This document shows, in pieces, positions 1 to 64,000 of a DNA stretch of 64,000 bases. The notes beneath the pieces were generated by a model, which saw nothing but the letters and a program-made list of their open reading frames with translations, did no database searches and was not told the DNA's origin. The stretch is taken from the NCBI RefSeq assembly GCF_014199685.1, contig NZ_JACHNZ010000001.1, positions 62,001 to 126,000 of the forward strand, read 5' to 3'. Source of the DNA: Sphingosinicella soli (GTDB lineage Bacteria; Pseudomonadota; Alphaproteobacteria; Sphingomonadales; Sphingomonadaceae). Each line of letters opens with the position of its first letter. Within the stretch, counting starts at the first letter, position 1. Both the position numbers and the translations under genes were made by a program.

Positions 1-1108
1 AGGCGGCCAACTCGTTCAAATCTTTCGCTCTTGGCTTCAGATGCGGCATTGTGCGGAGCAGCAAGTCTCCTTCGGCGGGCGTCAGCTCGCGGGCCAGTTC
101 CGCCGCGATCCGGGGCGTGATGAGCCCCGTCAGCCGGGCATCGTCCGCCTCGCGCAGGTAATGCCCGTTGACGCTTTCGAGCTTCTTGAAGTCGAGTCGC
201 GCCGGGTTGCGGCCGATGCCGTCCAGCGTGAACACGGCGGCGGCCTCGTCGCGCGTGAAAAACTCCTGGTCGCCGTGCCCCCAGCCGAGCCGCAGCAGAT
301 AATTCTCCAGCGCTTCGGGCAGGAAGCCCATGTCGCGGTAGGCATCCACCCCGAGCGCGCCGTGCCGCTTGGAAAGTTTCGCCCCGTCCGCGCCGTGGAT
401 CAGCGGCACGTGCGCATAGCCGGGTTCCGCCCAGCCGAGCGCGCGGATCAGCGCAAGCTGGCGGAAGGCGTTGTTCAAATGGTCGTCGCCGCGGATCACG
501 TGCGTGATGCCCATGTCGTAGTCGTCGACCACCACCGCCAGCATGTAGGTCGGCGTCCCGTCGGAGCGCAGCAGCACGAAATCGTCGAGTTCGGCGTTCT
601 TCACCGTCACCGCGCCCTGCACGGCGTCGTTGATCGTCACCTCGCCCTCCTGCGGCGCTTTCAGGCGGATGACATAGGGCGCACCCTCGGGCGCGTCCGA
701 AGCGTCGCGGTCCCGCCAGCGGCCGTCGTAGCGCAGCGGGCGTTTTTCGGCGCGCGCGGTCTCGCGCATCGTCTCCAGCTCTTGCGGAGTCGCGAAGCAC
801 TTGTAGGCGCCGCCCGTCTCCAGTAGCCCGCGCGCGACCTCCGCGTGCCGCGCCTCGCGCTCGGACTGATGGACGATCTCGCCGTCCCAGTTCAGGTTCA
901 GCCACGAAAGCCCGTCGATGATCGCATCGATCGCCTCTTTGGTGGAGCGCGCCTTGTCGGTGTCCTCGATGCGCAGCTTGAACGTACCGCCCGTCGCCTT
1001 CGCGTAGAGCAGGTTGAACAGCGCGGTGCGCGCGCCGCCGATGTGGAGGAATCCGGTCGGGCTCGGCGCGAAGCGCGTAACGACCGGGGTTTTGGCGCTT
1101 GCGCCCAT
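1..1108 (-). CDS. gltX: Glutamyl-tRNA synthetase, C-terminus cut off by the window edge
   Basis: Class I aminoacyl-tRNA synthetase that charges tRNA-Glu in the cytoplasm. The N-terminus reads [19 protein letters not shown] followed by the HIGH-type motif FLHIGG. The KMSKS-type loop appears as KLSKRHG about two thirds of the way in. About 369 codons are visible; family members are about 470 long, so roughly 100 C-terminal (anticodon-binding) residues lie outside the window. The start is the ATG at 1106-1108, which gives the expected short lead before the Rossmann fold. It is divergent from comEC, with under 160 bases between them. Alphaproteobacteria often have two gltX copies; which one this is, and whether it is discriminating, cannot be told here. 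Confidence 0.95.
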
Positions 1109-1267
1109 GAAGATCCTGTCCGAAACTGAGGAAAGTCGGGGGGCTCTAACATAACGCTGCCAGCCGTTCAAACCGGGCCGGTCGAGACCGGAGCGTCATC
1201 CCGCGCGCGGCTTTCGCGTCAGCACGATGCAGCCGAAATCTGGCTGGCGGAGGAGCGCCACCAGCTC

Positions 1268-3319
1268 GTGCTCTTCGCGCCCGTTGCGCTCGGGCTCGGC
1301 ATCGCGGCGTGGTTCGCGCTTCCCACGCCGCGCGATTGGCTGGCGGCGATGCTGCTCGGTGGGGCGCTTGCCGTCGCTGCGCTGCTCGCGAGCGGCTTGC
1401 CCCGTATCGTGCTTGCCGGCTTCGGGCTGCTGTTCGCGCTCGGAGTCGGCGCGGCGTGGCTGCGCGCGGAGCAGGTGCGCGCGCCGATCATGGAGCGGAC
1501 CTGGCGCGTGCTGACGATCGAGGCCACGGTCGATGCCGTGGAGGCGCGACCGGCGGAGGGGCGCACGCGCCTGCTTCTCACCGACATTTCCGATCTGCCT
1601 CCCGGTCTCACCGCGCGCGTCGGCATCCGCAGCGAAGCGCCGCCGGGCGTCAGGCCGGGCGCGCGCGTCGCGCTCAGGGCGTCCCTGTCGCCGCCGCCGG
1701 GGCCCAACATTCCCGGCGGCTATCATTTCGCGCGCCGCGCCTGGTTCGACGGGATCGGGGCGGTCGGCTACGCACTTTCCGATGTCACGGTCGTCGCGCC
1801 CGCGCCCGAGCGCCCCGGTTTCGTGCGGCGGTTCCAGGCGTTTCGCAGCGCGCTCACCAAGCGCCTGCAGGACGGCGTCGGCGGCAGGGAAGGCGGGCTC
1901 GCCGCCGCGCTCGTCACCGGCGACCGGGGCGGCATCCCTGAAGACGTCACCGAGGCGATGCGCGACAGCGGGCTTGCGCATCTCATTTCGATCTCGGGGC
2001 TCCACATCGCGGTCGTCGTCGGCGGCGTGCTGTGGAGCGTGCGCCGGTTGCTGGCGCTGAGCGAACGTCTCGCGCTGGGCACGGATATCAAGCTGATCGC
2101 CGCGCTCGCCGCCGCCGCCGCGGGCATCGGCTACACGCTCGTCGCGGGGGCGGAAGTGCCCACGGTGCGCTCGTGCATCGCCGTGCTCATCGTGCTCGTC
2201 GGCCTCGCGCTCGGGCGGGAGGCGATCTCGCTGCGCCTCGTTGCGGCGGGCGCGATGTTCATTCTTCTCGTCCGTCCGGATTACCTGCTCGGCCCGAGCT
2301 TCCAGCTGAGCTTCGCGGCGGTCACGGCGATCGTCGCGCTCTACGAATCGCCGCTCGGCCGCCGGTTCAACGCGGGCAAGGATGCCGGGCGGATCACCCG
2401 CCTCTGGTGCGGCGTGCTCGCGCTTTTTGCCACGGGCATTGCGTCGGAGTTCGCGCTCACGCCGATCGCGATCTTCCATTTCAACCAGATGGGCCTCTAC
2501 GGCATCGCAGCGAACATCGCCGCGATTCCGCTCACCAGCTTCGTCATCCTGCCGCTGCTCGGTCTTTCGGTCTTTCTGGGCGGCATCGGTCTGGCCGCGC
2601 CCGTCGATTGGCTGCTCGGCTACGGGGTGCATGCGCTGATCCGCATTGCGGAGATCACGGCGGCGATGCCGGGCGCGGTTTCCCGTCTGCCCGCCGCGCC
2701 GAACTGGGCCTTTGCGGTCTTCATCTTCGGAGGCATCTGGCTCTGCCTGTGGCACACCCGCCGCCGCTGGCTTGCGCTGCTCCCGCTGGCGATCGGCACG
2801 GTCGGCATGGTGACGGCGCAGCCGCCCGATCTCATCATAGACGGCGAGGGGCGGCACCTTGCCGTGGTGCGCGGCGGAACCGTCGCGCTGCTGCGCCCGC
2901 GCGCGGGCGATTACGTGCGCTCGATGTGGGCGGACGCTTCCGGGGAAGCCGCCAGCGGCGATCTCGACACGATTCCCGAAGCCCGCTGCACGCCCGACGC
3001 GTGCACCGCGCGGATCGTTGCGGGCAGCCGCGCATGGACACTGCTCGCCACCCGCTCTGATCTGCTCATCGATCGCGCCGCGTTCGAACCCGCCTGCGCC
3101 GCCGCCGACATCGTCGTCAGCAATCGCCGCCTGCCGTACTGGTGCGCCCCGCGCTGGCTGAAACTCGATCGCACCCGCCTCGCCGAAACCGGCGCGCTGT
3201 CGATCTGGCTCGAAGGCCCCCGCATCCGCACGGTCGCGGAAGAAGACGGCGCGCACCCGTGGGCGCGGCACGGCCCGGATCCGAAACGCACGAGCCTGTT
3301 GCGGCGGGCGCCGATATAG
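1268..3319 (+). CDS. comEC: ComEC/Rec2 family DNA-uptake channel protein
   Basis: Polytopic inner-membrane protein of the ComEC family, which carries single-stranded DNA across the membrane in natural transformation. The competence-domain signature DSGLAHLISISGLHI lies near residues 233-247 and is followed by many hydrophobic segments. The C-terminal region after about residue 510 is short and does not show the metal motifs of the metallo-beta-lactamase domain found in longer ComEC proteins. The GTG at 1268 is the first usual start, but codons upstream in the same frame (WLAEERHQ) look like family sequence and the frame stays open back to 1130 without ATG, GTG or TTG, so the true start is uncertain. 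Gene end and operator of the next gene are almost contiguous. Confidence 0.88.
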   Translation: MLFAPVALGLGIAAWFALPTPRDWLAAMLLGGALAVAALLASGLPRIVLAGFGLLFALGVGAAWLRAEQVRAPIMERTWRVLTIEATVDAVEARPAEGRTRLLLTDISDLPPGLTARVGIRSEAPPGVRPGARVALRASLSPPPGPNIPGGYHFARRAWFDGIGAVGYALSDVTVVAPAPERPGFVRRFQAFRSALTKRLQDGVGGREGGLAAALVTGDRGGIPEDVTEAMRDSGLAHLISISGLHIAVVVGGVLWSVRRLLALSERLALGTDIKLIAALAAAAAGIGYTLVAGAEVPTVRSCIAVLIVLVGLALGREAISLRLVAAGAMFILLVRPDYLLGPSFQLSFAAVTAIVALYESPLGRRFNAGKDAGRITRLWCGVLALFATGIASEFALTPIAIFHFNQMGLYGIAANIAAIPLTSFVILPLLGLSVFLGGIGLAAPVDWLLGYGVHALIRIAEITAAMPGAVSRLPAAPNWAFAVFIFGGIWLCLWHTRRRWLALLPLAIGTVGMVTAQPPDLIIDGEGRHLAVVRGGTVALLRPRAGDYVRSMWADASGEAASGDLDTIPEARCTPDACTARIVAGSRAWTLLATRSDLLIDRAAFEPACAAADIVVSNRRLPYWCAPRWLKLDRTRLAETGALSIWLEGPRIRTVAEEDGAHPWARHGPDPKRTSLLRRAPI

Positions 3320-3320
3320 G

Positions 3321-3337
3321 ATACCCCCCTAGGGTAT
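3321..3337 (+). promoter_or_regulatory. CsoR/RcnR-type operator overlapping the dmeR start codon
   Basis: The sequence ATACCCCCCTAGGGTAT has outer arms ATACCC and GGGTAT around a C-rich centre. This matches the G/C-tract-flanked-by-ATA operators bound by CsoR/RcnR/DmeR tetramers. Its last two bases are the first two of the dmeR ATG. Autoregulation by the protein encoded immediately downstream is the natural reading. Confidence 0.7.
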
Positions 3338-3617
3338 GGCACATCTTCTGGAAACCGAACGCAAGGATCGCCTAGTCGCCCGTATCCGCCGCATCGCCGG
3401 TCAGGTCGCCGCGATGGAGCGCGCGGTCAGCGGGGACGCGCCCTGCAGCGAAACGCTGCATCTCGCGGCCGCCGTGCGCGGCGCCGTCGGCGGGCTGATG
3501 GATGAACTCGTCGAAGATCACCTGCGCGCGCATGTCGCCGCGCCGGGGTTGAGCGATGCACAGCGCACGGCGGGGGCGGACGAACTCGCCACGGTGCTCA
3601 AACGGCACATGCGCTGA
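3336..3617 (+). CDS. dmeR: Metal-sensing repressor of the FrmR/RcnR (CsoR) family, DmeR-like
   Basis: A 93-residue all-helical protein starting MAHLLETERKDRLVARIRRI and then AGQVAAMERAV, the typical first helix of the FrmR/RcnR/CsoR family. Family members bind operator DNA as tetramers and release it on binding Ni/Co/Cu or on thiol modification. Cys37 (context DAPCSETL) is the conserved helix-2 cysteine and is accompanied by His41 and His61-type ligands, as in RcnR/DmeR. The gene directly precedes a cobalt/nickel cation-diffusion exporter, which is the classic dmeRF arrangement. No Shine-Dalgarno is visible before the ATG because the operator occupies that place, so a leaderless or near-leaderless mRNA is likely. 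Symbol assigned by context. Confidence 0.8.
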   Translation: MAHLLETERKDRLVARIRRIAGQVAAMERAVSGDAPCSETLHLAAAVRGAVGGLMDELVEDHLRAHVAAPGLSDAQRTAGADELATVLKRHMR

Positions 3618-3630
3618 GCAGGAGGCGGTA

Positions 3631-4566
3631 TTGAGAGATTTTTCAGGCGCGGACGGCAGCGCCCATTCCCATGATTTTCTCGGTGCGGGCCACGATGCGA
3701 ACGCGCGGCGAACACGCTGGGTCGTGCTGATCACCGCACTGATGATGGTCGCCGAAATCATCGCCGGCTACAAAACGGGTTCGATGGCGCTGCTCGCGGA
3801 CGGGTTTCACATGGCAACGCACGCAGGCGCGCTCGGCATCGCCGCGGTCGCCTATGCGTACGCGCGCCGCAATGTCGGCAATCCACGCTATTCGTTCGGC
3901 ACGGGCAAGGTCGGCGATCTTGCGGGTTTCGCCTCGGCGCTGGTGCTCGGCGTGATTGCGCTCGGCATTGCCGTCGAATCCGCGTTCCGGCTTGCCAGCC
4001 CGGTCTCTGTCGCGTTCGGGGACGCGACATTGGTCGCCGTCATCGGCCTTGCCGTCAACCTCGTCTGTGCCGCGCTGCTGTCGGGCGGCCATCATCACGG
4101 ACACGACCATCACGCGCACGGGCACGGCCACGGGCACGGAAACGACCATCACGGGCACGGGCAAGGCGACAATAATCTGCGCGCCGCCTATCTGCACGTT
4201 CTTGCCGATGCGCTGACGTCGGTGCTCGCGATCGTTGCACTGCTTGCGGGCCGATACGCAGGCTGGGTCTGGCTCGATCCGGCCATGGGCATCGTCGGCG
4301 CCATCGTCATCGCGCGCTGGTCCTGGTCATTGATGCGCGATACGTCCGCCGTGCTGCTCGATACCGCCGATCCGCAACTCGTCGTGGAAATTCGCGATTG
4401 CGTGGAAAGCCTCGGCGACGCCCGTATCCGCGATCTTCACGTCTGGCAGATCGGCCCCGGCGTGCATGCGGCCATCGTTTCCGTAAGCGGTATCTCGCCG
4501 GAAACCGCCCGCGAGCGTCTGCGCCCCGTCCACGAACTCGCGCACCTCACCGTCGAGGCGCACTAA
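3631..4566 (+). CDS. dmeF: Cation diffusion facilitator, DmeF-like Co/Ni efflux transporter
   Basis: Inner-membrane divalent metal/proton antiporter of the CDF family with six predicted membrane helices. Metal-site motifs are seen in helix 2 (ADGFHMATH) and helix 5 (HVLADALTSV). A very His-rich cytoplasmic loop (bases about 4090-4170) lies between helices 4 and 5, as in DmeF/CzcD proteins. I place the start at TTG 3631 because AGGAGG sits at 3620-3625 with ideal spacing; the frame is open further upstream into dmeR, but that part has no family character. Length is then 311 residues. It forms an operon with dmeR 13 bases upstream and converges with lexA, leaving three bases between stops. The specific metal is inferred from the DmeR pairing. 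Confidence 0.87.
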   Translation: MRDFSGADGSAHSHDFLGAGHDANARRTRWVVLITALMMVAEIIAGYKTGSMALLADGFHMATHAGALGIAAVAYAYARRNVGNPRYSFGTGKVGDLAGFASALVLGVIALGIAVESAFRLASPVSVAFGDATLVAVIGLAVNLVCAALLSGGHHHGHDHHAHGHGHGHGNDHHGHGQGDNNLRAAYLHVLADALTSVLAIVALLAGRYAGWVWLDPAMGIVGAIVIARWSWSLMRDTSAVLLDTADPQLVVEIRDCVESLGDARIRDLHVWQIGPGVHAAIVSVSGISPETARERLRPVHELAHLTVEAH

Positions 4567-4569
4567 GCC

Positions 4570-5226
4570 TCAATTGTACCGGCGCAGCAGCCCCACCAGC
4601 TTGCCCTGCACGCGCACCCGGTTCGGGGCATAGCGCTGCGCGGTGTAGGCGCTGTTTGCCGGGTCGAGGCGGATTTCCCCCTTGTCGCGGCGCAGATATT
4701 TGAGCGTGGCCTCGTCCTCGTCGACAAGCGCCACGACGATCTCGCCGTCGCGCGCCGTGTCGCATTTCTGGACGAGCGCATAGTCGCCGTCGAGAATGCC
4801 CGCTTCGATCATCGAATCGCCGGAAACCTCCAGCGCGAAATGGTCGCCCGAGCCGCCGAGCAATGCGGCGGGAACCGAAAGGCTGCGATCGCTCTCCATC
4901 GCCTCGATCGGCATGCCCGCCGCGATCTTGCCGTGCAGCGGGAGCAGGACGATATCGTCGTTCGCGGCCTGAACGACGGGCATCTGCCGCGGGGCCTTCG
5001 CCGCCGTTCCGGTTTCGGGGAAGCGCAGCACTTCGAGCGCGCGCGCGCGGTTCGGCAGCCGGCGAATGAACTGCCGCTCCTCAAGCGCATTCACAAGCCG
5101 GTGCACGCCCGATTTGGACTTCAGATCGAGCGCGTCCTTCATTTCCTCGAACGAGGGCGAGACGCCGCCTGCCTGCAGCCGGTCGTTGATGAACATCAGC
5201 AGTTCGTGTTGCTTGCGCGTCAGCAT
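4570..5226 (-). CDS. lexA: LexA, SOS-response repressor and self-cleaving protease
   Basis: Repressor of DNA-damage genes, inactivated by RecA-stimulated self-cleavage. The N-terminal winged helix ([17 protein letters not shown]) is followed by the cleavage site Ala103-Gly104 (context GKIAAGMP), the nucleophile Ser138 in SGDSM and the general base Lys176 in EATLKYL. Length of 218 is typical for the alphaproteobacterial form (slightly longer than E. coli). A matching LexA box lies 58 bases upstream of the start, implying autoregulation. It is the last gene of the trp-moa-moe-lexA minus-strand run. Confidence 0.97.
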
Positions 5227-5283
5227 GTCCGGTTCCGCCCTTCCGTGTTTCTCGACTCGTCCACAACATGTTCCGTTTTTCGT

Positions 5284-5298
5284 GAACGAATGGAGAAC
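5284..5298 (-). promoter_or_regulatory. Alphaproteobacterial LexA box upstream of lexA
   Basis: Read on the minus strand the site is GTTCTCCATTCGTTC, exactly the direct repeat GTTC-N7-GTTC known as the SOS operator of alphaproteobacteria. It sits between the stop of moeA and the start of lexA, so lexA very likely has its own SOS-controlled promoter here in spite of the upstream operon. Confidence 0.85.
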
Positions 5299-5300
5299 AT

Positions 5301-6491
5301 TTAGGGGGCGAGCAGAATCCTGTCAAGCACCAGCACAGCCACTTCGGACCCGACTTCTGCCGCCGGCGCGTCCACGGGCCGGATGATGAGCGCGTTCGCG
5401 TCCGCGAGCACGCCGAGCATCGAGGAATCCTGCGCCGTAAACGCGCGCACGCCCTCTGCCGAAAGCCGCGCGCGCAGATGGTCGCGGCGGTTGCCATTGG
5501 CGGGCAGGGGGTCGAGCAGCCGCGCCGTCACCGCCGGCTGAGCGTCCGCGCGTCCCGCCATGCGCGCGATCATCGGCAGCGCGAAGAGCGCCGCGCATAC
5601 GAACGCGGAGACCGGATTGCCCGGCAGCCCGAGCACGCGCGCGCCGCCCATCGATCCGGCGATCAGCGGCTTGCCCGGCTTGATCGCGACCTTCCAGAAG
5701 TCGATTGCCGCGCCCGCGTCCGTCAGTGCCTTCTGCACCAGATCGTGGTCGCCCACCGACGCGCCGCCGACGGTGACGACAAGGTCCGCATCCTTCGCGG
5801 CGGCGAGGCCCTTGCCGATGGCGTCGAGATCGTCGGGGAAGATGCCGAGATCGCGCACCTCCGCGCCCGCCGCGCGCAGCAGCGCCCCCAGCATCACCCC
5901 GTTCGAGCTGACGATCTGCCCCGCCCGGGGTGCCTCGCCCGGCGGCACCAGCTCGTCGCCCGTGGCGATGATCGCCACGCGCGGCCGCCGCACCGCGACG
6001 TTGCCGTGCCCGGCTGCGGCGGCAAGGCCCAGATGCTGCGGCGAAAGCCGCGTGCCCGCCGCGATCAGGCGCTGCCCCGCGCGGAAATCCTTGCCCGCCG
6101 CGCGGATATGCGCGCCTTCGTGCGGCGGTCCCTCGCCGGTCAGCGCCAGCGTATCGCCTTCGCGGCGCACGTCTTCCTGCACGATCACCGTATCGGCGCC
6201 TTCGGGGACGGGCGCCCCCGTGAAGATCCGGGCCGCTTCGCCCGTGCCGACACGGCCCGCAAAGCCGCGCCCTGCGGCGCTTTCGCCGACGACGCGCCAG
6301 GGCCCCGGCATATCCGCCCAGCGGACCGCGTAGCCGTCCATTGCGGAGGCCGCGAACGGCGGCTGCGTCAGCGTTGCGGTCAGGTCTTCGGCGAGTGTCA
6401 GACCCGCAGCTTCGGCGAGCGGAACCTCCGTGGGCAAAGCCTGCCCGCAGGCCGATAGCAGCCGTGCCAGCGCGTCTTCGTAGCTCAGCAT
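5301..6491 (-). CDS. moeA: Molybdopterin molybdenumtransferase MoeA
   Basis: Inserts molybdate into adenylated molybdopterin, the last common step of molybdenum cofactor synthesis in the cytoplasm. Recognisable segments are [14 protein letters not shown] near the N-terminus, [15 protein letters not shown], the MoCF-domain motif [10 protein letters not shown] and the C-terminal [13 protein letters not shown]. The ATG at 6489-6491 overlaps the moaC stop by seven bases, giving 396 residues, the usual size; an in-frame ATG at 6507-6509 is an alternative. Immediately downstream of moaC and translationally coupled, so the two cofactor genes are made together with the tryptophan genes. Confidence 0.94.
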
Positions 6492-6961
6492 CCGCCCGGC
6501 GCGGTCCATTGCCCGGATTTGCCGCCGGTTTTCTTCAGCAGCCGCACGCCGGAAATCACCATCGCCTTGTCCATGGCCTTCACCATGTCGTAGATCGTCA
6601 GCAGCGCGACGGAAGCCGCTGTCATCGCTTCCATTTCCACGCCCGTGCCCCACGTCGTCGAGGCCGTCGCCTCCACGCGCACGCCGCCGTCTTCCAGCGT
6701 GAAGTCCACGCCGACGCTGGAGAGCGGCAGGGGGTGGCAGAGCGGGATGAGGTCGGCGGTGCGTTTCGCCGCCATGATGCCCGCGATCCGCGCGACGGCG
6801 AGCACATCGCCCTTCGCCGCGTTCGCGTCCCGCACCGCGCCAAGCGCCTCGGCGGACATGGCGATGCGCCCTTCCGCGATCGCGGTGCGCGCGGTCGCGG
6901 CCTTGCCCGAAATATCCACCATGCGGGCTTTTCCGGCTTCGTCGAGATGGGTGAGACCCAT
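6485..6961 (-). CDS. moaC: Cyclic pyranopterin monophosphate synthase MoaC
   Basis: Converts the MoaA product into cyclic pyranopterin monophosphate, early in molybdenum cofactor synthesis. The protein is 158 residues and starts [20 protein letters not shown], with the conserved [11 protein letters not shown] and the active-site region [11 protein letters not shown]. It lies three bases downstream of trpC and overlaps moeA, so it is part of the same transcription unit. The coupling of trp and Mo-cofactor genes is a recurring arrangement in alphaproteobacteria. Confidence 0.96.
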
Positions 6962-6964
6962 GAA

Positions 6965-7759
6965 TCAGCCCTCCAGCAGCCGTTTCGTCGCGGCGGTGAC
7001 GTCATCCTGCGCCATCAGCGACTCGCCGACAAGGAAGCTGTTGATCCCGCAGCCCGCCAGCCGGTCGAGGTCCGCGCGCGTCCGCAGCCCGCTTTCGCCG
7101 ACCAGCGTATAGTCTTTCGGAACGCCGCCCGACAGATGAACCGATGTCTCAATATCCACATGCAATGTCTTGAGATTGCGATTGTTCACGCCCAGAAGTC
7201 GCGATTTCAGATGTCCCAAAGCAGCATCGCGCTCGACGACATCATGGACTTCAACCAGCACATCCATCCCCCAGCCCAGCGCCGCATCCTCCAGCTCCCG
7301 CGCCAGCCCCATCTCGATCGCCGCCACGATGATGAGGATCGCATCCGCCCCGATCGCCCGCGCCTCCGCCACCTGATACGGATCGACCATGAAGTCCTTG
7401 CGCAGCACCGGCAGCGGCACTGCGCCGCGCGCTGCGATCAGCTTGTCGTCGCTCCCCTGAAACCAGTGCTCTTCGGTCAGCACCGAAAGGCACGAAGCCC
7501 CGCCCGCCTCATAGGCGCGCGCCAGCGCGGGCGGGTCGAAGTCCGCGCGGATCAGCCCCTTGCTCGGCGAGGCCTTCTTGATCTCCGCGATCAGCCCGAA
7601 CCGGCCCTCGGCCCTTGCGCGTTCCAGCGCCGCCCGAAACCCGCGCGGCGCATCCGCCGCCCGCGCCAGAGCCTCGATCTCGCCGATCGGCCGCGCAGCC
7701 TTGCGCGCCGCAACGACACCCCGCTTGTGCTCGCAGATCTCCGCCAGAACGTCGCTCAT
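6965..7759 (-). CDS. trpC: Indole-3-glycerol-phosphate synthase
   Basis: Closes the indole ring in tryptophan synthesis; TIM-barrel enzyme, 264 residues. Conserved segments are [13 protein letters not shown] near residue 55, [30 protein letters not shown] and LVGESGL. The ATG at 7757-7759 overlaps the trpD stop as ATGA. It is not fused to trpF, as usual in this group. Confidence 0.97.
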
Positions 7760-8745
7760 CGAAAGGCCTTCCAGCGTTCGAGCAGCGCGCGCGCGCGCCC
7801 GTCGTCCAGCGCCGACGCCGCGAGCGCCGCGCCCGTCGCCCAGTCGTGCGCCTTGCCCGCCACGATCATCGCACCCGCAGCGTTCAGGCACACGATGTCG
7901 CGGTAGCCGCCCTGTTCGCCGCCGAGCAGCCTCAGCATCGCCGCCGCATTCTCCTCCGGCGTCCCGCCCCGGATCGCGTCCGGCGCATGTCGGGAAAGGC
8001 CGGCGGTTTCGGGCGTCACCTCGCCGGTTTCGATGCGCCCCCCGGAGAGGCGCGTGTAGGTCGTGCCGCCCGTAACGGTCAGTTCGTCGAGCCCGTCGCT
8101 GCCGTGGACGACCATGGCCGCGTCGGCGCCCAGCTTCTGCAGCGCCTCCGCGATGGGAAGCACCCACTGCCGCCCCGGCACGCCGACGAGCTGCCGCGTC
8201 ACGCCCGCCGGGTTCGCGAGCGGCCCGATCATGTTGAAAATCGTGCGCCGTCCGATCGCGCGCCGCACCCCCGCGACGCGCGCCATCACCGGGTGATGTT
8301 TCGCGGCGAACAGGAAGCCGATGCCGATCTCGGCGAGCGAGCGCTCCACCGTGTCGGATGCAAGGTCGAGATCGAGCCCGAGCGCGGAAAGCACATCCGC
8401 CGCGCCCGATTTGGAAGACGCCGCGCGGTTGCCGTGCTTGGCGACGGTCACGCCGCACGCCGCGATGACAATGGCGACTGCGGTTGAAATGTTGAGCGTA
8501 TGCGCGCCGTCGCCGCCGGTGCCGCACACGTCGATGGCGCCGCCGGGCGCCGCCACGGGCCGCATGCGGCTTCTCAGCACGCTCGCCGCCGCGACGATTT
8601 CGTCAACCGTCTCGCCGCGCTCGGCAAGGCCGGTCAGGAAGCGCGCGATTTCGGCATCCTCGATGTCGGCATTCAATATGGCGTCGAATGCCCCGCGCGC
8701 CTCTTCCTCGCCAAGCGGCGCATCGGTGCCCGGAAGGTGCTTCAC
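7756..8745 (-). CDS. trpD: Anthranilate phosphoribosyltransferase
   Basis: Transfers phosphoribose from PRPP to anthranilate in tryptophan synthesis. The PRPP/Mg motif region [17 protein letters not shown] and the [20 protein letters not shown] segment are clear. I start it at the GTG on 8743-8745, which overlaps the trpG stop (GTGA) and gives 329 residues, the family length. It is a stand-alone trpD, not fused to trpG. Confidence 0.97.
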
Positions 8746-9335
8746 GCGGCAAGGTCGCGCGGGCGCGGGTTCAGTCCTGCGATCCGCATGAAATTGGCGA
8801 GCATGTCGTGGCCGTGCTCGGTCGCGATGCTCTCGGGATGGAACTGCACGCTGTGGATCGGCAGGCTCGCATGACGGAAGCCCATCACGGCCTCGTCGCT
8901 CGACCACGCGCTCACGGTCAGGCTCGCCGGAATGTCCTCGACGATCAGCGAATGATAGCGCGTGGCGGTGAAAGGCGAGGGGATGCCCGCGAACAGCCCG
9001 GTGCCGTCGTGGCTGACAGGCGACGTCTTGCCGTGCATCAGGTGCCCGCGCACCACCTTGCCGCCGAAATGCTGCCCGATCGCCTGATGGCCGAGGCACA
9101 CGCCGAGCAGCGGCTTTCCCGCGTCCGCGCAGGCCGCCACCATGTCGAGGCTGATCCCCGCTTCATTGGGCGTGCACGGCCCCGGCGAAATCAGAAACGC
9201 GCTCGCCCCGCTCGAAAGCGCCTGCCCGGCCGAGATCGCATCGTTGCGAACAACCTCCACCTCCGCGCCCAGCTCCATCAGGTAGTGGACGAGGTTCCAG
9301 GTGAAGCTGTCATAGTTGTCGATAACGAGGATCAT
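8742..9335 (-). CDS. trpG: Anthranilate synthase component II (glutamine amidotransferase)
   Basis: Class I glutaminase that supplies ammonia to TrpE. The N-terminus [19 protein letters not shown] is typical; catalytic residues are Cys80 ([10 protein letters not shown]), His166 and Glu168 (QFHPES). In many relatives trpG directly follows trpE, but here about 740 bases holding a toxin-antitoxin pair separate them. No terminator is evident in the 66 bases before its start. It may double as PabA if no second copy exists; that cannot be decided here. Confidence 0.96.
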
Positions 9336-9401
9336 GGCGCGACCGCCCTAATCAAGGGACGCGGGGAGGGCAAGCGATAGCCTCGCGACCCGTAGAGGAA
9401 G

Positions 9402-9773
9402 CTATTCAGGCAGGATATCGTCGACCAGAACGGCAAGAGCACCTGCAAGGGCGCGCCACTGCGCCGGATTGCCTTTTTTCAGCCCGCGTTCCAGCTCGGA
9501 CAGATATCCGCGGCTCAGCCCCGTTTTCAAGCCGAGCGCCTCCAGCGTCAGTCCGCGATATTCGCGCCAGACATGCAGTGCGGCTTCCCCGCCGAGAATG
9601 CGGTCCACCATGTCGGCGGGAAGATATTCCTCGCCTTCCAGACGCCGGGCCTGAGCGGCAGCGGCCGACGCGGCATCGTCATTGTCTTCGGCCAGGTCGA
9701 TCAGGCGCTCGTAATCCGCCACGGGCATCACGGCGACCTTTTCAGATCCGATCTGCAGGAACTGCACCGTCAT
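9402..9773 (-). CDS. XRE-family antitoxin with C-terminal helix-turn-helix
   Basis: A 123-residue protein. The N-terminal half (VAVMPVADYERLIDLAED) resembles the toxin-binding part of RelB/Phd-like antitoxins. The C-terminal half carries a Cro/C1-type helix-turn-helix (LTLEALGLKTGLSRGYLSELERG, two overlapping stretches). It lies four bases after a RelE-like toxin gene, so the order is toxin first, as in HigBA. It probably neutralises the toxin and represses the pair through the palindrome at 10031-10047. Its position between trpE and trpG is unusual. Specific family assignment is by pattern only. Confidence 0.85.
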   Translation of the reverse strand: MTVQFLQIGSEKVAVMPVADYERLIDLAEDNDDAASAAAAQARRLEGEEYLPADMVDRILGGEAALHVWREYRGLTLEALGLKTGLSRGYLSELERGLKKGNPAQWRALAGALAVLVDDILPE

Positions 9774-9777
9774 CGTC

Positions 9778-10023
9778 TCAATCCTTGTAGACCGACCCGC
9801 GCGGGCCGATGTCGTCTATCCAGAGCGTAGCCTCCTCAATGCGGAAGATGATACGCCAATCCTGTACACGCAGCCGCTGCTCGGGGCGGCCTTTCAGCGG
9901 TGTCACGTTCGCCGCCAGTGACTCCGGATCGCGGGCGAGCTGATTGATCTTTTCGCGGATCAGTGAGCGTTTCCCGCAGCGCAACAACGCGCGCATCGCC
10001 GTCTTTGAAAACCGGACATCCAC
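9778..10023 (-). CDS. RelE/ParE-family toxin
   Basis: A small basic protein of the RelE/ParE/HigB fold, which typically cleaves ribosome-bound mRNA or poisons gyrase. Seen are VRFSKTAMRALLR at the start, IREKINQLARDP, then PLKGRPEQRLRVQDWRIIFRI, the central strand pattern of the family, and a short end (GPRGSVYKD). I prefer the GTG at 10021-10023 (81 residues), since family members start just before VRFSK. A TTG at 10048-10050 would add nine residues and place the operator palindrome inside the gene. It follows trpE closely and is partnered by the XRE gene four bases downstream. Confidence 0.85.
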   Translation of the reverse strand: MDVRFSKTAMRALLRCGKRSLIREKINQLARDPESLAANVTPLKGRPEQRLRVQDWRIIFRIEEATLWIDDIGPRGSVYKD

Positions 10024-10030
10024 ATCATCA

Positions 10031-10047
10031 TGTTCGCACTTTGCGAA
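10031..10047 (-). promoter_or_regulatory. Palindromic operator of the toxin-antitoxin pair
   Basis: On the minus strand GTTCGCAAAGTGCGAAC is a perfect inverted repeat (GTTCGCA / TGCGAAC, 3-base spacer). It lies between the trpE stop and the toxin start, where antitoxin or toxin-antitoxin complexes usually bind. It has no following T-run on the minus strand, so it is not a terminator for trpE. Confidence 0.65.
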
Positions 10048-10071
10048 CAAAAAATCAAGACCGATTTCGCT

Positions 10072-11580
10072 TTACTGCCCGTATCTCGGCTCTCCGGCAC
10101 GCGCGATGGCGTCGCGCGCTGCGGCGATGAGGGCGCCGGACTTCGCTTCGCATTCGCGCTGTTCGTAGGCGGGAATCGAGTCCGCCACAATGCCCGCTCC
10201 GGCCTGAATGTGCATGGTGCCGTCCTTCACCACGGCGGTCCGCAGCACGATGCAGCTGTCCATCGATCCGTCGGGCGAGAAGTAGCCGACGCCGCCCGCA
10301 TAGGCGCCGCGCTTTTCGCCCTCCAGTTCAGCGATGATCTGCATCGCGCGTACCTTGGGCGCGCCCGAGACCGTGCCGGCCGGGAAGCCCGCCATCAGCG
10401 CGTCGATGGCGTCCTTGTCCTTCGAAAGGTCACCGCGCACGTTGGAGACGATGTGCATCACGTGGCTGTAGAACTCCACCGTGTTGCGCTCCGTCACTGA
10501 AACGCTGCCTTCGGCGGCGACACGGCCGACGTCGTTGCGGCCGAGATCGAGCAGCATCAGGTGCTCGGCGAGTTCCTTGGGGTCGGCGAGCAGGCTTTCG
10601 CGGTTGGCGGCGTCCTCCACGGCGTTCGCACCGCGCGGCCGTGTGCCCGCGATCGGCCGCACCGTGACCTCGCCCTCGCGCACGCGCACAAGGATTTCGG
10701 GGCTGGAGCCGATCAGCGCGAAGCCCGGCAGGTCGAGCATGTAGAGGAAGGGCGAAGGATTGATGCGCCGCAGCGAGCGATAGAGGCTGAAGGGCGGCAG
10801 CGCGAAGGGCATCGAGAAGCGCTGGGCGAGCACGACCTGAAAGACGTCTCCCGCGACGATATACTCCTGCGCGCGCCGCACCATCTCGGCATAGCGCGCG
10901 GGGTCGGTGTGGTGCGTCATGTCGGCGGCGGCGGGCAGGGCGGGCGCGTGTTCGGCCTGCGGCAAGGCGCCTGCCAGCCGCGCCTCGGCGGTTTCGATGC
11001 GTTCGATCGCCGCCGCGCGGGCATCGCCTGCGCCAAGCGCGCCAGGAAACACCGGCGCGGCAATGAAAAGCTCGTCCCTCAGCCGGTCGAACGCGAGCAG
11101 CAGCGAGGGGCGCACGAACAGCATGTCGGGCAGGCCGAGCGGATCGCTCTCCGGCGTCGGCACCGGTTCGACGAGCCCGATCGTCTCATAGCCCATGTAG
11201 CCGACGAGGCACGCGAAGGCGGGCGGCAGGTCGGGCGGCAGGTCCATGCGGCATGCGGCGACGAGATTGCGGAGCGCATCGAGCGGTGCGGCATCGACAG
11301 GCGCGAAGAGGTCGGGATCGGTTGCGAAGCGGTCGTTGATTTCGGCCTGCCGTCCCCGCACGCGGAACACCAGATCGGGCGCGAAGCCGAGCAGCGAATA
11401 GCGCCCGCGCACGGTGCCGCCCTCGACCGATTCGAGCACGAACGCGCCCGATCCCGCCTTGCCGAGCTTCAGCATCGCGGAAACCGGCGTTTCGGTGTCC
11501 GAGATGCGCCGGGTCCAGACGAGTTGCGGCTTTCCGGCTTCGTAGTTCCGCTTGAACTCTGCGGCGTCCGGCTGGATCAT
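10072..11580 (-). CDS. trpE: Anthranilate synthase component I
   Basis: Makes anthranilate from chorismate with ammonia from TrpG. The C-terminal chorismate-binding domain is clear: GDVFQVVLAQRFS, IAGTRPRG, LLDLGRNDVGRVA, FPAGTVSGAPKVRAMQII and the end region GGVGYFSPDG. About 502 residues from the ATG at 11578-11580; an in-frame ATG at 11610 would overlap ppiD by 20 bases. The stop is followed within 50 bases by the toxin gene, so read-through from trpE into the toxin-antitoxin pair and on to trpGDC is expected unless those genes have separate promoters. Confidence 0.96.
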   Translation of the reverse strand: MIQPDAAEFKRNYEAGKPQLVWTRRISDTETPVSAMLKLGKAGSGAFVLESVEGGTVRGRYSLLGFAPDLVFRVRGRQAEINDRFATDPDLFAPVDAAPLDALRNLVAACRMDLPPDLPPAFACLVGYMGYETIGLVEPVPTPESDPLGLPDMLFVRPSLLLAFDRLRDELFIAAPVFPGALGAGDARAAAIERIETAEARLAGALPQAEHAPALPAAADMTHHTDPARYAEMVRRAQEYIVAGDVFQVVLAQRFSMPFALPPFSLYRSLRRINPSPFLYMLDLPGFALIGSSPEILVRVREGEVTVRPIAGTRPRGANAVEDAANRESLLADPKELAEHLMLLDLGRNDVGRVAAEGSVSVTERNTVEFYSHVMHIVSNVRGDLSKDKDAIDALMAGFPAGTVSGAPKVRAMQIIAELEGEKRGAYAGGVGYFSPDGSMDSCIVLRTAVVKDGTMHIQAGAGIVADSIPAYEQRECEAKSGALIAAARDAIARAGEPRYGQ

Positions 11581-11590
11581 CGCGGCCCGG

Positions 11591-13519
11591 TCACTCGGGC
11601 TGGTCGGCATTGCCCAGATAACGCTGCTTCAGCCGATCGAGCGCCTTCGGGTTCCGCTTCACGCCCACGTCGGCCATGATCGCGGCCACGAAATTCTGCG
11701 CATATTCGTTGGTTGCGGCTGTCTGCATCTGCGAGCGCATCTGGTCGAGGAAGGCGGGGGCCTCCGCCAGGTTGCCGGGCTTCACGTCGGCGACGTGAAC
11801 GACGAACCAGGCGGCGTTGCGCGGCTGCGCGAGCGCCCGCGCATCGCCCTTGGCGAGTGCGAAGCCAAGGCCGATCGGCGGCGGCACCGGCTCCTGGCGC
11901 GCGGCGATCTCGATGCGCCGCGCCGTGAAGCTTTGCACGGGGGGCAGCTTGTTCTCGGCAAGCAGCGCAGCGAGCGACTTGCCCTCCCTGATGCCTGCGA
12001 CGATCTTGTCGGCAACCACCTTCGCGGCGTCCATCTGGCGCTCGAAGGTGAGCGCGGCGGTCACTTGCGGCTTGATCTCGGCAAGCGGCACCGGGGTCGG
12101 CGGCACCACCTCTTCCACATCCATCAGCGCATGCAGCGTATCGGAAATATCCTCGACCGTCGGATCGTCGCTTTCTTCCGTCGCGAACGCGCGCTCGATG
12201 AGCGGGCGGACGCGCTGGTCGAGCTGAAGGCCGCTTTCTCCGAGCATCAGGCCTTCGCTCGTCACCGGCGGCACGCGCACGACGGCAAGGCCCAGATCCT
12301 TGGCAACTTCGGCGACGCTGGAGCCGTCGGCGAGCGCGTCGTCGGCTTTCTCGATGACGTCGGCGACGGCGTTCTGCGCGAGTTCGGCTTCCACGGCGGG
12401 CCGGATGCTGTCGGCTACCTCCGCGAGTGTCTGCGCGGGCTTGGCGACCACCGCATCGACCCGCACGACGTGCCAGCCGAATTCGCTCTGCACCGGGCTG
12501 GTGACTGTTCCCGATGCGGCCTTGAACACGGCGTCGGCCACGGTCGACGCAGTCTGGTCCGCAAGCGCGCTCTTCGAAATCGTGCCCAGGTCCATGTCGG
12601 TTTCACTGAAGCCGGCCACGTCCTTGGCGACGGCAGCGAAGTCCTCGCCGGCGGCCACGCGCCTGGCGATCGTGTCGGCCTGCGCCTTGTCCTGCACCAC
12701 CACCTGCCGCAGCGTGCGCGTTTCGCTTGCTGCGAACTGGACGGCGTTGCGCTTGTAATAGTCCGCGAGCGCGGCGTCGGTCACCATCACCGTCTTGGCG
12801 ATCTCGGCGCTGTCGATCAGCGCGTAGATGATGCGGCGGCGCTGGGGCACGGTGTAGTTCGCGATGTTCTTCTTGTAGAAGGCGTCGATATCGGCGTCGC
12901 TCAGGGTCGGGGCGGGGAACGACTGCGCCGGAATCGCGCCGATGCTCAGCGTCCGCTGTTCAAGCTGGAGCGCGGTGAAGGGCTCGGCGAGCTTGCGCGG
13001 CGTCATCGGAATCGAATCGACAAGCCCGAGCAGCTGGCGGCGAACGACGTCGCCGCCGATTTCGCGGCGCACCATGTCTTCGGTGAGGCCCTGCGAGGAA
13101 ATCGCCTGGCGGAACGTGTCTTCCGAGAAGCGCCCGTCGGGTCCGCGGAACGCTGCGATCGAGGCGATCTCCGCGTCGATCTGCCGCTTGCTTGGTCCAA
13201 GACCCAGCTTTTCACCCATCGATGTCAGCGCCTGCGAGCCGATCAGGCGTTCGAGCACGCCATCGAGCATACCCCCGCGCGTGGCCTGCGCCGCCGTGAT
13301 TCCGGGCTGTTCCTGGCGGATCGTGGCGAGCTGCCGATCGAACTGGCTGGAAACCTGAGTGTCGGAAATATCATCCTTTGCGACCGTGGCGACCGTGGTG
13401 GCCGCAGGGCCGCCGCCGAACGGGTCGCCGATACCGGTCACGACGAAGGCGACGAGCACGAGCCCGAGAAGGGCAAGGACGATCCAGGAGGAGAGGGCCT
13501 TGCGGATTAAACTGATCAT
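11591..13519 (-). CDS. ppiD: PpiD/SurA-type peptidyl-prolyl isomerase, membrane-anchored periplasmic chaperone
   Basis: A single N-terminal membrane anchor (residues about 10-30, SSWIVLALLGLVLVAFVVTG) is followed by a large periplasmic SurA-N-like and parvulin domain (around residues 260-360, including GEDFAAVAKDVAGFSETD) and a C-terminal chaperone-like region. Length of 642 is typical of PpiD. It helps fold proteins leaving the Sec translocon. It lies directly upstream of trpE and is the first gene of the minus-strand run; tpiA starts divergently 144 bases away. Confidence 0.92.
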   Translation of the reverse strand: MISLIRKALSSWIVLALLGLVLVAFVVTGIGDPFGGGPAATTVATVAKDDISDTQVSSQFDRQLATIRQEQPGITAAQATRGGMLDGVLERLIGSQALTSMGEKLGLGPSKRQIDAEIASIAAFRGPDGRFSEDTFRQAISSQGLTEDMVRREIGGDVVRRQLLGLVDSIPMTPRKLAEPFTALQLEQRTLSIGAIPAQSFPAPTLSDADIDAFYKKNIANYTVPQRRRIIYALIDSAEIAKTVMVTDAALADYYKRNAVQFAASETRTLRQVVVQDKAQADTIARRVAAGEDFAAVAKDVAGFSETDMDLGTISKSALADQTASTVADAVFKAASGTVTSPVQSEFGWHVVRVDAVVAKPAQTLAEVADSIRPAVEAELAQNAVADVIEKADDALADGSSVAEVAKDLGLAVVRVPPVTSEGLMLGESGLQLDQRVRPLIERAFATEESDDPTVEDISDTLHALMDVEEVVPPTPVPLAEIKPQVTAALTFERQMDAAKVVADKIVAGIREGKSLAALLAENKLPPVQSFTARRIEIAARQEPVPPPIGLGFALAKGDARALAQPRNAAWFVVHVADVKPGNLAEAPAFLDQMRSQMQTAATNEYAQNFVAAIMADVGVKRNPKALDRLKQRYLGNADQPE

Positions 13520-13663
13520 CGGGAGCCTTTGGTCTTTCGCGCGCGTTCAGCATTGAAAATCGCGCCCGGTTTATAGGTAGCTGCGACAGTCGCGGCAAGC
13601 GCGGCCTTGGCTTGTGCGTGCGGCGGTTGCTAAGGCGGTTCTCAAATGGACATGGAGAGTTTG

Positions 13664-14407
13664 ATGGACAAGCCGATGCTGGTGGCGGGCAACTGGAAGA
13701 TGAACGGGCTGCAGGCCGCGCTTGCCGAGGTGGAAGCGATCGCGCGCGCGGCAGACGGCGCGCCGTCCCGCGTCGAGGTTGCCGTCGCCCCGCCGTTCAC
13801 GCTTATCGCCCGCGCGAAGGATGCGGCGGCGGGTTCGCGGCTGCGGATCGGCGGGCAGGATTGTCATGCGAATCCTTCAGGCGCGCACACCGGCTGCATT
13901 TCCGCGACGATGCTCGCCGATCTCGGCTGCGACTTCGCGATCGTGGGCCACAGCGAGCGCCGCACCGACAACGGCGAGACCGATGCGATCGTGAAGGCGA
14001 AGGCGACGGCGGCGATCGGCGCGGGCCTGCGCGCGATCCTCTGCGTGGGCGAAACGGAAGCCGAGCGCGATGCCGGGCGTCATCTCGATGTCGTGGGCGC
14101 TCAGCTCGTCGGTTCGCTCCCCGATGCGGATCCGGCGAGCGTCGTCATCGCCTACGAGCCCGTGTGGGCGATCGGCACGGGCCGCACGCCGCGCGCAAGC
14201 GACGTCGACGAGATGCACAGCGCCATCCGCGCGCGCCTTGTCGCCCGCTACGGCGAGGAGGGCCGCGGCATCCTCATCCTCTACGGCGGCTCGGTGAAGC
14301 CTTCGAATGCGGCGGAACTGTTCGCGGTGCCCGAGGTCGGCGGCGCGCTCGTGGGGGGTGCGAGCCTCAAGGCTGCGGATTTCCTGCCGATCATCGCGGC
14401 GGCCTGA
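13664..14407 (+). CDS. tpiA: Triosephosphate isomerase
   Basis: Interconverts glyceraldehyde-3-phosphate and dihydroxyacetone phosphate. Active-site segments GNWKMNG (Lys), IVGHSERR (His), [11 protein letters not shown] (Glu) and LYGGSVKP are all present. I choose the ATG at 13664, which has GGAG at proper spacing; two ATGs lie in frame 12 and 18 bases upstream. About 247 residues. It shares a divergent promoter region with ppiD and provides the entry for dihydroxyacetone phosphate from the glpK/glpD route elsewhere in the window. Confidence 0.97.
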
Positions 14408-14410
14408 GGC

Positions 14411-15463
14411 GTGCGCACCGCCGTCGCCGCGCTGCTGGCATCCACGCCGGTGGCGGCGCAGGTTCGACTTATCGTCCCGGAAACGCCCGCGCCGCGCTCC
14501 GGCACGTTCGAGGTGATCTTCCTCAACGAAGGCACGGTCGCCGCGACGCTCGAAGCCCCCGCCGCGATCACGGTCGCGGAGGGCGAGGCCGCGCTGGAAG
14601 GATCAGCCCCCGCGCAGATCGCGCCCGGCGGCTTCGCGCGCGTCCGCTACCGCCTCGGCGTGGCGGCGGCGGCGGCGCCCGCGCCGCAGGTGGCGGTCGC
14701 GGCCTCCACGGCCACCCCGCAGGAAGCCGAATCCGGCGGCCTCGGCCGTTTCGAAACCTACGAGCCGATGTACGCGCTCGTCGGCGCAAACCCGTCCGAT
14801 GCGAAACTTCAGCTCAGCTTCCGCTACCGCCTCTTCGGCCATCAACCCCGCGAACTCACCACCGGCGGCGGCAGCCGCGAATGGCGGGCGGGGGTCTATT
14901 TCGCCTACACGCAGCGCATGTTCTGGGATCTTTCGCAGGAATCGATCCCGATGTCCGACATCACCTTCAGCCCGGAGCTGTTCCTGCGCGCCGTCTCGCC
15001 GGGCTCGACCAGCGTGGGCGCACCGATGCTCGGCATCCAGGCCGGGCTGCGGCACCAGTCCAACGGCGAGGACGGCGCGGACTCGCGCAGCTTCAACACG
15101 GTCTATGTCGAGCCCTCCGTCGGTTTCGGCCTCGGCAACGGCTGGACGCTGACCGCCGCGCCGCGTCTGCTCGCCTACGTCGGCAGCAGGGAAGGCAACG
15201 AGCGGATCGCGCGCTATCGCGGCTACACCGGGCTGACGCTCAATCTCAAGCAGGCCGACGGCCTGGGCATCCGCACCTACGTGCAAGGCAATATCGAAGG
15301 CGGTCGGGGCAGCGCCGAGATCGACGTCAGCTATTCGCTGCGCCGCTGGACCAGCCTCAACCTCTATCTCTACAGCCAGCTCTACACGGGCTACGGCGAA
15401 TCCCTGATCGACTACGACGAACGCAACACCCGCCTGCGTTTCGGCATCGGCATCGTCCGCTAG
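14411..15463 (+). CDS. pldA: Outer-membrane phospholipase A
   Basis: Outer-membrane beta-barrel that hydrolyses phospholipids mislocated to the outer leaflet. The catalytic pattern GLRHQSNGE contains His215 and Ser217, the OMPLA pair, and the following SFNTVYVEP fits the conserved segment that carries the third catalytic residue. The barrel part (from about residue 125) shows alternating aromatic strands and ends in RFGIGIVR. An N-terminal signal peptide (MRTAVAALLASTPVAAQ) is followed by an Ala/Pro-rich part. The start is GTG at 14411, three bases after tpiA, so the two genes are probably co-transcribed. Confidence 0.85.
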   Translation: MRTAVAALLASTPVAAQVRLIVPETPAPRSGTFEVIFLNEGTVAATLEAPAAITVAEGEAALEGSAPAQIAPGGFARVRYRLGVAAAAAPAPQVAVAASTATPQEAESGGLGRFETYEPMYALVGANPSDAKLQLSFRYRLFGHQPRELTTGGGSREWRAGVYFAYTQRMFWDLSQESIPMSDITFSPELFLRAVSPGSTSVGAPMLGIQAGLRHQSNGEDGADSRSFNTVYVEPSVGFGLGNGWTLTAAPRLLAYVGSREGNERIARYRGYTGLTLNLKQADGLGIRTYVQGNIEGGRGSAEIDVSYSLRRWTSLNLYLYSQLYTGYGESLIDYDERNTRLRFGIGIVR

Positions 15464-15477
15464 GGATCTGAGCGCAT

Positions 15478-15506
15478 ATGGATGCTGAAACGAGTTCAGC
15501 ATGACG
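15478..15506 (-). repeat. REP-like hairpin, left copy flanking the GIY-YIG gene
   Basis: Minus-strand reading is CGTCA, then the 8-base stem ATGCTGAA, a 5-base loop, TTCAGCAT and CCAT. It is an inverted copy of the element at 15834-15862. The two differ at both sides of the stem so that pairing is kept. Confidence 0.75.
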
Positions 15507-15513
15507 TCATGGG

Positions 15514-15822
15514 TTACGGGAGTGGCGGAAAACCCAAGGTTTCGCCGAGGTCGCGCCATTCAGGGTTCGCGGCTTCGATAAGGTTGATCTTCCATGCCCG
15601 GTGCCAGCGCTTGAGCTGCTTTTCACGTTCGATCGCGGCGGCCATCTCCCCTGAATATTCCAGCCAGACCAACCGCTTCACCCCGTAACGCGATGTAAAT
15701 CCCGGGGCATCGCCAAGCCGATGCTCGCTAAGCCGTCGCTCGATATCCGACGTGACCCCGATGTAGAGCGTTCCCCGAGGCTGGTTGGCGAGAATGTACG
15801 TGCAGGGACTCAGCGGTGTCAC
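15514..15822 (-). CDS. Single-domain GIY-YIG nuclease family protein
   Basis: A 102-residue protein consisting only of a GIY-YIG fold: TYILANQPRGTLYIGVTSD (the GIY and YIG strands), the conserved Arg region RRLSEH, FTSRYGVKRLVWLEY and the catalytic Glu region AIEREKQLKRW. Stand-alone proteins of this type are common, mobile between genomes and of unproven function; some may cleave DNA ends. It lies on the minus strand between pldA and secG, both on plus, and is bracketed by inverted REP-like hairpins a few bases from each end, which suggests that it arrived as a unit. Confidence 0.88.
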   Translation of the reverse strand: MTPLSPCTYILANQPRGTLYIGVTSDIERRLSEHRLGDAPGFTSRYGVKRLVWLEYSGEMAAAIEREKQLKRWHRAWKINLIEAANPEWRDLGETLGFPPLP

Positions 15823-15833
15823 CCTTCCTTACT

Positions 15834-15862
15834 CGTCACCCTGAACTTGTTTCAGGGTCCAT
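15834..15862 (+). repeat. REP-like hairpin, right copy flanking the GIY-YIG gene
   Basis: CGTCA, the 8-base stem ACCCTGAA, loop CTTGT, TTCAGGGT, then CCAT. Related in layout to the copies at 15478-15506 and 49158-49185 (CGTCA, stem-loop, CCAT). Confidence 0.78.
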
Positions 15863-15907
15863 GCGCCGCTTCAAGCCGCTCCTCCGCCCGGAGCCGTGCC
15901 GCAACGC

Positions 15908-15936
15908 TTGAACTCCTGTCCCCGCGTCGTTATGTG
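15908..15936 (+). promoter_or_regulatory. Possible sigma-70 promoter of secG-pyrG
   Basis: TTGAAC and TATGTG are separated by 17 bases. The second box lies 36 bases before the secG start. The spacing is ideal and the boxes are moderate matches. Confidence 0.45.
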
Positions 15937-15971
15937 GCCAGCAGAAATTCGCCAGAAATGATCGGTTCCGC

Positions 15972-16367
15972 ATGTCCACCGCGCTGATGCACTTTGTCCT
16001 TGTTGTCCATTCGCTGATCGCGATCGCGCTCGTCGCGGTGATTCTGCTTCAGCGCAGCGAGGGCGGAGCGCTCGGTATCGGGGGCGGCCCGGGCGGGCTG
16101 CTCACGGCGCGGGGGGCGGGCAACCTGCTCACCCGGTCCACGGGCGTTCTGGCCGCGCTGTTCCTCAGCACCAGCATTCTGCTCGCCGTGCTGGCGAGCC
16201 TCGCGAAGGCGCCGACGTCGATCGATACGTCGCTCGTCCCCACAGAGGCGCCCGCGTCCGGCCTGCCTGCAACGCCGGTCGTTCCGGATGCCGCGCCCGC
16301 CGACGACTCGCTGCCCATGGCGCTGCCTCCGGCGCCCGCACGCGACGACATTCCGACCGCGCAATAA
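15972..16367 (+). CDS. secG: Protein translocase subunit SecG
   Basis: Small inner-membrane subunit of the SecYEG channel. Two hydrophobic helices ([19 protein letters not shown] and [21 protein letters not shown]) flank the conserved [12 protein letters not shown] segment. The Ala/Pro-rich tail of about 50 residues is typical of alphaproteobacterial SecG. It is followed by pyrG after 80 bases, a common pairing in the group. Confidence 0.93.
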
Positions 16368-16447
16368 AGTCATCCACGGAAAAAGTCCCGCCGCCGCCTC
16401 GAATCGGGTGGCGGTTCATCCCTTTGCTCGCCTATAGGTCTCCTCCC

Positions 16448-18079
16448 ATGGCGCGGTACATTTTCATCACCGGCGGCGTGGTTTCCTCGCTCGGAAAAGG
16501 TCTTATGGCAGCAAGCCTCGCGGCGCTGCTGCAGGCGCGCGGCTATACCGTGCGCATCCGCAAGTTCGATCCGTATCTGAACGTCGATCCGGGCACCATG
16601 TCGCCCTATCAGCACGGCGAGGTCTACGTCACCGACGACGGGGCGGAGACCGACCTTGATCTTGGCCACTACGAGCGCTTCACGGGCGTGCCGTCGCGCC
16701 AGTCCGACAACATCACCTCGGGCCGCATCTATCAGCAGATCATCGCCAAGGAGCGTCGCGGCGACTTCCTCGGCGCGACCGTGCAGGTCATCCCGCACGT
16801 CACCGATGCCATCAAGGCGTTTGCCCTCACCGATACGGACTGTCTCGATTTCGTGCTCTGCGAGATCGGCGGCACCGTCGGCGACATCGAATCGCTGCCG
16901 TTCATCGAGGCGATCCGCCAGCTCAGGAACGATATCGGCGCCGAAAACGCCTGCTTCGTCCATGTCACGCTGGTGCCGTTCATCGCCGCCGCCGGCGAGC
17001 TGAAGACCAAGCCGACGCAGCACAGCGTCCGCGAACTCACCAGCCTCGGCATCCAGCCGCAGGTGCTGGTCTGCCGCTGCGAACATCCGCTGCCGGAAAG
17101 CGAGCGCGCCAAGATCGCGCTGTTCTGCAATGTCCGCACGGAAGCCGTGATCCCGGCGCTCGACGCGAAAAGCATCTACGCGGTGCCCCTCCAGTACCAT
17201 GCCGAGGGGCTGGACCGCGAAGTGCTGCGCGCTTTCGGCATAGAGGCGAACACATCGCCGAACCTGTCGCGCTGGGACGATATCATGGACCGGCTGAACA
17301 ACCCCGAAGGTGAAGTCACCATCGGCGTCGTCGGCAAGTATGTGGGGCTGCAGGACGCGTACAAGTCGCTGCACGAGGCGCTCGTCCACGGCGGCATCGC
17401 CAACCGCGTCAAGGTCAACGTCAAGTGGCTGGATGCGGAGCTGTTCGAAGGGGAAGGGGCCGAGCCCCAGCTTCTCGAACCCATGCACGGCATCCTGGTG
17501 CCCGGCGGCTTCGGCGAGCGCGGCAGCGAGGGCAAGATTTCCAGCGTCGCTTTCGCGCGGGAGCGCGGCGTGCCGTTCTTCGGCATCTGCCTCGGCATGC
17601 AGATGGCCTGCATCGAAGGCGCGCGGAACGTCGCGGGCATCGCCAAGGCGTCCACCACCGAATTCGGGCCCACCGACGAACCCGTCGTCGGCCTCATCAG
17701 CGAATGGATGTCCGCCGAAGGCCTCCAGAAGCGCGAGGCGGGCGGTGATCTGGGCGGCACCATGCGCCTCGGCGCGTTTCCGGCGAAGCTCGGCGCGAAC
17801 AGTGTCGTGGGCAGCATTTACGAAGCCACCGACATTTCGGAACGCCACCGCCACCGTTACGAGGTGAACGTCCACTACAAGGATCCGCTCGAAAAGGGCG
17901 GCCTCGTCTTCTCGGGCATGTCACCGGACGGTGAACTTCCCGAAATTGTCGAACGACCCGACCACCCCTGGTTCATCGGTGTCCAGTTCCATCCCGAACT
18001 GAAGTCGAAGCCGTTCGATCCCCACCCCCTGTTCGCCAGCTTCATCGCCGCCGCGCTGAAACAGAGCCGCCTCGTCTAA
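16448..18079 (+). CDS. pyrG: CTP synthase
   Basis: Makes CTP from UTP, ATP and glutamine. The N-terminal synthetase domain begins [18 protein letters not shown] (P-loop). The C-terminal glutaminase has the nucleophile Cys381 in [10 protein letters not shown] and the HPE motif in [12 protein letters not shown]. 543 residues, the full family length. Start chosen at ATG 16448 because the family begins there; the frame is open a little further upstream. Confidence 0.98.
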
Positions 18080-18085
18080 ACCCCT

Positions 18086-18108
18086 CCCTCGCCCCAACGG
18101 GGAGAGGG
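18086..18108. repeat. GC-rich hairpin after pyrG
   Basis: CCCTCGCCCC, a 3-base loop and GGGGAGAGGG form an almost perfect stem seven bases after the pyrG stop. There is no T-run, so it is more like a dispersed palindromic repeat or mRNA-stabilising hairpin than an intrinsic terminator. Confidence 0.45.
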
Positions 18109-18283
18109 CCGGGGAGAGGGGCAAACAAAAACCCCAAACGACCCCACTGGCAAAATAGGATTGCAGGAGTCATGCTCGGCAGCGGCACAGCGTGTCCGCC
18201 TGCTCTTTGAAATCGCGAAATTCAGTTTTGGCCTCCACTTCGCTTACTTGACGCGGATCGGCCGCGTCTTTTGAGCGACAGCC

Positions 18284-18319
18284 AAACGAAAAGCGCCCGA
18301 GCCTTTCGGCCCGGGCGCT
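18284..18319 (-). terminator. Intrinsic terminator on the minus strand without an obvious gene upstream
   Basis: On the minus strand AGCGCCCGGGCC, loop GAAA, GGCTCGGGCGCT is followed by TTTTCGTTT. The stem has 11 pairs and one mismatch. It points leftwards, while the genes on both sides (pyrG, proS) are on the plus strand, so it should end a minus-strand transcript starting between about 18330 and 18600. Confidence 0.65.
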
Positions 18320-18600
18320 CTCGTGACGAGTCATTTAACGTCCGCGAAGATCAGGCCCTCTGTTCCCCCATCGGGCCTTCTCCTGCTAGCGCGCCGTCGT
18401 TGTTCGCGTCGCGCTGCCTCCCCCAACCCTGGTGCCCTCCCACAGGCGTTACCGGATCAGATGCAGGAGTGTTACGGTGCCGATGCCCCTCCCGACAAGA
18501 TAGTGTCACGTCCGATGCACATTAATTTCGATAGGTGTGGATATGATGCAACAATATGCCTCAGGCCGGGTGCATGACGGGCGGATGAGGAATCCCTGAT
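18320..18600 (-). ncRNA. Possible small RNA ending at the 18284-18319 terminator
   Basis: The 565-base interval between pyrG and proS has no convincing protein gene. Its minus strand ends in a strong terminator and upstream contains local hairpins, for example AGGCCC / GGGCCT around 18350-18375. I could not match it to tmRNA, SRP RNA, RNase P RNA, 6S RNA or a known riboswitch. The 5' end is not defined; the limits given are only the interval in which it would lie. Confidence 0.3.
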
Positions 18601-18644
18601 TGGGCAGTTGCTTGCGCGACAGCCCGTGCTAGACAGCGCGCACC

Positions 18645-19934
18645 ATGCGACTATCCCGCTATTTTCTTCCGCTCCTCAAGGAAACCCCCACCGACGCGCA
18701 GATCGTCAGCCACCAGCTGATGCTGCGGGCCGGTCTCGTCCGTCAGACTTCGGCCGGCATCTATGCCTGGCTGCCGGTCGGCCTTCGCGTGCTCGACAAG
18801 ATCGCCGATCTTGTCCGCCGGGAACAGGACCGCGCGGGCGCCATAGAGCTGCTGATGCCCACGATCCAGTCCGCCGATCTCTGGCGCCAGTCCGGCCGTT
18901 TCGACGCCTACGGCCCGGAAATGCTGCGTTTCAAGGATCGTCACGAGCGCGAGATGCTCTATGGGCCGACCAACGAGGAGATGATCACGGCGTTGTTCCG
19001 TGATTCCGTCCGCAGCTACCGCGATCTGCCGCGCACGCTCTATCATATCCAGTGGAAGTTCCGCGACGAGGTGCGCCCGCGCTTCGGCGTCATGCGCGGC
19101 CGCGAATTCCTGATGAAGGATGCCTACAGTTTCGATCTGGACGAGGCGGGCGGCAAGGTTTCGTACAACGCCATGTTCGACGCCTACCTGCGCACCTTCG
19201 CCGCGATGGGCCTCAAGGCCGTGCCGGTGCGCGCGCCGACCGGCCCCATCGGCGGCGACATGAGCCACGAGTTCCACATTCTCGCCGAAACGGGCGAGAG
19301 CGAAATCTTCTACGACTCGGCGATCGAAGACGTTGACGTCACCGATCCCGATGCCGTGGCGAAGCTCTCGTCGATCTACGCGATGGAGGCTGAGGAGCAC
19401 GAGAAAGTCGTCGATTGCCCGGTCCCGGCGGAGCGTCTGCTCAGCCGCCGTGGCATCGAGGTCGGGCATATCTTCTTCTTCGGCACCAAATATTCCGCCG
19501 CGATGGGCCTTTCGGTGCAGGGACAGGACGGCAAGCCGGTCATCCCGCAGATGGGCAGCTACGGCGTCGGCGTCTCGCGCCTTGTCGGCGCGGTGATCGA
19601 GGCCTGCCACGACGAAGACGGCATTGTCTGGCCCGATGCGATCGCCCCGTTCAAGGTCGGCCTCATCAACCTGCGGAGCGGCGATTCGGCCTGCGACGTC
19701 GCTGCCGACGATCTTTACGCCAAGCTGCAACGCGCGGGCATCGAGACGCTCTACGACGACCGCGACGAACGCGGCGGCGCCAAGTTCGCAGGCATGGACC
19801 TCGTCGGCATCCCCTGGCAGATCGTTGTCGGGCCCAAGGGTGTCAGCGCCGGTGTCGTCGAGCTGAAGCACCGCAAGACCGGAGAGCGCCACGAGCTTTC
19901 TGTCGATGCCGCACTGGCAAAGCTGGCGGGATGA
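18645..19934 (+). CDS. proS: Prolyl-tRNA synthetase, short alphaproteobacterial type
   Basis: Class II synthetase charging tRNA-Pro. Motif regions include [28 protein letters not shown], the motif-2 loop [19 protein letters not shown] and the motif-3 region [14 protein letters not shown]. At 429 residues it lacks the large editing insertion of the E. coli enzyme (572 residues), which is characteristic of alphaproteobacteria. It overlaps lolC by four bases and begins the operon proS-lolC-lolD-GNAT-dnaE. Confidence 0.97.
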
Positions 19935-21178
19935 TTTCCCGCTACGAGCGCATGATCGCGCGGCGCTATCTGCTGCCGGGCCGGGGCGAGGGGTTCATCT
20001 TCCTCGTCGCATCGATCAGCCTCGTCGCCGTCGCGCTCGGCGTTGCCGCGCTCATCGCCGTCATGTCGGTGATGAACGGCTTCCGCGCCGAGCTTTTCGA
20101 TCGCATCCTCGGCCTCAATGGCCACGCCGTCGTTCAGGGTTACGGGGGCCGCCTGCCGGATTGGGAGCCGCTGCTCACCAAGGCGCGGGCGCTTCCCGGC
20201 GTCGTTCAGGCAGAGCCGATCATCGAGCAGCCGCTCATCGGCTCCTACAAGAGCCGCGCCGAAGGCGTGCTTCTGCGCGGCATGCTGATGGACGATATCC
20301 GGGGCCTCAAGCTCATTGCCGATAACGTAAAGGCAGGCCGCCTCGAAGACCTTGCGCTCGAAGGCAATTTCGTCGCCATCGGCGCGCGCCTGTCCGAATC
20401 GCTCGGGGCCGGGGTGGGGGACACGATCAGCCTCATTTCGCCCGACGGACAGGTGACGCCATTCGGCACCACGCCCCGCATCGTCCCCTACCAGATCGGC
20501 GCCGTGTTCGAGGTCGGCATCTTCGATTACGACAAGGCCTTCGTGCTGATGCCGCTCGATCGCGCGCAGACGTTCCTGCGCATGGGCGACAACATCGGCA
20601 TGATCACGCTGACCACCACCGATGCCGACCGCGCCGACCGTATCCTCCAGCCGCTCGCACCCGCGCTTGCCGGGCGCGGCGTCATTATCGACTGGCGGCA
20701 GATGAACGGCGTGCTGTTCGAGGCGCTTTCCGTGGAGCGCACGGTGATGTTCGTCGTCGTCGGCTTCATCATCCTCGTGGCGGTGTTCAACATCCTCACC
20801 AGTCTCATCATGCTCGTCCGCGCCAAGACGCGCGATATCGCCATCCTGCGCACGATGGGCGCGAGCCGCGCAGCGATGATGCGCATTTTCGTCACCGTCG
20901 GCACGCTGATCGGATCGGCTGGAATCCTGCTCGGCCTCGGCCTCGGCTTCCTGTTCCTGCATTATCGACAGAACATCGTGATGGGCGTTTCGAAGATCAC
21001 CGGTGTCGATCTCTGGGATCCGCGCATCCGCTATCTCACGGAACTTCCCGCCAAAACCGACATGGTCGAAGTCACCGCCATCGTCTCGCTGGCGCTGGTG
21101 CTGAGCTTCCTCGCGACGATCTACCCGGCGTGGAAGGCCGCGAGCACCGACCCCGTGCAGGTGCTGCGCTATGAGTGA
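19931..21178 (+). CDS. lolC: Lipoprotein-releasing ABC transporter permease LolC/LolE
   Basis: Inner-membrane permease of the LolCDE machine that lifts lipoproteins from the inner membrane to LolA. Seen are the N-terminal helix ([23 protein letters not shown], two overlapping stretches) with [14 protein letters not shown] after it, a large periplasmic domain, and three C-terminal helices with the coupling motif region [15 protein letters not shown]. 415 residues. Only one permease gene is present next to lolD, as usual in alphaproteobacteria, so the protein probably acts as a homodimer; the choice between the names lolC and lolE is arbitrary. Confidence 0.92.
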
Positions 21179-21851
21179 CGTGCTCGCCGTAAAGGGCCTC
21201 TCGCGCAGTTTCCGGCAGGGCGAAGTGGTGATCGACGTTCTGCGCGGTGTCGATCTTACCGTCGCCCCCGGCGAGATCGTTGCGCTGCTCGGCCCTTCGG
21301 GGTCCGGCAAGTCCACCATGCTTCAGGCGATCGGCCTTCTCGAAGGCGGCTTCGACGGTTCGATCGTCATCGACGGCCGCCCCGCCGAGAAGCTCTCCGG
21401 ACAGCAACGCACGGAAGTGCGCCGCGACAAGCTCGGCTTCGTCTATCAGTTTCACCACTTGCTGCCGGACTTCAACGCGCTCGAAAACGTCGTGCTTCCG
21501 CAACTGATCGCGGGCCGCGACATGGCGTCGGCGGAGGTCAAGGCGAAGTCCCTGCTCAGCGACCTCGGCCTCGGCGAGCGTCTGGACCACCGGCCGTCCC
21601 AGCTCTCCGGCGGCGAGCAGCAGCGCGTGGCAGTGGCGCGGGCGCTCGCGAACGAGCCGGTGCTGGTGCTCGCTGACGAGCCCACCGGCAATCTCGACGA
21701 AGCGACCGCGCAGCGCGTGCTCGCCGAGTTCCTGCGCGTCGTACGCAATCACAATTCCGCAGCAGTCATCGCCACGCACAACACGACCCTCGCAAGGCAG
21801 ATGGACCGCACCGTGGAGCTGCATGAAGGGCAGCTGGTCGAAAGACGATGA
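21171..21851 (+). CDS. lolD: Lipoprotein-releasing ABC transporter ATPase LolD
   Basis: ATPase of the LolCDE transporter. Walker A is GPSGSGKST, the signature is [15 protein letters not shown], Walker B is [13 protein letters not shown] and the switch His is in IATHN. The start overlaps the permease gene by eight bases. 226 residues, the family length. Confidence 0.95.
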
Positions 21852-22453
21852 ACCCGTGGCGGGATCAGGTTCGCCTCGAAGGGGGCAATGTCGCGCTTCT
21901 TCCGCTCGAAACGGCGCACGCGGAAAGCATTGCCGAGGTTTCAGGCGACGGCAGGCTTTGGGAACTGTTCTACACGCGCGTCCCGGCGCCCGGCGATGTG
22001 AAAAGCTGGCTTGAAACCGCACTGGCCGAGAAGGCCGCGGGCCGAGCGATGCCGTTCGTGGTCGAGACGGAGGGGCGCATCGTCGGCGCCACGCGCTACC
22101 TGCGCATGAACGAAGCATATCGGCGCCTCGAAATCGGCGCGACCTTCTATGCGAAGTCGGTGCAGCGATCGGCGGTGAACACGCAGTGCAAGCTGCTGCT
22201 TCTCAGCCATGCCTTCGAAGTCATGGGCTGCAACGTCGTCCAGATCCGCACGGACTGGCTCAACCATGCCTCGCAGCGCGCGATCGAACGGCTCGGCGCG
22301 AAGCGGGACGGGGTGCTTCGCAATCACCAGATCGCAGCGGACGGCCGCTTGCGGGACATTGCCTGCTACAGCATCATTTCAGGCGAATGGGCGGGCGTGA
22401 AGCAGAATCTCGAATTCCTGCTATCGCGGCACCGGGAGCCTGCGCCAGAATAA
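21848..22453 (+). CDS. GNAT-family N-acetyltransferase, RimJ/RimL-like
   Basis: A 201-residue acetyltransferase resembling the RimJ/RimL group, which acetylates protein N-termini or small amines. Features are the opening [33 protein letters not shown], and the end of the fold [20 protein letters not shown] followed by RDIACYSII. It overlaps lolD by four bases and lies three bases before dnaE. The substrate cannot be read from the sequence. Confidence 0.85.
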
Positions 22454-22456
22454 GCC

Positions 22457-25400
22457 ATGCCCGAATCGCGTTTTGTCCATCTCCGCATCCAGTCTCCCTA
22501 TTCGATGCTGGAGGGCGCGGTTCATGCGAAGGACGTCGCCAAGGCGTGCCTCAAATACGGCATGCCTGCTGCTGCCGTAACAGACAGAAACAACATGTTC
22601 GCGGCGATGGAGTTTTCGGAAAAACTCGCCGACGCAGGCATACAGCCGATCATCGGAACACTGCTGTCGGTTGCGCGCCCCGGCACGCCGCAGGCGGGGA
22701 GCAAGCCGGCGCAGGATTGGCTCGCGCTGCTCGCACAGGATGAAAAAGGCTACGGCAACCTCATCCGCATCGTTTCCCGCGCGCATCTCGAGTCCGATCC
22801 TGTCGACGGACCGAACGTGCCGCTTATGGACCTGCAAGGACTGACGGACGGCCTGATCGCGCTCAGCGCGGGGCCGGACGGCGCGCTTGCAAGGTTATTG
22901 GCGCAAGGGCAGGCGGATGCCGCCAATGCCTATGCGGACGTGTTGCAGGCTCTGTTTCCGGATCGGCTCTATATAGAGCTGTCGCGCACACACAATCCGA
23001 TCGAGGATGGCGCTGAGCAGCCGCTGATCGCGCTCGCGCACGCAAGGAACCTGCCGCTGGTGGCGACCAATCCGGTGGCCTTCCCGGACCGCAGTTTCGC
23101 TGCCGCGCATGACGTTCTGCTTTGCATCGCGGACGGCGCTTATGTGGAAACCGAAGGGCGCCGTCGCGTTTCCGAAGAGTGCTGGCTGAAATCGCCCGAC
23201 GAGATGATCCGGCTGTTCGACGACGTGCCCGAGGCGATCGACAACACGCTCGTCATCGCCCAGCGGTGCGCGGTGATGGCGCCCTCGCGAAAGCCGATCC
23301 TGCCGAGCCTTGCAGGCGACGTGGAAGGCGAGGCGGCGATGCTCGTCGATCAGGCCCGGCTCGGCCTTGCGCGCCGTCTCGAAGGCCGCACCGATACCGA
23401 CACCTATGCCGAGCGCCTTGAATACGAGCTCGGAATCATCAACAAAATGGGGTTTGCGGGTTACTTCCTGATCGTTGCGGATTTTATTCAGTGGGCAAAG
23501 GGGCAAGGCATCCCCGTCGGGCCGGGGCGCGGATCGGGCGCCGGCTCGGTCGTTGCATGGGCGCTGACGATCACCGATCTCGATCCGATGCGCCTCGGCC
23601 TGCTGTTCGAGCGCTTCCTGAACCCCGAACGTGTCTCGATGCCGGACTTCGACATCGATTTCTGCGAAACCCGTCGCGGCGAGGTGATCCGCTACGTTCA
23701 GCAGCGCTACGGTCGCGATCAGGTGGCGCAGATCATCACCTTCGGAACGCTGAAAGCGCGCGCCGTTCTGAAGGACGTCGGCCGCGTGTTGCAGATGCCT
23801 TACGGGCAGGTGGATCGGCTGGCGAAGCTGGTGCCCAACCACCCCACCGATCCGTGGACGCTCGACCGCACCATGAACGGCGTCGCTGAATTTGTTGCCG
23901 AAACGAAGCGCGACCCGGCGGTCGAAAACCTCGTCAACCTCGCGATGAAGCTCGAAGGCCTGCCGCGCCACGCCTCCACGCACGCGGCGGGTGTCGTCAT
24001 CGGCGACCGCCCGCTCGACGAACTCGTGCCGCTCTACCGAGACCCGCGCTCGGACATGCCCGTCACCCAGTTCGACATGAAGTGGGTGGAGAAGGCGGGC
24101 CTCGTCAAGTTCGACTTCCTCGGTCTCAAGACGCTCTCCGTTCTGCAGCGGGCGCTGGACCTTCTTGCGAAGCGCGGCATCAGCGTCGATCTGTCGACGC
24201 TTCCCTGGGATGATCCGGATGTCTACGCGCTGCTGGCGAAGGGCGACACGGTCGGCGTGTTCCAGCTCGAATCCGAAGGCATGCGCCGCACGCTCGCGCA
24301 GGTGAAGCCGGACTGTTTCGAAGACATCATCGCGCTCGTCTCGCTCTACCGGCCCGGCCCGATGGACAACATTCCGAGCTTCGCGAACCGCAAGCACGGC
24401 ACCGAGGCCGTGGACTGCCTGCATCCGAAGCTGGAACCGATCCTGAAGGAAACCTACGGCGTCATCATCTATCAGGAACAGGTGATGCAGATTGCGCAGG
24501 AGCTTGCCGGCTACTCGCTCGGCGAAGCCGATCTGCTGCGCCGCGCGATGGGCAAGAAGAAGAAAGAGGAGATGGACGCCCAGAAGGCGCGCTTCCTCGA
24601 AGGTGCCGCCGCGCAGGGGGTCGAGAAGTCGCAGGCCGATTATATTTTCGAGCTGGTGGCAAAGTTCGCGGGCTACGGCTTCAACAAGAGCCACGCAGCC
24701 GCCTACGCGCTCATCGCGTATCAAACGGGCTGGATAAAGGCGAAGTATCCGGTCGAGTTCTACGCCGCATCCATGGCTTACGACATAACGCTTACCGACA
24801 AGCTCAGCGTGTTCATCGACGATATCAAACGCATGGGCGTCGAATGTCTGGCCCCCTGCATCAACAACAGCGAGGCGGATTTCGCGGTGGAGGACGGCAA
24901 GGTCCGCTATGCGCTCGCTGGTCTCAAAGGCGTCGGCGAGCGCGCGATGGAGGGCATCGTGGAGGTTCGCCAGGCGGGCGGGCCGTTCAAGTCGCTGACC
25001 GACTTTGCCGAACGCATCGATCCGACCCTGCTCAACAAGCGGCAGATCGAAAGCCTCGTTTCAGGCGGCGCATTCGATTGTATCGAGCCCAACCGTGCAA
25101 AGGCCTATGCGATGGCCGAAGCTGTCCTTGCGGCTGCGAACGCTGCGGCGGATGCACGCAAAACGCATCAGGGCGCGCTGTTCGGCGGCGCGGGGGGCGG
25201 GGCTTCCATCACGCTGATGGCGCCCGGCAGCGTCTCGGCATGGTCGCTCGGCGATACGATGGCGAAGGAACGCGACGCTTTCGGTTTCTATTTCGCCGCG
25301 CACCCGCTCTCGGCCTGGCAGCACGTGCTCGATACGCACGGGGCGCGTTCCTACGCGCGCGTTTGCGAAGACGGCGCGCCGTGGGACGGCGGACGCGGCA

Positions 25401-25900
25401 GCGCGACGATGGCGGGGCTCGTCGAGTCCGTGCGGTGGCGCACGCCCCAGAACGGGCGCAGCAATCGCTACCTGCTTGTCAGCCTCTCGGATTCGAGCGG
25501 CCAGTACGTGGCGAGTTGCTTCGACGAGGAGGTCATGCCCGCGCTCGAAGCGGCGGCGGCCGGGCAGGAGGTCATTCTCATCAATGCCGAGCTGCTTTGG
25601 CGGGATGGCGAAGAGGCCCCGCGCGTAACGATCCGCGGGCTGACCCCGATTGCCGAATTGTCCCGACACAGCCGGGGGCGCCTCAACCTGAAAGTCTCCG
25701 CAGGTTTTGATGCAGCAGCGCTCAGCCGCCTTGCCAATGCCCAGCCTTCGGGCCGCAGCGACATTTATGCGGAAGTCGAGCTGCCGGGAGGTTTTGCCAC
25801 GATCCGGCTCGCGCGCGGTTTGATGCTCGATTCGGAATTACGCCATATTGTCGAGGGCATTCATGGCGTGACGTCCGCCGAACTCGTCGCTGTAAACTGA
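22457..25900 (+). CDS. dnaE: DNA polymerase III alpha subunit
   Basis: Replicative polymerase subunit, 1147 residues. The N-terminal PHP domain begins FVHLRIQSPYSMLEGAVH. The catalytic aspartates are in MPDFDIDF (Asp397, Asp399 and Asp401 region), with GPGRGSGAGSVVAWAL just before. The fingers/thumb region includes YRPGPMDNIPSFANRKHG and KKEEMDAQKARF, the helix-hairpin-helix region includes NKRQIESLVSGGAFD, and the OB-fold lies near the C-terminus. It is the main DnaE1 type, not the damage-inducible DnaE2 (no imuA/imuB neighbours). Last gene of its operon. Confidence 0.97.
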   Translation: MPESRFVHLRIQSPYSMLEGAVHAKDVAKACLKYGMPAAAVTDRNNMFAAMEFSEKLADAGIQPIIGTLLSVARPGTPQAGSKPAQDWLALLAQDEKGYGNLIRIVSRAHLESDPVDGPNVPLMDLQGLTDGLIALSAGPDGALARLLAQGQADAANAYADVLQALFPDRLYIELSRTHNPIEDGAEQPLIALAHARNLPLVATNPVAFPDRSFAAAHDVLLCIADGAYVETEGRRRVSEECWLKSPDEMIRLFDDVPEAIDNTLVIAQRCAVMAPSRKPILPSLAGDVEGEAAMLVDQARLGLARRLEGRTDTDTYAERLEYELGIINKMGFAGYFLIVADFIQWAKGQGIPVGPGRGSGAGSVVAWALTITDLDPMRLGLLFERFLNPERVSMPDFDIDFCETRRGEVIRYVQQRYGRDQVAQIITFGTLKARAVLKDVGRVLQMPYGQVDRLAKLVPNHPTDPWTLDRTMNGVAEFVAETKRDPAVENLVNLAMKLEGLPRHASTHAAGVVIGDRPLDELVPLYRDPRSDMPVTQFDMKWVEKAGLVKFDFLGLKTLSVLQRALDLLAKRGISVDLSTLPWDDPDVYALLAKGDTVGVFQLESEGMRRTLAQVKPDCFEDIIALVSLYRPGPMDNIPSFANRKHGTEAVDCLHPKLEPILKETYGVIIYQEQVMQIAQELAGYSLGEADLLRRAMGKKKKEEMDAQKARFLEGAAAQGVEKSQADYIFELVAKFAGYGFNKSHAAAYALIAYQTGWIKAKYPVEFYAASMAYDITLTDKLSVFIDDIKRMGVECLAPCINNSEADFAVEDGKVRYALAGLKGVGERAMEGIVEVRQAGGPFKSLTDFAERIDPTLLNKRQIESLVSGGAFDCIEPNRAKAYAMAEAVLAAANAAADARKTHQGALFGGAGGGASITLMAPGSVSAWSLGDTMAKERDAFGFYFAAHPLSAWQHVLDTHGARSYARVCEDGAPWDGGRGSATMAGLVESVRWRTPQNGRSNRYLLVSLSDSSGQYVASCFDEEVMPALEAAAAGQEVILINAELLWRDGEEAPRVTIRGLTPIAELSRHSRGRLNLKVSAGFDAAALSRLANAQPSGRSDIYAEVELPGGFATIRLARGLMLDSELRHIVEGIHGVTSAELVAVN

Positions 25901-25956
25901 AATTCTTCGCAGCGCGGCGCATCGTCGCGGGCCGATTTCTGATGCTTTTCAGAGTT

Positions 25957-25971
25957 GCAGTGCTGCACTGC
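25957..25971. promoter_or_regulatory. Perfect inverted repeat upstream of the small secreted protein
   Basis: GCAGTGC, one base, GCACTGC, located 34 bases before the -35 box of the promoter at 26005. It could be an activator site or simply a hairpin after dnaE; no T-run follows. Confidence 0.35.
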
Positions 25972-26004
25972 GACATGCAATTTGCGTCACACTCAAAAAA
26001 TGCT

Positions 26005-26033
26005 TTGACATCAAACTGAGTGGCACTTAAACA
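26005..26033 (+). promoter_or_regulatory. Sigma-70-type promoter of the small secreted protein
   Basis: TTGACA (perfect -35) and TAAACA are separated by 17 bases in an AT-rich stretch, 65 bases before the start codon. Confidence 0.6.
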
Positions 26034-26097
26034 GATTTTAGTGGTTTTAAGTAAGACTCAGCAGCGACCCTCCCACACGGCTCACAGGAGCAAGAAT

Positions 26098-26391
26098 ATG
26101 AACCGCGTCCTCGTCACTCTCCCCCTCGCAATCGTCGCGTCAGCTTTCTTCGTCAGCGCATCCGTAACGCCGGCGCATGCCGCAACGGGCGTTTGCGCCG
26201 CCATGCCCGCGGACATTCGTACGGTTGCTGACAAAGGCGACGCCGAAGCTGCAAAAAAGGCGCTGAAACTCGTGCGCACCGGTGAACTGCTGTGCGATGC
26301 CGGCAACGAGCGCGCAGCGAAGAAGAAATTCGAAAGCGCCTATAAAACTCTCGGCGTCGCCGAAGAGGAATACGCGCAGCTCGCGAAGTAA
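26098..26391 (+). CDS. Small secreted hypothetical protein
   Basis: 97 residues from the ATG at 26098, with AGGAG upstream. A clear signal peptide (MNRVLVTLPLAIVASAFFVS followed by ASVTPAHA) leaves a mature periplasmic protein of about 68 residues that is helical, charged and contains two cysteines (GVCAAMP and ELLCDAGN), possibly a disulphide. I do not recognise the family. It has its own promoter and its own terminator (26419-26454), so it is a single-gene unit. Confidence 0.8.
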   Translation: MNRVLVTLPLAIVASAFFVSASVTPAHAATGVCAAMPADIRTVADKGDAEAAKKALKLVRTGELLCDAGNERAAKKKFESAYKTLGVAEEEYAQLAK

Positions 26392-26418
26392 GCTCCCCCA
26401 AGGCCCATTGCGGCCTTC

Positions 26419-26454
26419 ATGGGCTGCGGCAGTGATGTCGCAGCCCATTTCTTT
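26419..26454 (+). terminator. Intrinsic terminator after the small secreted protein
   Basis: ATGGGCTGCG, a 10-base loop, CGCAGCCCAT, then TTCTTT. The 10-pair stem is perfect and lies 27 bases after the stop codon. Confidence 0.8.
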
Positions 26455-26541
26455 GCGCGCGAAGCCGGGCATTTACGGTTGCGAGGCGGCCGAGCGCGTG
26501 ACATTGGAGCCCCGGTTCGACACCGGACAGGACGGGGTGAA

Positions 26542-27324
26542 ATGACCGACGCGTTGCAACTCCAGATCGAAGGGCCGGTCGCGCGCATCGCCTTCAACCG
26601 CGCGGACAAGCGAAACGCCATTTCACAGGCGATGTGGGAAGCGTTGCCGCGCCTTGTCGAGTCTGCAGTGGCGCAGCGCGCTGTTCGCATGCTTATCATC
26701 CAGTCCACAACGCCGGCGATGTTCTCGGCAGGTGCCGACATCGGCGAGTTTGCCGAAAAAGCCCGCGATCCGGTGTGGCAGGCCCGAAACCGCCAGGCGC
26801 TGCGCGGCGCCCAGCTCGCCATTTCGCGCGCGCCGATTCCGACGCTTGCCGTCGTGGACGGCGACTGCGTGGGGGCAGGGTGCGGCATCGCGCTTGCCTG
26901 CGATATCCGGATCGCCTCGTCGCGGGCACGTTTCGGTATCACTCCGGCGAAGCTGGGGCTCGTTTATCCGCTGCACGATATCAAGTTGCTCGTCGATCTC
27001 GTCGGGCCGGGTCAGGCGCGGCGCATCCTTTACACGGGCGAACTGCTATCGGCTGACGAAGCGCTTGTTATCGGCCTCATCGAGATGGGTACGACCGTGG
27101 AGGCGCTGAGCCGCGAGGTGGACTTGCTGATCGAGCGGATCGTCGAGAACGCGCCGTCAAGCATTGCCGGCCTCAAGGGGTTCGTGCGCCGCGTGCTCGA
27201 TGGCGATCGCGACGACGATGCGGCAAGCGCGGCGATGTTTGATGCGGCCTTCGCTGGCGCCGATTTTAGCGAAGGGCTGGCGGCATTCGCCGCGCGCCGC
27301 AAGCCGGTGTTCGCCGATCGATGA
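26542..27324 (+). CDS. Crotonase-family protein lacking both catalytic glutamates
   Basis: 260 residues of the enoyl-CoA hydratase/isomerase fold: KRNAISQAMWEALP at the start, the oxyanion-hole segment FSAGADIGEF and GAGCGIALACDIRIASS. Where hydratases carry the first catalytic Glu (GGGCEL) this protein has GAGCGI, and where they carry the second (FGxPE) it has RFGITPAKLG. It is therefore unlikely to be a normal enoyl-CoA hydratase and may be an isomerase, hydrolase or another crotonase. The start is ATG 26542, just after the upstream terminator. It overlaps the next gene by four bases. Confidence 0.85.
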   Translation: MTDALQLQIEGPVARIAFNRADKRNAISQAMWEALPRLVESAVAQRAVRMLIIQSTTPAMFSAGADIGEFAEKARDPVWQARNRQALRGAQLAISRAPIPTLAVVDGDCVGAGCGIALACDIRIASSRARFGITPAKLGLVYPLHDIKLLVDLVGPGQARRILYTGELLSADEALVIGLIEMGTTVEALSREVDLLIERIVENAPSSIAGLKGFVRRVLDGDRDDDAASAAMFDAAFAGADFSEGLAAFAARRKPVFADR

Positions 27325-28052
27325 GGGCTGCCGAATATCTGCCCGGCACACCGGGCCGCCTGCTTATCATTGCCGACCACGCATCGAATGCCGTTCCGGT
27401 GGAAATTGCGCTCGGGGTCGGCGCAGCGGACCTCCAAAAGCACATCGCATGGGATATCGGCACTGCGGCGCTGGCACGGAGCCTGTCGGCTGCGCTTGCC
27501 GCACCGGCAATCCTCGCGACTGCATCACGTCTCGTGGCGGATTGCAACCGCGCGCCCGAGGACGACGGGGCGATCCCGCCTGCAAGCGACGGAATTCCCG
27601 TGCCGGGCAACGCGCTCGGCGCCGACGCGCGGCAAGCGCGCCTCGCGGCGTGGCACGAACCCTATCACGCCGCGATCGCCGATGCGCTGGACCGGCTGAG
27701 CCCGCGTCTGCTTGTCTCGATCCACAGCTTCACGCCGGGCCTTGCCTCTCGCCCCGAGGAAACGCGGCCTTGGCAGGTCGCGCTGCTCTACAACCGAGAC
27801 GACCGCGCCGCACGGATCGCCATGCGCGTCCTCGCCGCCGAAGGTTTGACGGTGGGCGACAACCAGCCCTATTCAGGCGCCGTCTACGGCTACACGACGG
27901 ACCGTCATGCGGAGGCGAGGGGGCTCGCCTATCTCACCTTCGAGATCCGCCAGGATATGCTTGCGGATGAAGGCGCGATTGCCGCATGGACGCAGCGTCT
28001 CGGTCGTGTCATTGGCAGCTTCGAATCCGAGCTTGTGGAGGTAATATCATGA
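27321..28052 (+). CDS. N-formylglutamate amidohydrolase family protein
   Basis: Zinc-dependent hydrolase family that removes formate from N-formylglutamate (HutG) or related amides. Seen are [29 protein letters not shown], a metal/substrate segment [19 protein letters not shown] and the C-terminal [13 protein letters not shown]. 243 residues, the length of the short family branch. It overlaps both neighbours as ATGA, forming a three-gene operon with the crotonase and ilvD. No histidine-degradation genes are nearby, so the true substrate is open. Confidence 0.85.
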
Positions 28053-29767
28053 CGACATTCGACAAATCGAAATTGCCGAGCCGTTATGTCTCCGTTGGGC
28101 CGGAGCGCGCGCCGCATCGGTCGTATTATTATGCAATGGGTCTGACGGAAGAGGAGATCGCGCGGCCCTTCGTCGGTGTCGTCTCGGCGGGCAACGACAG
28201 TGCGCCGTGCAATACGACGCTCGACTATCAGGCCGACATTGCACGCAAGGGCGTTCACGCCGCAGGCGGCTTACCGCGCCGGTTCAACACGATCACCGTT
28301 ACCGACGGGATCGCGATGGGTCATCAGGGCATGAAATCTTCGCTCGTCAGCCGCGAGGTGATTGCGGACTCGGTGGAGCTTTCGGTGCGGGGTCACTGCT
28401 ATGATGCCATCGTCGGCTTTGCGGGTTGCGACAAGTCGCTGCCGGGAATGATGATGGCGATGCTGCGGCTGAATGTGCCGTCGATCTTCGTTTATGGCGG
28501 GTCGATCCTGCCGGGGCGCCATGAGGGGCGTGATCTTACGGTGCAGGATGTATTCGAAGTAGTCGGACAGTATGCGGCCGGCAAGTGTCCACTCTCACAC
28601 CTGACCGCGATCGAGAAGGCGGCGTGCCCGGGGCACGGCGCGTGCGGGGGGCAGTATACGGCGAACACGATGGCGTGCGTGGGCGAGGCGATCGGGCTGA
28701 GCCTGCCGAACAGCAACATGGTGCCGGCACCCTACGAGACGCGCGACGACATCGCCGAAGCGGCGGGGCGGCAGATCATGAAACTGATCGAACTGAACCT
28801 GCGCCCGCGCGACATCTGTACCCGCGAGGCTTTCGAGAACGCGGCGCGCATCGTCGCGGCGACGGGCGGATCCACCAACGGCGCCCTGCACCTTCCGGCC
28901 ATGGCGTCCGAAGCGGGCATCGAGTTCGACCTGTTCGATGTCGCGGAGATATTCAAATCAACGCCTTACATCGCGGACCTGAAACCCGGCGGCAACTACG
29001 TGGCCAAGGACATGTACGAGGCGGGCGGCGTGTACATGGTGATGAAGACGCTGCTTGCAGGCGGCTTCCTGCACGGCGACTGCATGACCGTGACGGGCAA
29101 GACGCTGGGCGAAAACATCGAGGAAGTGACCTGGAAATCCGACCAGAAGGTCATCCGCGAGGTTTCAAACCCGATCACACCGACGGGCGGCGTCGTCGGC
29201 CTGAAAGGCTCGCTCGCCCCCGATGGCGCGATTGTGAAGGTCGCCGGCCTCGCAAGCCTCGTTTTCGAGGGACCGGCCCGCGTGTTTGATTGCGAGGAGG
29301 ACGCGTTCGCTGCCGTCGAGAACAGCCAGTTTGAGGAAGGCGAAGTTCTCGTCATCCGCTACGAGGGCCCCAAGGGCGGCCCCGGCATGCGCGAAATGCT
29401 CGCGACCACCGCCGCGCTCTATGGGCAAGGCATGGGCGACAAGGTCGCACTCATCACCGACGGTCGCTTCTCCGGCGCAACGCGCGGCTTCTGCGTCGGT
29501 CACGTCGGCCCCGAAGCCTCTGACTGCGGCCCCATCGCGCTGATCGAGAACGGCGACCGCATCCGTATGGACGCTGTCGAGGGCACCATAGACCTCCTCG
29601 TCGAGGACGATGTTCTCGCCGAACGCCGGTCCCGTTGGCAGCCCCGCGTCAACGATTACCAGTCCGGCGCGCTCTGGCGTTACGCCCAGAACGTCGGGCC
29701 CGCCAGCAAGGGCGCCTGCACGCACCCCGGCGCCCGCAGCGAGCGCCACGTCTTCGCCGACATCTGA
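28049..29767 (+). CDS. ilvD: Dihydroxy-acid dehydratase
   Basis: Fe-S dehydratase of the branched-chain amino acid pathway, 572 residues. Cluster-ligand segments are [20 protein letters not shown] and [18 protein letters not shown]. The C-terminal region has the conserved [12 protein letters not shown]. The family also contains sugar-acid dehydratases (Edd, arabonate dehydratase), but the overall N-terminus ([13 protein letters not shown]) fits IlvD. The start is the ATG at 28049, overlapping the previous stop. Its last 600 bases are opposite a long open frame that begins with a lipoprotein signal on the minus strand. Confidence 0.93.
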
Positions 29768-30022
29768 CCGAGACGAGAGCGGCGTGGTCGATACCGGCGA
29801 CAGGGGTAGCGGCTGGACGGGGATGGTTCTGGGCGACGGCGGGATCGTGACATCGCCGCGGCTTTCATGCTGCGGCGGGATCGCCGACCAGACCGGCTCA
29901 CCGCGCGAATCGCGCGGAATTTCGCCCGGCGTCGTATTGATACCCCCCGCATAGAAGGGAGACGGCGCGCAGGCGCCGACAAAGAGCGTGGCGGCCAGGA
30001 TGACAAGTATGGGAAGTCGCAT
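29165..30022 (-). CDS. Putative small lipoprotein reading antisense into ilvD; true end uncertain
   Basis: The start is convincing: [20 protein letters not shown] is a lipoprotein signal with the lipobox VGAC, and the mature part begins [20 protein letters not shown] and is Pro/Ser-rich. The first 85 or so codons lie in the gap between ilvD and nnr (bases 29768-30022). The frame then runs on antisense through ilvD to a stop at 29165, giving 285 codons. The antisense part has the look of a shadow frame, so the original gene was probably shorter and has lost its stop. It could also be a dying gene. Function unknown. Confidence 0.5.
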
Positions 30023-30090
30023 GACGTCATATGCTGTCGCAAGAACGGTGCGCGTTGACAAGTCCGTCATGATCGGTGCCGGGTCTTTCC

Positions 30091-31455
30091 ATGCCTGAGT
30101 ATCCGCCGCTGCTTCATCGCGAGCCTGTCTTGACCGCTGCGGAGACGCGCGCCGCCGAGGACGCGGCAATCGCGGGCGGTACGCGCGCGTTCGTGTTGAT
30201 GCGCCGCGCGGGCGAGGCCGCTGCAGCGGCGATTGCCGCGTTTACCGGCCCCGCGCCGGTGCTGGTGCTTGCCGGGCCGGGAAACAACGGCGGAGACGGC
30301 TATATCGTCGCGCATGCGCTGAGGGCGCGGGGCTGGCCCGTCGATATCGCCGCGTCGTCGCCGCCCGCAACGGAAGCGGCGCAGCAGGCGGCCGCGCTCT
30401 GGAATGCTCCCGTCATGGACATCGCGGCGGCTGAACCGCGTGTGGTCCTCGTCGATGCGCTGTTCGGAACGGGTCTCAAGCGCGCTGTTTCCGAGCCGAT
30501 CCTGTCTCAGTTTCATGCACTTGCGTGCGCGTCTTCTGTTTTGGTCTCGCTTGATCTGCCCAGCGGCGCGGCGAGCGACGACGGAAGCGCGCTGTCGCCG
30601 CTCGCACGCGCGGACCTGACCGTGGCGTTCGGCGCCCTGAAGCCGTCTCACCTGCTGCATCCCGCTGCCGCAAGCTGCGGGCGCATCCTCGTCGCCGATA
30701 TCGGTCTGGACGAGATCAACACGCGCCTTTTCCGGAACGGCGCGCCGCGCGACCTGCCGCCCGCCTGCGATACGCACAAATACCGGCGGGGGCATGTGCT
30801 CGTCGTTGCCGGGGAAATGCCCGGCGCGGCATGGCTTTCCGCCCGCGCCGCGCAGTGCGCCGCCGGATACGTAACGCTGGCCTCGGAAACCCCGCTGCCG
30901 CCCTCGTCGCTTGTGGTGCAGACGCTCTCTGTAGCCGCGCATGGCCGCGCGGATGCCGTTGTGCTCGGCCCCGGGCTCGGTCGTGAAGCGTCGGCCCTCG
31001 CACGCGCGAAGACGGTGCTCGGCCTTGCGAAACCGATGGTGCTCGATGCCGATATCTTTTCGCTGTTTGCGGACGATCCCGCGCCGGTTTTCGGCCTCGG
31101 CGGCGTCATGACGCCGCACGAGGGCGAATTCGCGCGCATGTTCGGCGATCTGCCCGGCAGCAAGGTGGACCGCGCCCGCGCTGCCGCCGCGCGCTGCGGC
31201 AACGTGATCGTTCTGAAAGGCCCCGATACGGTGATTGCCGCGCCGGACGGCCGCGCAGCCATCAACAGCCATGCGTCTACGCGTCTGGCGACCGCCGGGA
31301 GCGGCGATGTTCTCTCCGGGATGATCGCGGCCCGCCTTGCACGCGGCGACGACGCGTTCGAGGCTGCCTGCGCCGCCGTGTGGCAGCACGGCGATGCCGC
31401 GATCAGGGGGCGGGAGGGCCTGATCGCCGAAGACCTCGTCGGCCTGATCCGTTGA
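30091..31455 (+). CDS. nnr: Bifunctional NAD(P)H-hydrate epimerase / ADP-dependent dehydratase
   Basis: Repairs hydrated NAD(P)H. The N-terminal YjeF-type epimerase domain (to about residue 205) has MRRAGEAAAAAI and the P-loop-like GPGNNGGDGYIVAHAL. The C-terminal YjeF_C dehydratase domain has HKYRRGHVLVVAG, VLGPGLGR, MTPHEGEFARMFG, VLKGPDTVIAAPDG and the terminal TAGSGDVLSGMIAARL. 454 residues from ATG 30091. It lies two bases before the methyltransferase gene. Confidence 0.94.
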   Translation: MPEYPPLLHREPVLTAAETRAAEDAAIAGGTRAFVLMRRAGEAAAAAIAAFTGPAPVLVLAGPGNNGGDGYIVAHALRARGWPVDIAASSPPATEAAQQAAALWNAPVMDIAAAEPRVVLVDALFGTGLKRAVSEPILSQFHALACASSVLVSLDLPSGAASDDGSALSPLARADLTVAFGALKPSHLLHPAAASCGRILVADIGLDEINTRLFRNGAPRDLPPACDTHKYRRGHVLVVAGEMPGAAWLSARAAQCAAGYVTLASETPLPPSSLVVQTLSVAAHGRADAVVLGPGLGREASALARAKTVLGLAKPMVLDADIFSLFADDPAPVFGLGGVMTPHEGEFARMFGDLPGSKVDRARAAAARCGNVIVLKGPDTVIAAPDGRAAINSHASTRLATAGSGDVLSGMIAARLARGDDAFEAACAAVWQHGDAAIRGREGLIAEDLVGLIR

Positions 31456-31457
31456 GC

Positions 31458-32642
31458 ATGGAAACGATCGTCCGCCTGGCGGCGCGCGGTGACGGTGTCA
31501 CCGAAAGCGGCCGCTACGTCGCCGGGGCCATCCCCGGCGACAGGGTGGACGGTGACGTGATCGCGGCGGGGCCGCACCGGATGACCCCTGCGTGCAGGCA
31601 TTTCGGTGTCTGCGGCGGCTGCCAGTTGCAGCACGCGGACGATGAGGTGCTCGCCGAATTCGTTTCGGGTCGCATCCTCGGCGCACTCGCGGGCGTCGGC
31701 ATCGTGCCGGAAACGGTCCATCCGGCGCATCTGTCGCCGGAGGGTGCGCGGCGGCGGGCCAGTTTTCGGCTGGTGCGCGACGGCGGCGGCGTTCGCATCG
31801 GCTTCAATGTCGAGGGCAGCAGCGCGGTTGTCGATCTCGCCGAATGTCCGGTGGTTCGGCCTGCGCTGTGGAATGCGGCGTGGGCGCTGAGACAGGCTCT
31901 CGCCCCGAAACTGCGGACCGGCCACGCCGTCGGCATGACGCTTACCGAAACCCTTTCAGGTTTCGACGTTCTTCTCACCAACCTCTCGCTGCCCCCATCG
32001 GACATCGGCGCGCTTGCGGCTTTGGCGTCGGAGGCGAGGGTGGCACGGATCGCGACCGAAACCTCCGCCGGTGTCGAGATCGTGCTTCAGCTTGCAGAGC
32101 CCGCCGTGCGCTTCGGTGATGTTGCCGTGGCACTGCCGCCGGGCGGCTTCCTGCAAGCGACGATGGACGGCGAAGCGGCTTTGCAGGCGGCTGTACTGAA
32201 AGGTGTGGCCGGTGCCGGAACCGTGGCCGACCTGTTCTGCGGCGCCGGTACATTCGCGCTGCCGCTGTCGGCCCATGCCAAGGTCTTTGCGGCGGACGCG
32301 GCGCGCGATGCCGTCGCGGCGCTTTCCGCCGCCGCCAAGCGTGCCGGGCGTCCGATCACGACCGCGCACCGCGACCTGTTCCGCCAGCCTTTACAGCCCG
32401 CAGAACTTAACAAGTTCGACGCCGTCGTGCTCGATCCGCCGCGCGCAGGCGCGAAGACGCAGGTGGAGACGATCGCCCGATCAAAACTGAAGCGGGTCGT
32501 GCACGTTTCGTGCAATCCCAATACGTTCGCGCGTGATGCGAAGATCCTGCACGAAGCCGGATTCAGGCTGACCGAATTATGGCCGGTCGGCCAGTTCCGC
32601 TGGTCCATCCATGTGGAACTGGCCGCCGTTTTCTGCCGTTAG
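31458..32642 (+). CDS. 23S rRNA or tRNA (uracil-5-)-methyltransferase, RumA/RlmD family
   Basis: SAM-dependent methyltransferase forming 5-methyluridine in RNA. A 4Fe-4S binding pattern CRHFGVCGGCQLQH near residue 50 is joined by a later AECPV cysteine. The SAM site is VADLFCGAGTFALPLS. The DPPRAG motif and the catalytic Cys region VVHVSCNPNTFARD (about residue 350) are present. 394 residues. The TRAM domain seen at the start of RumA is reduced to a short segment. Which uridine it modifies cannot be told. Followed by a strong terminator. Confidence 0.88.
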   Translation: METIVRLAARGDGVTESGRYVAGAIPGDRVDGDVIAAGPHRMTPACRHFGVCGGCQLQHADDEVLAEFVSGRILGALAGVGIVPETVHPAHLSPEGARRRASFRLVRDGGGVRIGFNVEGSSAVVDLAECPVVRPALWNAAWALRQALAPKLRTGHAVGMTLTETLSGFDVLLTNLSLPPSDIGALAALASEARVARIATETSAGVEIVLQLAEPAVRFGDVAVALPPGGFLQATMDGEAALQAAVLKGVAGAGTVADLFCGAGTFALPLSAHAKVFAADAARDAVAALSAAAKRAGRPITTAHRDLFRQPLQPAELNKFDAVVLDPPRAGAKTQVETIARSKLKRVVHVSCNPNTFARDAKILHEAGFRLTELWPVGQFRWSIHVELAAVFCR

Positions 32643-32709
32643 AGCGGGAAGGCATCGAGGACGGGCTTTTTCGCGCCCGGCGTAGAGCAGCGGGGATGCC
32701 CCACCCAAA

Positions 32710-32738
32710 CCCCTCCCCTGAAGAGGAGGGGCTTTTTT
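32710..32738. terminator. Bidirectional intrinsic terminator between convergent genes
   Basis: CCCCTCC, an 8-base loop, GGAGGGG, then CTTTTTT on the plus strand. The minus strand also has a short T-run after the same stem. It lies between the methyltransferase stop (32642) and the stop of the minus-strand deoxyhypusine-synthase-like gene (32743). Confidence 0.8.
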
Positions 32739-32742
32739 GTCT

Positions 32743-33795
32743 TCAGGCGAAGAGCTTCGCCCAGCCGTGCTTGGGGCGGGTCTTCCAATGGCCGCGGTGG
32801 TAAGCGTCCGACGCCAGAAGCGGCAGCACCGAGCCCGCTTCGGCGAACACCATCTGTTCGAGCGTGGTATCGACCTTGCCCCAACTCGCGGCTTCCTTGA
32901 GCGTTGAGGACGAGCAGGCGCCGTCGCGGACGTCGGCGACGGTGATCTGCACGGCGTACTTGTGCATCTCGACGTCTTCATGGCCGAGGATTTCGGCGCA
33001 GACGACGGTATCCTGCACGAAGTTCTTCGGCACGCCGCCGCCGATCATGAGGAGCCCGGTGGTGCCCGCCTTGATCTTGATGTCGGTGAGTTCGCGGAAA
33101 TCCGCGATCGAATCCATCGTCATGTAGGGGCGGCCCGCCTTCATGGCATCGACCTGATGCTTGACGAGGCCGAAGCCTGCCGAGCTGTCTGTAAACGCCG
33201 GGCAGAAGATCGGCACGTCGTGCTCGTAGGCGAGCTTGACGAGGCTGTTGTCCTTCTTGCCGTGCTCCGAAAGATAGCGGCCCATCTCGCGGATGAAGGC
33301 GCGGCTCGAATAGGGCTTCGGATCGAGCGAATTGGCGATCTCGCCGATCGTGTGGTCGCAATCCTGAAGCTGTTCCTCGTCGATATAGGTGTCGTAAATG
33401 CGATCGATGTAGAGCGAGCGCAGGACATTATCGTCTGGAATTTCAAGCGCCTGGTAGTGTTTGTGGCCAAGGCCTTCAAAGAAATCCATGTCGACGATCG
33501 AGGCGCCGGTGGCGATGATGCCGTCCACCATGTTGTTCTCGACGAGGTCGGCATAGAGGTTCATGCAGCCGCCCGCCGAGGTCGATCCGGCGATGACGAG
33601 GAAGATCGAGCAGCTCTTGTCTTCGAGCATGGCGTTGTAGATCTTCGTGGCGCGCGCGAGATCGCGGCTCGTGAAGCTCATGCCTTCCATCTGATCGACG
33701 ATGGGGCGGGCGTCGAAGCTCTTGATATCGATATGGCGCACTTCGGTCGAAAGCAGTTCGGCCTTGCGCTGTGCGTCTACGCGGGTGTCGGTCAT
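32743..33795 (-). CDS. Deoxyhypusine-synthase-like enzyme, probable homospermidine synthase
   Basis: 350 residues of the deoxyhypusine synthase fold: FLVIAGSTSAGGCMNLYADL (NAD site), NNMVDGIIATGASIVDMD, PIFCPAFTDSSAG, GTTGLLMIGGGVPKNF and the catalytic lysine in EAASWGKVD (about Lys307), which forms the covalent aminobutyl intermediate in the family. Bacteria have no eIF5A, so the eukaryotic role does not apply. Transfer of the aminobutyl group to putrescine would give homospermidine. The upstream neighbour on the same strand is ornithine decarboxylase, the putrescine source, which supports this. Function is inferred. Confidence 0.85.
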   Translation of the reverse strand: MTDTRVDAQRKAELLSTEVRHIDIKSFDARPIVDQMEGMSFTSRDLARATKIYNAMLEDKSCSIFLVIAGSTSAGGCMNLYADLVENNMVDGIIATGASIVDMDFFEGLGHKHYQALEIPDDNVLRSLYIDRIYDTYIDEEQLQDCDHTIGEIANSLDPKPYSSRAFIREMGRYLSEHGKKDNSLVKLAYEHDVPIFCPAFTDSSAGFGLVKHQVDAMKAGRPYMTMDSIADFRELTDIKIKAGTTGLLMIGGGVPKNFVQDTVVCAEILGHEDVEMHKYAVQITVADVRDGACSSSTLKEAASWGKVDTTLEQMVFAEAGSVLPLLASDAYHRGHWKTRPKHGWAKLFA

Positions 33796-33890
33796 GATAT
33801 TGTCTTCCAGTCTTGTGGTTGCTGCGGACTGGCTCGGCGCGTGGAAAAGCGCCGCCCGCGGCCGGATTTGCCGGCGCCGAGCGGGAAGGG

Positions 33891-33914
33891 GCGGTCACCC
33901 GATCAGGTGACCGC
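33891..33914 (-). terminator. Hairpin after the ornithine decarboxylase gene
   Basis: GCGGTCACC, 6-base loop, GGTGACCGC: a perfect 9-pair stem starting four bases after the decarboxylase stop. On the minus strand it is followed by CCCTTCCC rather than a T-run, so it may attenuate or protect mRNA rather than end it. Confidence 0.4.
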
Positions 33915-33917
33915 TCT

Positions 33918-35129
33918 TCAGTTGCGTATGGCAGTAACGCTGTGCGGTGTCGACTCCGTGACAGCGTAGGCGCTTGCCATCGGCTCGTCGGTGACGATCA
34001 CGGTTTCGCCGTTCACGAAGCCGTTGAACGCCGTGCGCATCGCCGCGCCGTAAGCACCCAGCATGCCGACCTCGATATAGTCGCCGGCCTTGACGTCCGC
34101 GGGGAGAACGAACGGCCCCGCCATGTAATCCATGTCGTCGCAGGTCGGGCCGTAGAAGCTGAACTCGGTCGCCGCGCTCGTGCTGCCGCGCAGCAGATTC
34201 ACCGGAAAACGCCACGCGACGTGCGCCGCATCGAACAGCGAACCGTACGCGCCGTCGTTGATATAGATGACGTCGCCCTTGCGGCGCTCCACGCGGACCA
34301 GAACGCTTGCATACTCGGCACAAAGCGCGCGGCCCGGCTCGCACCAAAGCTCGGCCGAATAGCTGATCGGCATCGCTTCGAAGGCGCGGTGGATCGAATC
34401 GAAGAACATCTGCATCGGCGCCGGGTCCATGCCCGGATAGATCGACGGGAAGCCGCCGCCGACATCGACGACGTCGACGGTGACGCCCGCCTGCACGATC
34501 GCGGCGCGGACCAGCGTCATCGCTTCGATATAGGCCTGCGGGCTCATCGCCTGGCTGCCGACATGGAAGCAGACGCCGAGGGCATCCGCCGCCTGGCGGG
34601 CGGCAAGCAGAAGCGCGGGGGCTTCGTCGATGGAGGCGCCGAACTTGGAGGCCAGGCTGAGCTTCGAGTGCGCCGAAGAGACGCGCAGCCGCACGCAGAG
34701 CGTCAGGTCGCTCGCGCGGCCTGTCGCTTCGACGATTTTTTCAAGCTCTTCATGGCTGTCGAGCGAGAAGGTGCGGACGCCATGCTCGAAATACGCCTCG
34801 CTGATCGCCTCGCGGGCCTTCACGGGGTGCATGAAACACAGCGTCGCTTCGGGCAGAAGGCCGCGCACCAGGCGCACTTCGTTGATCGAGGCGACATCGA
34901 AATGCGTTATGCCACCATCCCACAGCGTGCGGATGATCTCCGGCGAAGGATTGGCCTTCACCGCATACATCGACAGCCCCGGAAACTTCTCGACGAAGAA
35001 TCGGGCCGCGCGATGTGCAGCGTGAGGACGAATGAGGGTAACGGGTGCATCAGGTCGAAGAACTGACGCTACCCCCAGCGCGCTATGAAATTCTCGCAAC
35101 TCAAGGGACCTCCGGGAGACTGTTGACAT
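33918..35129 (-). CDS. Ornithine decarboxylase, PLP fold III type
   Basis: Makes putrescine from ornithine. The alanine-racemase-type barrel has the PLP lysine Lys58 in MYAVKANPSPE, FDVASINEVRLV, the HVGSQ loop, VVDVGGGFPSIYPG, CEPGRALCAEY and the catalytic Cys330 in YGPTCDDMD. 403 residues from ATG 35127-35129. A TTG at 35097-35099 with GGAGG nine bases upstream is a good alternative start. Some relatives also decarboxylate lysine; the ornithine preference is inferred from overall likeness. It lies upstream of the deoxyhypusine-synthase-like gene on the same strand. Confidence 0.9.
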   Translation of the reverse strand: MSTVSRRSLELREFHSALGVASVLRPDAPVTLIRPHAAHRAARFFVEKFPGLSMYAVKANPSPEIIRTLWDGGITHFDVASINEVRLVRGLLPEATLCFMHPVKAREAISEAYFEHGVRTFSLDSHEELEKIVEATGRASDLTLCVRLRVSSAHSKLSLASKFGASIDEAPALLLAARQAADALGVCFHVGSQAMSPQAYIEAMTLVRAAIVQAGVTVDVVDVGGGFPSIYPGMDPAPMQMFFDSIHRAFEAMPISYSAELWCEPGRALCAEYASVLVRVERRKGDVIYINDGAYGSLFDAAHVAWRFPVNLLRGSTSAATEFSFYGPTCDDMDYMAGPFVLPADVKAGDYIEVGMLGAYGAAMRTAFNGFVNGETVIVTDEPMASAYAVTESTPHSVTAIRN

Positions 35130-35260
35130 GCACTGCCTTGCGGTGGAAGTCCCATGGGGCAGCGGACGCGCTGTTTAGGGTCGGGGGCTCTCGATGTAAA
35201 GAAAAAATCGCTGAAGCGTTCTTATTGTTTCCCCATTTGAAATCAGCGAGTTAACTGAAT

Positions 35261-36211
35261 ATGAACATACCGGTCCTCGATGACGTGAAAGCCGCCGCCC
35301 GGCGTATCGCCGGCGTGGCCGTCCGCACCCCGCTTCTGCGCAGCGATACGCTGGATGCGGCAACCGGCGCGACGCTCTGGCTGAAAGCCGAATGCCTGCA
35401 GCGGACGGGCTCCTTCAAATTTCGCGGGGCGTATAATCGCCTCTCCGCACTGACGCCCGAGCAGCGCCGCGAAGGCGTCGTCGCCTTCTCCTCGGGCAAT
35501 CACGCGCAGGGTGTGGCGCTGGCGGCGCGCATGCTCGGCATTTCGGCGACGATCGTGATGCCCTCGGACGCGCCGCGCATCAAAGCCGATGCGACGCGCG
35601 GCTACGGCGCGGAAATCGTCAGCTACGACCGGCTTACGGAGCGCCGGGAGGTCATCGCCGCCCAGATCGCGGCGGAGCGGGGCGGGGTGGTCGTGCCCTC
35701 GTTCGACGATCCGTATATCGTCGCGGGGCAGGGGACTGCGGGCCTCGAGATCGCCGAGGAGATCGGGGCGCCCGATGTCATGCTGGTGTGCTGCGGCGGC
35801 GGCGGCTTCGCGAGCGGCATCGCGCTGGCGCTGCCCGACAGCGCGATCGTCGTCGTCGAGCCCGAAGGCTATGACGACGTCACGCGCTCGCTCGCGAGCG
35901 GCACGATCGAGCCGGTGCGAAACCCCGGCCCGACGCTTTGCGATGCGCTGCAGACGCTCGTTACCGTGCCGCTGACCTTCGGCATATTGCACGGGCGGGG
36001 GGCGCGTGGCGTCGCGGTTTCGGAGGCGGAGGTGAAGGCTGCGGTCGCGTTTGCATTCCGCGAACTGAAGCTCGTGGTGGAACCCGGCGGCGCGGCGGCG
36101 CTCGCAGCGGTGCTTGCGGGGAAACTGGACCTTGCGGGAAAGACCGTCGCGCTCACCCTTTCGGGCGGCAATGTCGACGCGGAGGTCTATCGCGCCTGTC
36201 TGGGCGTGTAG
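35261..36211 (+). CDS. Threonine/serine dehydratase, PLP fold II, catabolic length
   Basis: 316 residues with the PLP lysine Lys53 in GSFKFRGAYN, the SSGNHAQGVAL phosphate/substrate loop, the CCGGGGFASGI glycine-rich PLP-phosphate loop and LTLSGGNVDAE near the end. It lacks the C-terminal regulatory (ACT-like) domain of biosynthetic IlvA, so it is the short form: catabolic threonine dehydratase or serine racemase-like. With ilvD 6 kb away it could still feed isoleucine synthesis. Its end overlaps the convergent small gene by 25 bases. Confidence 0.88.
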   Translation: MNIPVLDDVKAAARRIAGVAVRTPLLRSDTLDAATGATLWLKAECLQRTGSFKFRGAYNRLSALTPEQRREGVVAFSSGNHAQGVALAARMLGISATIVMPSDAPRIKADATRGYGAEIVSYDRLTERREVIAAQIAAERGGVVVPSFDDPYIVAGQGTAGLEIAEEIGAPDVMLVCCGGGGFASGIALALPDSAIVVVEPEGYDDVTRSLASGTIEPVRNPGPTLCDALQTLVTVPLTFGILHGRGARGVAVSEAEVKAAVAFAFRELKLVVEPGGAAALAAVLAGKLDLAGKTVALTLSGGNVDAEVYRACLGV

Positions 36212-36438
36212 TTGCGTACGCTCGGCGCCTGAACCGGCGCGGCGGGCTCGTCGAGCAGGCCGCCCAGTTCGTAGGCAGCCCGGGCGGCGCCGTCGCCGAG
36301 GCGCTTGATGTCGGTCGCGAAAATGCTCGCATCCTTGCCGGGCCGCGCCAGCGTCATCGCGTCGATCAGCGCATCGAGCAGGCTGACGGAGGTGCTGGTG
36401 GCATAGTCGGCGGCGAAGTTGTGATTGTGTGCGACCAT
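36187..36438 (-). CDS. Small hypothetical protein
   Basis: 83 residues, MVAHNHNFAADYATSTSVSL at the start, mildly acidic, with no signal peptide or membrane helix. A purine-rich AAGGA lies about 13 bases before the ATG. It overlaps the end of threonine dehydratase tail to tail and lies upstream of glpD on the same strand, with 45 bases between. I recognise no family. The codon positions look coding, but this is a moderate call. Confidence 0.55.
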   Translation of the reverse strand: MVAHNHNFAADYATSTSVSLLDALIDAMTLARPGKDASIFATDIKRLGDGAARAAYELGGLLDEPAAPVQAPSVRNYTPRQAR

Positions 36439-36483
36439 GGGGCGATTTCCTTGTGCTTTGCAAGGGACCCTACGACCGGCTTC

Positions 36484-37956
36484 CTAACTCTTGGTAAACC
36501 GCGCGGCGAACCACCGTTCAACCGCTCGCGCGGCGTCGGGGGACAGGTGAAGGCCGAGTTTGCTGCGGCGCCAGAGCGCGTCTTCGGCCGTCTGCGCCCA
36601 TTCGTGCGCGACCATGTGTTCAAGCTCCGCCGTGAACACACCGCCGAGATTTTCGCCGAGGCCACCTTCCAGCATCGCTTCGGCCCGCGTGCCGTAGAGG
36701 CGGGCGAGGCGATCGACGATGCGGGGGTCGTAGTCCGAATATCGCATTCGCAGGACATCGCACCACTTGGCCCACGCCTGCTGGCCGGAGAAGCCCGGCG
36801 CGCGCGGGAAGTCGCTGCCGGGAAGCGGCTGACCCGCCGTCCAGCGCTTGCTTTCCGGGAACAGGCGCCCGAGGACGTCTTCCGCGAGAAGCCGGTATGT
36901 CGTGATCTTGCCGCCGACAACGGTTATGGCGCCGCCGCCTTCGTGCGCGACGAGTTTCCAGTCGCGGCTCGTTTCGCGCGCGCCTTTGCTCTCTTCCAGC
37001 ACGAGCGGGCGGATGCCCGCATAGGTGGAGATGATGTCCGCGCGTTCGAGCGGCCGCGACAGATAGCGGTTGGCTGCGGCGAGAAGATATTCGGTCTCCG
37101 CCTCCGTAATCCGGGGCGCGTTCGCCGATTCGATCGTCGTCTCGGTCGTGCCGATCAGCGAGAAGTCGTTCTCGTAGGGGATGATGAAGACGATGCGGCC
37201 GTCGGGCTGCTGAAGGATGTAGCTGTCCTGCCCGCGCCCGATGCGCCGCGTGACGAGGTGGGCGCCCTGGACAAGGCGGAGGCGAGGGGCGTCGGGGAGA
37301 CCGAGGATACCGGATGCGACCTCGCCCGCCCAGGGGCCGGTGCAGTTGACGACGTGGGCGGCGGAGAGGGTGGTGGCGTCGCCGAGGATGACCTGCCAGC
37401 CCGCGTCGGTTCGGCTTGCCCCAGTGACGGCGGTACGGGGCAGGACCAGCGCGGAGCGGGACGACGCATCCTGCGCGTTCGCGATGACGAGGCGGGCGTC
37501 GTCCACCCAGCCGTCCCAGTACCGAAACGCCTGCGTATAGCGCTTGTCGAGCGGCTGGCCGGCGTGATCGTCGCGCAGCACGACCTTCGAATAGCCGGGC
37601 ACCTGCTCGCGGCGGGCGAGATGATCGTAGAGGAAGAGCCCGGCGCGAATCATCCAGCCGGGCCGCGTATCCGGGCCAACGGGCAGAACGAACGGCATCG
37701 GCCGTGTGAGATGCGCGGCGATATCGAGCAGCACCTCGCGCTCCGCGAGGGCCTTGCGGACCAGCCGGAACTCGTAAAATTCCAGATAGCGCAGCCCGCC
37801 GTGGATCAGCTTGGTGGACGACGACGACGTGGCGCCGCCGATGTCGGCAGCGTCGACGAGCGCGACCTTGAGGCCACGCCCGGCGGCATCGCGCGCCAAT
37901 CCGGCGCCGTTGACGCCCGCGCCGATAATGAGAAGATCGAAATGGCCCCTGTTCAC
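36484..37956 (-). CDS. glpD: Glycerol-3-phosphate dehydrogenase (FAD, quinone-linked)
   Basis: Membrane-associated flavoenzyme oxidising glycerol-3-phosphate to dihydroxyacetone phosphate. The N-terminal FAD site is FDLLIIGAGVNGAGLARDAA, followed by TSSSSTKLIHGGLRYLE. Further on are VNCTGPWAGEVA, GTTETT and VVGGKITTYRLLAEDVL. 490 residues. It is divergent from glpK with only 42 bases between, so the two probably share a control region. Confidence 0.96.
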   Translation of the reverse strand: MNRGHFDLLIIGAGVNGAGLARDAAGRGLKVALVDAADIGGATSSSSTKLIHGGLRYLEFYEFRLVRKALAEREVLLDIAAHLTRPMPFVLPVGPDTRPGWMIRAGLFLYDHLARREQVPGYSKVVLRDDHAGQPLDKRYTQAFRYWDGWVDDARLVIANAQDASSRSALVLPRTAVTGASRTDAGWQVILGDATTLSAAHVVNCTGPWAGEVASGILGLPDAPRLRLVQGAHLVTRRIGRGQDSYILQQPDGRIVFIIPYENDFSLIGTTETTIESANAPRITEAETEYLLAAANRYLSRPLERADIISTYAGIRPLVLEESKGARETSRDWKLVAHEGGGAITVVGGKITTYRLLAEDVLGRLFPESKRWTAGQPLPGSDFPRAPGFSGQQAWAKWCDVLRMRYSDYDPRIVDRLARLYGTRAEAMLEGGLGENLGGVFTAELEHMVAHEWAQTAEDALWRRSKLGLHLSPDAARAVERWFAARFTKS

Positions 37957-37998
37957 GGGCGTTTACCTAGAGCCGCTGCGCGCGCTAGGAAAGCGGCA

Positions 37999-39474
37999 AT
38001 GACACACATGCTCAGCATCGACGAGGGGACGACCTCGACACGTGCGGTCGCCTTCACGCCGGAAGGCCGGATCGGCGCCGCGAGCGGCGAGGAAATCATC
38101 CAGCATTTCCCCCAAAGCGGATGGGTCGAGCATGACCCTGCGGAGATCCGGGACAAGACGCTGCGCGCCGCGAATCAGGTCGCCGAGACGGTCGGCGCAC
38201 AATCGATCGCCGCGATCGGCATCACCAATCAGCGCGAAACGATCGTTTTCTGGGACCGGAAGACGGGCGAACCGCTGGCGCCCGCGATCGTCTGGCAGGA
38301 CCGCCGCGGCGCGGCGATCTGCGCGGACCTGAAAGCACGCGGGCTGGAGGACGATGTGCAGGGCCGCACCGGCCTGCTGCTCGACCCCTATTTTTCTGCA
38401 AGCAAGATTCGCTGGGCGATCGAAAACTGGCCGGAGGTGCGCGATGCGGCGAAGGCGAAGCGGCTTGCCGTCGGCACGATCGATTCGTGGCTGATCTGGC
38501 ACCTGACGGGCGGGCTGCACGTGACCGACGCCACCAATGCGGCGCGCACACTGCTGATGGACCTTGACCGCTGCACGTGGGACGCGGGCCTTGCCGCCAT
38601 GTTCGACATTCCGCTTGATGCCCTGCCGGAGATCATCGATTGCGCGGGGCCTATCGGTGAAACACGGCTGATCGGCGGACGCGCGATTCCGATTTCGGGA
38701 TGCGCGGGCGACCAGCAGGCAGCCGCGATCGGGCAGGTGTGCCTTGAACCCGGTGCGGTGAAATCCACCTACGGAACGGGCGCGTTCCTGCTCGCGCATG
38801 CCGGAGCGAGCGCGTCGGTCTCGTCGAACCGCTTGCTCTCCACGGTCGCGTGGCGGCTCGGCGGACGCCCGGCCTACGCGCTCGAAGGCAGTATTTTCGT
38901 TGCGGGCAGCGCGATCAAATGGCTGCGCGACCAGATCGGCATCATCGACAGCGCATCGGAAACCGCCGGGCTTGCGGCTTCCGTTCCCGACAGCGGCGGC
39001 GTTGCCTTCGTGCCTGCCTTCAACGGGCTCGGCGCGCCCTGGTGGGAGCCCGGCGCGCGCGGCATCATCACCGGGATCAGCGGCGGTACGACACGCGCCC
39101 ACATCGTTCGCGCCTGCCTTGAAGCCATGAGCCTGCAGACATCGGACCTGCTCGACGCGATGCGCCGCGACGGCGTGTCGCCTTCACTCCTGCGGGTTGA
39201 CGGCGGCATGGTGGCGAACGACTGGCTCTGTCAGGATCTTGCGGACGTGCTCGGCATCACCGTGGAGCGCCCCAAGGTGGTGGAAACGACGGCGCTGGGC
39301 GCGGCCATGCTTGCGGCGGTCGGCTGCGGACTGTTCGCCGATCTCGAATCGGCAAGCGTGATGTGGCACGCCGAACGCAGATTCGAGCCCGCATTGAACG
39401 AGGAGACACGCGCGGTGCGAAAAACGAAATGGGCGGCCGCCGTAGGGCAGGTGATGGCGGGGCTGCCGCAATGA
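37999..39474 (+). CDS. glpK: Glycerol kinase
   Basis: Phosphorylates glycerol. FGGY-family signatures are LSIDEGTTSTRAVAF at the start, GITNQRETIVFWDR, VWQDRRGA, and in the C-terminal half GDQQAAAIGQ, YGTGAFLL and GVAFVPAFNGLGAPWW. 491 residues. No facilitator gene (glpF) is next to it. A 59-residue membrane protein overlaps its stop codon. Confidence 0.96.
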   Translation: MTHMLSIDEGTTSTRAVAFTPEGRIGAASGEEIIQHFPQSGWVEHDPAEIRDKTLRAANQVAETVGAQSIAAIGITNQRETIVFWDRKTGEPLAPAIVWQDRRGAAICADLKARGLEDDVQGRTGLLLDPYFSASKIRWAIENWPEVRDAAKAKRLAVGTIDSWLIWHLTGGLHVTDATNAARTLLMDLDRCTWDAGLAAMFDIPLDALPEIIDCAGPIGETRLIGGRAIPISGCAGDQQAAAIGQVCLEPGAVKSTYGTGAFLLAHAGASASVSSNRLLSTVAWRLGGRPAYALEGSIFVAGSAIKWLRDQIGIIDSASETAGLAASVPDSGGVAFVPAFNGLGAPWWEPGARGIITGISGGTTRAHIVRACLEAMSLQTSDLLDAMRRDGVSPSLLRVDGGMVANDWLCQDLADVLGITVERPKVVETTALGAAMLAAVGCGLFADLESASVMWHAERRFEPALNEETRAVRKTKWAAAVGQVMAGLPQ

Positions 39475-39650
39475 CCAACATGCTGACAATCATCCTGTCG
39501 TTCGCCGTGATCGCGGCCTTCATCATCGGCGGCGGCGGCGTGTGGATCATGCTGAAGCGCCCCGGCGAGCGCAAAAAGGGCCTGCTGATGGTGGGCGTCG
39601 CTGTCGTGACGCTCGTGAACGTCTGGCTTCTGGCAGCGCCGATACCCTGA
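39471..39650 (+). CDS. Small two-helix membrane protein coupled to glpK
   Basis: 59 residues with two predicted membrane helices (LTIILSFAVIAAFIIGGGGV and GLLMVGVAVVTLVNVWLLAA) separated by a basic loop (KRPGERKKG). The ATG overlaps the glpK stop as ATGA, which argues for real, coupled translation. Family unknown. It ends nine bases before the convergent GNAT gene. Confidence 0.72.
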   Translation: MTNMLTIILSFAVIAAFIIGGGGVWIMLKRPGERKKGLLMVGVAVVTLVNVWLLAAPIP

Positions 39651-39659
39651 AAATCGGCT

Positions 39660-40172
39660 TCAGCCGGTGGCCGTGCCTGACCGACAAAGATCGCGCCACA
39701 TCACGCAGCGGCGCGCGGGGCTCGGCTGCATCGCGAGCCGTCTGGCGAGTGCAGGCGGCGTGCGATCGGCAGCGAGCACCCGGAAACCGAAGCGTTCGTA
39801 GTAGGGCGCGTTCCACGGGATCGTGCGGTCGGTCGTGAGGCACGCCGCCGTGAAGCGGCGCTTCGCCGCTTCGGCGAGCGCCGCCTCCATGAGGGATCGC
39901 CCGATGCCGCGCCGCTGGTGGGATTGGGAAACGGATATCTCATCGATGTAGAAGCTGTTTTCGAGCCGTTCGCCGCGCAGGTAGCCGACCGGCGTTCCGC
40001 CGATTTCCGCCACCCACAGCGCATTTTGCGAAAGCGCGGCGGAGAAGTGCTCCGGCGCCGAGGTCTGCCCCACAGCCCACGCCATGTGCGTACCCGCGAA
40101 AACCTCGCTTGCGGACAGTTCCACGACGGCCAGCGCGGCGATATCGGCTTGCCTGCCGGGGCGGACGATCAA
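39660..40172 (-). CDS. GNAT-family N-acetyltransferase
   Basis: 170 residues from a TTG at 40170-40172 that overlaps the upstream stop (TTGA). IVRPGRQADIAALAVVELSA is the usual first strand and helix. The acetyl-CoA site is SVSQSHQRRGIGRSLMEAAL, and the C-terminal fold is NAPYYERFGFRVL. The frame is open further upstream, inside the VWA gene, but without family character. Substrate unknown. Confidence 0.83.
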   Translation of the reverse strand: MIVRPGRQADIAALAVVELSASEVFAGTHMAWAVGQTSAPEHFSAALSQNALWVAEIGGTPVGYLRGERLENSFYIDEISVSQSHQRRGIGRSLMEAALAEAAKRRFTAACLTTDRTIPWNAPYYERFGFRVLAADRTPPALARRLAMQPSPARRCVMWRDLCRSGTATG

Positions 40173-41350
40173 TGTGTACGCGTGAGCGCGCGCATCGCGT
40201 CGTCGAGCCCTTCGAGGGTGAGCGGGAACATGCGGTTTTCCATCAGGGTTTTCACCATCTGGATGGATTGGCCGTACTGCCAGTTCTTCTCCGGGATCGG
40301 GTTCAGCCATACGGCGCTGTGGTAGATGTCCGTCAGCCGCCGCATCCAGACATCACCGGCTTCCTCGTTCCAGTGTTCCACCGAGCCGCCCGGATAGTTG
40401 ATTTCATAGGGGCTCATCGAGGCGTCGCCGACGAAGATCAGCTTGTAGTCGGCCGGAAACTTGTGGAGCACGTCGAGCGTCGGTGTCCGCTCCGTGAAGC
40501 GGCGGCGGTTGTCCTTCCACACGCCTTCGTAGACGAAGTTGTGGAAATAGAAGAATTCAAGGTGCTTGAACTCGCTGCTCGCGGCGGAAAACAGCTCTTC
40601 GCAGAGCTTGATGTGCGGGTCCATCGAGCCGCCGACATCGAGGAACAGCAGCACCTTCACGGCATTGTGCCGCTCCGGGCGCATCACGATATCCAGATAC
40701 GCCTTGCGCGCCGTGCCCTTGATCGTCGCGTCGAGATCCAGCTCGTCTGCCGCGCCGGTGCGCGCGAAACGGCGCAGGCGGCGCAGCGCGACCTTGATGT
40801 TGCGCGTGCCGAGTTCGACGCTGTCGTCGAGATTCCTGAACTCGCGCTTGTCCCACACCTTGATGGCGCGGCCCTGACGCCCTTCCTTCTGCCCGATGCG
40901 CACGCCTTCGGGGTTGTAGCCGTAGGCGCCGAAGGGGGATTTCCCCGCCGTGCCGATCCACTTGTTGCCGCCCTGATGGCGCTCCTTCTGCTCTTCGAGG
41001 CGCTTTTTCAGCGTCTCCATGATCTCTTCCCACGAGCCGAGCTTCTCGATCTCGGCCTTTTCCTCTTCGCTGAGATAGAGTTCGGCGAGCTTGCGCAGCC
41101 ATTCCTCCGGGATTTCGGCGGTTTCGTCTGCGAAGCTGGTTTCAAGCCCGTTGAACACCTTGCCGAACACCTGATCGAAACGATCGAGCAGCGCTTCGTC
41201 TTTCACGTAGGCGGCGCGGGAGAGATAATAGAAACTCTCGACATTCCGATCGATCACGCCGGCCTTGAGCGCCTCCAGAAGCGTCAGGTGCTCCTTGAGG
41301 CTCGCCGGAATCTTCGCGGCGCGGAGGGCATCGAGGAAATCGAGAAACAT
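40169..41350 (-). CDS. VWA-domain protein, CoxE-like partner of a MoxR ATPase
   Basis: 393 residues from ATG 41348-41350 (MFLDFLDALRAAKIPASLKE). A charged, helical N-terminal half (EEKAEIEKLGSWEEIMETLK) leads to a von Willebrand A domain with the metal site VLLFLDVGGSMD and, later, FVGDASMSPYE. CoxE-like VWA proteins work with MoxR AAA+ ATPases in metal insertion or complex assembly. Such a MoxR gene lies 1 kb upstream on the same strand but is separated from it by a PEP-CTERM gene and a terminator. The target of the pair is not indicated here. Confidence 0.87.
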   Translation of the reverse strand: MFLDFLDALRAAKIPASLKEHLTLLEALKAGVIDRNVESFYYLSRAAYVKDEALLDRFDQVFGKVFNGLETSFADETAEIPEEWLRKLAELYLSEEEKAEIEKLGSWEEIMETLKKRLEEQKERHQGGNKWIGTAGKSPFGAYGYNPEGVRIGQKEGRQGRAIKVWDKREFRNLDDSVELGTRNIKVALRRLRRFARTGAADELDLDATIKGTARKAYLDIVMRPERHNAVKVLLFLDVGGSMDPHIKLCEELFSAASSEFKHLEFFYFHNFVYEGVWKDNRRRFTERTPTLDVLHKFPADYKLIFVGDASMSPYEINYPGGSVEHWNEEAGDVWMRRLTDIYHSAVWLNPIPEKNWQYGQSIQMVKTLMENRMFPLTLEGLDDAMRALTRTH

Positions 41351-41424
41351 GCGTCCGGAAGCCTTTCGGTGGTGCGATCGCCGACTGCATAGAGCAATCC
41401 GCACGCCGAGGCATTAGCCGGTTC

Positions 41425-41438
41425 TGACAGGGCTGTCA
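41425..41438. promoter_or_regulatory. Perfect palindrome upstream of the VWA gene
   Basis: TGACAG, GG, CTGTCA. It lies 75 bases before the VWA start and downstream of the PEP-CTERM terminator, in the right place to be an operator of a promoter that lets VWA be transcribed independently. Confidence 0.45.
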
Positions 41439-41465
41439 CATTGGCGCGCGCGCACCGATACATGC

Positions 41466-41505
41466 AAAAAAACGGGCGCTGCGGATTGGAAACCCGCAGC
41501 GCCCG
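41466..41505 (-). terminator. Intrinsic terminator after the PEP-CTERM gene
   Basis: On the minus strand CGGGCGCTGCGG, a 9-base loop and CCGCAGCGCCCG form a perfect 12-pair stem followed by seven T. It ends the PEP-CTERM transcript 22 bases after its stop. Confidence 0.9.
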
Positions 41506-41526
41506 CTTGTTCTTTGCTGCCGGTTC

Positions 41527-42204
41527 TCAGGCGCCGCGGCGGCGACGCGCGAGGCCGAGACCTGCAAGACCGAGGCCGAGAAGCGCCAGGGTGGCGGGCT
41601 CCGGAACATCGACGGGATCGGGATCGGGATCGGAAAGCACCGCCGTGAAGCCGATGTTGTTGAAATCGACCTGGTTGTTGCTGCCCGTGAGATAGGCATT
41701 GACGTAGCGGACGTTCGTGGGGAACGCGAGCGCGTAGTCTTCAGGCGTGATCGGCGTGCTGTCGCTGCCGGTGAGGTTGCCCAGAACGGGCGATTCGGTC
41801 AGTTCACCGACCAGCGCCCAGGCGTCGTCGTAGAACGTGAACACGATCGTATCCACGTCGTAGTTTTCGCTGTGATAATTCCAGAAATGGAGGGTGCTGA
41901 GATCGTATTCAGCGCCGAAATCGAACACGAGTTCGAGCGGGCCGCCGCTTACCCATACGTGCGTCGACTGCGTGTGCAGTTCGCCCGACGTCGCCGTCGG
42001 GGCATCGATAATGCTGGCGAGCGATGCTGCCGTCGTGCGGTTGGCGAAGGGTTCGGGATCGCCCGCATGCGCCGCGCCCAGCGTTACCGTGACGCCCGCT
42101 GCGTCGTTCAGATAGACCGGCGCCGCCGTCGCCGCAGCCGAAACGCCCAGTGCCGCCCCAAGCAGGGCCACCCTTGCAATGTTTTTCGAAACGAATGTTC
42201 TCAC
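41527..42204 (-). CDS. PEP-CTERM sorting-domain protein
   Basis: 225 residues from a GTG at 42202-42204 (VRTFVSKNIARVALLGAALG). A signal peptide ends at ATAAAPVYL. The mature part is beta-rich with a segment LELVFDFGAEYDLSTLHFWN, resembling a discoidin/galactose-binding-like fold. The C-terminus is a textbook exosortase signal: VPEPATLALLGLGL, hydrophobic stretch, ARRRRG. Such proteins are exported, processed by an exosortase and tied to exopolysaccharide. A sigma-54 promoter precedes it and a terminator follows, so it is a separate unit placed between the MoxR and VWA genes. Confidence 0.92.
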   Translation of the reverse strand: MRTFVSKNIARVALLGAALGVSAAATAAPVYLNDAAGVTVTLGAAHAGDPEPFANRTTAASLASIIDAPTATSGELHTQSTHVWVSGGPLELVFDFGAEYDLSTLHFWNYHSENYDVDTIVFTFYDDAWALVGELTESPVLGNLTGSDSTPITPEDYALAFPTNVRYVNAYLTGSNNQVDFNNIGFTAVLSDPDPDPVDVPEPATLALLGLGLAGLGLARRRRGA

Positions 42205-42259
42205 GCCCACTCTCCCATTATCCGCAAACACGCCGGATCGGCGCTCCGCGATGAAGGGA

Positions 42260-42275
42260 AGCAAGGTGTGTGCCA
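42260..42275 (-). promoter_or_regulatory. Sigma-54 (RpoN) -24/-12 promoter of the PEP-CTERM gene
   Basis: On the minus strand TGGCACACACCTTGCT fits the consensus TGGCACR-N4-TTGCW. The GG at 42273-42274 and the GC at 42261-42262 have exactly ten bases between them. The predicted start of transcription is about 45 bases before the GTG start codon. Confidence 0.75.
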
Positions 42276-42394
42276 TTTTTTCAAAACGGAAAGATACTGG
42301 CGAGTCGGCAGTGTTTTCAAGCGAAGCGGTCGTTTCGCTTTGTAAACATTTCCGACACTTTCAACGATTCTATACGCTTGTAAGGTAAAGCAGC

Positions 42395-43243
42395 CTACGA
42401 CTTGCTCTCGCGCCGTGCGATGAAGGCGAGGCGTTCGAAGAGCATGACATCCTGCTCGTTCTTGAGGAGCGCGCCGTGCAGGGGCGGGATGAGCTTCTTG
42501 GGATCGCGTGAACGCAGGATATCGAGCGGCAGATCCTCGTGCATGAGAAGCTTCAGCCAATCGAGCAGTTCGGACGTGGACGGCTTCTTCTTGAGACCCG
42601 GCACGTCGCGAATATCGTAGAACGCCGAGAGCGCCTCGCGCACCAGTTCCTTCTGGATGCCGGGGAAGTGCACGTCGACGATCGCCTGCATCGTCTCGCG
42701 GTCGGGGAACTTGATATAGTGGAAGAAACAGCGGCGCAGGAATGCGTCGGGCAGTTCCTTCTCGTTGTTCGACGTGATGATGACGATCGGCCGATCCGCC
42801 GCCTTCACCGTCTCGCCGGTCTCGTAGACGTGGAACTCCATGCGGTCGAGTTCCTGCAGAAGGTCGTTCGGGAACTCGATATCGGCCTTGTCGATCTCGT
42901 CGATCAGCAGGACAGGAAGGACAGGCGCGGTGAACGCCTCCCACAGCTTGCCCTTGCGGATGTAGTTGCGGATATCGTGGACGCGCTCGTCGCCGAGCTG
43001 GCTGTCGCGCAGGCGGCTGACGGCGTCGTATTCATAAAGGCCCTGCTGCGCCTTCGTGGTCGACTTGACGTGCCATTCGATGAGCGGCGCGCCCATCGCC
43101 GCGGCGACTTCGGCCGCCAGCACGGTCTTGCCCGTGCCCGGCTCGCCCTTGACCAGCAGCGGACGCCGCAGCGTCGCCGCCGCGTTCACGGCGACCTTCA
43201 GGTCGTCGGTTGCAACATAGCCGCTGGTGCCTTCGAAACGCAT
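42395..43243 (-). CDS. MoxR-family AAA+ ATPase
   Basis: 282 residues with Walker A GEPGTGKTVLAAEVA, Walker B VLLIDEIDKAD, sensor 1 IVIITSNNEKELPDAFLRRC (which also supplies the arginine finger). This is the CoxD-like branch of MoxR, chaperone ATPases that act with VWA proteins such as the one at 40169-41350. It lies upstream of the PEP-CTERM unit on the same strand. There are no carbon-monoxide dehydrogenase genes in the window, so the client is unknown. Confidence 0.92.
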   Translation of the reverse strand: MRFEGTSGYVATDDLKVAVNAAATLRRPLLVKGEPGTGKTVLAAEVAAAMGAPLIEWHVKSTTKAQQGLYEYDAVSRLRDSQLGDERVHDIRNYIRKGKLWEAFTAPVLPVLLIDEIDKADIEFPNDLLQELDRMEFHVYETGETVKAADRPIVIITSNNEKELPDAFLRRCFFHYIKFPDRETMQAIVDVHFPGIQKELVREALSAFYDIRDVPGLKKKPSTSELLDWLKLLMHEDLPLDILRSRDPKKLIPPLHGALLKNEQDVMLFERLAFIARRESKS

Positions 43244-43325
43244 GTATCTCTCCGCTTATTCCCTTGGTGTGCGGGCCTAAAGCGCGAAAGCGAAACGGGC
43301 AACCGCCTGTTTGCGATAGGGAGCC

Positions 43326-44042
43326 CTAAGCGAGGCGCTGGGCGTGGCGGGCTTCGAGGAGATCGAAAAGCTGGGCGTGGAGACTGGCGAGCTGGAGCGC
43401 GCCGAACTCGATCGCGCGGCGCACGCGCACATCGTCCGCATGACACGCGAGCGCATCGAAGGCGCCGTCCACCGGCCACGGGTCCGCAAGCCGCTCGTGG
43501 CGATCGTAGCCGAGGTGCTGCGCGGCGCGGGGCAGGCGGGTGCGGACGGCCTGCCAATCGAGCATCAGTGTGACCGCAGCGCCGATGGCGCAGCCGATAC
43601 GGTTCGATTTGGCAAGCGTCAGCATCGCGTCGCGCTGATCGCGCACGACCTGCTCGGCCGTGCTGATGCCATGCAGATCGAGCGCGCCGCCGGTCATCGC
43701 GGCGAGCCCTGCCATCCAGCGGCGATCCTGATCGAAAGCGGCGCCGGCGTTGCGCAGCCACGCGGCGGCAGGCTCATCGGCGTTGAGGCGCGCGATTTCC
43801 AGAACGCTCGGCAACTGGCCGTGAAGAATGACGAGAAAATGCGCGGCGTCGGCCACAGCCTGGAGCGGCCGGGTGACGGAGCCTTCGGAAAGCGCGCGCA
43901 GGTGCCGGCTGCCGCCCGCGCCGCCGTCGCGCAGCGCGCCGATCACCGCCGCCGCAAAGCCACGCGAATCCACCGCGCTGCCCGCAGCGCGAAGATTCTT
44001 CTGAAGCTGGTCCATGAAAGTGGGGACCACCGCTGGCGCCAT
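43326..44042 (-). CDS. Helical protein of unknown function
   Basis: 238 residues from ATG 44040-44042 (a second ATG lies nine codons later, at MDQLQKNLRAAGSAVD). Almost entirely alpha-helical, Ala/Leu-rich, with no signal peptide or membrane segment. Segments such as ADAAHFLVILHGQLPSVLE and LTLAKSNRIGCAIGAAVTLM look buried and conserved. It is probably a sphingomonad-restricted family. It lies between the MoxR ATPase gene and the choice-of-anchor PEP-CTERM gene, all on the minus strand. I assign no function. Confidence 0.7.
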   Translation of the reverse strand: MAPAVVPTFMDQLQKNLRAAGSAVDSRGFAAAVIGALRDGGAGGSRHLRALSEGSVTRPLQAVADAAHFLVILHGQLPSVLEIARLNADEPAAAWLRNAGAAFDQDRRWMAGLAAMTGGALDLHGISTAEQVVRDQRDAMLTLAKSNRIGCAIGAAVTLMLDWQAVRTRLPRAAQHLGYDRHERLADPWPVDGAFDALACHADDVRVRRAIEFGALQLASLHAQLFDLLEARHAQRLA

Positions 44043-44121
44043 GTGCCGTCGACTCCGCATCCGCTGCCTTACGGCTTTCGCCGCCGGAGCGGAGCTTAGA
44101 GCGATCGATGTAAAGGGAGCC

Positions 44122-45066
44122 TTAATTCGCGCCGCCGTTTTTTGACTTGCGACGGCGCCACGCGAGAAGGCCGAGACCCGCCGCCACGAGGCCGAGCGTC
44201 GCAGGCTCGGGAATGTCCGCGCCGGTCTCCGGGAACGCGAAGTTTCCGCCGTAGTTCGGCAGGTGAAGCTCGCCGCGAAGCTGCACGGCACTGGCCACGA
44301 CGCTGCCGTTGATCGGCGTGACGTTCCTTACCATCGCGAGCGGTGCAACCACAGAACCCCACGTCTGATCGAGGAAGCTCACTTCGGTCGCTTCGAAGAA
44401 GTTCCAGATGATGTTGTCGGCAAGCGCATTGCCGGCGGCTTCCCAGCCCTTGAAGTTGATGGCGGTGCCCGCGACGTTGATGATGATCGTGTCGATATCG
44501 CTGGCCGACGATGCAAATTTGATCTTCCCCGTGTTCGGGAAGAAGTCGGCCGACAGCGAGATCACCGAAACGCCGTTATCGCCCGGAACCGCCGGTGCGA
44601 TGAGGAACCCGTTCATGTGGTCGCCGGGGCTGTAGCGATCGTAGCTGACGCCCGCGTCGAGCGCGGCGAGATCGGCTGAAAACTGTACGAAATCGGATTG
44701 CTTGAGCGTGCCGCCCGGCAGGTCCGCGAGGGCCTTCGTGCTGCCGCCGCCGCCCTGATAGTCGATCGAGGGCGAAACGCTGCCGCCGACATAGGCGTCG
44801 CCGCGCTTTACCTTCGCGTTGTTGGAGACGTTGCCCGTGACGACGAGGCTCGCCTTTTGGGCGTTCGTCCCCTTGGAAGCGACCTGAACCGCCCCGGCGT
44901 TGTAGTTGCCGTCGACATAGACGGCGCCTTCGATGTCGCTGGAGAGCTTCACATCGCTGAAGACGATGAGGTTGTAATCCTTGAGGGCCTGGATCGGGCT
45001 GGCGGACGCAGCGGAGGCGGCGAGCGTCAGGGCTGTAACAACAAGGGTGCCGAAAGCGGTTTTCAT
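44122..45066 (-). CDS. Choice-of-anchor A domain protein with PEP-CTERM signal
   Basis: 314 residues from ATG 45064-45066. A signal peptide ([20 protein letters not shown]) precedes an extracellular domain starting [20 protein letters not shown], with [33 protein letters not shown] and WGSVVAPLA, the pattern of the choice-of-anchor A family of surface proteins. The end is [19 protein letters not shown] followed by RRRKSK, an exosortase signal. Function in the family is unknown (surface adhesion or matrix is usually supposed). It lacks the sigma-54 promoter seen before the other PEP-CTERM gene and sits directly downstream of the rpoD terminator. Confidence 0.9.
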
Positions 45067-45097
45067 CTGATTGCAGGCCCTTGCTGGTTCGCGACGC

Positions 45098-45127
45098 AAA
45101 AACGGCGGACGCCGCTGCGCCCGCCGT
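45098..45127 (-). terminator. Intrinsic terminator after rpoD
   Basis: On the minus strand ACGGCGG, a 12-base loop with further pairing, CCGCCGT, then TTTT. It lies 41 bases after the rpoD stop and before the PEP-CTERM start. Confidence 0.75.
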
Positions 45128-45167
45128 ATAGCTTGCCTTGCTTAAGACGACATGAACCGGAGGCGGC

Positions 45168-47201
<2,034 letters not shown>

Positions 47202-49157
47202 CCAGGTTCCGTTCCTTCATGGGCGCCGACGTGTCGTCCCCGCGTCGCGCCTCTGCCAAATCGATAAGTTCTTGTTCGACACGCGCCTTTTCAGCGCGAA
47301 GCCGTTGTTGTTCCTCGAATTCCGACTGGACCAGGGAATCGTAGCGCGCGCGCAGATCCGCCAAATCCTCATCGATGCGTTGGAGCGCCATAAGGTGGCC
47401 CACAACACATGCCAAGTCCTGATCCGCAATCGCGGCGGGCGTCCGGGGTTGCGTGAAGCTGAAATCGAGGCGGTTGCGAGCATGTCGCTGTTGCCTGAGA
47501 TCTTCCGCGTACTGACCGAGCCCTTGTGCCGCTAGGTCGTGCGCCAGCGCCTCTTTGTCAAGATCGGGATTGCGCGAAACTGCGGTAAAAATTGCGGTTC
47601 GAAGGGCCGCGAGCTGCGGATCGGCGATATGGAGCCCGGCGATATCCTCCGAATGCGCCTGTGCCAGCACCGGACGGTCGAGCAGGCCGCGAAAAACCGA
47701 GTACATCTGCTTCTGCGTCGTTTCGACCCCGGCCCGCGCTTTTGCCGCGCTCGACGCCCCCAATATGACGGGTTTGAAGCGGTCCTGCCGCCGCGCCCTG
47801 AACATCGCGTCGAAGCGATCCCGGAACTCGCTCTGGTAGAGCGAGGCGACGGTCTGGTTCTCGATCGCGTGGGCATGTTCGAACAGGCGCTGCCGCACGG
47901 CGGCGCGGCGTTCGGGCGTATTCGTGTCGACACCCTCGGTCTCGGCCCTCCACAGCGTGTCGATCAGGCTCGCGGCGCCGGTCACGAGGTCGGTGAACGC
48001 GGCGAGCCCGCGCGCCTTCGCGAAATCGTCGGGATCCTGACCCTGCGGCATGGTGATGAAACGCAGCGACTTGCCGGGTTCGAGCAGCGGCAGCGCGCGC
48101 ATCGCCGACCGGATCGCCGCGCGCCGCCCGGCGGCATCACCGTCGAAGCACAGCACCGGCTCGGGCGCGACGCGCCACAGGAGCTTCATCTGATCCTCGG
48201 TAAGCGCCGTGCCCATCGGCGCGACCGCCTCCGCAAAGCCGACCTGCGCGAGGCCGATCACATCCATATAGCCTTCGACGACGACGATGCGGCCGGACTT
48301 GCGCGCGGCGGGCCCGGCCTTGTCGAGATTGTAGAGCAGGCGGCCCTTGTCGAAGAGGGGCGTGTCGGGAGAGTTCAGATATTTGGGCTCGCCCGCGCCG
48401 ATGATGCGCCCGCCGAAGCCGGCGACGCGCCCGCGCGGATCGCGGATGGGGAACATCAGGCGGCCCCGGAAGCGGTCGTAGGGCTCGCGGCCTTCGGCCT
48501 CGATGACGAGGCCGACCTCGATGAGCCTGGCCGTATCGATATCGCCGAGCGCGGACTTGAGCGCGCCGCGACTGTCGGGCGCGTAGCCGAGGCCGAAGGC
48601 TTCGACGGTCGCCGGTTTCAGGCCACGCTTTTCGATATAGGCGCGCGCATCCGCGCCGCCGAGGCCGGAAAGCTGCTTGCGGAACCAGTCGCCTGCCGCA
48701 GCGGTGACGTCATGAAGTCCCGCAGCCGCCTTTGCCTTCGCGCGGGCCTCCGGGTTTTCCTCGGGCAGCTCCAGCCCGGCTTCGGCCGCGAGGCCCGCCA
48801 CGGCATCGCGGAAGCTGAGGCCTTCCTGCTCGACGACGAAACGGATCACGTCGCCGTGGGCGCCGCAGCCAAAGCAGTGGTAAAAGGCCTTGTCGTCGTT
48901 GACGTAGAAGCTCGGCGTCTTCTCGTTGTGGAAAGGGCAGCACCCCTTCATCTCGCGCCCGGCACGCAGCAGCTTCACCCGCCGCGCCACCACGGACGAC
49001 AGGCTCACCCGGCTCCTGATCTCGTCGAGGAATTGCGGGGGGATGCTCATGGGATGAACTTTGCCGTCGCTGCACCATGTCGGAAAGCTGTTTTGTGCTG
49101 AGCCGGATCGTCGCTATCGCGCGATCCGTCTTTGGGTTGCGTGTGATGCACCCACCT

Positions 49158-49185
49158 ATGGGCCCCGGCCTTCGCCGGGGTGACG
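49158..49185 (-). repeat. REP-like hairpin upstream of dnaG
   Basis: On the minus strand CGTCA, then stem CCCCGGC, loop GAAG, GCCGGGG, then CCCAT. It has the same frame (CGTCA, stem-loop, CCAT) as the two copies around the GIY-YIG gene. It lies between dnaG and yqeY in a 188-base gap that holds nothing else I can identify. Confidence 0.7.
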
Positions 49186-49238
49186 AAGGGGAACGTCAGC
49201 GAACCTGCGATCGAAAGGACGCATGCCCGGAAAGTCAA

Positions 49239-49694
49239 TTATCCCGCCAGCGCGGCTTTGACGATGCTGCTGACCGTGCTCATGTCGATCTGTCCGGCGT
49301 GGCGTGCCTTCACTTCGGCCATCACGCGGCCCATGTCCTTGGGCCCTGCCGCGCCGATCTCGGTGACGATCGCGGCGACCGCGGCTTTCACCTCGTCCGG
49401 GCCCATCATGGCGGGGAGGAAGGATTCGATGACGGCAAGCTCCGCCTTTTCCTGAGCGGCAAGCTCGTCGCGGCCGCCTTGTTCGAACATGGCGATGGAT
49501 TCGCGGCGCTGCTTGCCCATTTTCTGCAGCACATCGACGACGATGACGTCATCGTCCGGCACGGACTTCGCCGTGCGCAGCTCGATGTCGCGGTCCTTCA
49601 GCTTTGCGAGGATCAGGCGCAACGCCGCCACGCGGTCCTTCTCGCCCGCCTTCATGGCCGCCACCTGCGCCGCCTTGATGTCGTCGCGAATCAT
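49239..49694 (-). CDS. yqeY: GatB/YqeY domain protein
   Basis: 151 residues, MIRDDIKAAQVAAMKAGEKD, then RVAALRLILAKLKDRDIEL. It has the YqeY fold related to the tRNA-binding C-terminus of GatB; precise function is unknown, possibly tRNA-dependent. The C-terminal half has the family pattern IESFLPAMMGPDEV and GPKDMGRVMAEVKARHAGQ. Start ATG 49692-49694. It lies between carA (divergent) and dnaG-rpoD, the usual place in alphaproteobacteria. Confidence 0.9.
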   Translation of the reverse strand: MIRDDIKAAQVAAMKAGEKDRVAALRLILAKLKDRDIELRTAKSVPDDDVIVVDVLQKMGKQRRESIAMFEQGGRDELAAQEKAELAVIESFLPAMMGPDEVKAAVAAIVTEIGAAGPKDMGRVMAEVKARHAGQIDMSTVSSIVKAALAG

Positions 49695-49833
49695 TATTGT
49701 CTTCCTCGTCTGAGCAAGCGGCTCGTCTAGCCGCCAAAAAGGCAAAAGAATAGATTGACGCTCCGGGACCACGCCAATAGCTAGGCGCCTTAGCCACAAA
49801 GCAGCAAATCCAGAGTCGAAGGGGCCAGACCAC

Positions 49834-51003
49834 GTGTCCGACGCCAAACCCGCGCGCGCACCCAAAGGAGCCACGGGGGTATTGATTCTCGCGGACGGCA
49901 CAGTGATCCGGGGGCGCGGTTTCGGCGCCGAGGGTCATGCGGTCGGCGAAGTCTGCTTCAACACCGCGATGACCGGCTATCAGGAGGTGATGACCGATCC
50001 CTCCTACGCCGGGCAGATCGTGACCTTCACCTTTCCGCACATCGGCAATGTCGGCACGAATGCCGAGGATGTCGAGGCCGATACCCCCGCCGCCGTCGGC
50101 TGCGTGGTGCGGCAGGACGTGACGGCGCCCAGCAACTTCCGCAGCGCCGAAGGCTTCGACGCATGGATGAAGCGCAAGGGGCGGGTGGGGCTCTCGGGCG
50201 TCGATACGCGCGCGCTGACGCGCCGCATCCGCGAGCTTGGCGCGCCGAACGCGGTGATCGCGCACAGCCCATCGGGCACGTTCGATATCGAAGCGCTGCT
50301 CGCCGAGGCGAAGGTCTGGCCGGGGCTTGAGGGCATGGACCTTGCCAAAGACGTGACACGGGGCGGCCGCGAGGACTGGTCCGGCGGGCCGTGGACGCTG
50401 GGGCAGGGGTATGGCGAGAGCACCGGTGAAGGCAGGCCTCATGTGGTCGCCATCGATTACGGCGCCAAGAACAACATTCTGCGGAACCTCACGGCGGCGG
50501 GCGCTAGCGTCACGGTCGTTCCCGCGAGCGCGACCTTCGAAGAGGTTATGGCGCTGCGCCCAGACGGGGTTTTCCTCTCGAACGGCCCGGGCGACCCTGC
50601 CGCAACCGGCGAATATGCCGTGCCGGTCATCAAGAAGCTGCTGAGCGCCGACATTCCGATTTTCGGCATCTGCCTCGGCCACCAGCTGCTCGGCCTAGCC
50701 GTCGGTGCGAAAACCGCGAAGATGCATCAGGGCCACCGCGGCGCGAACCACCCGGTGAAGCGGCTTTCCGACGGGCTGGTCGAGATCACCAGCATGAACC
50801 ACGGCTTCGCGGTGGACGCCGACACGCTCCCCGCGAACGCGCGCGCGACGCACGTTTCGCTGTTCGACGGTTCCAACTGCGGTCTGGAACTGACGGACAA
50901 GAAAGCCTTTTCTGTCCAGTATCACCCCGAGGCGAGCCCCGGCCCGCAGGACAGTTTTTATCTGTTTGAGACGTTCGTCGATCAGCTTCGGGCAGCGCCA
51001 TGA
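49834..51003 (+). CDS. carA: Carbamoyl-phosphate synthase small subunit (glutaminase)
   Basis: Supplies ammonia from glutamine to CarB for pyrimidines and arginine. The N-terminal domain starts GVLILADGTVIRGRGFGAEG, with the conserved VCFNTAMTGYQEVMTDPSYA. The C-terminal glutaminase has Cys280 in FGICLGHQLLGLA and the His/Glu pair in VQYHPEASPGPQ. 389 residues from GTG 49834. It overlaps a small lipoprotein gene that separates it from carB. Confidence 0.97.
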   Translation: MSDAKPARAPKGATGVLILADGTVIRGRGFGAEGHAVGEVCFNTAMTGYQEVMTDPSYAGQIVTFTFPHIGNVGTNAEDVEADTPAAVGCVVRQDVTAPSNFRSAEGFDAWMKRKGRVGLSGVDTRALTRRIRELGAPNAVIAHSPSGTFDIEALLAEAKVWPGLEGMDLAKDVTRGGREDWSGGPWTLGQGYGESTGEGRPHVVAIDYGAKNNILRNLTAAGASVTVVPASATFEEVMALRPDGVFLSNGPGDPAATGEYAVPVIKKLLSADIPIFGICLGHQLLGLAVGAKTAKMHQGHRGANHPVKRLSDGLVEITSMNHGFAVDADTLPANARATHVSLFDGSNCGLELTDKKAFSVQYHPEASPGPQDSFYLFETFVDQLRAAP

Positions 51004-51377
51004 GCGCAGCGGGCCTTAAAAGTCTTGTAGCGGTGGGATTAGCCCTCGGTGCGTGCGGTAATTCGGATCGGAACCTTGGCCCTGACGAAAAGCTTGCGCT
51101 GACGGTCGAGCGTATTCATGCGAGTGACGGTGCGATGCTTTTTGTTGAAGGCGATCCCCAGACGCTTGAGAAAGTTGAACGTCATGCGGTTAAGCACGGC
51201 TGGAAGTTTGAACGCCAAGATGGACAGGCTTCGATCAGCTTTGGCTCCGACAGAACGAATCCAGAGATATCAGTGTTTTTGAAACAGCTTTTTCAGAACG
51301 AGTTTGGCCCTGTGCAACGATCGTCAGTTGCTGTCCTGGAATTGCCCATGAATAGCGCCTTGCAGAAGAACAAATAA
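51000..51377 (+). CDS. Small lipoprotein inserted between carA and carB
   Basis: 125 residues with a lipoprotein signal [20 protein letters not shown] (lipobox ALGAC). The mature part is charged and hydrophilic ([37 protein letters not shown]) and ends with the basic tail LQKNK. It overlaps the carA stop as ATGA and ends four bases before carB, so it is translated with the operon. Its base composition is visibly richer in A and T than carA or carB, which suggests a later arrival. I recognise no family. Confidence 0.8.
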
Positions 51378-51381
51378 GACC

Positions 51382-54300
51382 ATGCCCAAACGCACGGACA
51401 TTTCCTCCATCCTCATCATCGGCGCGGGCCCCATCGTCATCGGGCAGGCGTGCGAGTTTGATTATTCGGGCACGCAGGCGTGCAAGGCGCTGCGCGAGGA
51501 GGGTTACCGGATCATTCTGGTGAACTCCAACCCCGCGACGATCATGACCGACCCGGACATGGCGGACGCGACCTATGTGGAGCCGATCACGCCCGAGATC
51601 GTCGCCAAGATCATCGAGAAAGAGCGCCCCGACGCAGTGCTGCCGACAATGGGCGGGCAGACGGCGCTGAACACGGCGCTGGCGCTCGCGAACGACGGGA
51701 CGCTTGAGAAGTACGGCGTCGAGCTGATCGGCGCCGATGCCGAGGCGATCGACAAGGCCGAGGACCGGCTGAAATTCCGTCAGGCGATGGACAAGATCGG
51801 GCTGGAAAGCGCGCGGTCGGGCATCGCCCATTCGCTCGAAGAGGCGTTCGAGGTGCTGGAGCGCACGGGGCTTCCCTCGATCATCCGCCCCAGCTTCACC
51901 ATGGGCGGCACGGGCGGCGGCGTGGCGTACAACCGGCAGGAATTCGAGGAAATCGTGCGCGGCGGGCTCGACGCCAGCCCAACCACCGAGGTGCTGATCG
52001 AAGAATCGCTGCTCGGCTGGAAAGAATATGAGATGGAAGTCGTCCGCGACCGGAACGACAACGCCATCATCATCTGCTCGATCGAGAACATCGACCCGAT
52101 GGGCGTCCACACCGGCGACAGCATCACGGTCGCACCGGCGCTGACGCTGACCGACAAGGAATACCAGATCATGCGGAACGCGAGCATCGCGGTTCTGCGT
52201 GAAATCGGCGTGGAAACAGGTGGTTCGAACGTCCAGTTCGCGGTCAATCCGAAGGACGGCCGCCTCGTCGTTATCGAGATGAACCCGCGCGTGTCGCGCT
52301 CCTCCGCGCTCGCCTCCAAGGCGACCGGCTTCCCGATCGCCAAGGTCGCGGCGAAGCTCGCCGTGGGGTACACGCTCGACGAGATCGAAAACGACATCAC
52401 CGGCGCGACGCCCGCGAGCTTCGAGCCGACGATCGATTACGTCGTCACCAAGATCCCGCGCTTCGCGTTCGAGAAGTTCAAGGGGGCTTCGAACGCGCTC
52501 ACGACCGCGATGAAGTCGGTGGGCGAGGTGATGGCGATCGGCCGCTCGATCCACGAGAGCATGCAGAAGGCGCTGCGCGGCCTTGAAACCGGGCTGACCG
52601 GCTTCGACGAGGTCGAGGCGCTGATGGGCGCGGGCAATGACGAGGTGGAAGCCGCGCTCGCGCTGGCGACACCCGACCGGCTGCTCGTCGTCGCCGACGC
52701 GATCCGGCGCGGCATTTCGGACGCGGATATCCACCGGCTGTCGGCCTACGACCCGTGGTTCATCGCGCGCATCCGCGAGATCGTGGAGGCCGAGGAAAAG
52801 GTTCGCGAGAACGGCCTGCCCAGGGACGCCGAGGGCTTCCGCAACCTGAAGGCGATGGGCTTTTCGGATGCGCGGCTCGCAACGCTCGTCGGCTGGCACG
52901 AGGCGGCGGTTTCCGAGCAGCGCCGCGGGCTGGGCGTTCGCCCGGTGTTCAAGCGCATCGACACCTGCGCGGCCGAGTTCGAAGCCAAGACGCCCTACAT
53001 GTATTCGACCTACGAGGCGCCGAGCTTCGGCGTGCCGGAGGACGAGAGCCAGCCCACGGACGCGAAAAAGGTCGTGATCCTCGGCGGCGGGCCGAACCGG
53101 ATCGGGCAGGGCATCGAGTTCGATTATTGCTGCTGCCACGCCTGCTTCGCGCTCGATGAGGCGGGCTACGAGACCATCATGGTCAACTGCAACCCGGAAA
53201 CGGTTTCCACCGACTACGATACGTCGGACCGGCTGTATTTCGAACCGCTGACCATCGAGGACGTGCTGGAAATCCTGCATGTCGAAATGTCGAAGGGCAC
53301 GCTTGTCGGCGTGATCGTGCAGTTCGGCGGGCAAACGCCGCTGAAGCTGGCGCAGGGGCTGGAGGATGTGGGCATCCCGATCCTGGGCACGTCGCCCGAT
53401 GCCATCGATCTTGCGGAAGACCGCGAGCGCTTTGCCAAGCTCGTCGGTGATCTCGGCCTCAAGCAGCCTTCGAACGGCCTGGCGCGCAGCCTTGAAGAGG
53501 CGATCCGCGAGGCCGACCGCATCGGCTACCCCGTGCTGCTGCGCCCTTCATACGTGCTCGGCGGCCGCGCGATGGAGGTGGTGGAGAACCAGACGCAGCT
53601 TGAAACCTACATCGCGACGGCGGTGAAGGTTTCGGGTTCATCGCCCGTGCTCGTCGACCAGTATCTTCGCGATGCTGTCGAGGTCGATGTCGATGCGTTG
53701 TCGGACGGCAAGGATGTCGTTGTCGCGGGCGTGCTCCAGCATATCGAGGAAGCCGGCGTCCATTCCGGCGACAGCGCCTGCTCGCTGCCGCCCTACAGCC
53801 TTGCCGAAGAGGTTGTGGAAGAGATCGAGCGGCAGACCGTGGCGCTGGCGATGGCGCTGAAGGTCAAGGGCCTGATGAACGTCCAATATGCCGTGAAGGA
53901 CGGCGAGGTGTACCTTATCGAGGTGAACCCACGCGCCAGCCGCACGGTGCCCTTCGTCGCCAAGGCGATCGGGCGGCCGATCGCGAAGATCGCGGCGCGG
54001 GTGATGGCCGGCGAGGCGCTCGCATCGTTCGGGCCGATCAACCGCAACATTCCCTACATCGCCGTGAAAGAGGCGGTGTTTCCGTTCGCGCGCTTCCCCG
54101 GCGTCGATCCGGTGCTCGGGCCGGAGATGAAGTCCACCGGCGAGGTGATGGGGATCGATGTCGATTTCGCCACGGCATTCGCCAAGAGCCAGCTCGGCGC
54201 GGGAACGACGCTTCCCGACAGCGGCACGGTGTTCGTGTCGGTGAAGGACACCGACAAGCCGGTGATCCTTCCCGCCGCCAGGGATTTGATCGACCTGGGC

Positions 54301-54627
54301 TTTCGTATCGTCGCCACATCGGGGACGGCGAGCTACCTTGCGGAGCAGGGTATCGCGGTCGAGCAGGTCAACAAGGTGCTCGAAGGCAGGCCGCATATCG
54401 TCGACCGCATCAAGGACGGCGACATCGATCTTATCTTCAACACCACCGAAGGGGCGCAGAGCCTGAAGGATTCGCAATCGATCCGCGCTTCAGCGCTTTA
54501 CGGCAAGGTTCCGTATTATACGACAGCGGCGGAATCGCTGGCGACGGTGCAGGCGATCGGCGCGATGCGACAACAACCCCTTGCAGTCCGGTCGTTGCAA
54601 TCTTATTATTCTGATCTCGATACCTGA
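51382..54627 (+). CDS. carB: Carbamoyl-phosphate synthase large subunit
   Basis: 1081 residues with two homologous ATP-grasp halves: first half [29 protein letters not shown]-like segment [35 protein letters not shown]; second half [52 protein letters not shown]. The C-terminal MGS-like allosteric domain ([20 protein letters not shown]) follows. Full family length. Confidence 0.98.
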
Positions 54628-54713
54628 TCCCCGACAGTTCTGGCGATGAGACGGCGGATTTTCCGACGGTGGGCCGGTTTGCGGGGACATGGGCTGAGGA
54701 GTGGGTTACGAAC

Positions 54714-55193
54714 ATGGCGACGCTTGAAAAGCTTCCGATCCTTCCGTCCGGTCATGCCAGGATGCAGGTCGAACTGCAGAAGCTGAAATCGGTGGACCGC
54801 CCCGAGGTGGTGCAGGCCATCGAGGAGGCGCGTGCGCACGGCGATCTTTCGGAGAACGCCGAATACCACGCTGCGAAGGAACGGCAGGGCCAGATCGAGG
54901 CGCAGATCATCGAACTGGAAGACCAGCTCGCGCGCGCGCAGGTGATCGACCCCACGATGCTTTCGGGCGACAAGGTGGTTTTCGGCGCGACCGTCGAGCT
55001 CATCGACGAGGACGACAGGAATGTCGTCTACCAGATCGTCGGACCCTACGAAGCCGACGCCAAGCAGGGCCGCATCTCGTACACATCGCCGCTCGGCCGT
55101 GCGCTCATCGGACGCCGTGTGGGCGAAGAGGTGGAAGTCTCGACGCCTTCGGGCGACAAGTACTACGAAATCGCCAAACTCAGCTTCATCTGA
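54714..55193 (+). CDS. greA: Transcription elongation factor GreA
   Basis: Rescues backtracked RNA polymerase by stimulating transcript cleavage. The N-terminal coiled coil ends with the acidic tip [20 protein letters not shown]; the C-terminal FKBP-like domain has [20 protein letters not shown]. 159 residues from ATG 54714. It follows carB, a frequent order in this group. Confidence 0.96.
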
Positions 55194-55207
55194 AAAGGCT
55201 GATCGCG

Positions 55208-55852
55208 GTGGAAGCTGATCGCGTGGATTTCGCGACCCGCTCCATCATCATCGCCTGCGTGCTGATTCACCTTGCCGTGACGCTGGGCGGTCCTGCGTTC
55301 GAGATGGCGATCACGCTGGGCGGCGGCCTGATTCCGGCCCGGATCAGCGGCACGCTGGTTTATGACCACGCGATTCTTTATGACCACGCGATTCCGGCAC
55401 CCGCGACGCTCGTATCCTCGATCTTCCTCCACGGAAGCTGGGCTCACCTCGGCTTCAACATGCTGTTTCTTGCGTGGATCGGCCGGTTCGTGGAGGCGGT
55501 GCTCGGCCGGTGGCGTTATCTGCTGCTGTTTTTCGTATCCGGCATCGCGGGCGGGCTCGCGCAAGTTGCGCTTGATCCGGCATCGCCGGTTCCCGTGGTG
55601 GGCGCGAGCGGCGCGATCTCCGGGGTCTTTGCCGCGCATGCCATGATCTTCGGCCGGTCGGGCGGGAAGGGCGAATTCGTGCGCGCACTCCAGCTTGCGG
55701 CGCTCTGGATCGGTCTCCAGATCGCCACGGGGTTCGTCTTCAACATGGACGGCGGTGGCATCGCTGTCGGCGCGCATGTCGGCGGCTTCGTGGCCGGCCT
55801 TCTCACGGCGTTGCCGCTGGCCCGCGCCGCGATCGAAAAGCGGTTCCGTTAG
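55208..55852 (+). CDS. Rhomboid-family intramembrane serine protease
   Basis: 214 residues, about six membrane helices. Seen are FLHGSWAHLGFNMLFLAWIG (the His/Asn segment), the catalytic serine in VVGASGAISGVFAA and the catalytic histidine in VGAHVGGFVAGLL. The start is a GTG at 55208, 14 bases after greA. A perfect 18-base tandem duplication in the first periplasmic loop gives YDHAI twice. Substrate unknown. The last four bases overlap the convergent DUF4170 gene. Confidence 0.9.
   Translation: MEADRVDFATRSIIIACVLIHLAVTLGGPAFEMAITLGGGLIPARISGTLVYDHAILYDHAIPAPATLVSSIFLHGSWAHLGFNMLFLAWIGRFVEAVLGRWRYLLLFFVSGIAGGLAQVALDPASPVPVVGASGAISGVFAAHAMIFGRSGGKGEFVRALQLAALWIGLQIATGFVFNMDGGGIAVGAHVGGFVAGLLTALPLARAAIEKRFR
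55359..55394. repeat. Perfect 18-base tandem duplication inside the rhomboid gene
   Basis: TTTATGACCACGCGATTC occurs twice back to back and in frame, adding six residues to the loop between the first two membrane helices. Confidence 0.9.
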
Positions 55853-56091
55853 GAGGTATGCGGCTCTGCCTCGGGCTCCAGCAGCCGGTGAAGGTGGACG
55901 ACGACGTATTTCATCGCCGCATCATCGACCGTGCGCTGCGCATTGGCGCGCCAGGCGTTTTCCGCGCTTTTGAAATCCGGGAAGATGCCGACGAGGTCGA
56001 GGGCGGAGAGGTCTTCGAACTCGAGCCCGCGCGGGTCCGTAACCCGTCCGCCGAATACGAGGTGGAGTTTCTGTTTCTCGATCTGGTCCAT
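55849..56091 (-). CDS. DUF4170 family protein
   Basis: 80 residues, MDQIEKQKLHLVFGGRVTDP, then the typical FPDFKSAENAWRANAQRTVD and KYVVVHLHRLLEPE. A small soluble protein almost confined to alphaproteobacteria; function unknown. It lies nine bases after the gamma-carbonic anhydrase gene on the same strand. Confidence 0.88.
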   Translation of the reverse strand: MDQIEKQKLHLVFGGRVTDPRGLEFEDLSALDLVGIFPDFKSAENAWRANAQRTVDDAAMKYVVVHLHRLLEPEAEPHTS

Positions 56092-56100
56092 GAGAGTGCG

Positions 56101-56670
56101 CTATAGCGCCTCGAACTGACGCTGCAAGTCTTCCAGCGTCGCACCCAGCCATCTCTCGAAATCAGGGCCGTCCCAGGCCCGGTGATCGCCCTTCGCATAC
56201 GCGAGGGCATTGCGATGATAGACGAGCGCATTCACGCGGTTCGCGATCCAGCTATTCTGCGTGCGGATCACCTTTGCGGGCGAACCGACGACGATGCTGT
56301 TGGGCGGCACATCGGTTCCGTCGCGCACGAACGCATGCTGCCCGACGATGCTGTTGTCCCCGATCACCGCGCCGTTGAAGATCGTGGCGTTGACGCCGAC
56401 GAGGACGTTGTTGCCGAGCTTGCAGCCGTGGATCGTCGCATGATGTGTGATCGAGCAATAGTCGCCGATCTCGACCTCGCAGTTCGGCTCAGCATGGATC
56501 ATCACGAAATCCTGAATGTTCGTGAAGCGCCCGATGCGGATGTGCGCCGCTTCCGACCGCATCACCGCGTTGCACCAGATCGAGGAGCCTTCCTCTAGCC
56601 GGATGCGGCCGTAAAGCTGCGCGGACGGGTGAATGTACGCGGCAGCTTCACAGTCGAGCGTGGAGGTCAT
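56101..56670 (-). CDS. Gamma-carbonic-anhydrase-like left-handed beta-helix protein
   Basis: 189 residues. Hexapeptide repeats form a left-handed beta-helix: IRIGRFTNIQDFVMIHAEPN, VEIGDYCSITHHATIHGCKL and VLVGVNATIFNGAVIGDNSI. The three zinc-ligand histidines of the gamma class fit in MIHAE, THHATIHG. The C-terminal helix (RVNALVYHRNALAYAKGDH) is usual. Many such proteins have weak or no anhydrase activity. Its start overlaps the MlaC stop by four bases. Confidence 0.9.
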   Translation of the reverse strand: MTSTLDCEAAAYIHPSAQLYGRIRLEEGSSIWCNAVMRSEAAHIRIGRFTNIQDFVMIHAEPNCEVEIGDYCSITHHATIHGCKLGNNVLVGVNATIFNGAVIGDNSIVGQHAFVRDGTDVPPNSIVVGSPAKVIRTQNSWIANRVNALVYHRNALAYAKGDHRAWDGPDFERWLGATLEDLQRQFEAL

Positions 56671-57290
56671 GCCGCTTTTTTGTCCGTCATGAACTTGATC
56701 AGCCCATCGAAGCCGTTGCGCTGGATGTAGGCGGTGAAGTCGGCTTCCTGGGTGAGCGACAGATTGACGCCCGCGACGGTGAGGTTGTCGACGACATATT
56801 TGCCGCTCGCGTTCTTCTTCACGGTCCAGATCGAATCGATCGGCTGAGCCCCGTTGCTGCGGGTGACGCGCGCGTAGACATCGATCGTCCCCCGCGTGCC
56901 CCGCGGCACGGTCCGCACGACCTTCATCTCGCTGTCGGCGAACTCGAAGAGGTTGTCGGTATAGGTATCGACGACATAGTTCGGGAATGCGGCCTGATAG
57001 GCCTGATACTGCTGCTTGGTGATCGTCCGCACATGGCGGCGGATCAGGCGGTTGCCGATGTCGTTGACCGCGAAGTTTTCCTTGAGAAGCGTGCGAAACT
57101 TGGCGCGGACTTCGTTCTTGTCGTTCGACTTGTCGCGAAGCACGCCGTAGGCGCGCTGCGCGAGATCGGAAATGAAGGCACCGGCGGCCTTGCCGTTGTC
57201 CGCAGGGGCCGTTGTCTGGGCCGCAGCGCTGGTGACAGGAACCGCGACGGTCGCCGAAGCGAGAAGAAGCGCGATGGCGCGAATGAACAT
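56667..57290 (-). CDS. mlaC: MlaC-family periplasmic phospholipid-binding protein
   Basis: 207 residues with a signal peptide (MFIRAIALLLASATVAVPVT followed by SAAAQ). The mature part has the Tol-Toluene-tolerance/MlaC fold, with KFRTLLKENFAVNDIGNRLI, QYQAYQAAFPNYVVDTYTDN and WTVKKNASGKYVVDNLTVAG. MlaC carries phospholipids between the outer-membrane MlaA and the inner-membrane MlaFEDB. The other mla genes are not in this window. Confidence 0.87.
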   Translation of the reverse strand: MFIRAIALLLASATVAVPVTSAAAQTTAPADNGKAAGAFISDLAQRAYGVLRDKSNDKNEVRAKFRTLLKENFAVNDIGNRLIRRHVRTITKQQYQAYQAAFPNYVVDTYTDNLFEFADSEMKVVRTVPRGTRGTIDVYARVTRSNGAQPIDSIWTVKKNASGKYVVDNLTVAGVNLSLTQEADFTAYIQRNGFDGLIKFMTDKKAA

Positions 57291-57318
57291 GATAAAACTC
57301 CGTATGCTCGGCAGTCGC

Positions 57319-57699
57319 TCAGCGCGCCGCCTTCAAAAGATAATTGACGACCGCTTTGCGTTCATCAGGCTTCTTCAACCCGACAAAGGCCATCGAAGTT
57401 CCCGGAACAAGTTTGCGAGGGGTATCGAGATAGGCGTCGAGCTTGTCTGCGGTCCACACGAAACCGGCCTTTTTCATGGCCGGCGAAAAGCGTGTGAAGC
57501 TCTTTTCCGTACCCGCGGTGCGGCCGATGAGCTTCTTGAGGGACGGCCCCTGGCGCGGCTTTTCGCCCGCCTGCGCCGGATCCCAGTGGCAGATGCCGCA
57601 GCGGCTTTTGAAAAGCTGCGCGCCGTCTGCTGCAACGGCCGGGCCGGAGCCCAGAACAGCAAATGCAGCAACGACAACAACCAGCGCGCGGGTCTTCAT
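57319..57699 (-). CDS. Class I c-type cytochrome
   Basis: 126 residues from ATG 57697-57699 (MKTRALVVVVAAFAVLG), with a signal peptide ending at AVAADGA. One haem site CGICH, a distal methionine in VPGTSMAFVGLKKPDERK and the cytochrome c550/c2-like end AVVNYLLKAA. A small periplasmic electron carrier. A few residues earlier an in-frame ATG at 57720 exists but would spoil the signal peptide. Confidence 0.9.
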   Translation of the reverse strand: MKTRALVVVVAAFAVLGSGPAVAADGAQLFKSRCGICHWDPAQAGEKPRQGPSLKKLIGRTAGTEKSFTRFSPAMKKAGFVWTADKLDAYLDTPRKLVPGTSMAFVGLKKPDERKAVVNYLLKAAR

Positions 57700-57790
57700 G
57701 TGTGTGACTTTCTTGTCCATGCGGTTGGAATGCGCGATCCCCCGTGAATCGGCGATTAATCGGTAATGTTTTTCACGCTATTGTAAAGAT

Positions 57791-58741
57791 ATGGACCCGC
57801 TTCTGCCTTCCCTTGCCGATGTCGAGCGGCTGCAGGAGAATCCGGATACGGATGCCCGGCGCGCACTCGCACTGAAGCTCGGCCACAGCTATGTGCAGCG
57901 CCGCTTCGGCGCGCGCGAACGCGGAATCGCCGACGATATCGTTCGCGCGATCGCCCGCGACGTGGAGGTGGAGGTGCGCAAGGCGCTGGCGCAGACCATC
58001 GCATCCAGCACCGACATCCCCCAGGACGTGGCGCTGCGTATGGCGCACGACGTCATCGAGGTTGCCGAGCCGATCCTGAAGGCAAGCGATCTTCTGGATG
58101 ACGACATGCTCATCGAGATCGTGAAGTCGCGCAGCGAGGACCACCGGGTCGCGATCGCCGCGCGGGCCATTGTGCGCGAGCCGGTTTCAGCGGCGATCGT
58201 CGATCATGCCGAAGTGCGGGCGGTGGCGACGCTCGCCGCAAACGCGGGCGCGGACATCGCGGAAAGCGCGATGTCGCGCGCTGTCGATCGCTTCGGAGCG
58301 GACGAGACAGTGGCGATGCCGCTCGCGGACCGGCCGTCGCTGCCGCTTGCGATCGCGGAACGGCTTGTGGCGCTGGTTTCCAGCCGCCTGAAAGCGCAGA
58401 TGGCAGGCGAGGGGGAGCGCTATCGGCAGTTTTCCGAAGGGCTTTCCCAGGTTTCCGAAGGCGCGGCATTCATTCTGGGCGGCGGCGAGGCCGATGTGCT
58501 CGACCTCATCGCCATGATGGATCAGTTGCATGCCGCCGGAAAACTTCAGCCTTCGCTGGTGATCCGCGCCGGGCGGCTGGGCGACCGGGAACTGATGCAG
58601 GCGGCGATTTCCCGCATTACCGGCATTCGGTACGGGCTGGTCGTCGAAGCCTTCGACCAGCCCGACACAGCGCGGCGAATGCTGCGCGAAGTCGGGCTTG
58701 TGCCGTCCGAAATAGACGAAGTGGTGCCCGCGGCGGCTTAA
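57791..58741 (+). CDS. DUF2336 family protein
   Basis: 316 residues of alpha-helical, HEAT-like repeats, e.g. DTDARRALALKLGHSYVQR, VEVEVRKALAQTIASSTDIP and DHRVAIAARAIVREPVSAAI. The family is alphaproteobacterial and uncharacterised; some members are associated with signalling proteins. No signal peptide or membrane helix. It converges with the DUF3618 gene and overlaps it by four bases. Confidence 0.85.
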   Translation: MDPLLPSLADVERLQENPDTDARRALALKLGHSYVQRRFGARERGIADDIVRAIARDVEVEVRKALAQTIASSTDIPQDVALRMAHDVIEVAEPILKASDLLDDDMLIEIVKSRSEDHRVAIAARAIVREPVSAAIVDHAEVRAVATLAANAGADIAESAMSRAVDRFGADETVAMPLADRPSLPLAIAERLVALVSSRLKAQMAGEGERYRQFSEGLSQVSEGAAFILGGGEADVLDLIAMMDQLHAAGKLQPSLVIRAGRLGDRELMQAAISRITGIRYGLVVEAFDQPDTARRMLREVGLVPSEIDEVVPAAA

Positions 58742-59601
58742 ACGGATTCGGCGGGGGGCTGGGCGTTTTCGGTCACGGCCTTGGCTTTTCCGCGAACCGC
58801 GGTCGTCGCGGACCTGGCGACTTCAGCCGCGCCGTCCTTGATTTCGCTGAAGCGCAGCTTCGCGGCTTCCTTGAGGCCGAGTTCGGCGAGCTTCGCTTCC
58901 CCGGCCGAGCGCGCGATCTTCACCGCTCCGCGCGCCGTTGACGCCAGCTTGTCGCGAACCGGGCCGATCGCGCGGTTCTCGCGGAGGGTTCGCGGAGCGA
59001 GCGCGCCGATAATCACACCCAGCGCCGCGCCCGCGAGCACGGCTAGCAGAGGGTTTTGATCGACACTTTCAACGGTGCGCTCGCGCGCCCTTGCGGCCTG
59101 TTCCTTCGCGCGCTCGGAATAGTCTGCGGCGCGTTCGCGGGCCGTATCCCACGCTTCGCCGGCATGCTGGCGCGCAGACGCGAGTTTCTCGCCTGCCGCC
59201 TCACGCGCGGCCTGCGCCTTGTGCGTCACCGTTTCGCGAACCTGCTGCGCGGTTTGCTTTGCACTTTCCAGCCGGTCTTTCCCCGGCATGTCGTTACCGA
59301 CTTCATCGTCGTACTGGGTCATGGCGGTTGCCTTTCTGCCTTTTTTTCGATGATGCCGCGCCCCCACCATCATGCCGGCAAGCGCACCGGCAATGGAGAT
59401 GGCGCCTAGATTGTCGTGCGCCGCCCGGCGCCCGCGCGCCACGAGTTCGGCGCCACGTTCGGTCGCCGCGTCAATCGCTTCGCTTGCGATCGTGCGCGGA
59501 TCAAGCCGATACCGGATTTCCCCGATGGTGAGCGCCATGCGCCGCCGTGCCTCGGCAGCTTCAGCCTCGTAAAGAAGCGTATCGACGGTGTTATCGTTCA
59601 C
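58738..59601 (-). CDS. DUF3618 membrane-associated stress protein
   Basis: 287 residues. The N-terminal DUF3618 segment (EAEAAEARRRMALTIGEIRY, RLDPRTIASEA) is followed by a hydrophobic stretch (AISIAGALAGMMVG), a long Ala/Glu/Lys amphipathic region resembling late-embryogenesis or YtxH-like stress proteins, and a second helix NPLLAVLAGAALGVIIGALA. Third gene of a stress cassette whose first gene has an EcfG-type promoter. Role in envelope stress is inferred from context. Confidence 0.82.
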   Translation of the reverse strand: MNDNTVDTLLYEAEAAEARRRMALTIGEIRYRLDPRTIASEAIDAATERGAELVARGRRAAHDNLGAISIAGALAGMMVGARHHRKKGRKATAMTQYDDEVGNDMPGKDRLESAKQTAQQVRETVTHKAQAAREAAGEKLASARQHAGEAWDTARERAADYSERAKEQAARARERTVESVDQNPLLAVLAGAALGVIIGALAPRTLRENRAIGPVRDKLASTARGAVKIARSAGEAKLAELGLKEAAKLRFSEIKDGAAEVARSATTAVRGKAKAVTENAQPPAESV

Positions 59602-59957
59602 TTTTCGCTCCGGGAACGCAGCAGCAGGGACGGGGCCTCGATCACGACTTCCAGCCGCTTGCGGGCTTCAACAAACAGCAGCCAGGACGCAGCGGCCGTT
59701 GCCAGCGTGACGATCACCACCGCGAGGAGAAATCCGACGAGCGGGCCGAGCAACACCACAAACGCCGTCGCGAGGCCCATCAGCGCCACGAACGCCAGCG
59801 CAGCAGACGCGCTGAAAAGTCCGAGCGGCAAGCGCGCAAGCTGGAGACGCCGCGCGATCTTGGCTTCGGCGATGCGCACCTCCGCCTGCAGCAAATCGCC
59901 GCCTTCATCGACAAGGCGCTCGAAGAGATCGGCGAGCTTTACGTCCTGATCGGCCAC
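59598..59957 (-). CDS. Holin-like (Phage_holin_3_6 / Actinobacterial holin-X) membrane protein
   Basis: 119 residues. A cytoplasmic amphipathic N-terminus (LADLFERLVDEGGDLLQAEV) is followed by two membrane helices (ASAALAFVALMGLATAFVVL and GFLLAVVIVTLATAAASWLL). Despite the family name there is no phage context; in alphaproteobacteria it sits with DUF883/DUF3618 stress genes, as here. It overlaps DUF3618 by four bases. Confidence 0.82.
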   Translation of the reverse strand: MADQDVKLADLFERLVDEGGDLLQAEVRIAEAKIARRLQLARLPLGLFSASAALAFVALMGLATAFVVLLGPLVGFLLAVVIVTLATAAASWLLFVEARKRLEVVIEAPSLLLRSRSEK

Positions 59958-59971
59958 CCCTGTTTGCCCCC

Positions 59972-60400
59972 TCAGGCCTCGTTATCGTTGCTGCGACTGG
60001 CCTTGAAAAACCGCGAGATGATGAAACCGGCTGCCGCAGCCGCCGCGATCACGAGCACGGGCGAACGGCGCACCATTTCGCGCGTATCGTCGATGATATC
60101 ATCAACCGACTTCTCGCGCATGCGCTGGGCGAAGGATTCCACGGAATCGGCAGCGGAGTTGATGATGTTCGCAAGCGGTTCCGCCTGCGTGCCCTTGAGC
60201 TTGTCGGCGGCTTCGCGCGTGGCGTGCGAAACACTGCCGAGCGTTTCGGCGGCTCTGGTCTTGCCTTCCTCCGCAGCGCTGCGCGCCTTTGTGGACGCCT
60301 CGCTTTTCAGCTTGCCGGCTTCGGCCTTGATAGAGGCGAGACGGTCCTGCTTGAGGGGTGCGGGATCGGCAGCAACAGGCGTGGGAACAATGTCGGACAT
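59972..60400 (-). CDS. DUF883/YqjD-like membrane-anchored stress protein
   Basis: 142 residues from ATG 60398-60400 with AGGAA upstream. A long amphipathic helical region (LASIKAEAGKLKSEASTKAR, TLGSVSHATREAADKLKG) ends in a single C-terminal helix PVLVIAAAAAAGFIISRFFK, the plan of YqjD/ElaB-type proteins that anchor ribosomes or stiffen the membrane in stationary phase. First gene of a three-gene cassette under a GGAAC-N17-GTT promoter. Confidence 0.8.
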   Translation of the reverse strand: MSDIVPTPVAADPAPLKQDRLASIKAEAGKLKSEASTKARSAAEEGKTRAAETLGSVSHATREAADKLKGTQAEPLANIINSAADSVESFAQRMREKSVDDIIDDTREMVRRSPVLVIAAAAAAGFIISRFFKASRSNDNEA

Positions 60401-60435
60401 GCCAATTCCTTTCAGGTTTATGAGAGCATTTATAC

Positions 60436-60460
60436 AACAGTAGAGCCCGATGTTGGTTCC
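60436..60460 (-). promoter_or_regulatory. EcfG-type general stress promoter
   Basis: On the minus strand GGAAC, 17 bases, GTT, the consensus of the alphaproteobacterial general-stress sigma factor EcfG (GGAAC-N16/17-cGTT). It lies 36 bases before the start of the DUF883-like gene, the first of three probable stress genes. Confidence 0.65.
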
Positions 60461-60537
60461 GTCTGCGGCAAAAACAAGGCTTCTTCCGGCAATAACAGAA
60501 CAAGTATCGTTGCCCCGCACGCAGCGCCTGATTATGA

Positions 60538-61863
<1,326 letters not shown>

Positions 61864-61865
61864 GG

Positions 61866-61895
61866 CTTGAATCATTAGGACTCGCGTGATTCAAG
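61866..61895. promoter_or_regulatory. Three GANTC methylation sites within a perfect inverted repeat before ftsB
   Basis: CTTGAATCA, 12 bases, TGATTCAAG is a perfect 9-base inverted repeat. It carries GAATC (61869), GACTC (61879) and GATTC (61888), three CcrM target sites about one helical turn apart. It lies between the eno stop and the ftsB start and could act as a methylation-sensitive promoter element (GcrA/CcrM) or, as RNA, as a hairpin. Confidence 0.6.
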
Positions 61896-61901
61896 AGGGA
61901 C

Positions 61902-62216
61902 GTGAGTGATCCCGTCCGCCTTGTCTCCTACATCCGCTCAGCGTGGCTTCCCGCGCTGTGCATCGGCCTTGTCGCGTTCTTCGGATGGCACGCCGTTGCA
62001 GGAGACACGGGTGTCCTCGCGCTTGGGGGATACAAGGCCGAACAGGCACGACTCGCGAAGGAGGCGGCGGAGGTTGCCGAACGCAAGTCGGATATTGAAC
62101 GCAAAGTCACGCTCCTCGATCCCGCGAAGGTCGATCCTGACCTCGCTGACGAACTCGTGCGCGAAAACCTGGGCCTCGTTCGCGAGGACGAGTTCGTCAT
62201 CCGTCTCGACAAATAA
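61902..62216 (+). CDS. ftsB: FtsB/DivIC-type septum formation initiator
   Basis: 104 residues from GTG 61902. One membrane helix (AWLPALCIGLVAFFGWHAV) is followed by a periplasmic coiled coil (YKAEQARLAKEAAEVAERKS, DIERKVTLL) and the conserved end VRENLGLVREDEFVIRLDK. FtsB forms a complex with FtsL and FtsQ in the divisome. Position between eno and pdhA is the standard one. Confidence 0.92.
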   Translation: MSDPVRLVSYIRSAWLPALCIGLVAFFGWHAVAGDTGVLALGGYKAEQARLAKEAAEVAERKSDIERKVTLLDPAKVDPDLADELVRENLGLVREDEFVIRLDK

Positions 62217-62239
62217 GCGGTGCGCGCGTTCGCTCGCGC

Positions 62240-62269
62240 TTGAACTTTGTACGCGGTCGCACGTATAGC
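62240..62269 (+). promoter_or_regulatory. Sigma-70-type promoter of pdhA
   Basis: TTGAAC and TATAGC separated by 18 bases. Just downstream, at 62272-62293, is a near-palindrome GGTGAAGT-N5-ACTTTACC (one mismatch) that could be an operator. Confidence 0.5.
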
Positions 62270-62399
62270 GGCGGTGAAGTAAAAAACTTTACCTGCCAGC
62301 CCAGAGGAGGGGATTATCGCCGAGCGAACCAAAGAGGCGAAAAATACGTCCAAGCCGAAACCGGCTGCAGGCAAATCCAAGAACACGACGTCTCACCGC

Positions 62400-63416
62400 A
62401 TGTCCAGTGCGCGGGACGGGCTCGATCGTCTCCCCGATTATTCGCCCTATGACGCCAGCGTCGACGAGCTTCTGGAGTTCTATCGCCAGATGATGCTGAT
62501 CCGCCGCTTCGAGGAGAAGGCGGGCCAACTTTACGGCATGGGGCTGATCGGCGGCTTCTGCCATCTCTATATCGGCCAGGAGGCCGTCGTCGTCGGTCTC
62601 CAATCCGCGCTCAAATCAGGCGACAGCGTCATCACCGGTTATCGCGACCACGGACATATGCTGGCCTGCGGCATCGAATCGCGCGAAGTCATGGCGGAAC
62701 TGACCGGCCGCGCGGCGGGCATTTCCAAGGGCAAGGGCGGCTCGATGCACATGTTCAGCGTCGAGCACGGCTTCTACGGCGGGCACGGCATCGTCGCCGC
62801 GCAGGTGCCGCTCGGCACGGGCCTTGCGTTTGCGCACAAATACAAAGGCGACGGCAACGTCTGCCTCACCTATTTCGGCGACGGCGCGGCGAACCAGGGC
62901 CAGGTGTACGAAAGTTTCAACATGGCGGAGCTTTGGAAGCTGCCCGTCGTCTACGTGATCGAGAACAACCAGTATGCGATGGGCACCAGTGTCAATCGCG
63001 CCAGCGCGGAGGACCAGCTCTACCGCCGCGGCGAGAGCTTCCGCATCGAAGGCATCCAGGTGAACGGCATGGACGTGCTGGAAGTGCGCGGCGCGGCGCA
63101 GATGGCGATCGAGTGGGTGCGCTCCGGCAAGGGGCCGCTGCTTCTTGAAATGAAGACATACCGCTATCGCGGCCATTCCATGTCCGACCCCGCCAAATAT
63201 CGTTCGCGCGAGGAAGTGCAGGCTATGCGCGAAAAATCCGACCCCATCGAGGCCGCGAAGAAGCGCCTTATCGACGCGGGGGTGGACGAAGCGAAACTGA
63301 AGGACATCGAGAAAGACGTGCGCGCCATCGTGAACGATTCCGCCGACTTCGCCGAGCAGACGCCCGAACCGGAACTTTCCGAACTTTACACCGACGTTCT
63401 GGTGGGGCGCTACTGA
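62400..63416 (+). CDS. pdhA: Pyruvate dehydrogenase E1 component, alpha subunit
   Basis: Thiamine-diphosphate enzyme oxidatively decarboxylating pyruvate, with PdhB. Seen are [20 protein letters not shown], the ThDP motif [18 protein letters not shown] ending in [12 protein letters not shown], and the phosphorylation-loop equivalent [23 protein letters not shown] 62400 gives 338 residues but has no Shine-Dalgarno. The frame is open upstream, and a strong AGAGGAGG (62303-62310) precedes ATT/ATC codons at 62313-62318 that would add a Lys/Ala-rich leader of about 29 residues, typical of relatives. The stop overlaps pdhB. Confidence 0.96.
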
Positions 63417-64000
63417 TGGCGATCGAGATCAAGCTGCCCGCCATGTCCCCCACGATGGAAGAGGGGACGCTCGCCAAGTGGCTGGTGAAAGAGGGCGACG
63501 AAGTGAAGCCCGGTGACGTGATCGCCGAGATCGAAACGGACAAGGCGACGATGGAGCTTGAGTCCGACGAGGGCGGCATCGTTTCGAAAATTCTCGTGCC
63601 CGCGGGCTCGGACGGGGTTGCCGTCGGTACGCTGATCGCGGTGATCGACGACGGCGAAGCGGACGCCGCCCCCACCAAGGCGCAGCCGCCCGAGGCGAAG
63701 CAGGAAGTGGCTGCGAAGCATCCTGAACAGAAGACCGAGGCGCCTTCCGGCGCCAAGGCCATTCCAACCCCGCAGCCGGAGATCGCGAACGATCCGGACA
63801 TCCCGGCGGGCACCAACCTTCGCCGCATGACCGTGCGCGAGGCGCTGCGCGATGCGATGGCCGAGGAAATGCGCGCCGACGATCGCGTGTTCGTGATGGG
63901 CGAAGAGGTTGCCGAGTATCAGGGCGCCTACAAGGTGACGCAGGGGCTGCTCGAAGAGTTCGGCCCGCAGCGCGTCATCGATACGCCGATCACCGAGTAC
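63416..64000 (+). CDS. pdhB: Pyruvate dehydrogenase E1 beta subunit with N-terminal lipoyl domain (cut by window end)
   Basis: The first 195 codons are in the window. An N-terminal lipoyl domain ([20 protein letters not shown] to about residue 80) has its lipoyl lysine Lys43 in [13 protein letters not shown] Pro/Ala/Lys-rich linker (about 82-125) leads to the E1-beta catalytic domain ([40 protein letters not shown]). A lipoyl domain on E1-beta is a hallmark of many alphaproteobacteria. The ATG overlaps the pdhA stop (TGATG). Confidence 0.96.

Follow-up and report, generated by a model that had tools for sequence, protein, structure and literature searches.

How is the gene for a PEP-CTERM protein of Sphingosinicella soli switched on, and does its promoter belong to a regulon that is already known? 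We addressed this question for a gene located within a 64,000-nt stretch of genomic DNA, hereafter the window, and the features found around the gene are collected in Table 1. Inspection of the protein product reveals an N-terminal signal peptide, and the PEP-CTERM domain at residues 199–223 scores 34.8 bits with PF07589 and 28.6 bits with TIGR02595, against cut-offs of 20.7 and 16, respectively. The intergenic region preceding the gene spans 190 nt, and because a terminator-like hairpin ends the gene on the other side, the gene is likely to form a single-gene transcript.

Table 1. Sequence features at and near the two PEP-CTERM genes of the window
Feature	Position	Strand	Basis
Intrinsic-terminator-like hairpin directly past the stop codon of the PEP-CTERM gene	41470..41508	-	hairpin search
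Gene for a PEP-CTERM protein of 225 aa, starting at GTG; coordinates include the stop codon	41527..42204	-	profile match
Predicted transcription start	42249	-	geometry of -24/-12 promoters, 12 nt past the C in the -12 GC
-24/-12 sigma-54 promoter element TGGCACACACCTTGCT (Haft motif 2)	42260..42275	-	pattern, weight matrix, orthologue conservation
Sigma-70-like match TTGAAA-18-TATCTT (rival promoter)	42291..42320	-	pattern; -10 not kept in orthologues
Box-like sequence GTCGGCAGTGTTTTCA, inverted, one mismatch, between box and promoter	42304..42319	+	pattern search
Predicted PrsR-binding enhancer box GTCGGAAATGTTTACA (Haft motif 1)	42341..42356	-	shared-box alignment, PMC1569441, orthologue conservation
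Second PEP-CTERM gene (L011), choice-of-anchor A adhesin type (TIGR04215 / PF20597); neither box nor -24/-12 element	44122..45066	-	profile match
Terminator-like hairpin in the gap separating rpoD from the second PEP-CTERM gene	45102..45127	-	hairpin search

The original prediction placed a sigma-54 promoter motif, with GG and GC ten bases apart, on the minus strand ahead of the GTG start, and this is indeed what we find at 42275–42260. In TGGCACACACCTTGCT, the ten bases CACACACCTT lie between the GG and the GC, and 55 bases separate the element from the GTG at 42204. The element agrees with the pattern TGGCACG-N4-TTGCW at 11 of the 12 specified positions, departing from it at one, and scores 17.7 bits, out of a maximum of 18.3, on a sigma-54 weight matrix. 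Because this matrix was set from general knowledge of −24/−12 promoters, its scores are only relative; the counts of exact patterns are independent of it. On both strands of the window, TGGCACACACCTTGCT is the only site matching TGGCAYN5TTGCW, for which 0.09 occurrences per window are expected by chance in simulated sequence of the same dinucleotide make-up. Across the 3.76 Mb genome, the exact pattern TGGCACN5TTGCW occurs 13 times, compared to 5 occurrences of the reversed control pattern; four of these 13 sites precede PEP-CTERM genes, and five lie within a cluster of flagellar genes (contig C28). Given the typical geometry of such promoters, we infer that the transcript begins near the position listed in Table 1.

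The decisive part of the regulatory element, however, is its upstream half (42356–42341), which the original prediction had missed. Alignment of the regions upstream of PEP-CTERM genes shows a common box, GTCGG-N5-TTTACA, of which GTCGGAAATGTTTACA is the window's copy. Among 167 proteobacterial PEP-CTERM genes, 99 have been described as preceded by a two-part element of this kind, in which motif 1, 17 nt in length with TTTACA at its end, is followed by a spacer (mean 62.8 nt, s.d. 10.6, range 32–92) and then by a sigma-54 motif (Haft et al. 2006, PMC1569441). In the same study, the element was reported only in Proteobacteria, its phylogenetic profile was found to equal that of PrsK, PrsR and PrsT, and the link of PrsR and RpoN to the PEP-CTERM element was put forward as a general prediction (PMC1569441). 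Both halves are recognizable here: GTCGGAAATGTTTACA has the form of motif 1 (17 nt, TTTACA at the end, upstream of the gene) and TGGCACACACCTTGCT that of motif 2 (GG at −24, GC at −12), and the 65 nt between the box and the −24 element lie near the published mean of about 63 nt and within the published range. The distance from the motif to the start is about 55 nt, compared to the published mean of 71, and the intergenic region falls just below the usual length of more than 200 nt. Nevertheless, nothing of substance differs, the single-gene transcript (likely in the present case) and the regulators encoded in the genome being the same, so that our observations add a further genus, Sphingosinicella, and a further gene. 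Box and −24/−12 element together were found in none of 150 simulated windows.

Between the two halves, on the opposite strand, GTCGGCAGTGTTTTCA could be a second PrsR site or a chance match, and carries little weight because one-mismatch box sites number 60 genome-wide. In Sphingomonadaceae, a TTAACCATCG-like stretch recurs between the box and the −24 element (for example, at L130 and L142) and is perhaps a further protein-binding site, such as one for a bending protein.

The original prediction also placed the gene under the control of PrsK-PrsR and RpoN, as a distant member of the regulon. The first part of this claim is supported by the PrsR box, by conservation in orthologues, and by the presence of both rpoN (226.9 bits) and prsR (699 bits, cut-off 502.6) in the genome. 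PrsK, PrsT, an EpsB-type glycosyltransferase and exosortase A (TIGR03109, 322.5 bits, cut-off 208) all exceed the curated cut-offs as well, and the first three are encoded on contig C58 side by side with PrsR, which combines a receiver domain, an AAA+ sigma-54 interaction domain and a Fis-type helix-turn-helix in the architecture of the NtrC family. The second part does not stand. A scan of the genome for the motif, proposed along with the original prediction, yielded the two-part promoter upstream of 9 of the 13 testable PEP-CTERM genes (the PEP-CTERM model has 15 matches, and L008 and L014 are too close to a contig end). The carriers are the gene under study (L002), L003, L005, L006, L007, L009, L010, L012 and L015, with a degenerate −12 element in L005 and a degenerate −24 element in L015; no box plus −24/−12 pair was found upstream of L001, L004, L011 and L013. 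Because the pathway genes are encoded and most testable PEP-CTERM genes share the promoter, the gene is, judged by its sequence, an ordinary rather than a distant member of the already known PrsR/RpoN regulon.

The same pair occurs at other places in this genome, which marks further candidate members of the regulon. Reading frames that lack PEP-CTERM follow it in three cases: the gene for a 92-residue secreted protein behind the PEP-CTERM gene L006 (L100, G000:C1:251638), the gene for a 175-residue glycine-rich protein with a Tat-like signal (L119, G000:C31:36813), and a short frame ahead of a glycosyltransferase gene (L117, G000:C9:71180). It is also found before a region at a distance of 3 kb from the gene for the exosortase. 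The box at C2:69012, similar in sequence to the G002 box, precedes a coding stretch and has no visible promoter.

Conservation of the element was examined in relatives, and the planctomycete relatives (L053, L054) were left out of the footprinting because Haft et al. report the element only in Proteobacteria. The orthologues in two Sphingosinicella genomes (G004 and G003) keep both elements, with spacings of 65 and 66 nt, and their alignment shows two prominent blocks, GTGTCGG..TTT.CA and TTTTGAAAA.ATGGCA.A..CTTGC. The strict two-part pattern is present in 33 of 60 Sphingomonadales genomes, in which the reversed control pattern has zero matches. Promoter and prsR occur together in 30 of these genomes, the promoter alone in 3, prsR alone in 9 and neither in 18 (Fisher p = 3e-6, uncorrected for kinship); here and below, the co-occurrence counts include related genomes that are not independent of one another. 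The 2006 prediction thus extends to Sphingosinicella, with the exact promoter now supplied, and because the two-part pattern is so specific, with no reversed-control match in the genomes searched, it can serve as a probe that maps the PrsR regulon genome by genome.

Variants of the arrangement were seen as well. Four Sphingosinicella genomes contain a box, a 53 nt spacer and TGGCCC..TTGCT (L146 at G004:C1:1144908, with similar sites in G001, G002 and G003), followed by about 190 nt of apparently non-coding sequence and then, as judged by eye, a TetR-like gene. In G007 and G021, which have no recognized PEP-CTERM genes, a box and a −24/−12 element spaced by 43 nt (L128, L134) precede the gene for a small conserved protein, about 85 residues long and containing hydrophobic stretches.

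Taken together, these findings translate into a model, to which we assign a probability of roughly 0.92, whereby the PEP-CTERM gene is read from a PrsR-activated sigma-54 promoter and its product is sorted by exosortase A. Under this model, the promoter would be unable to fire alone. The membrane kinase PrsK would sense a signal and phosphorylate PrsR, oligomers of which would bind the box and be carried by DNA looping to the RpoN-RNA polymerase waiting at the −24/−12 element 65 nt downstream. ATP hydrolysis would then open the promoter, and transcription would begin near 42249 and stop at the hairpin at 41508–41470. Exosortase A would process the secreted product at the PEP-CTERM tail, and the product would then reach the surface or the matrix along with exopolysaccharide. 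The signalling, box binding, looping and ATP-driven opening are proposed on the strength of the architecture of PrsR and the literature.

Co-occurrence and the literature are the grounds on which PrsR is assigned to the box, since other activators of the NtrC family are encoded in the genome. There are at least six sigma-54 activator-type proteins besides PrsR, and one of these, such as NtrC, NtrX or a flagellar regulator, could in principle activate the promoter. However, the box is common to other PEP-CTERM genes, and box and prsR co-occur across genomes, so that activation by a different enhancer-binding protein appears very improbable. A similarly slight chance attaches to the idea that the main promoter is the sigma-70-like sequence at 42320–42291, with the −24/−12 match being secondary. 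Although TTGAAA-18-TATCTT agrees at 9 of 12 positions, two sigma-70-like matches are found in a 3.85 kb region for which 0.6 are expected by chance, and the TATCTT of the −10 does not persist in either orthologue, both of which keep the box and the −24/−12 element.

It is hardly conceivable that the protein is translated from an ATG at 42276, in which case TGGCACACACCTTGCT would consist of codons and the promoter match would be accidental. The reading frame does stay open back to this ATG, but the GTG at 42204 is the start that suits the signal peptide and the GGAG ribosome site, the chance expectation for the pair of box and promoter is near zero, and the orthologues retain the −24/−12 element despite their differing start regions. 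Accordingly, TGGCACACACCTTGCT as coding sequence was rejected on conservation; the ATG also lies upstream of the predicted transcript start.

Activation by PrsR would not extend to both PEP-CTERM genes of the window. The second one follows rpoD and a terminator-like hairpin, and in the 600 bp upstream of it the best sigma-54 score is 8.3, inside rpoD, with no box at up to two mismatches. The original prediction had held that this gene lacks such a promoter, and the contrast it drew at the DNA level is right because neither promoter half is present; the two proteins would then be made under different conditions.

A PEP-CTERM gene for which dependence on RpoN has been measured is pepA of Aquincola tertiaricarbonis RN12, an RpoN1-dependent gene with a mapped start site and the −24/−12 element TGGCAC/CTGCTT that is tied to floc formation (PMC9850573). 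The two cases are alike in that a PEP-CTERM gene has a −24/−12 element; the organism and the protein are different, and the dependence on RpoN is predicted in the present case.

Use of the two-part pattern as a probe exposed a candidate small RNA. Several Sphingomonadaceae that have prsR and no TIGR02595 match contain a single two-part promoter without a sense reading frame behind it. The strict promoter pair is present in 100 of 250 Sphingomonadaceae genomes, with no match of the reversed control, and by a loose text criterion a CUGGUCUC-like motif lies downstream of 56 of the 85 promoters read. Conserved hairpins with a CUGGUCUC loop, placed immediately after the two-part promoter, were seen at loci L127–L216 of Sphingomonadaceae other than the window's genome (for example, L151:1604-1666, L182:135-200 and L172:1606-1673). 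With E allowed up to 0.1, a covariance model built from 22 sequences has 46 matches among the 85 loci; one locus accounts for two of them, on opposite strands. Of the 46, 43 begin 2–48 nt, mostly 7–9 nt, past the −24/−12 element. In these matches, 95.8% of the cells pair normally, compared to 84.8% in shuffles, and compensatory changes affecting both sides are seen in 9 of the 10 stem pairs, more than in any shuffle; both comparisons are biased towards the structure because the alignment was made to fit it.

A search of 60 genomes with the model only is an independent test of the association between the RNA and the promoter. It yielded ten matches at E below 0.001. Of these, six lie in genomes where the promoter pattern had missed the RNA (G007, G011, G013, G021, G023, G034), and each of the six copies is preceded by a −24/−12 element that ends 6–10 nt before the RNA and is spaced 64–65 nt from a box containing one or two mismatches. 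All ten RNA-bearing genomes have prsR (Fisher p = 0.008, uncorrected for kinship). The RNA is present in 7 of the 8 genomes with prsR and without TIGR02595, as opposed to 3 of the 31 with both (p = 6e-5, uncorrected for kinship). Even where TIGR02595 finds no match, a PEP-CTERM gene of diverged sequence can be present: in both G023 and G030, the promoter is followed by what looks by eye like a PEP-CTERM protein. The hairpin thus seems to be a candidate small RNA controlled by the PrsR two-part promoter. Quite probably, PrsK-PrsR and RpoN also drive this RNA, which would usually be found in prsR genomes without a recognizable PEP-CTERM gene and may be the principal target that these genomes have kept.

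Rfam 15 contains no family for the hairpin RNA, the matches at the element being weak and far below the gathering scores, and a title and abstract search of the open-access literature found no matching published small RNA, either with PEP-CTERM or in sphingomonads; on both counts, the RNA is apparently undescribed. GlmY of the GlrR regulon is a sigma-54-dependent small RNA. Qrr1 is another (PMC10162802). The hairpin RNA resembles both in being a small RNA at an enhancer-dependent sigma-54 promoter, as predicted here, but it has a PrsR box and a hairpin of another kind, and it matches no Rfam family. Its CUGGUCUC loop is similar to an anti-Shine-Dalgarno sequence and, as a conjecture, could pair with ribosome-binding sites (GGAG). 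If the RNA is real, PrsK-PrsR would act post-transcriptionally too, and the physiological role of this widespread, little-studied system would become directly testable in cultivated sphingomonads.

The covariance model found no copy of the hairpin RNA in the window's own genome or at the tested PEP-CTERM loci; weak matches in Sphingosinicella G001, G003 and G004 were rejected, being without a promoter and looking like terminators or chance. In the window's own genome, at C22:14533-14650 (L118/L144), the pair CGGCACGCCGCTTGCA has a spacer of 86 nt; downstream of it comes a terminator-like hairpin but no plausible frame, and this region is possibly a different small RNA.
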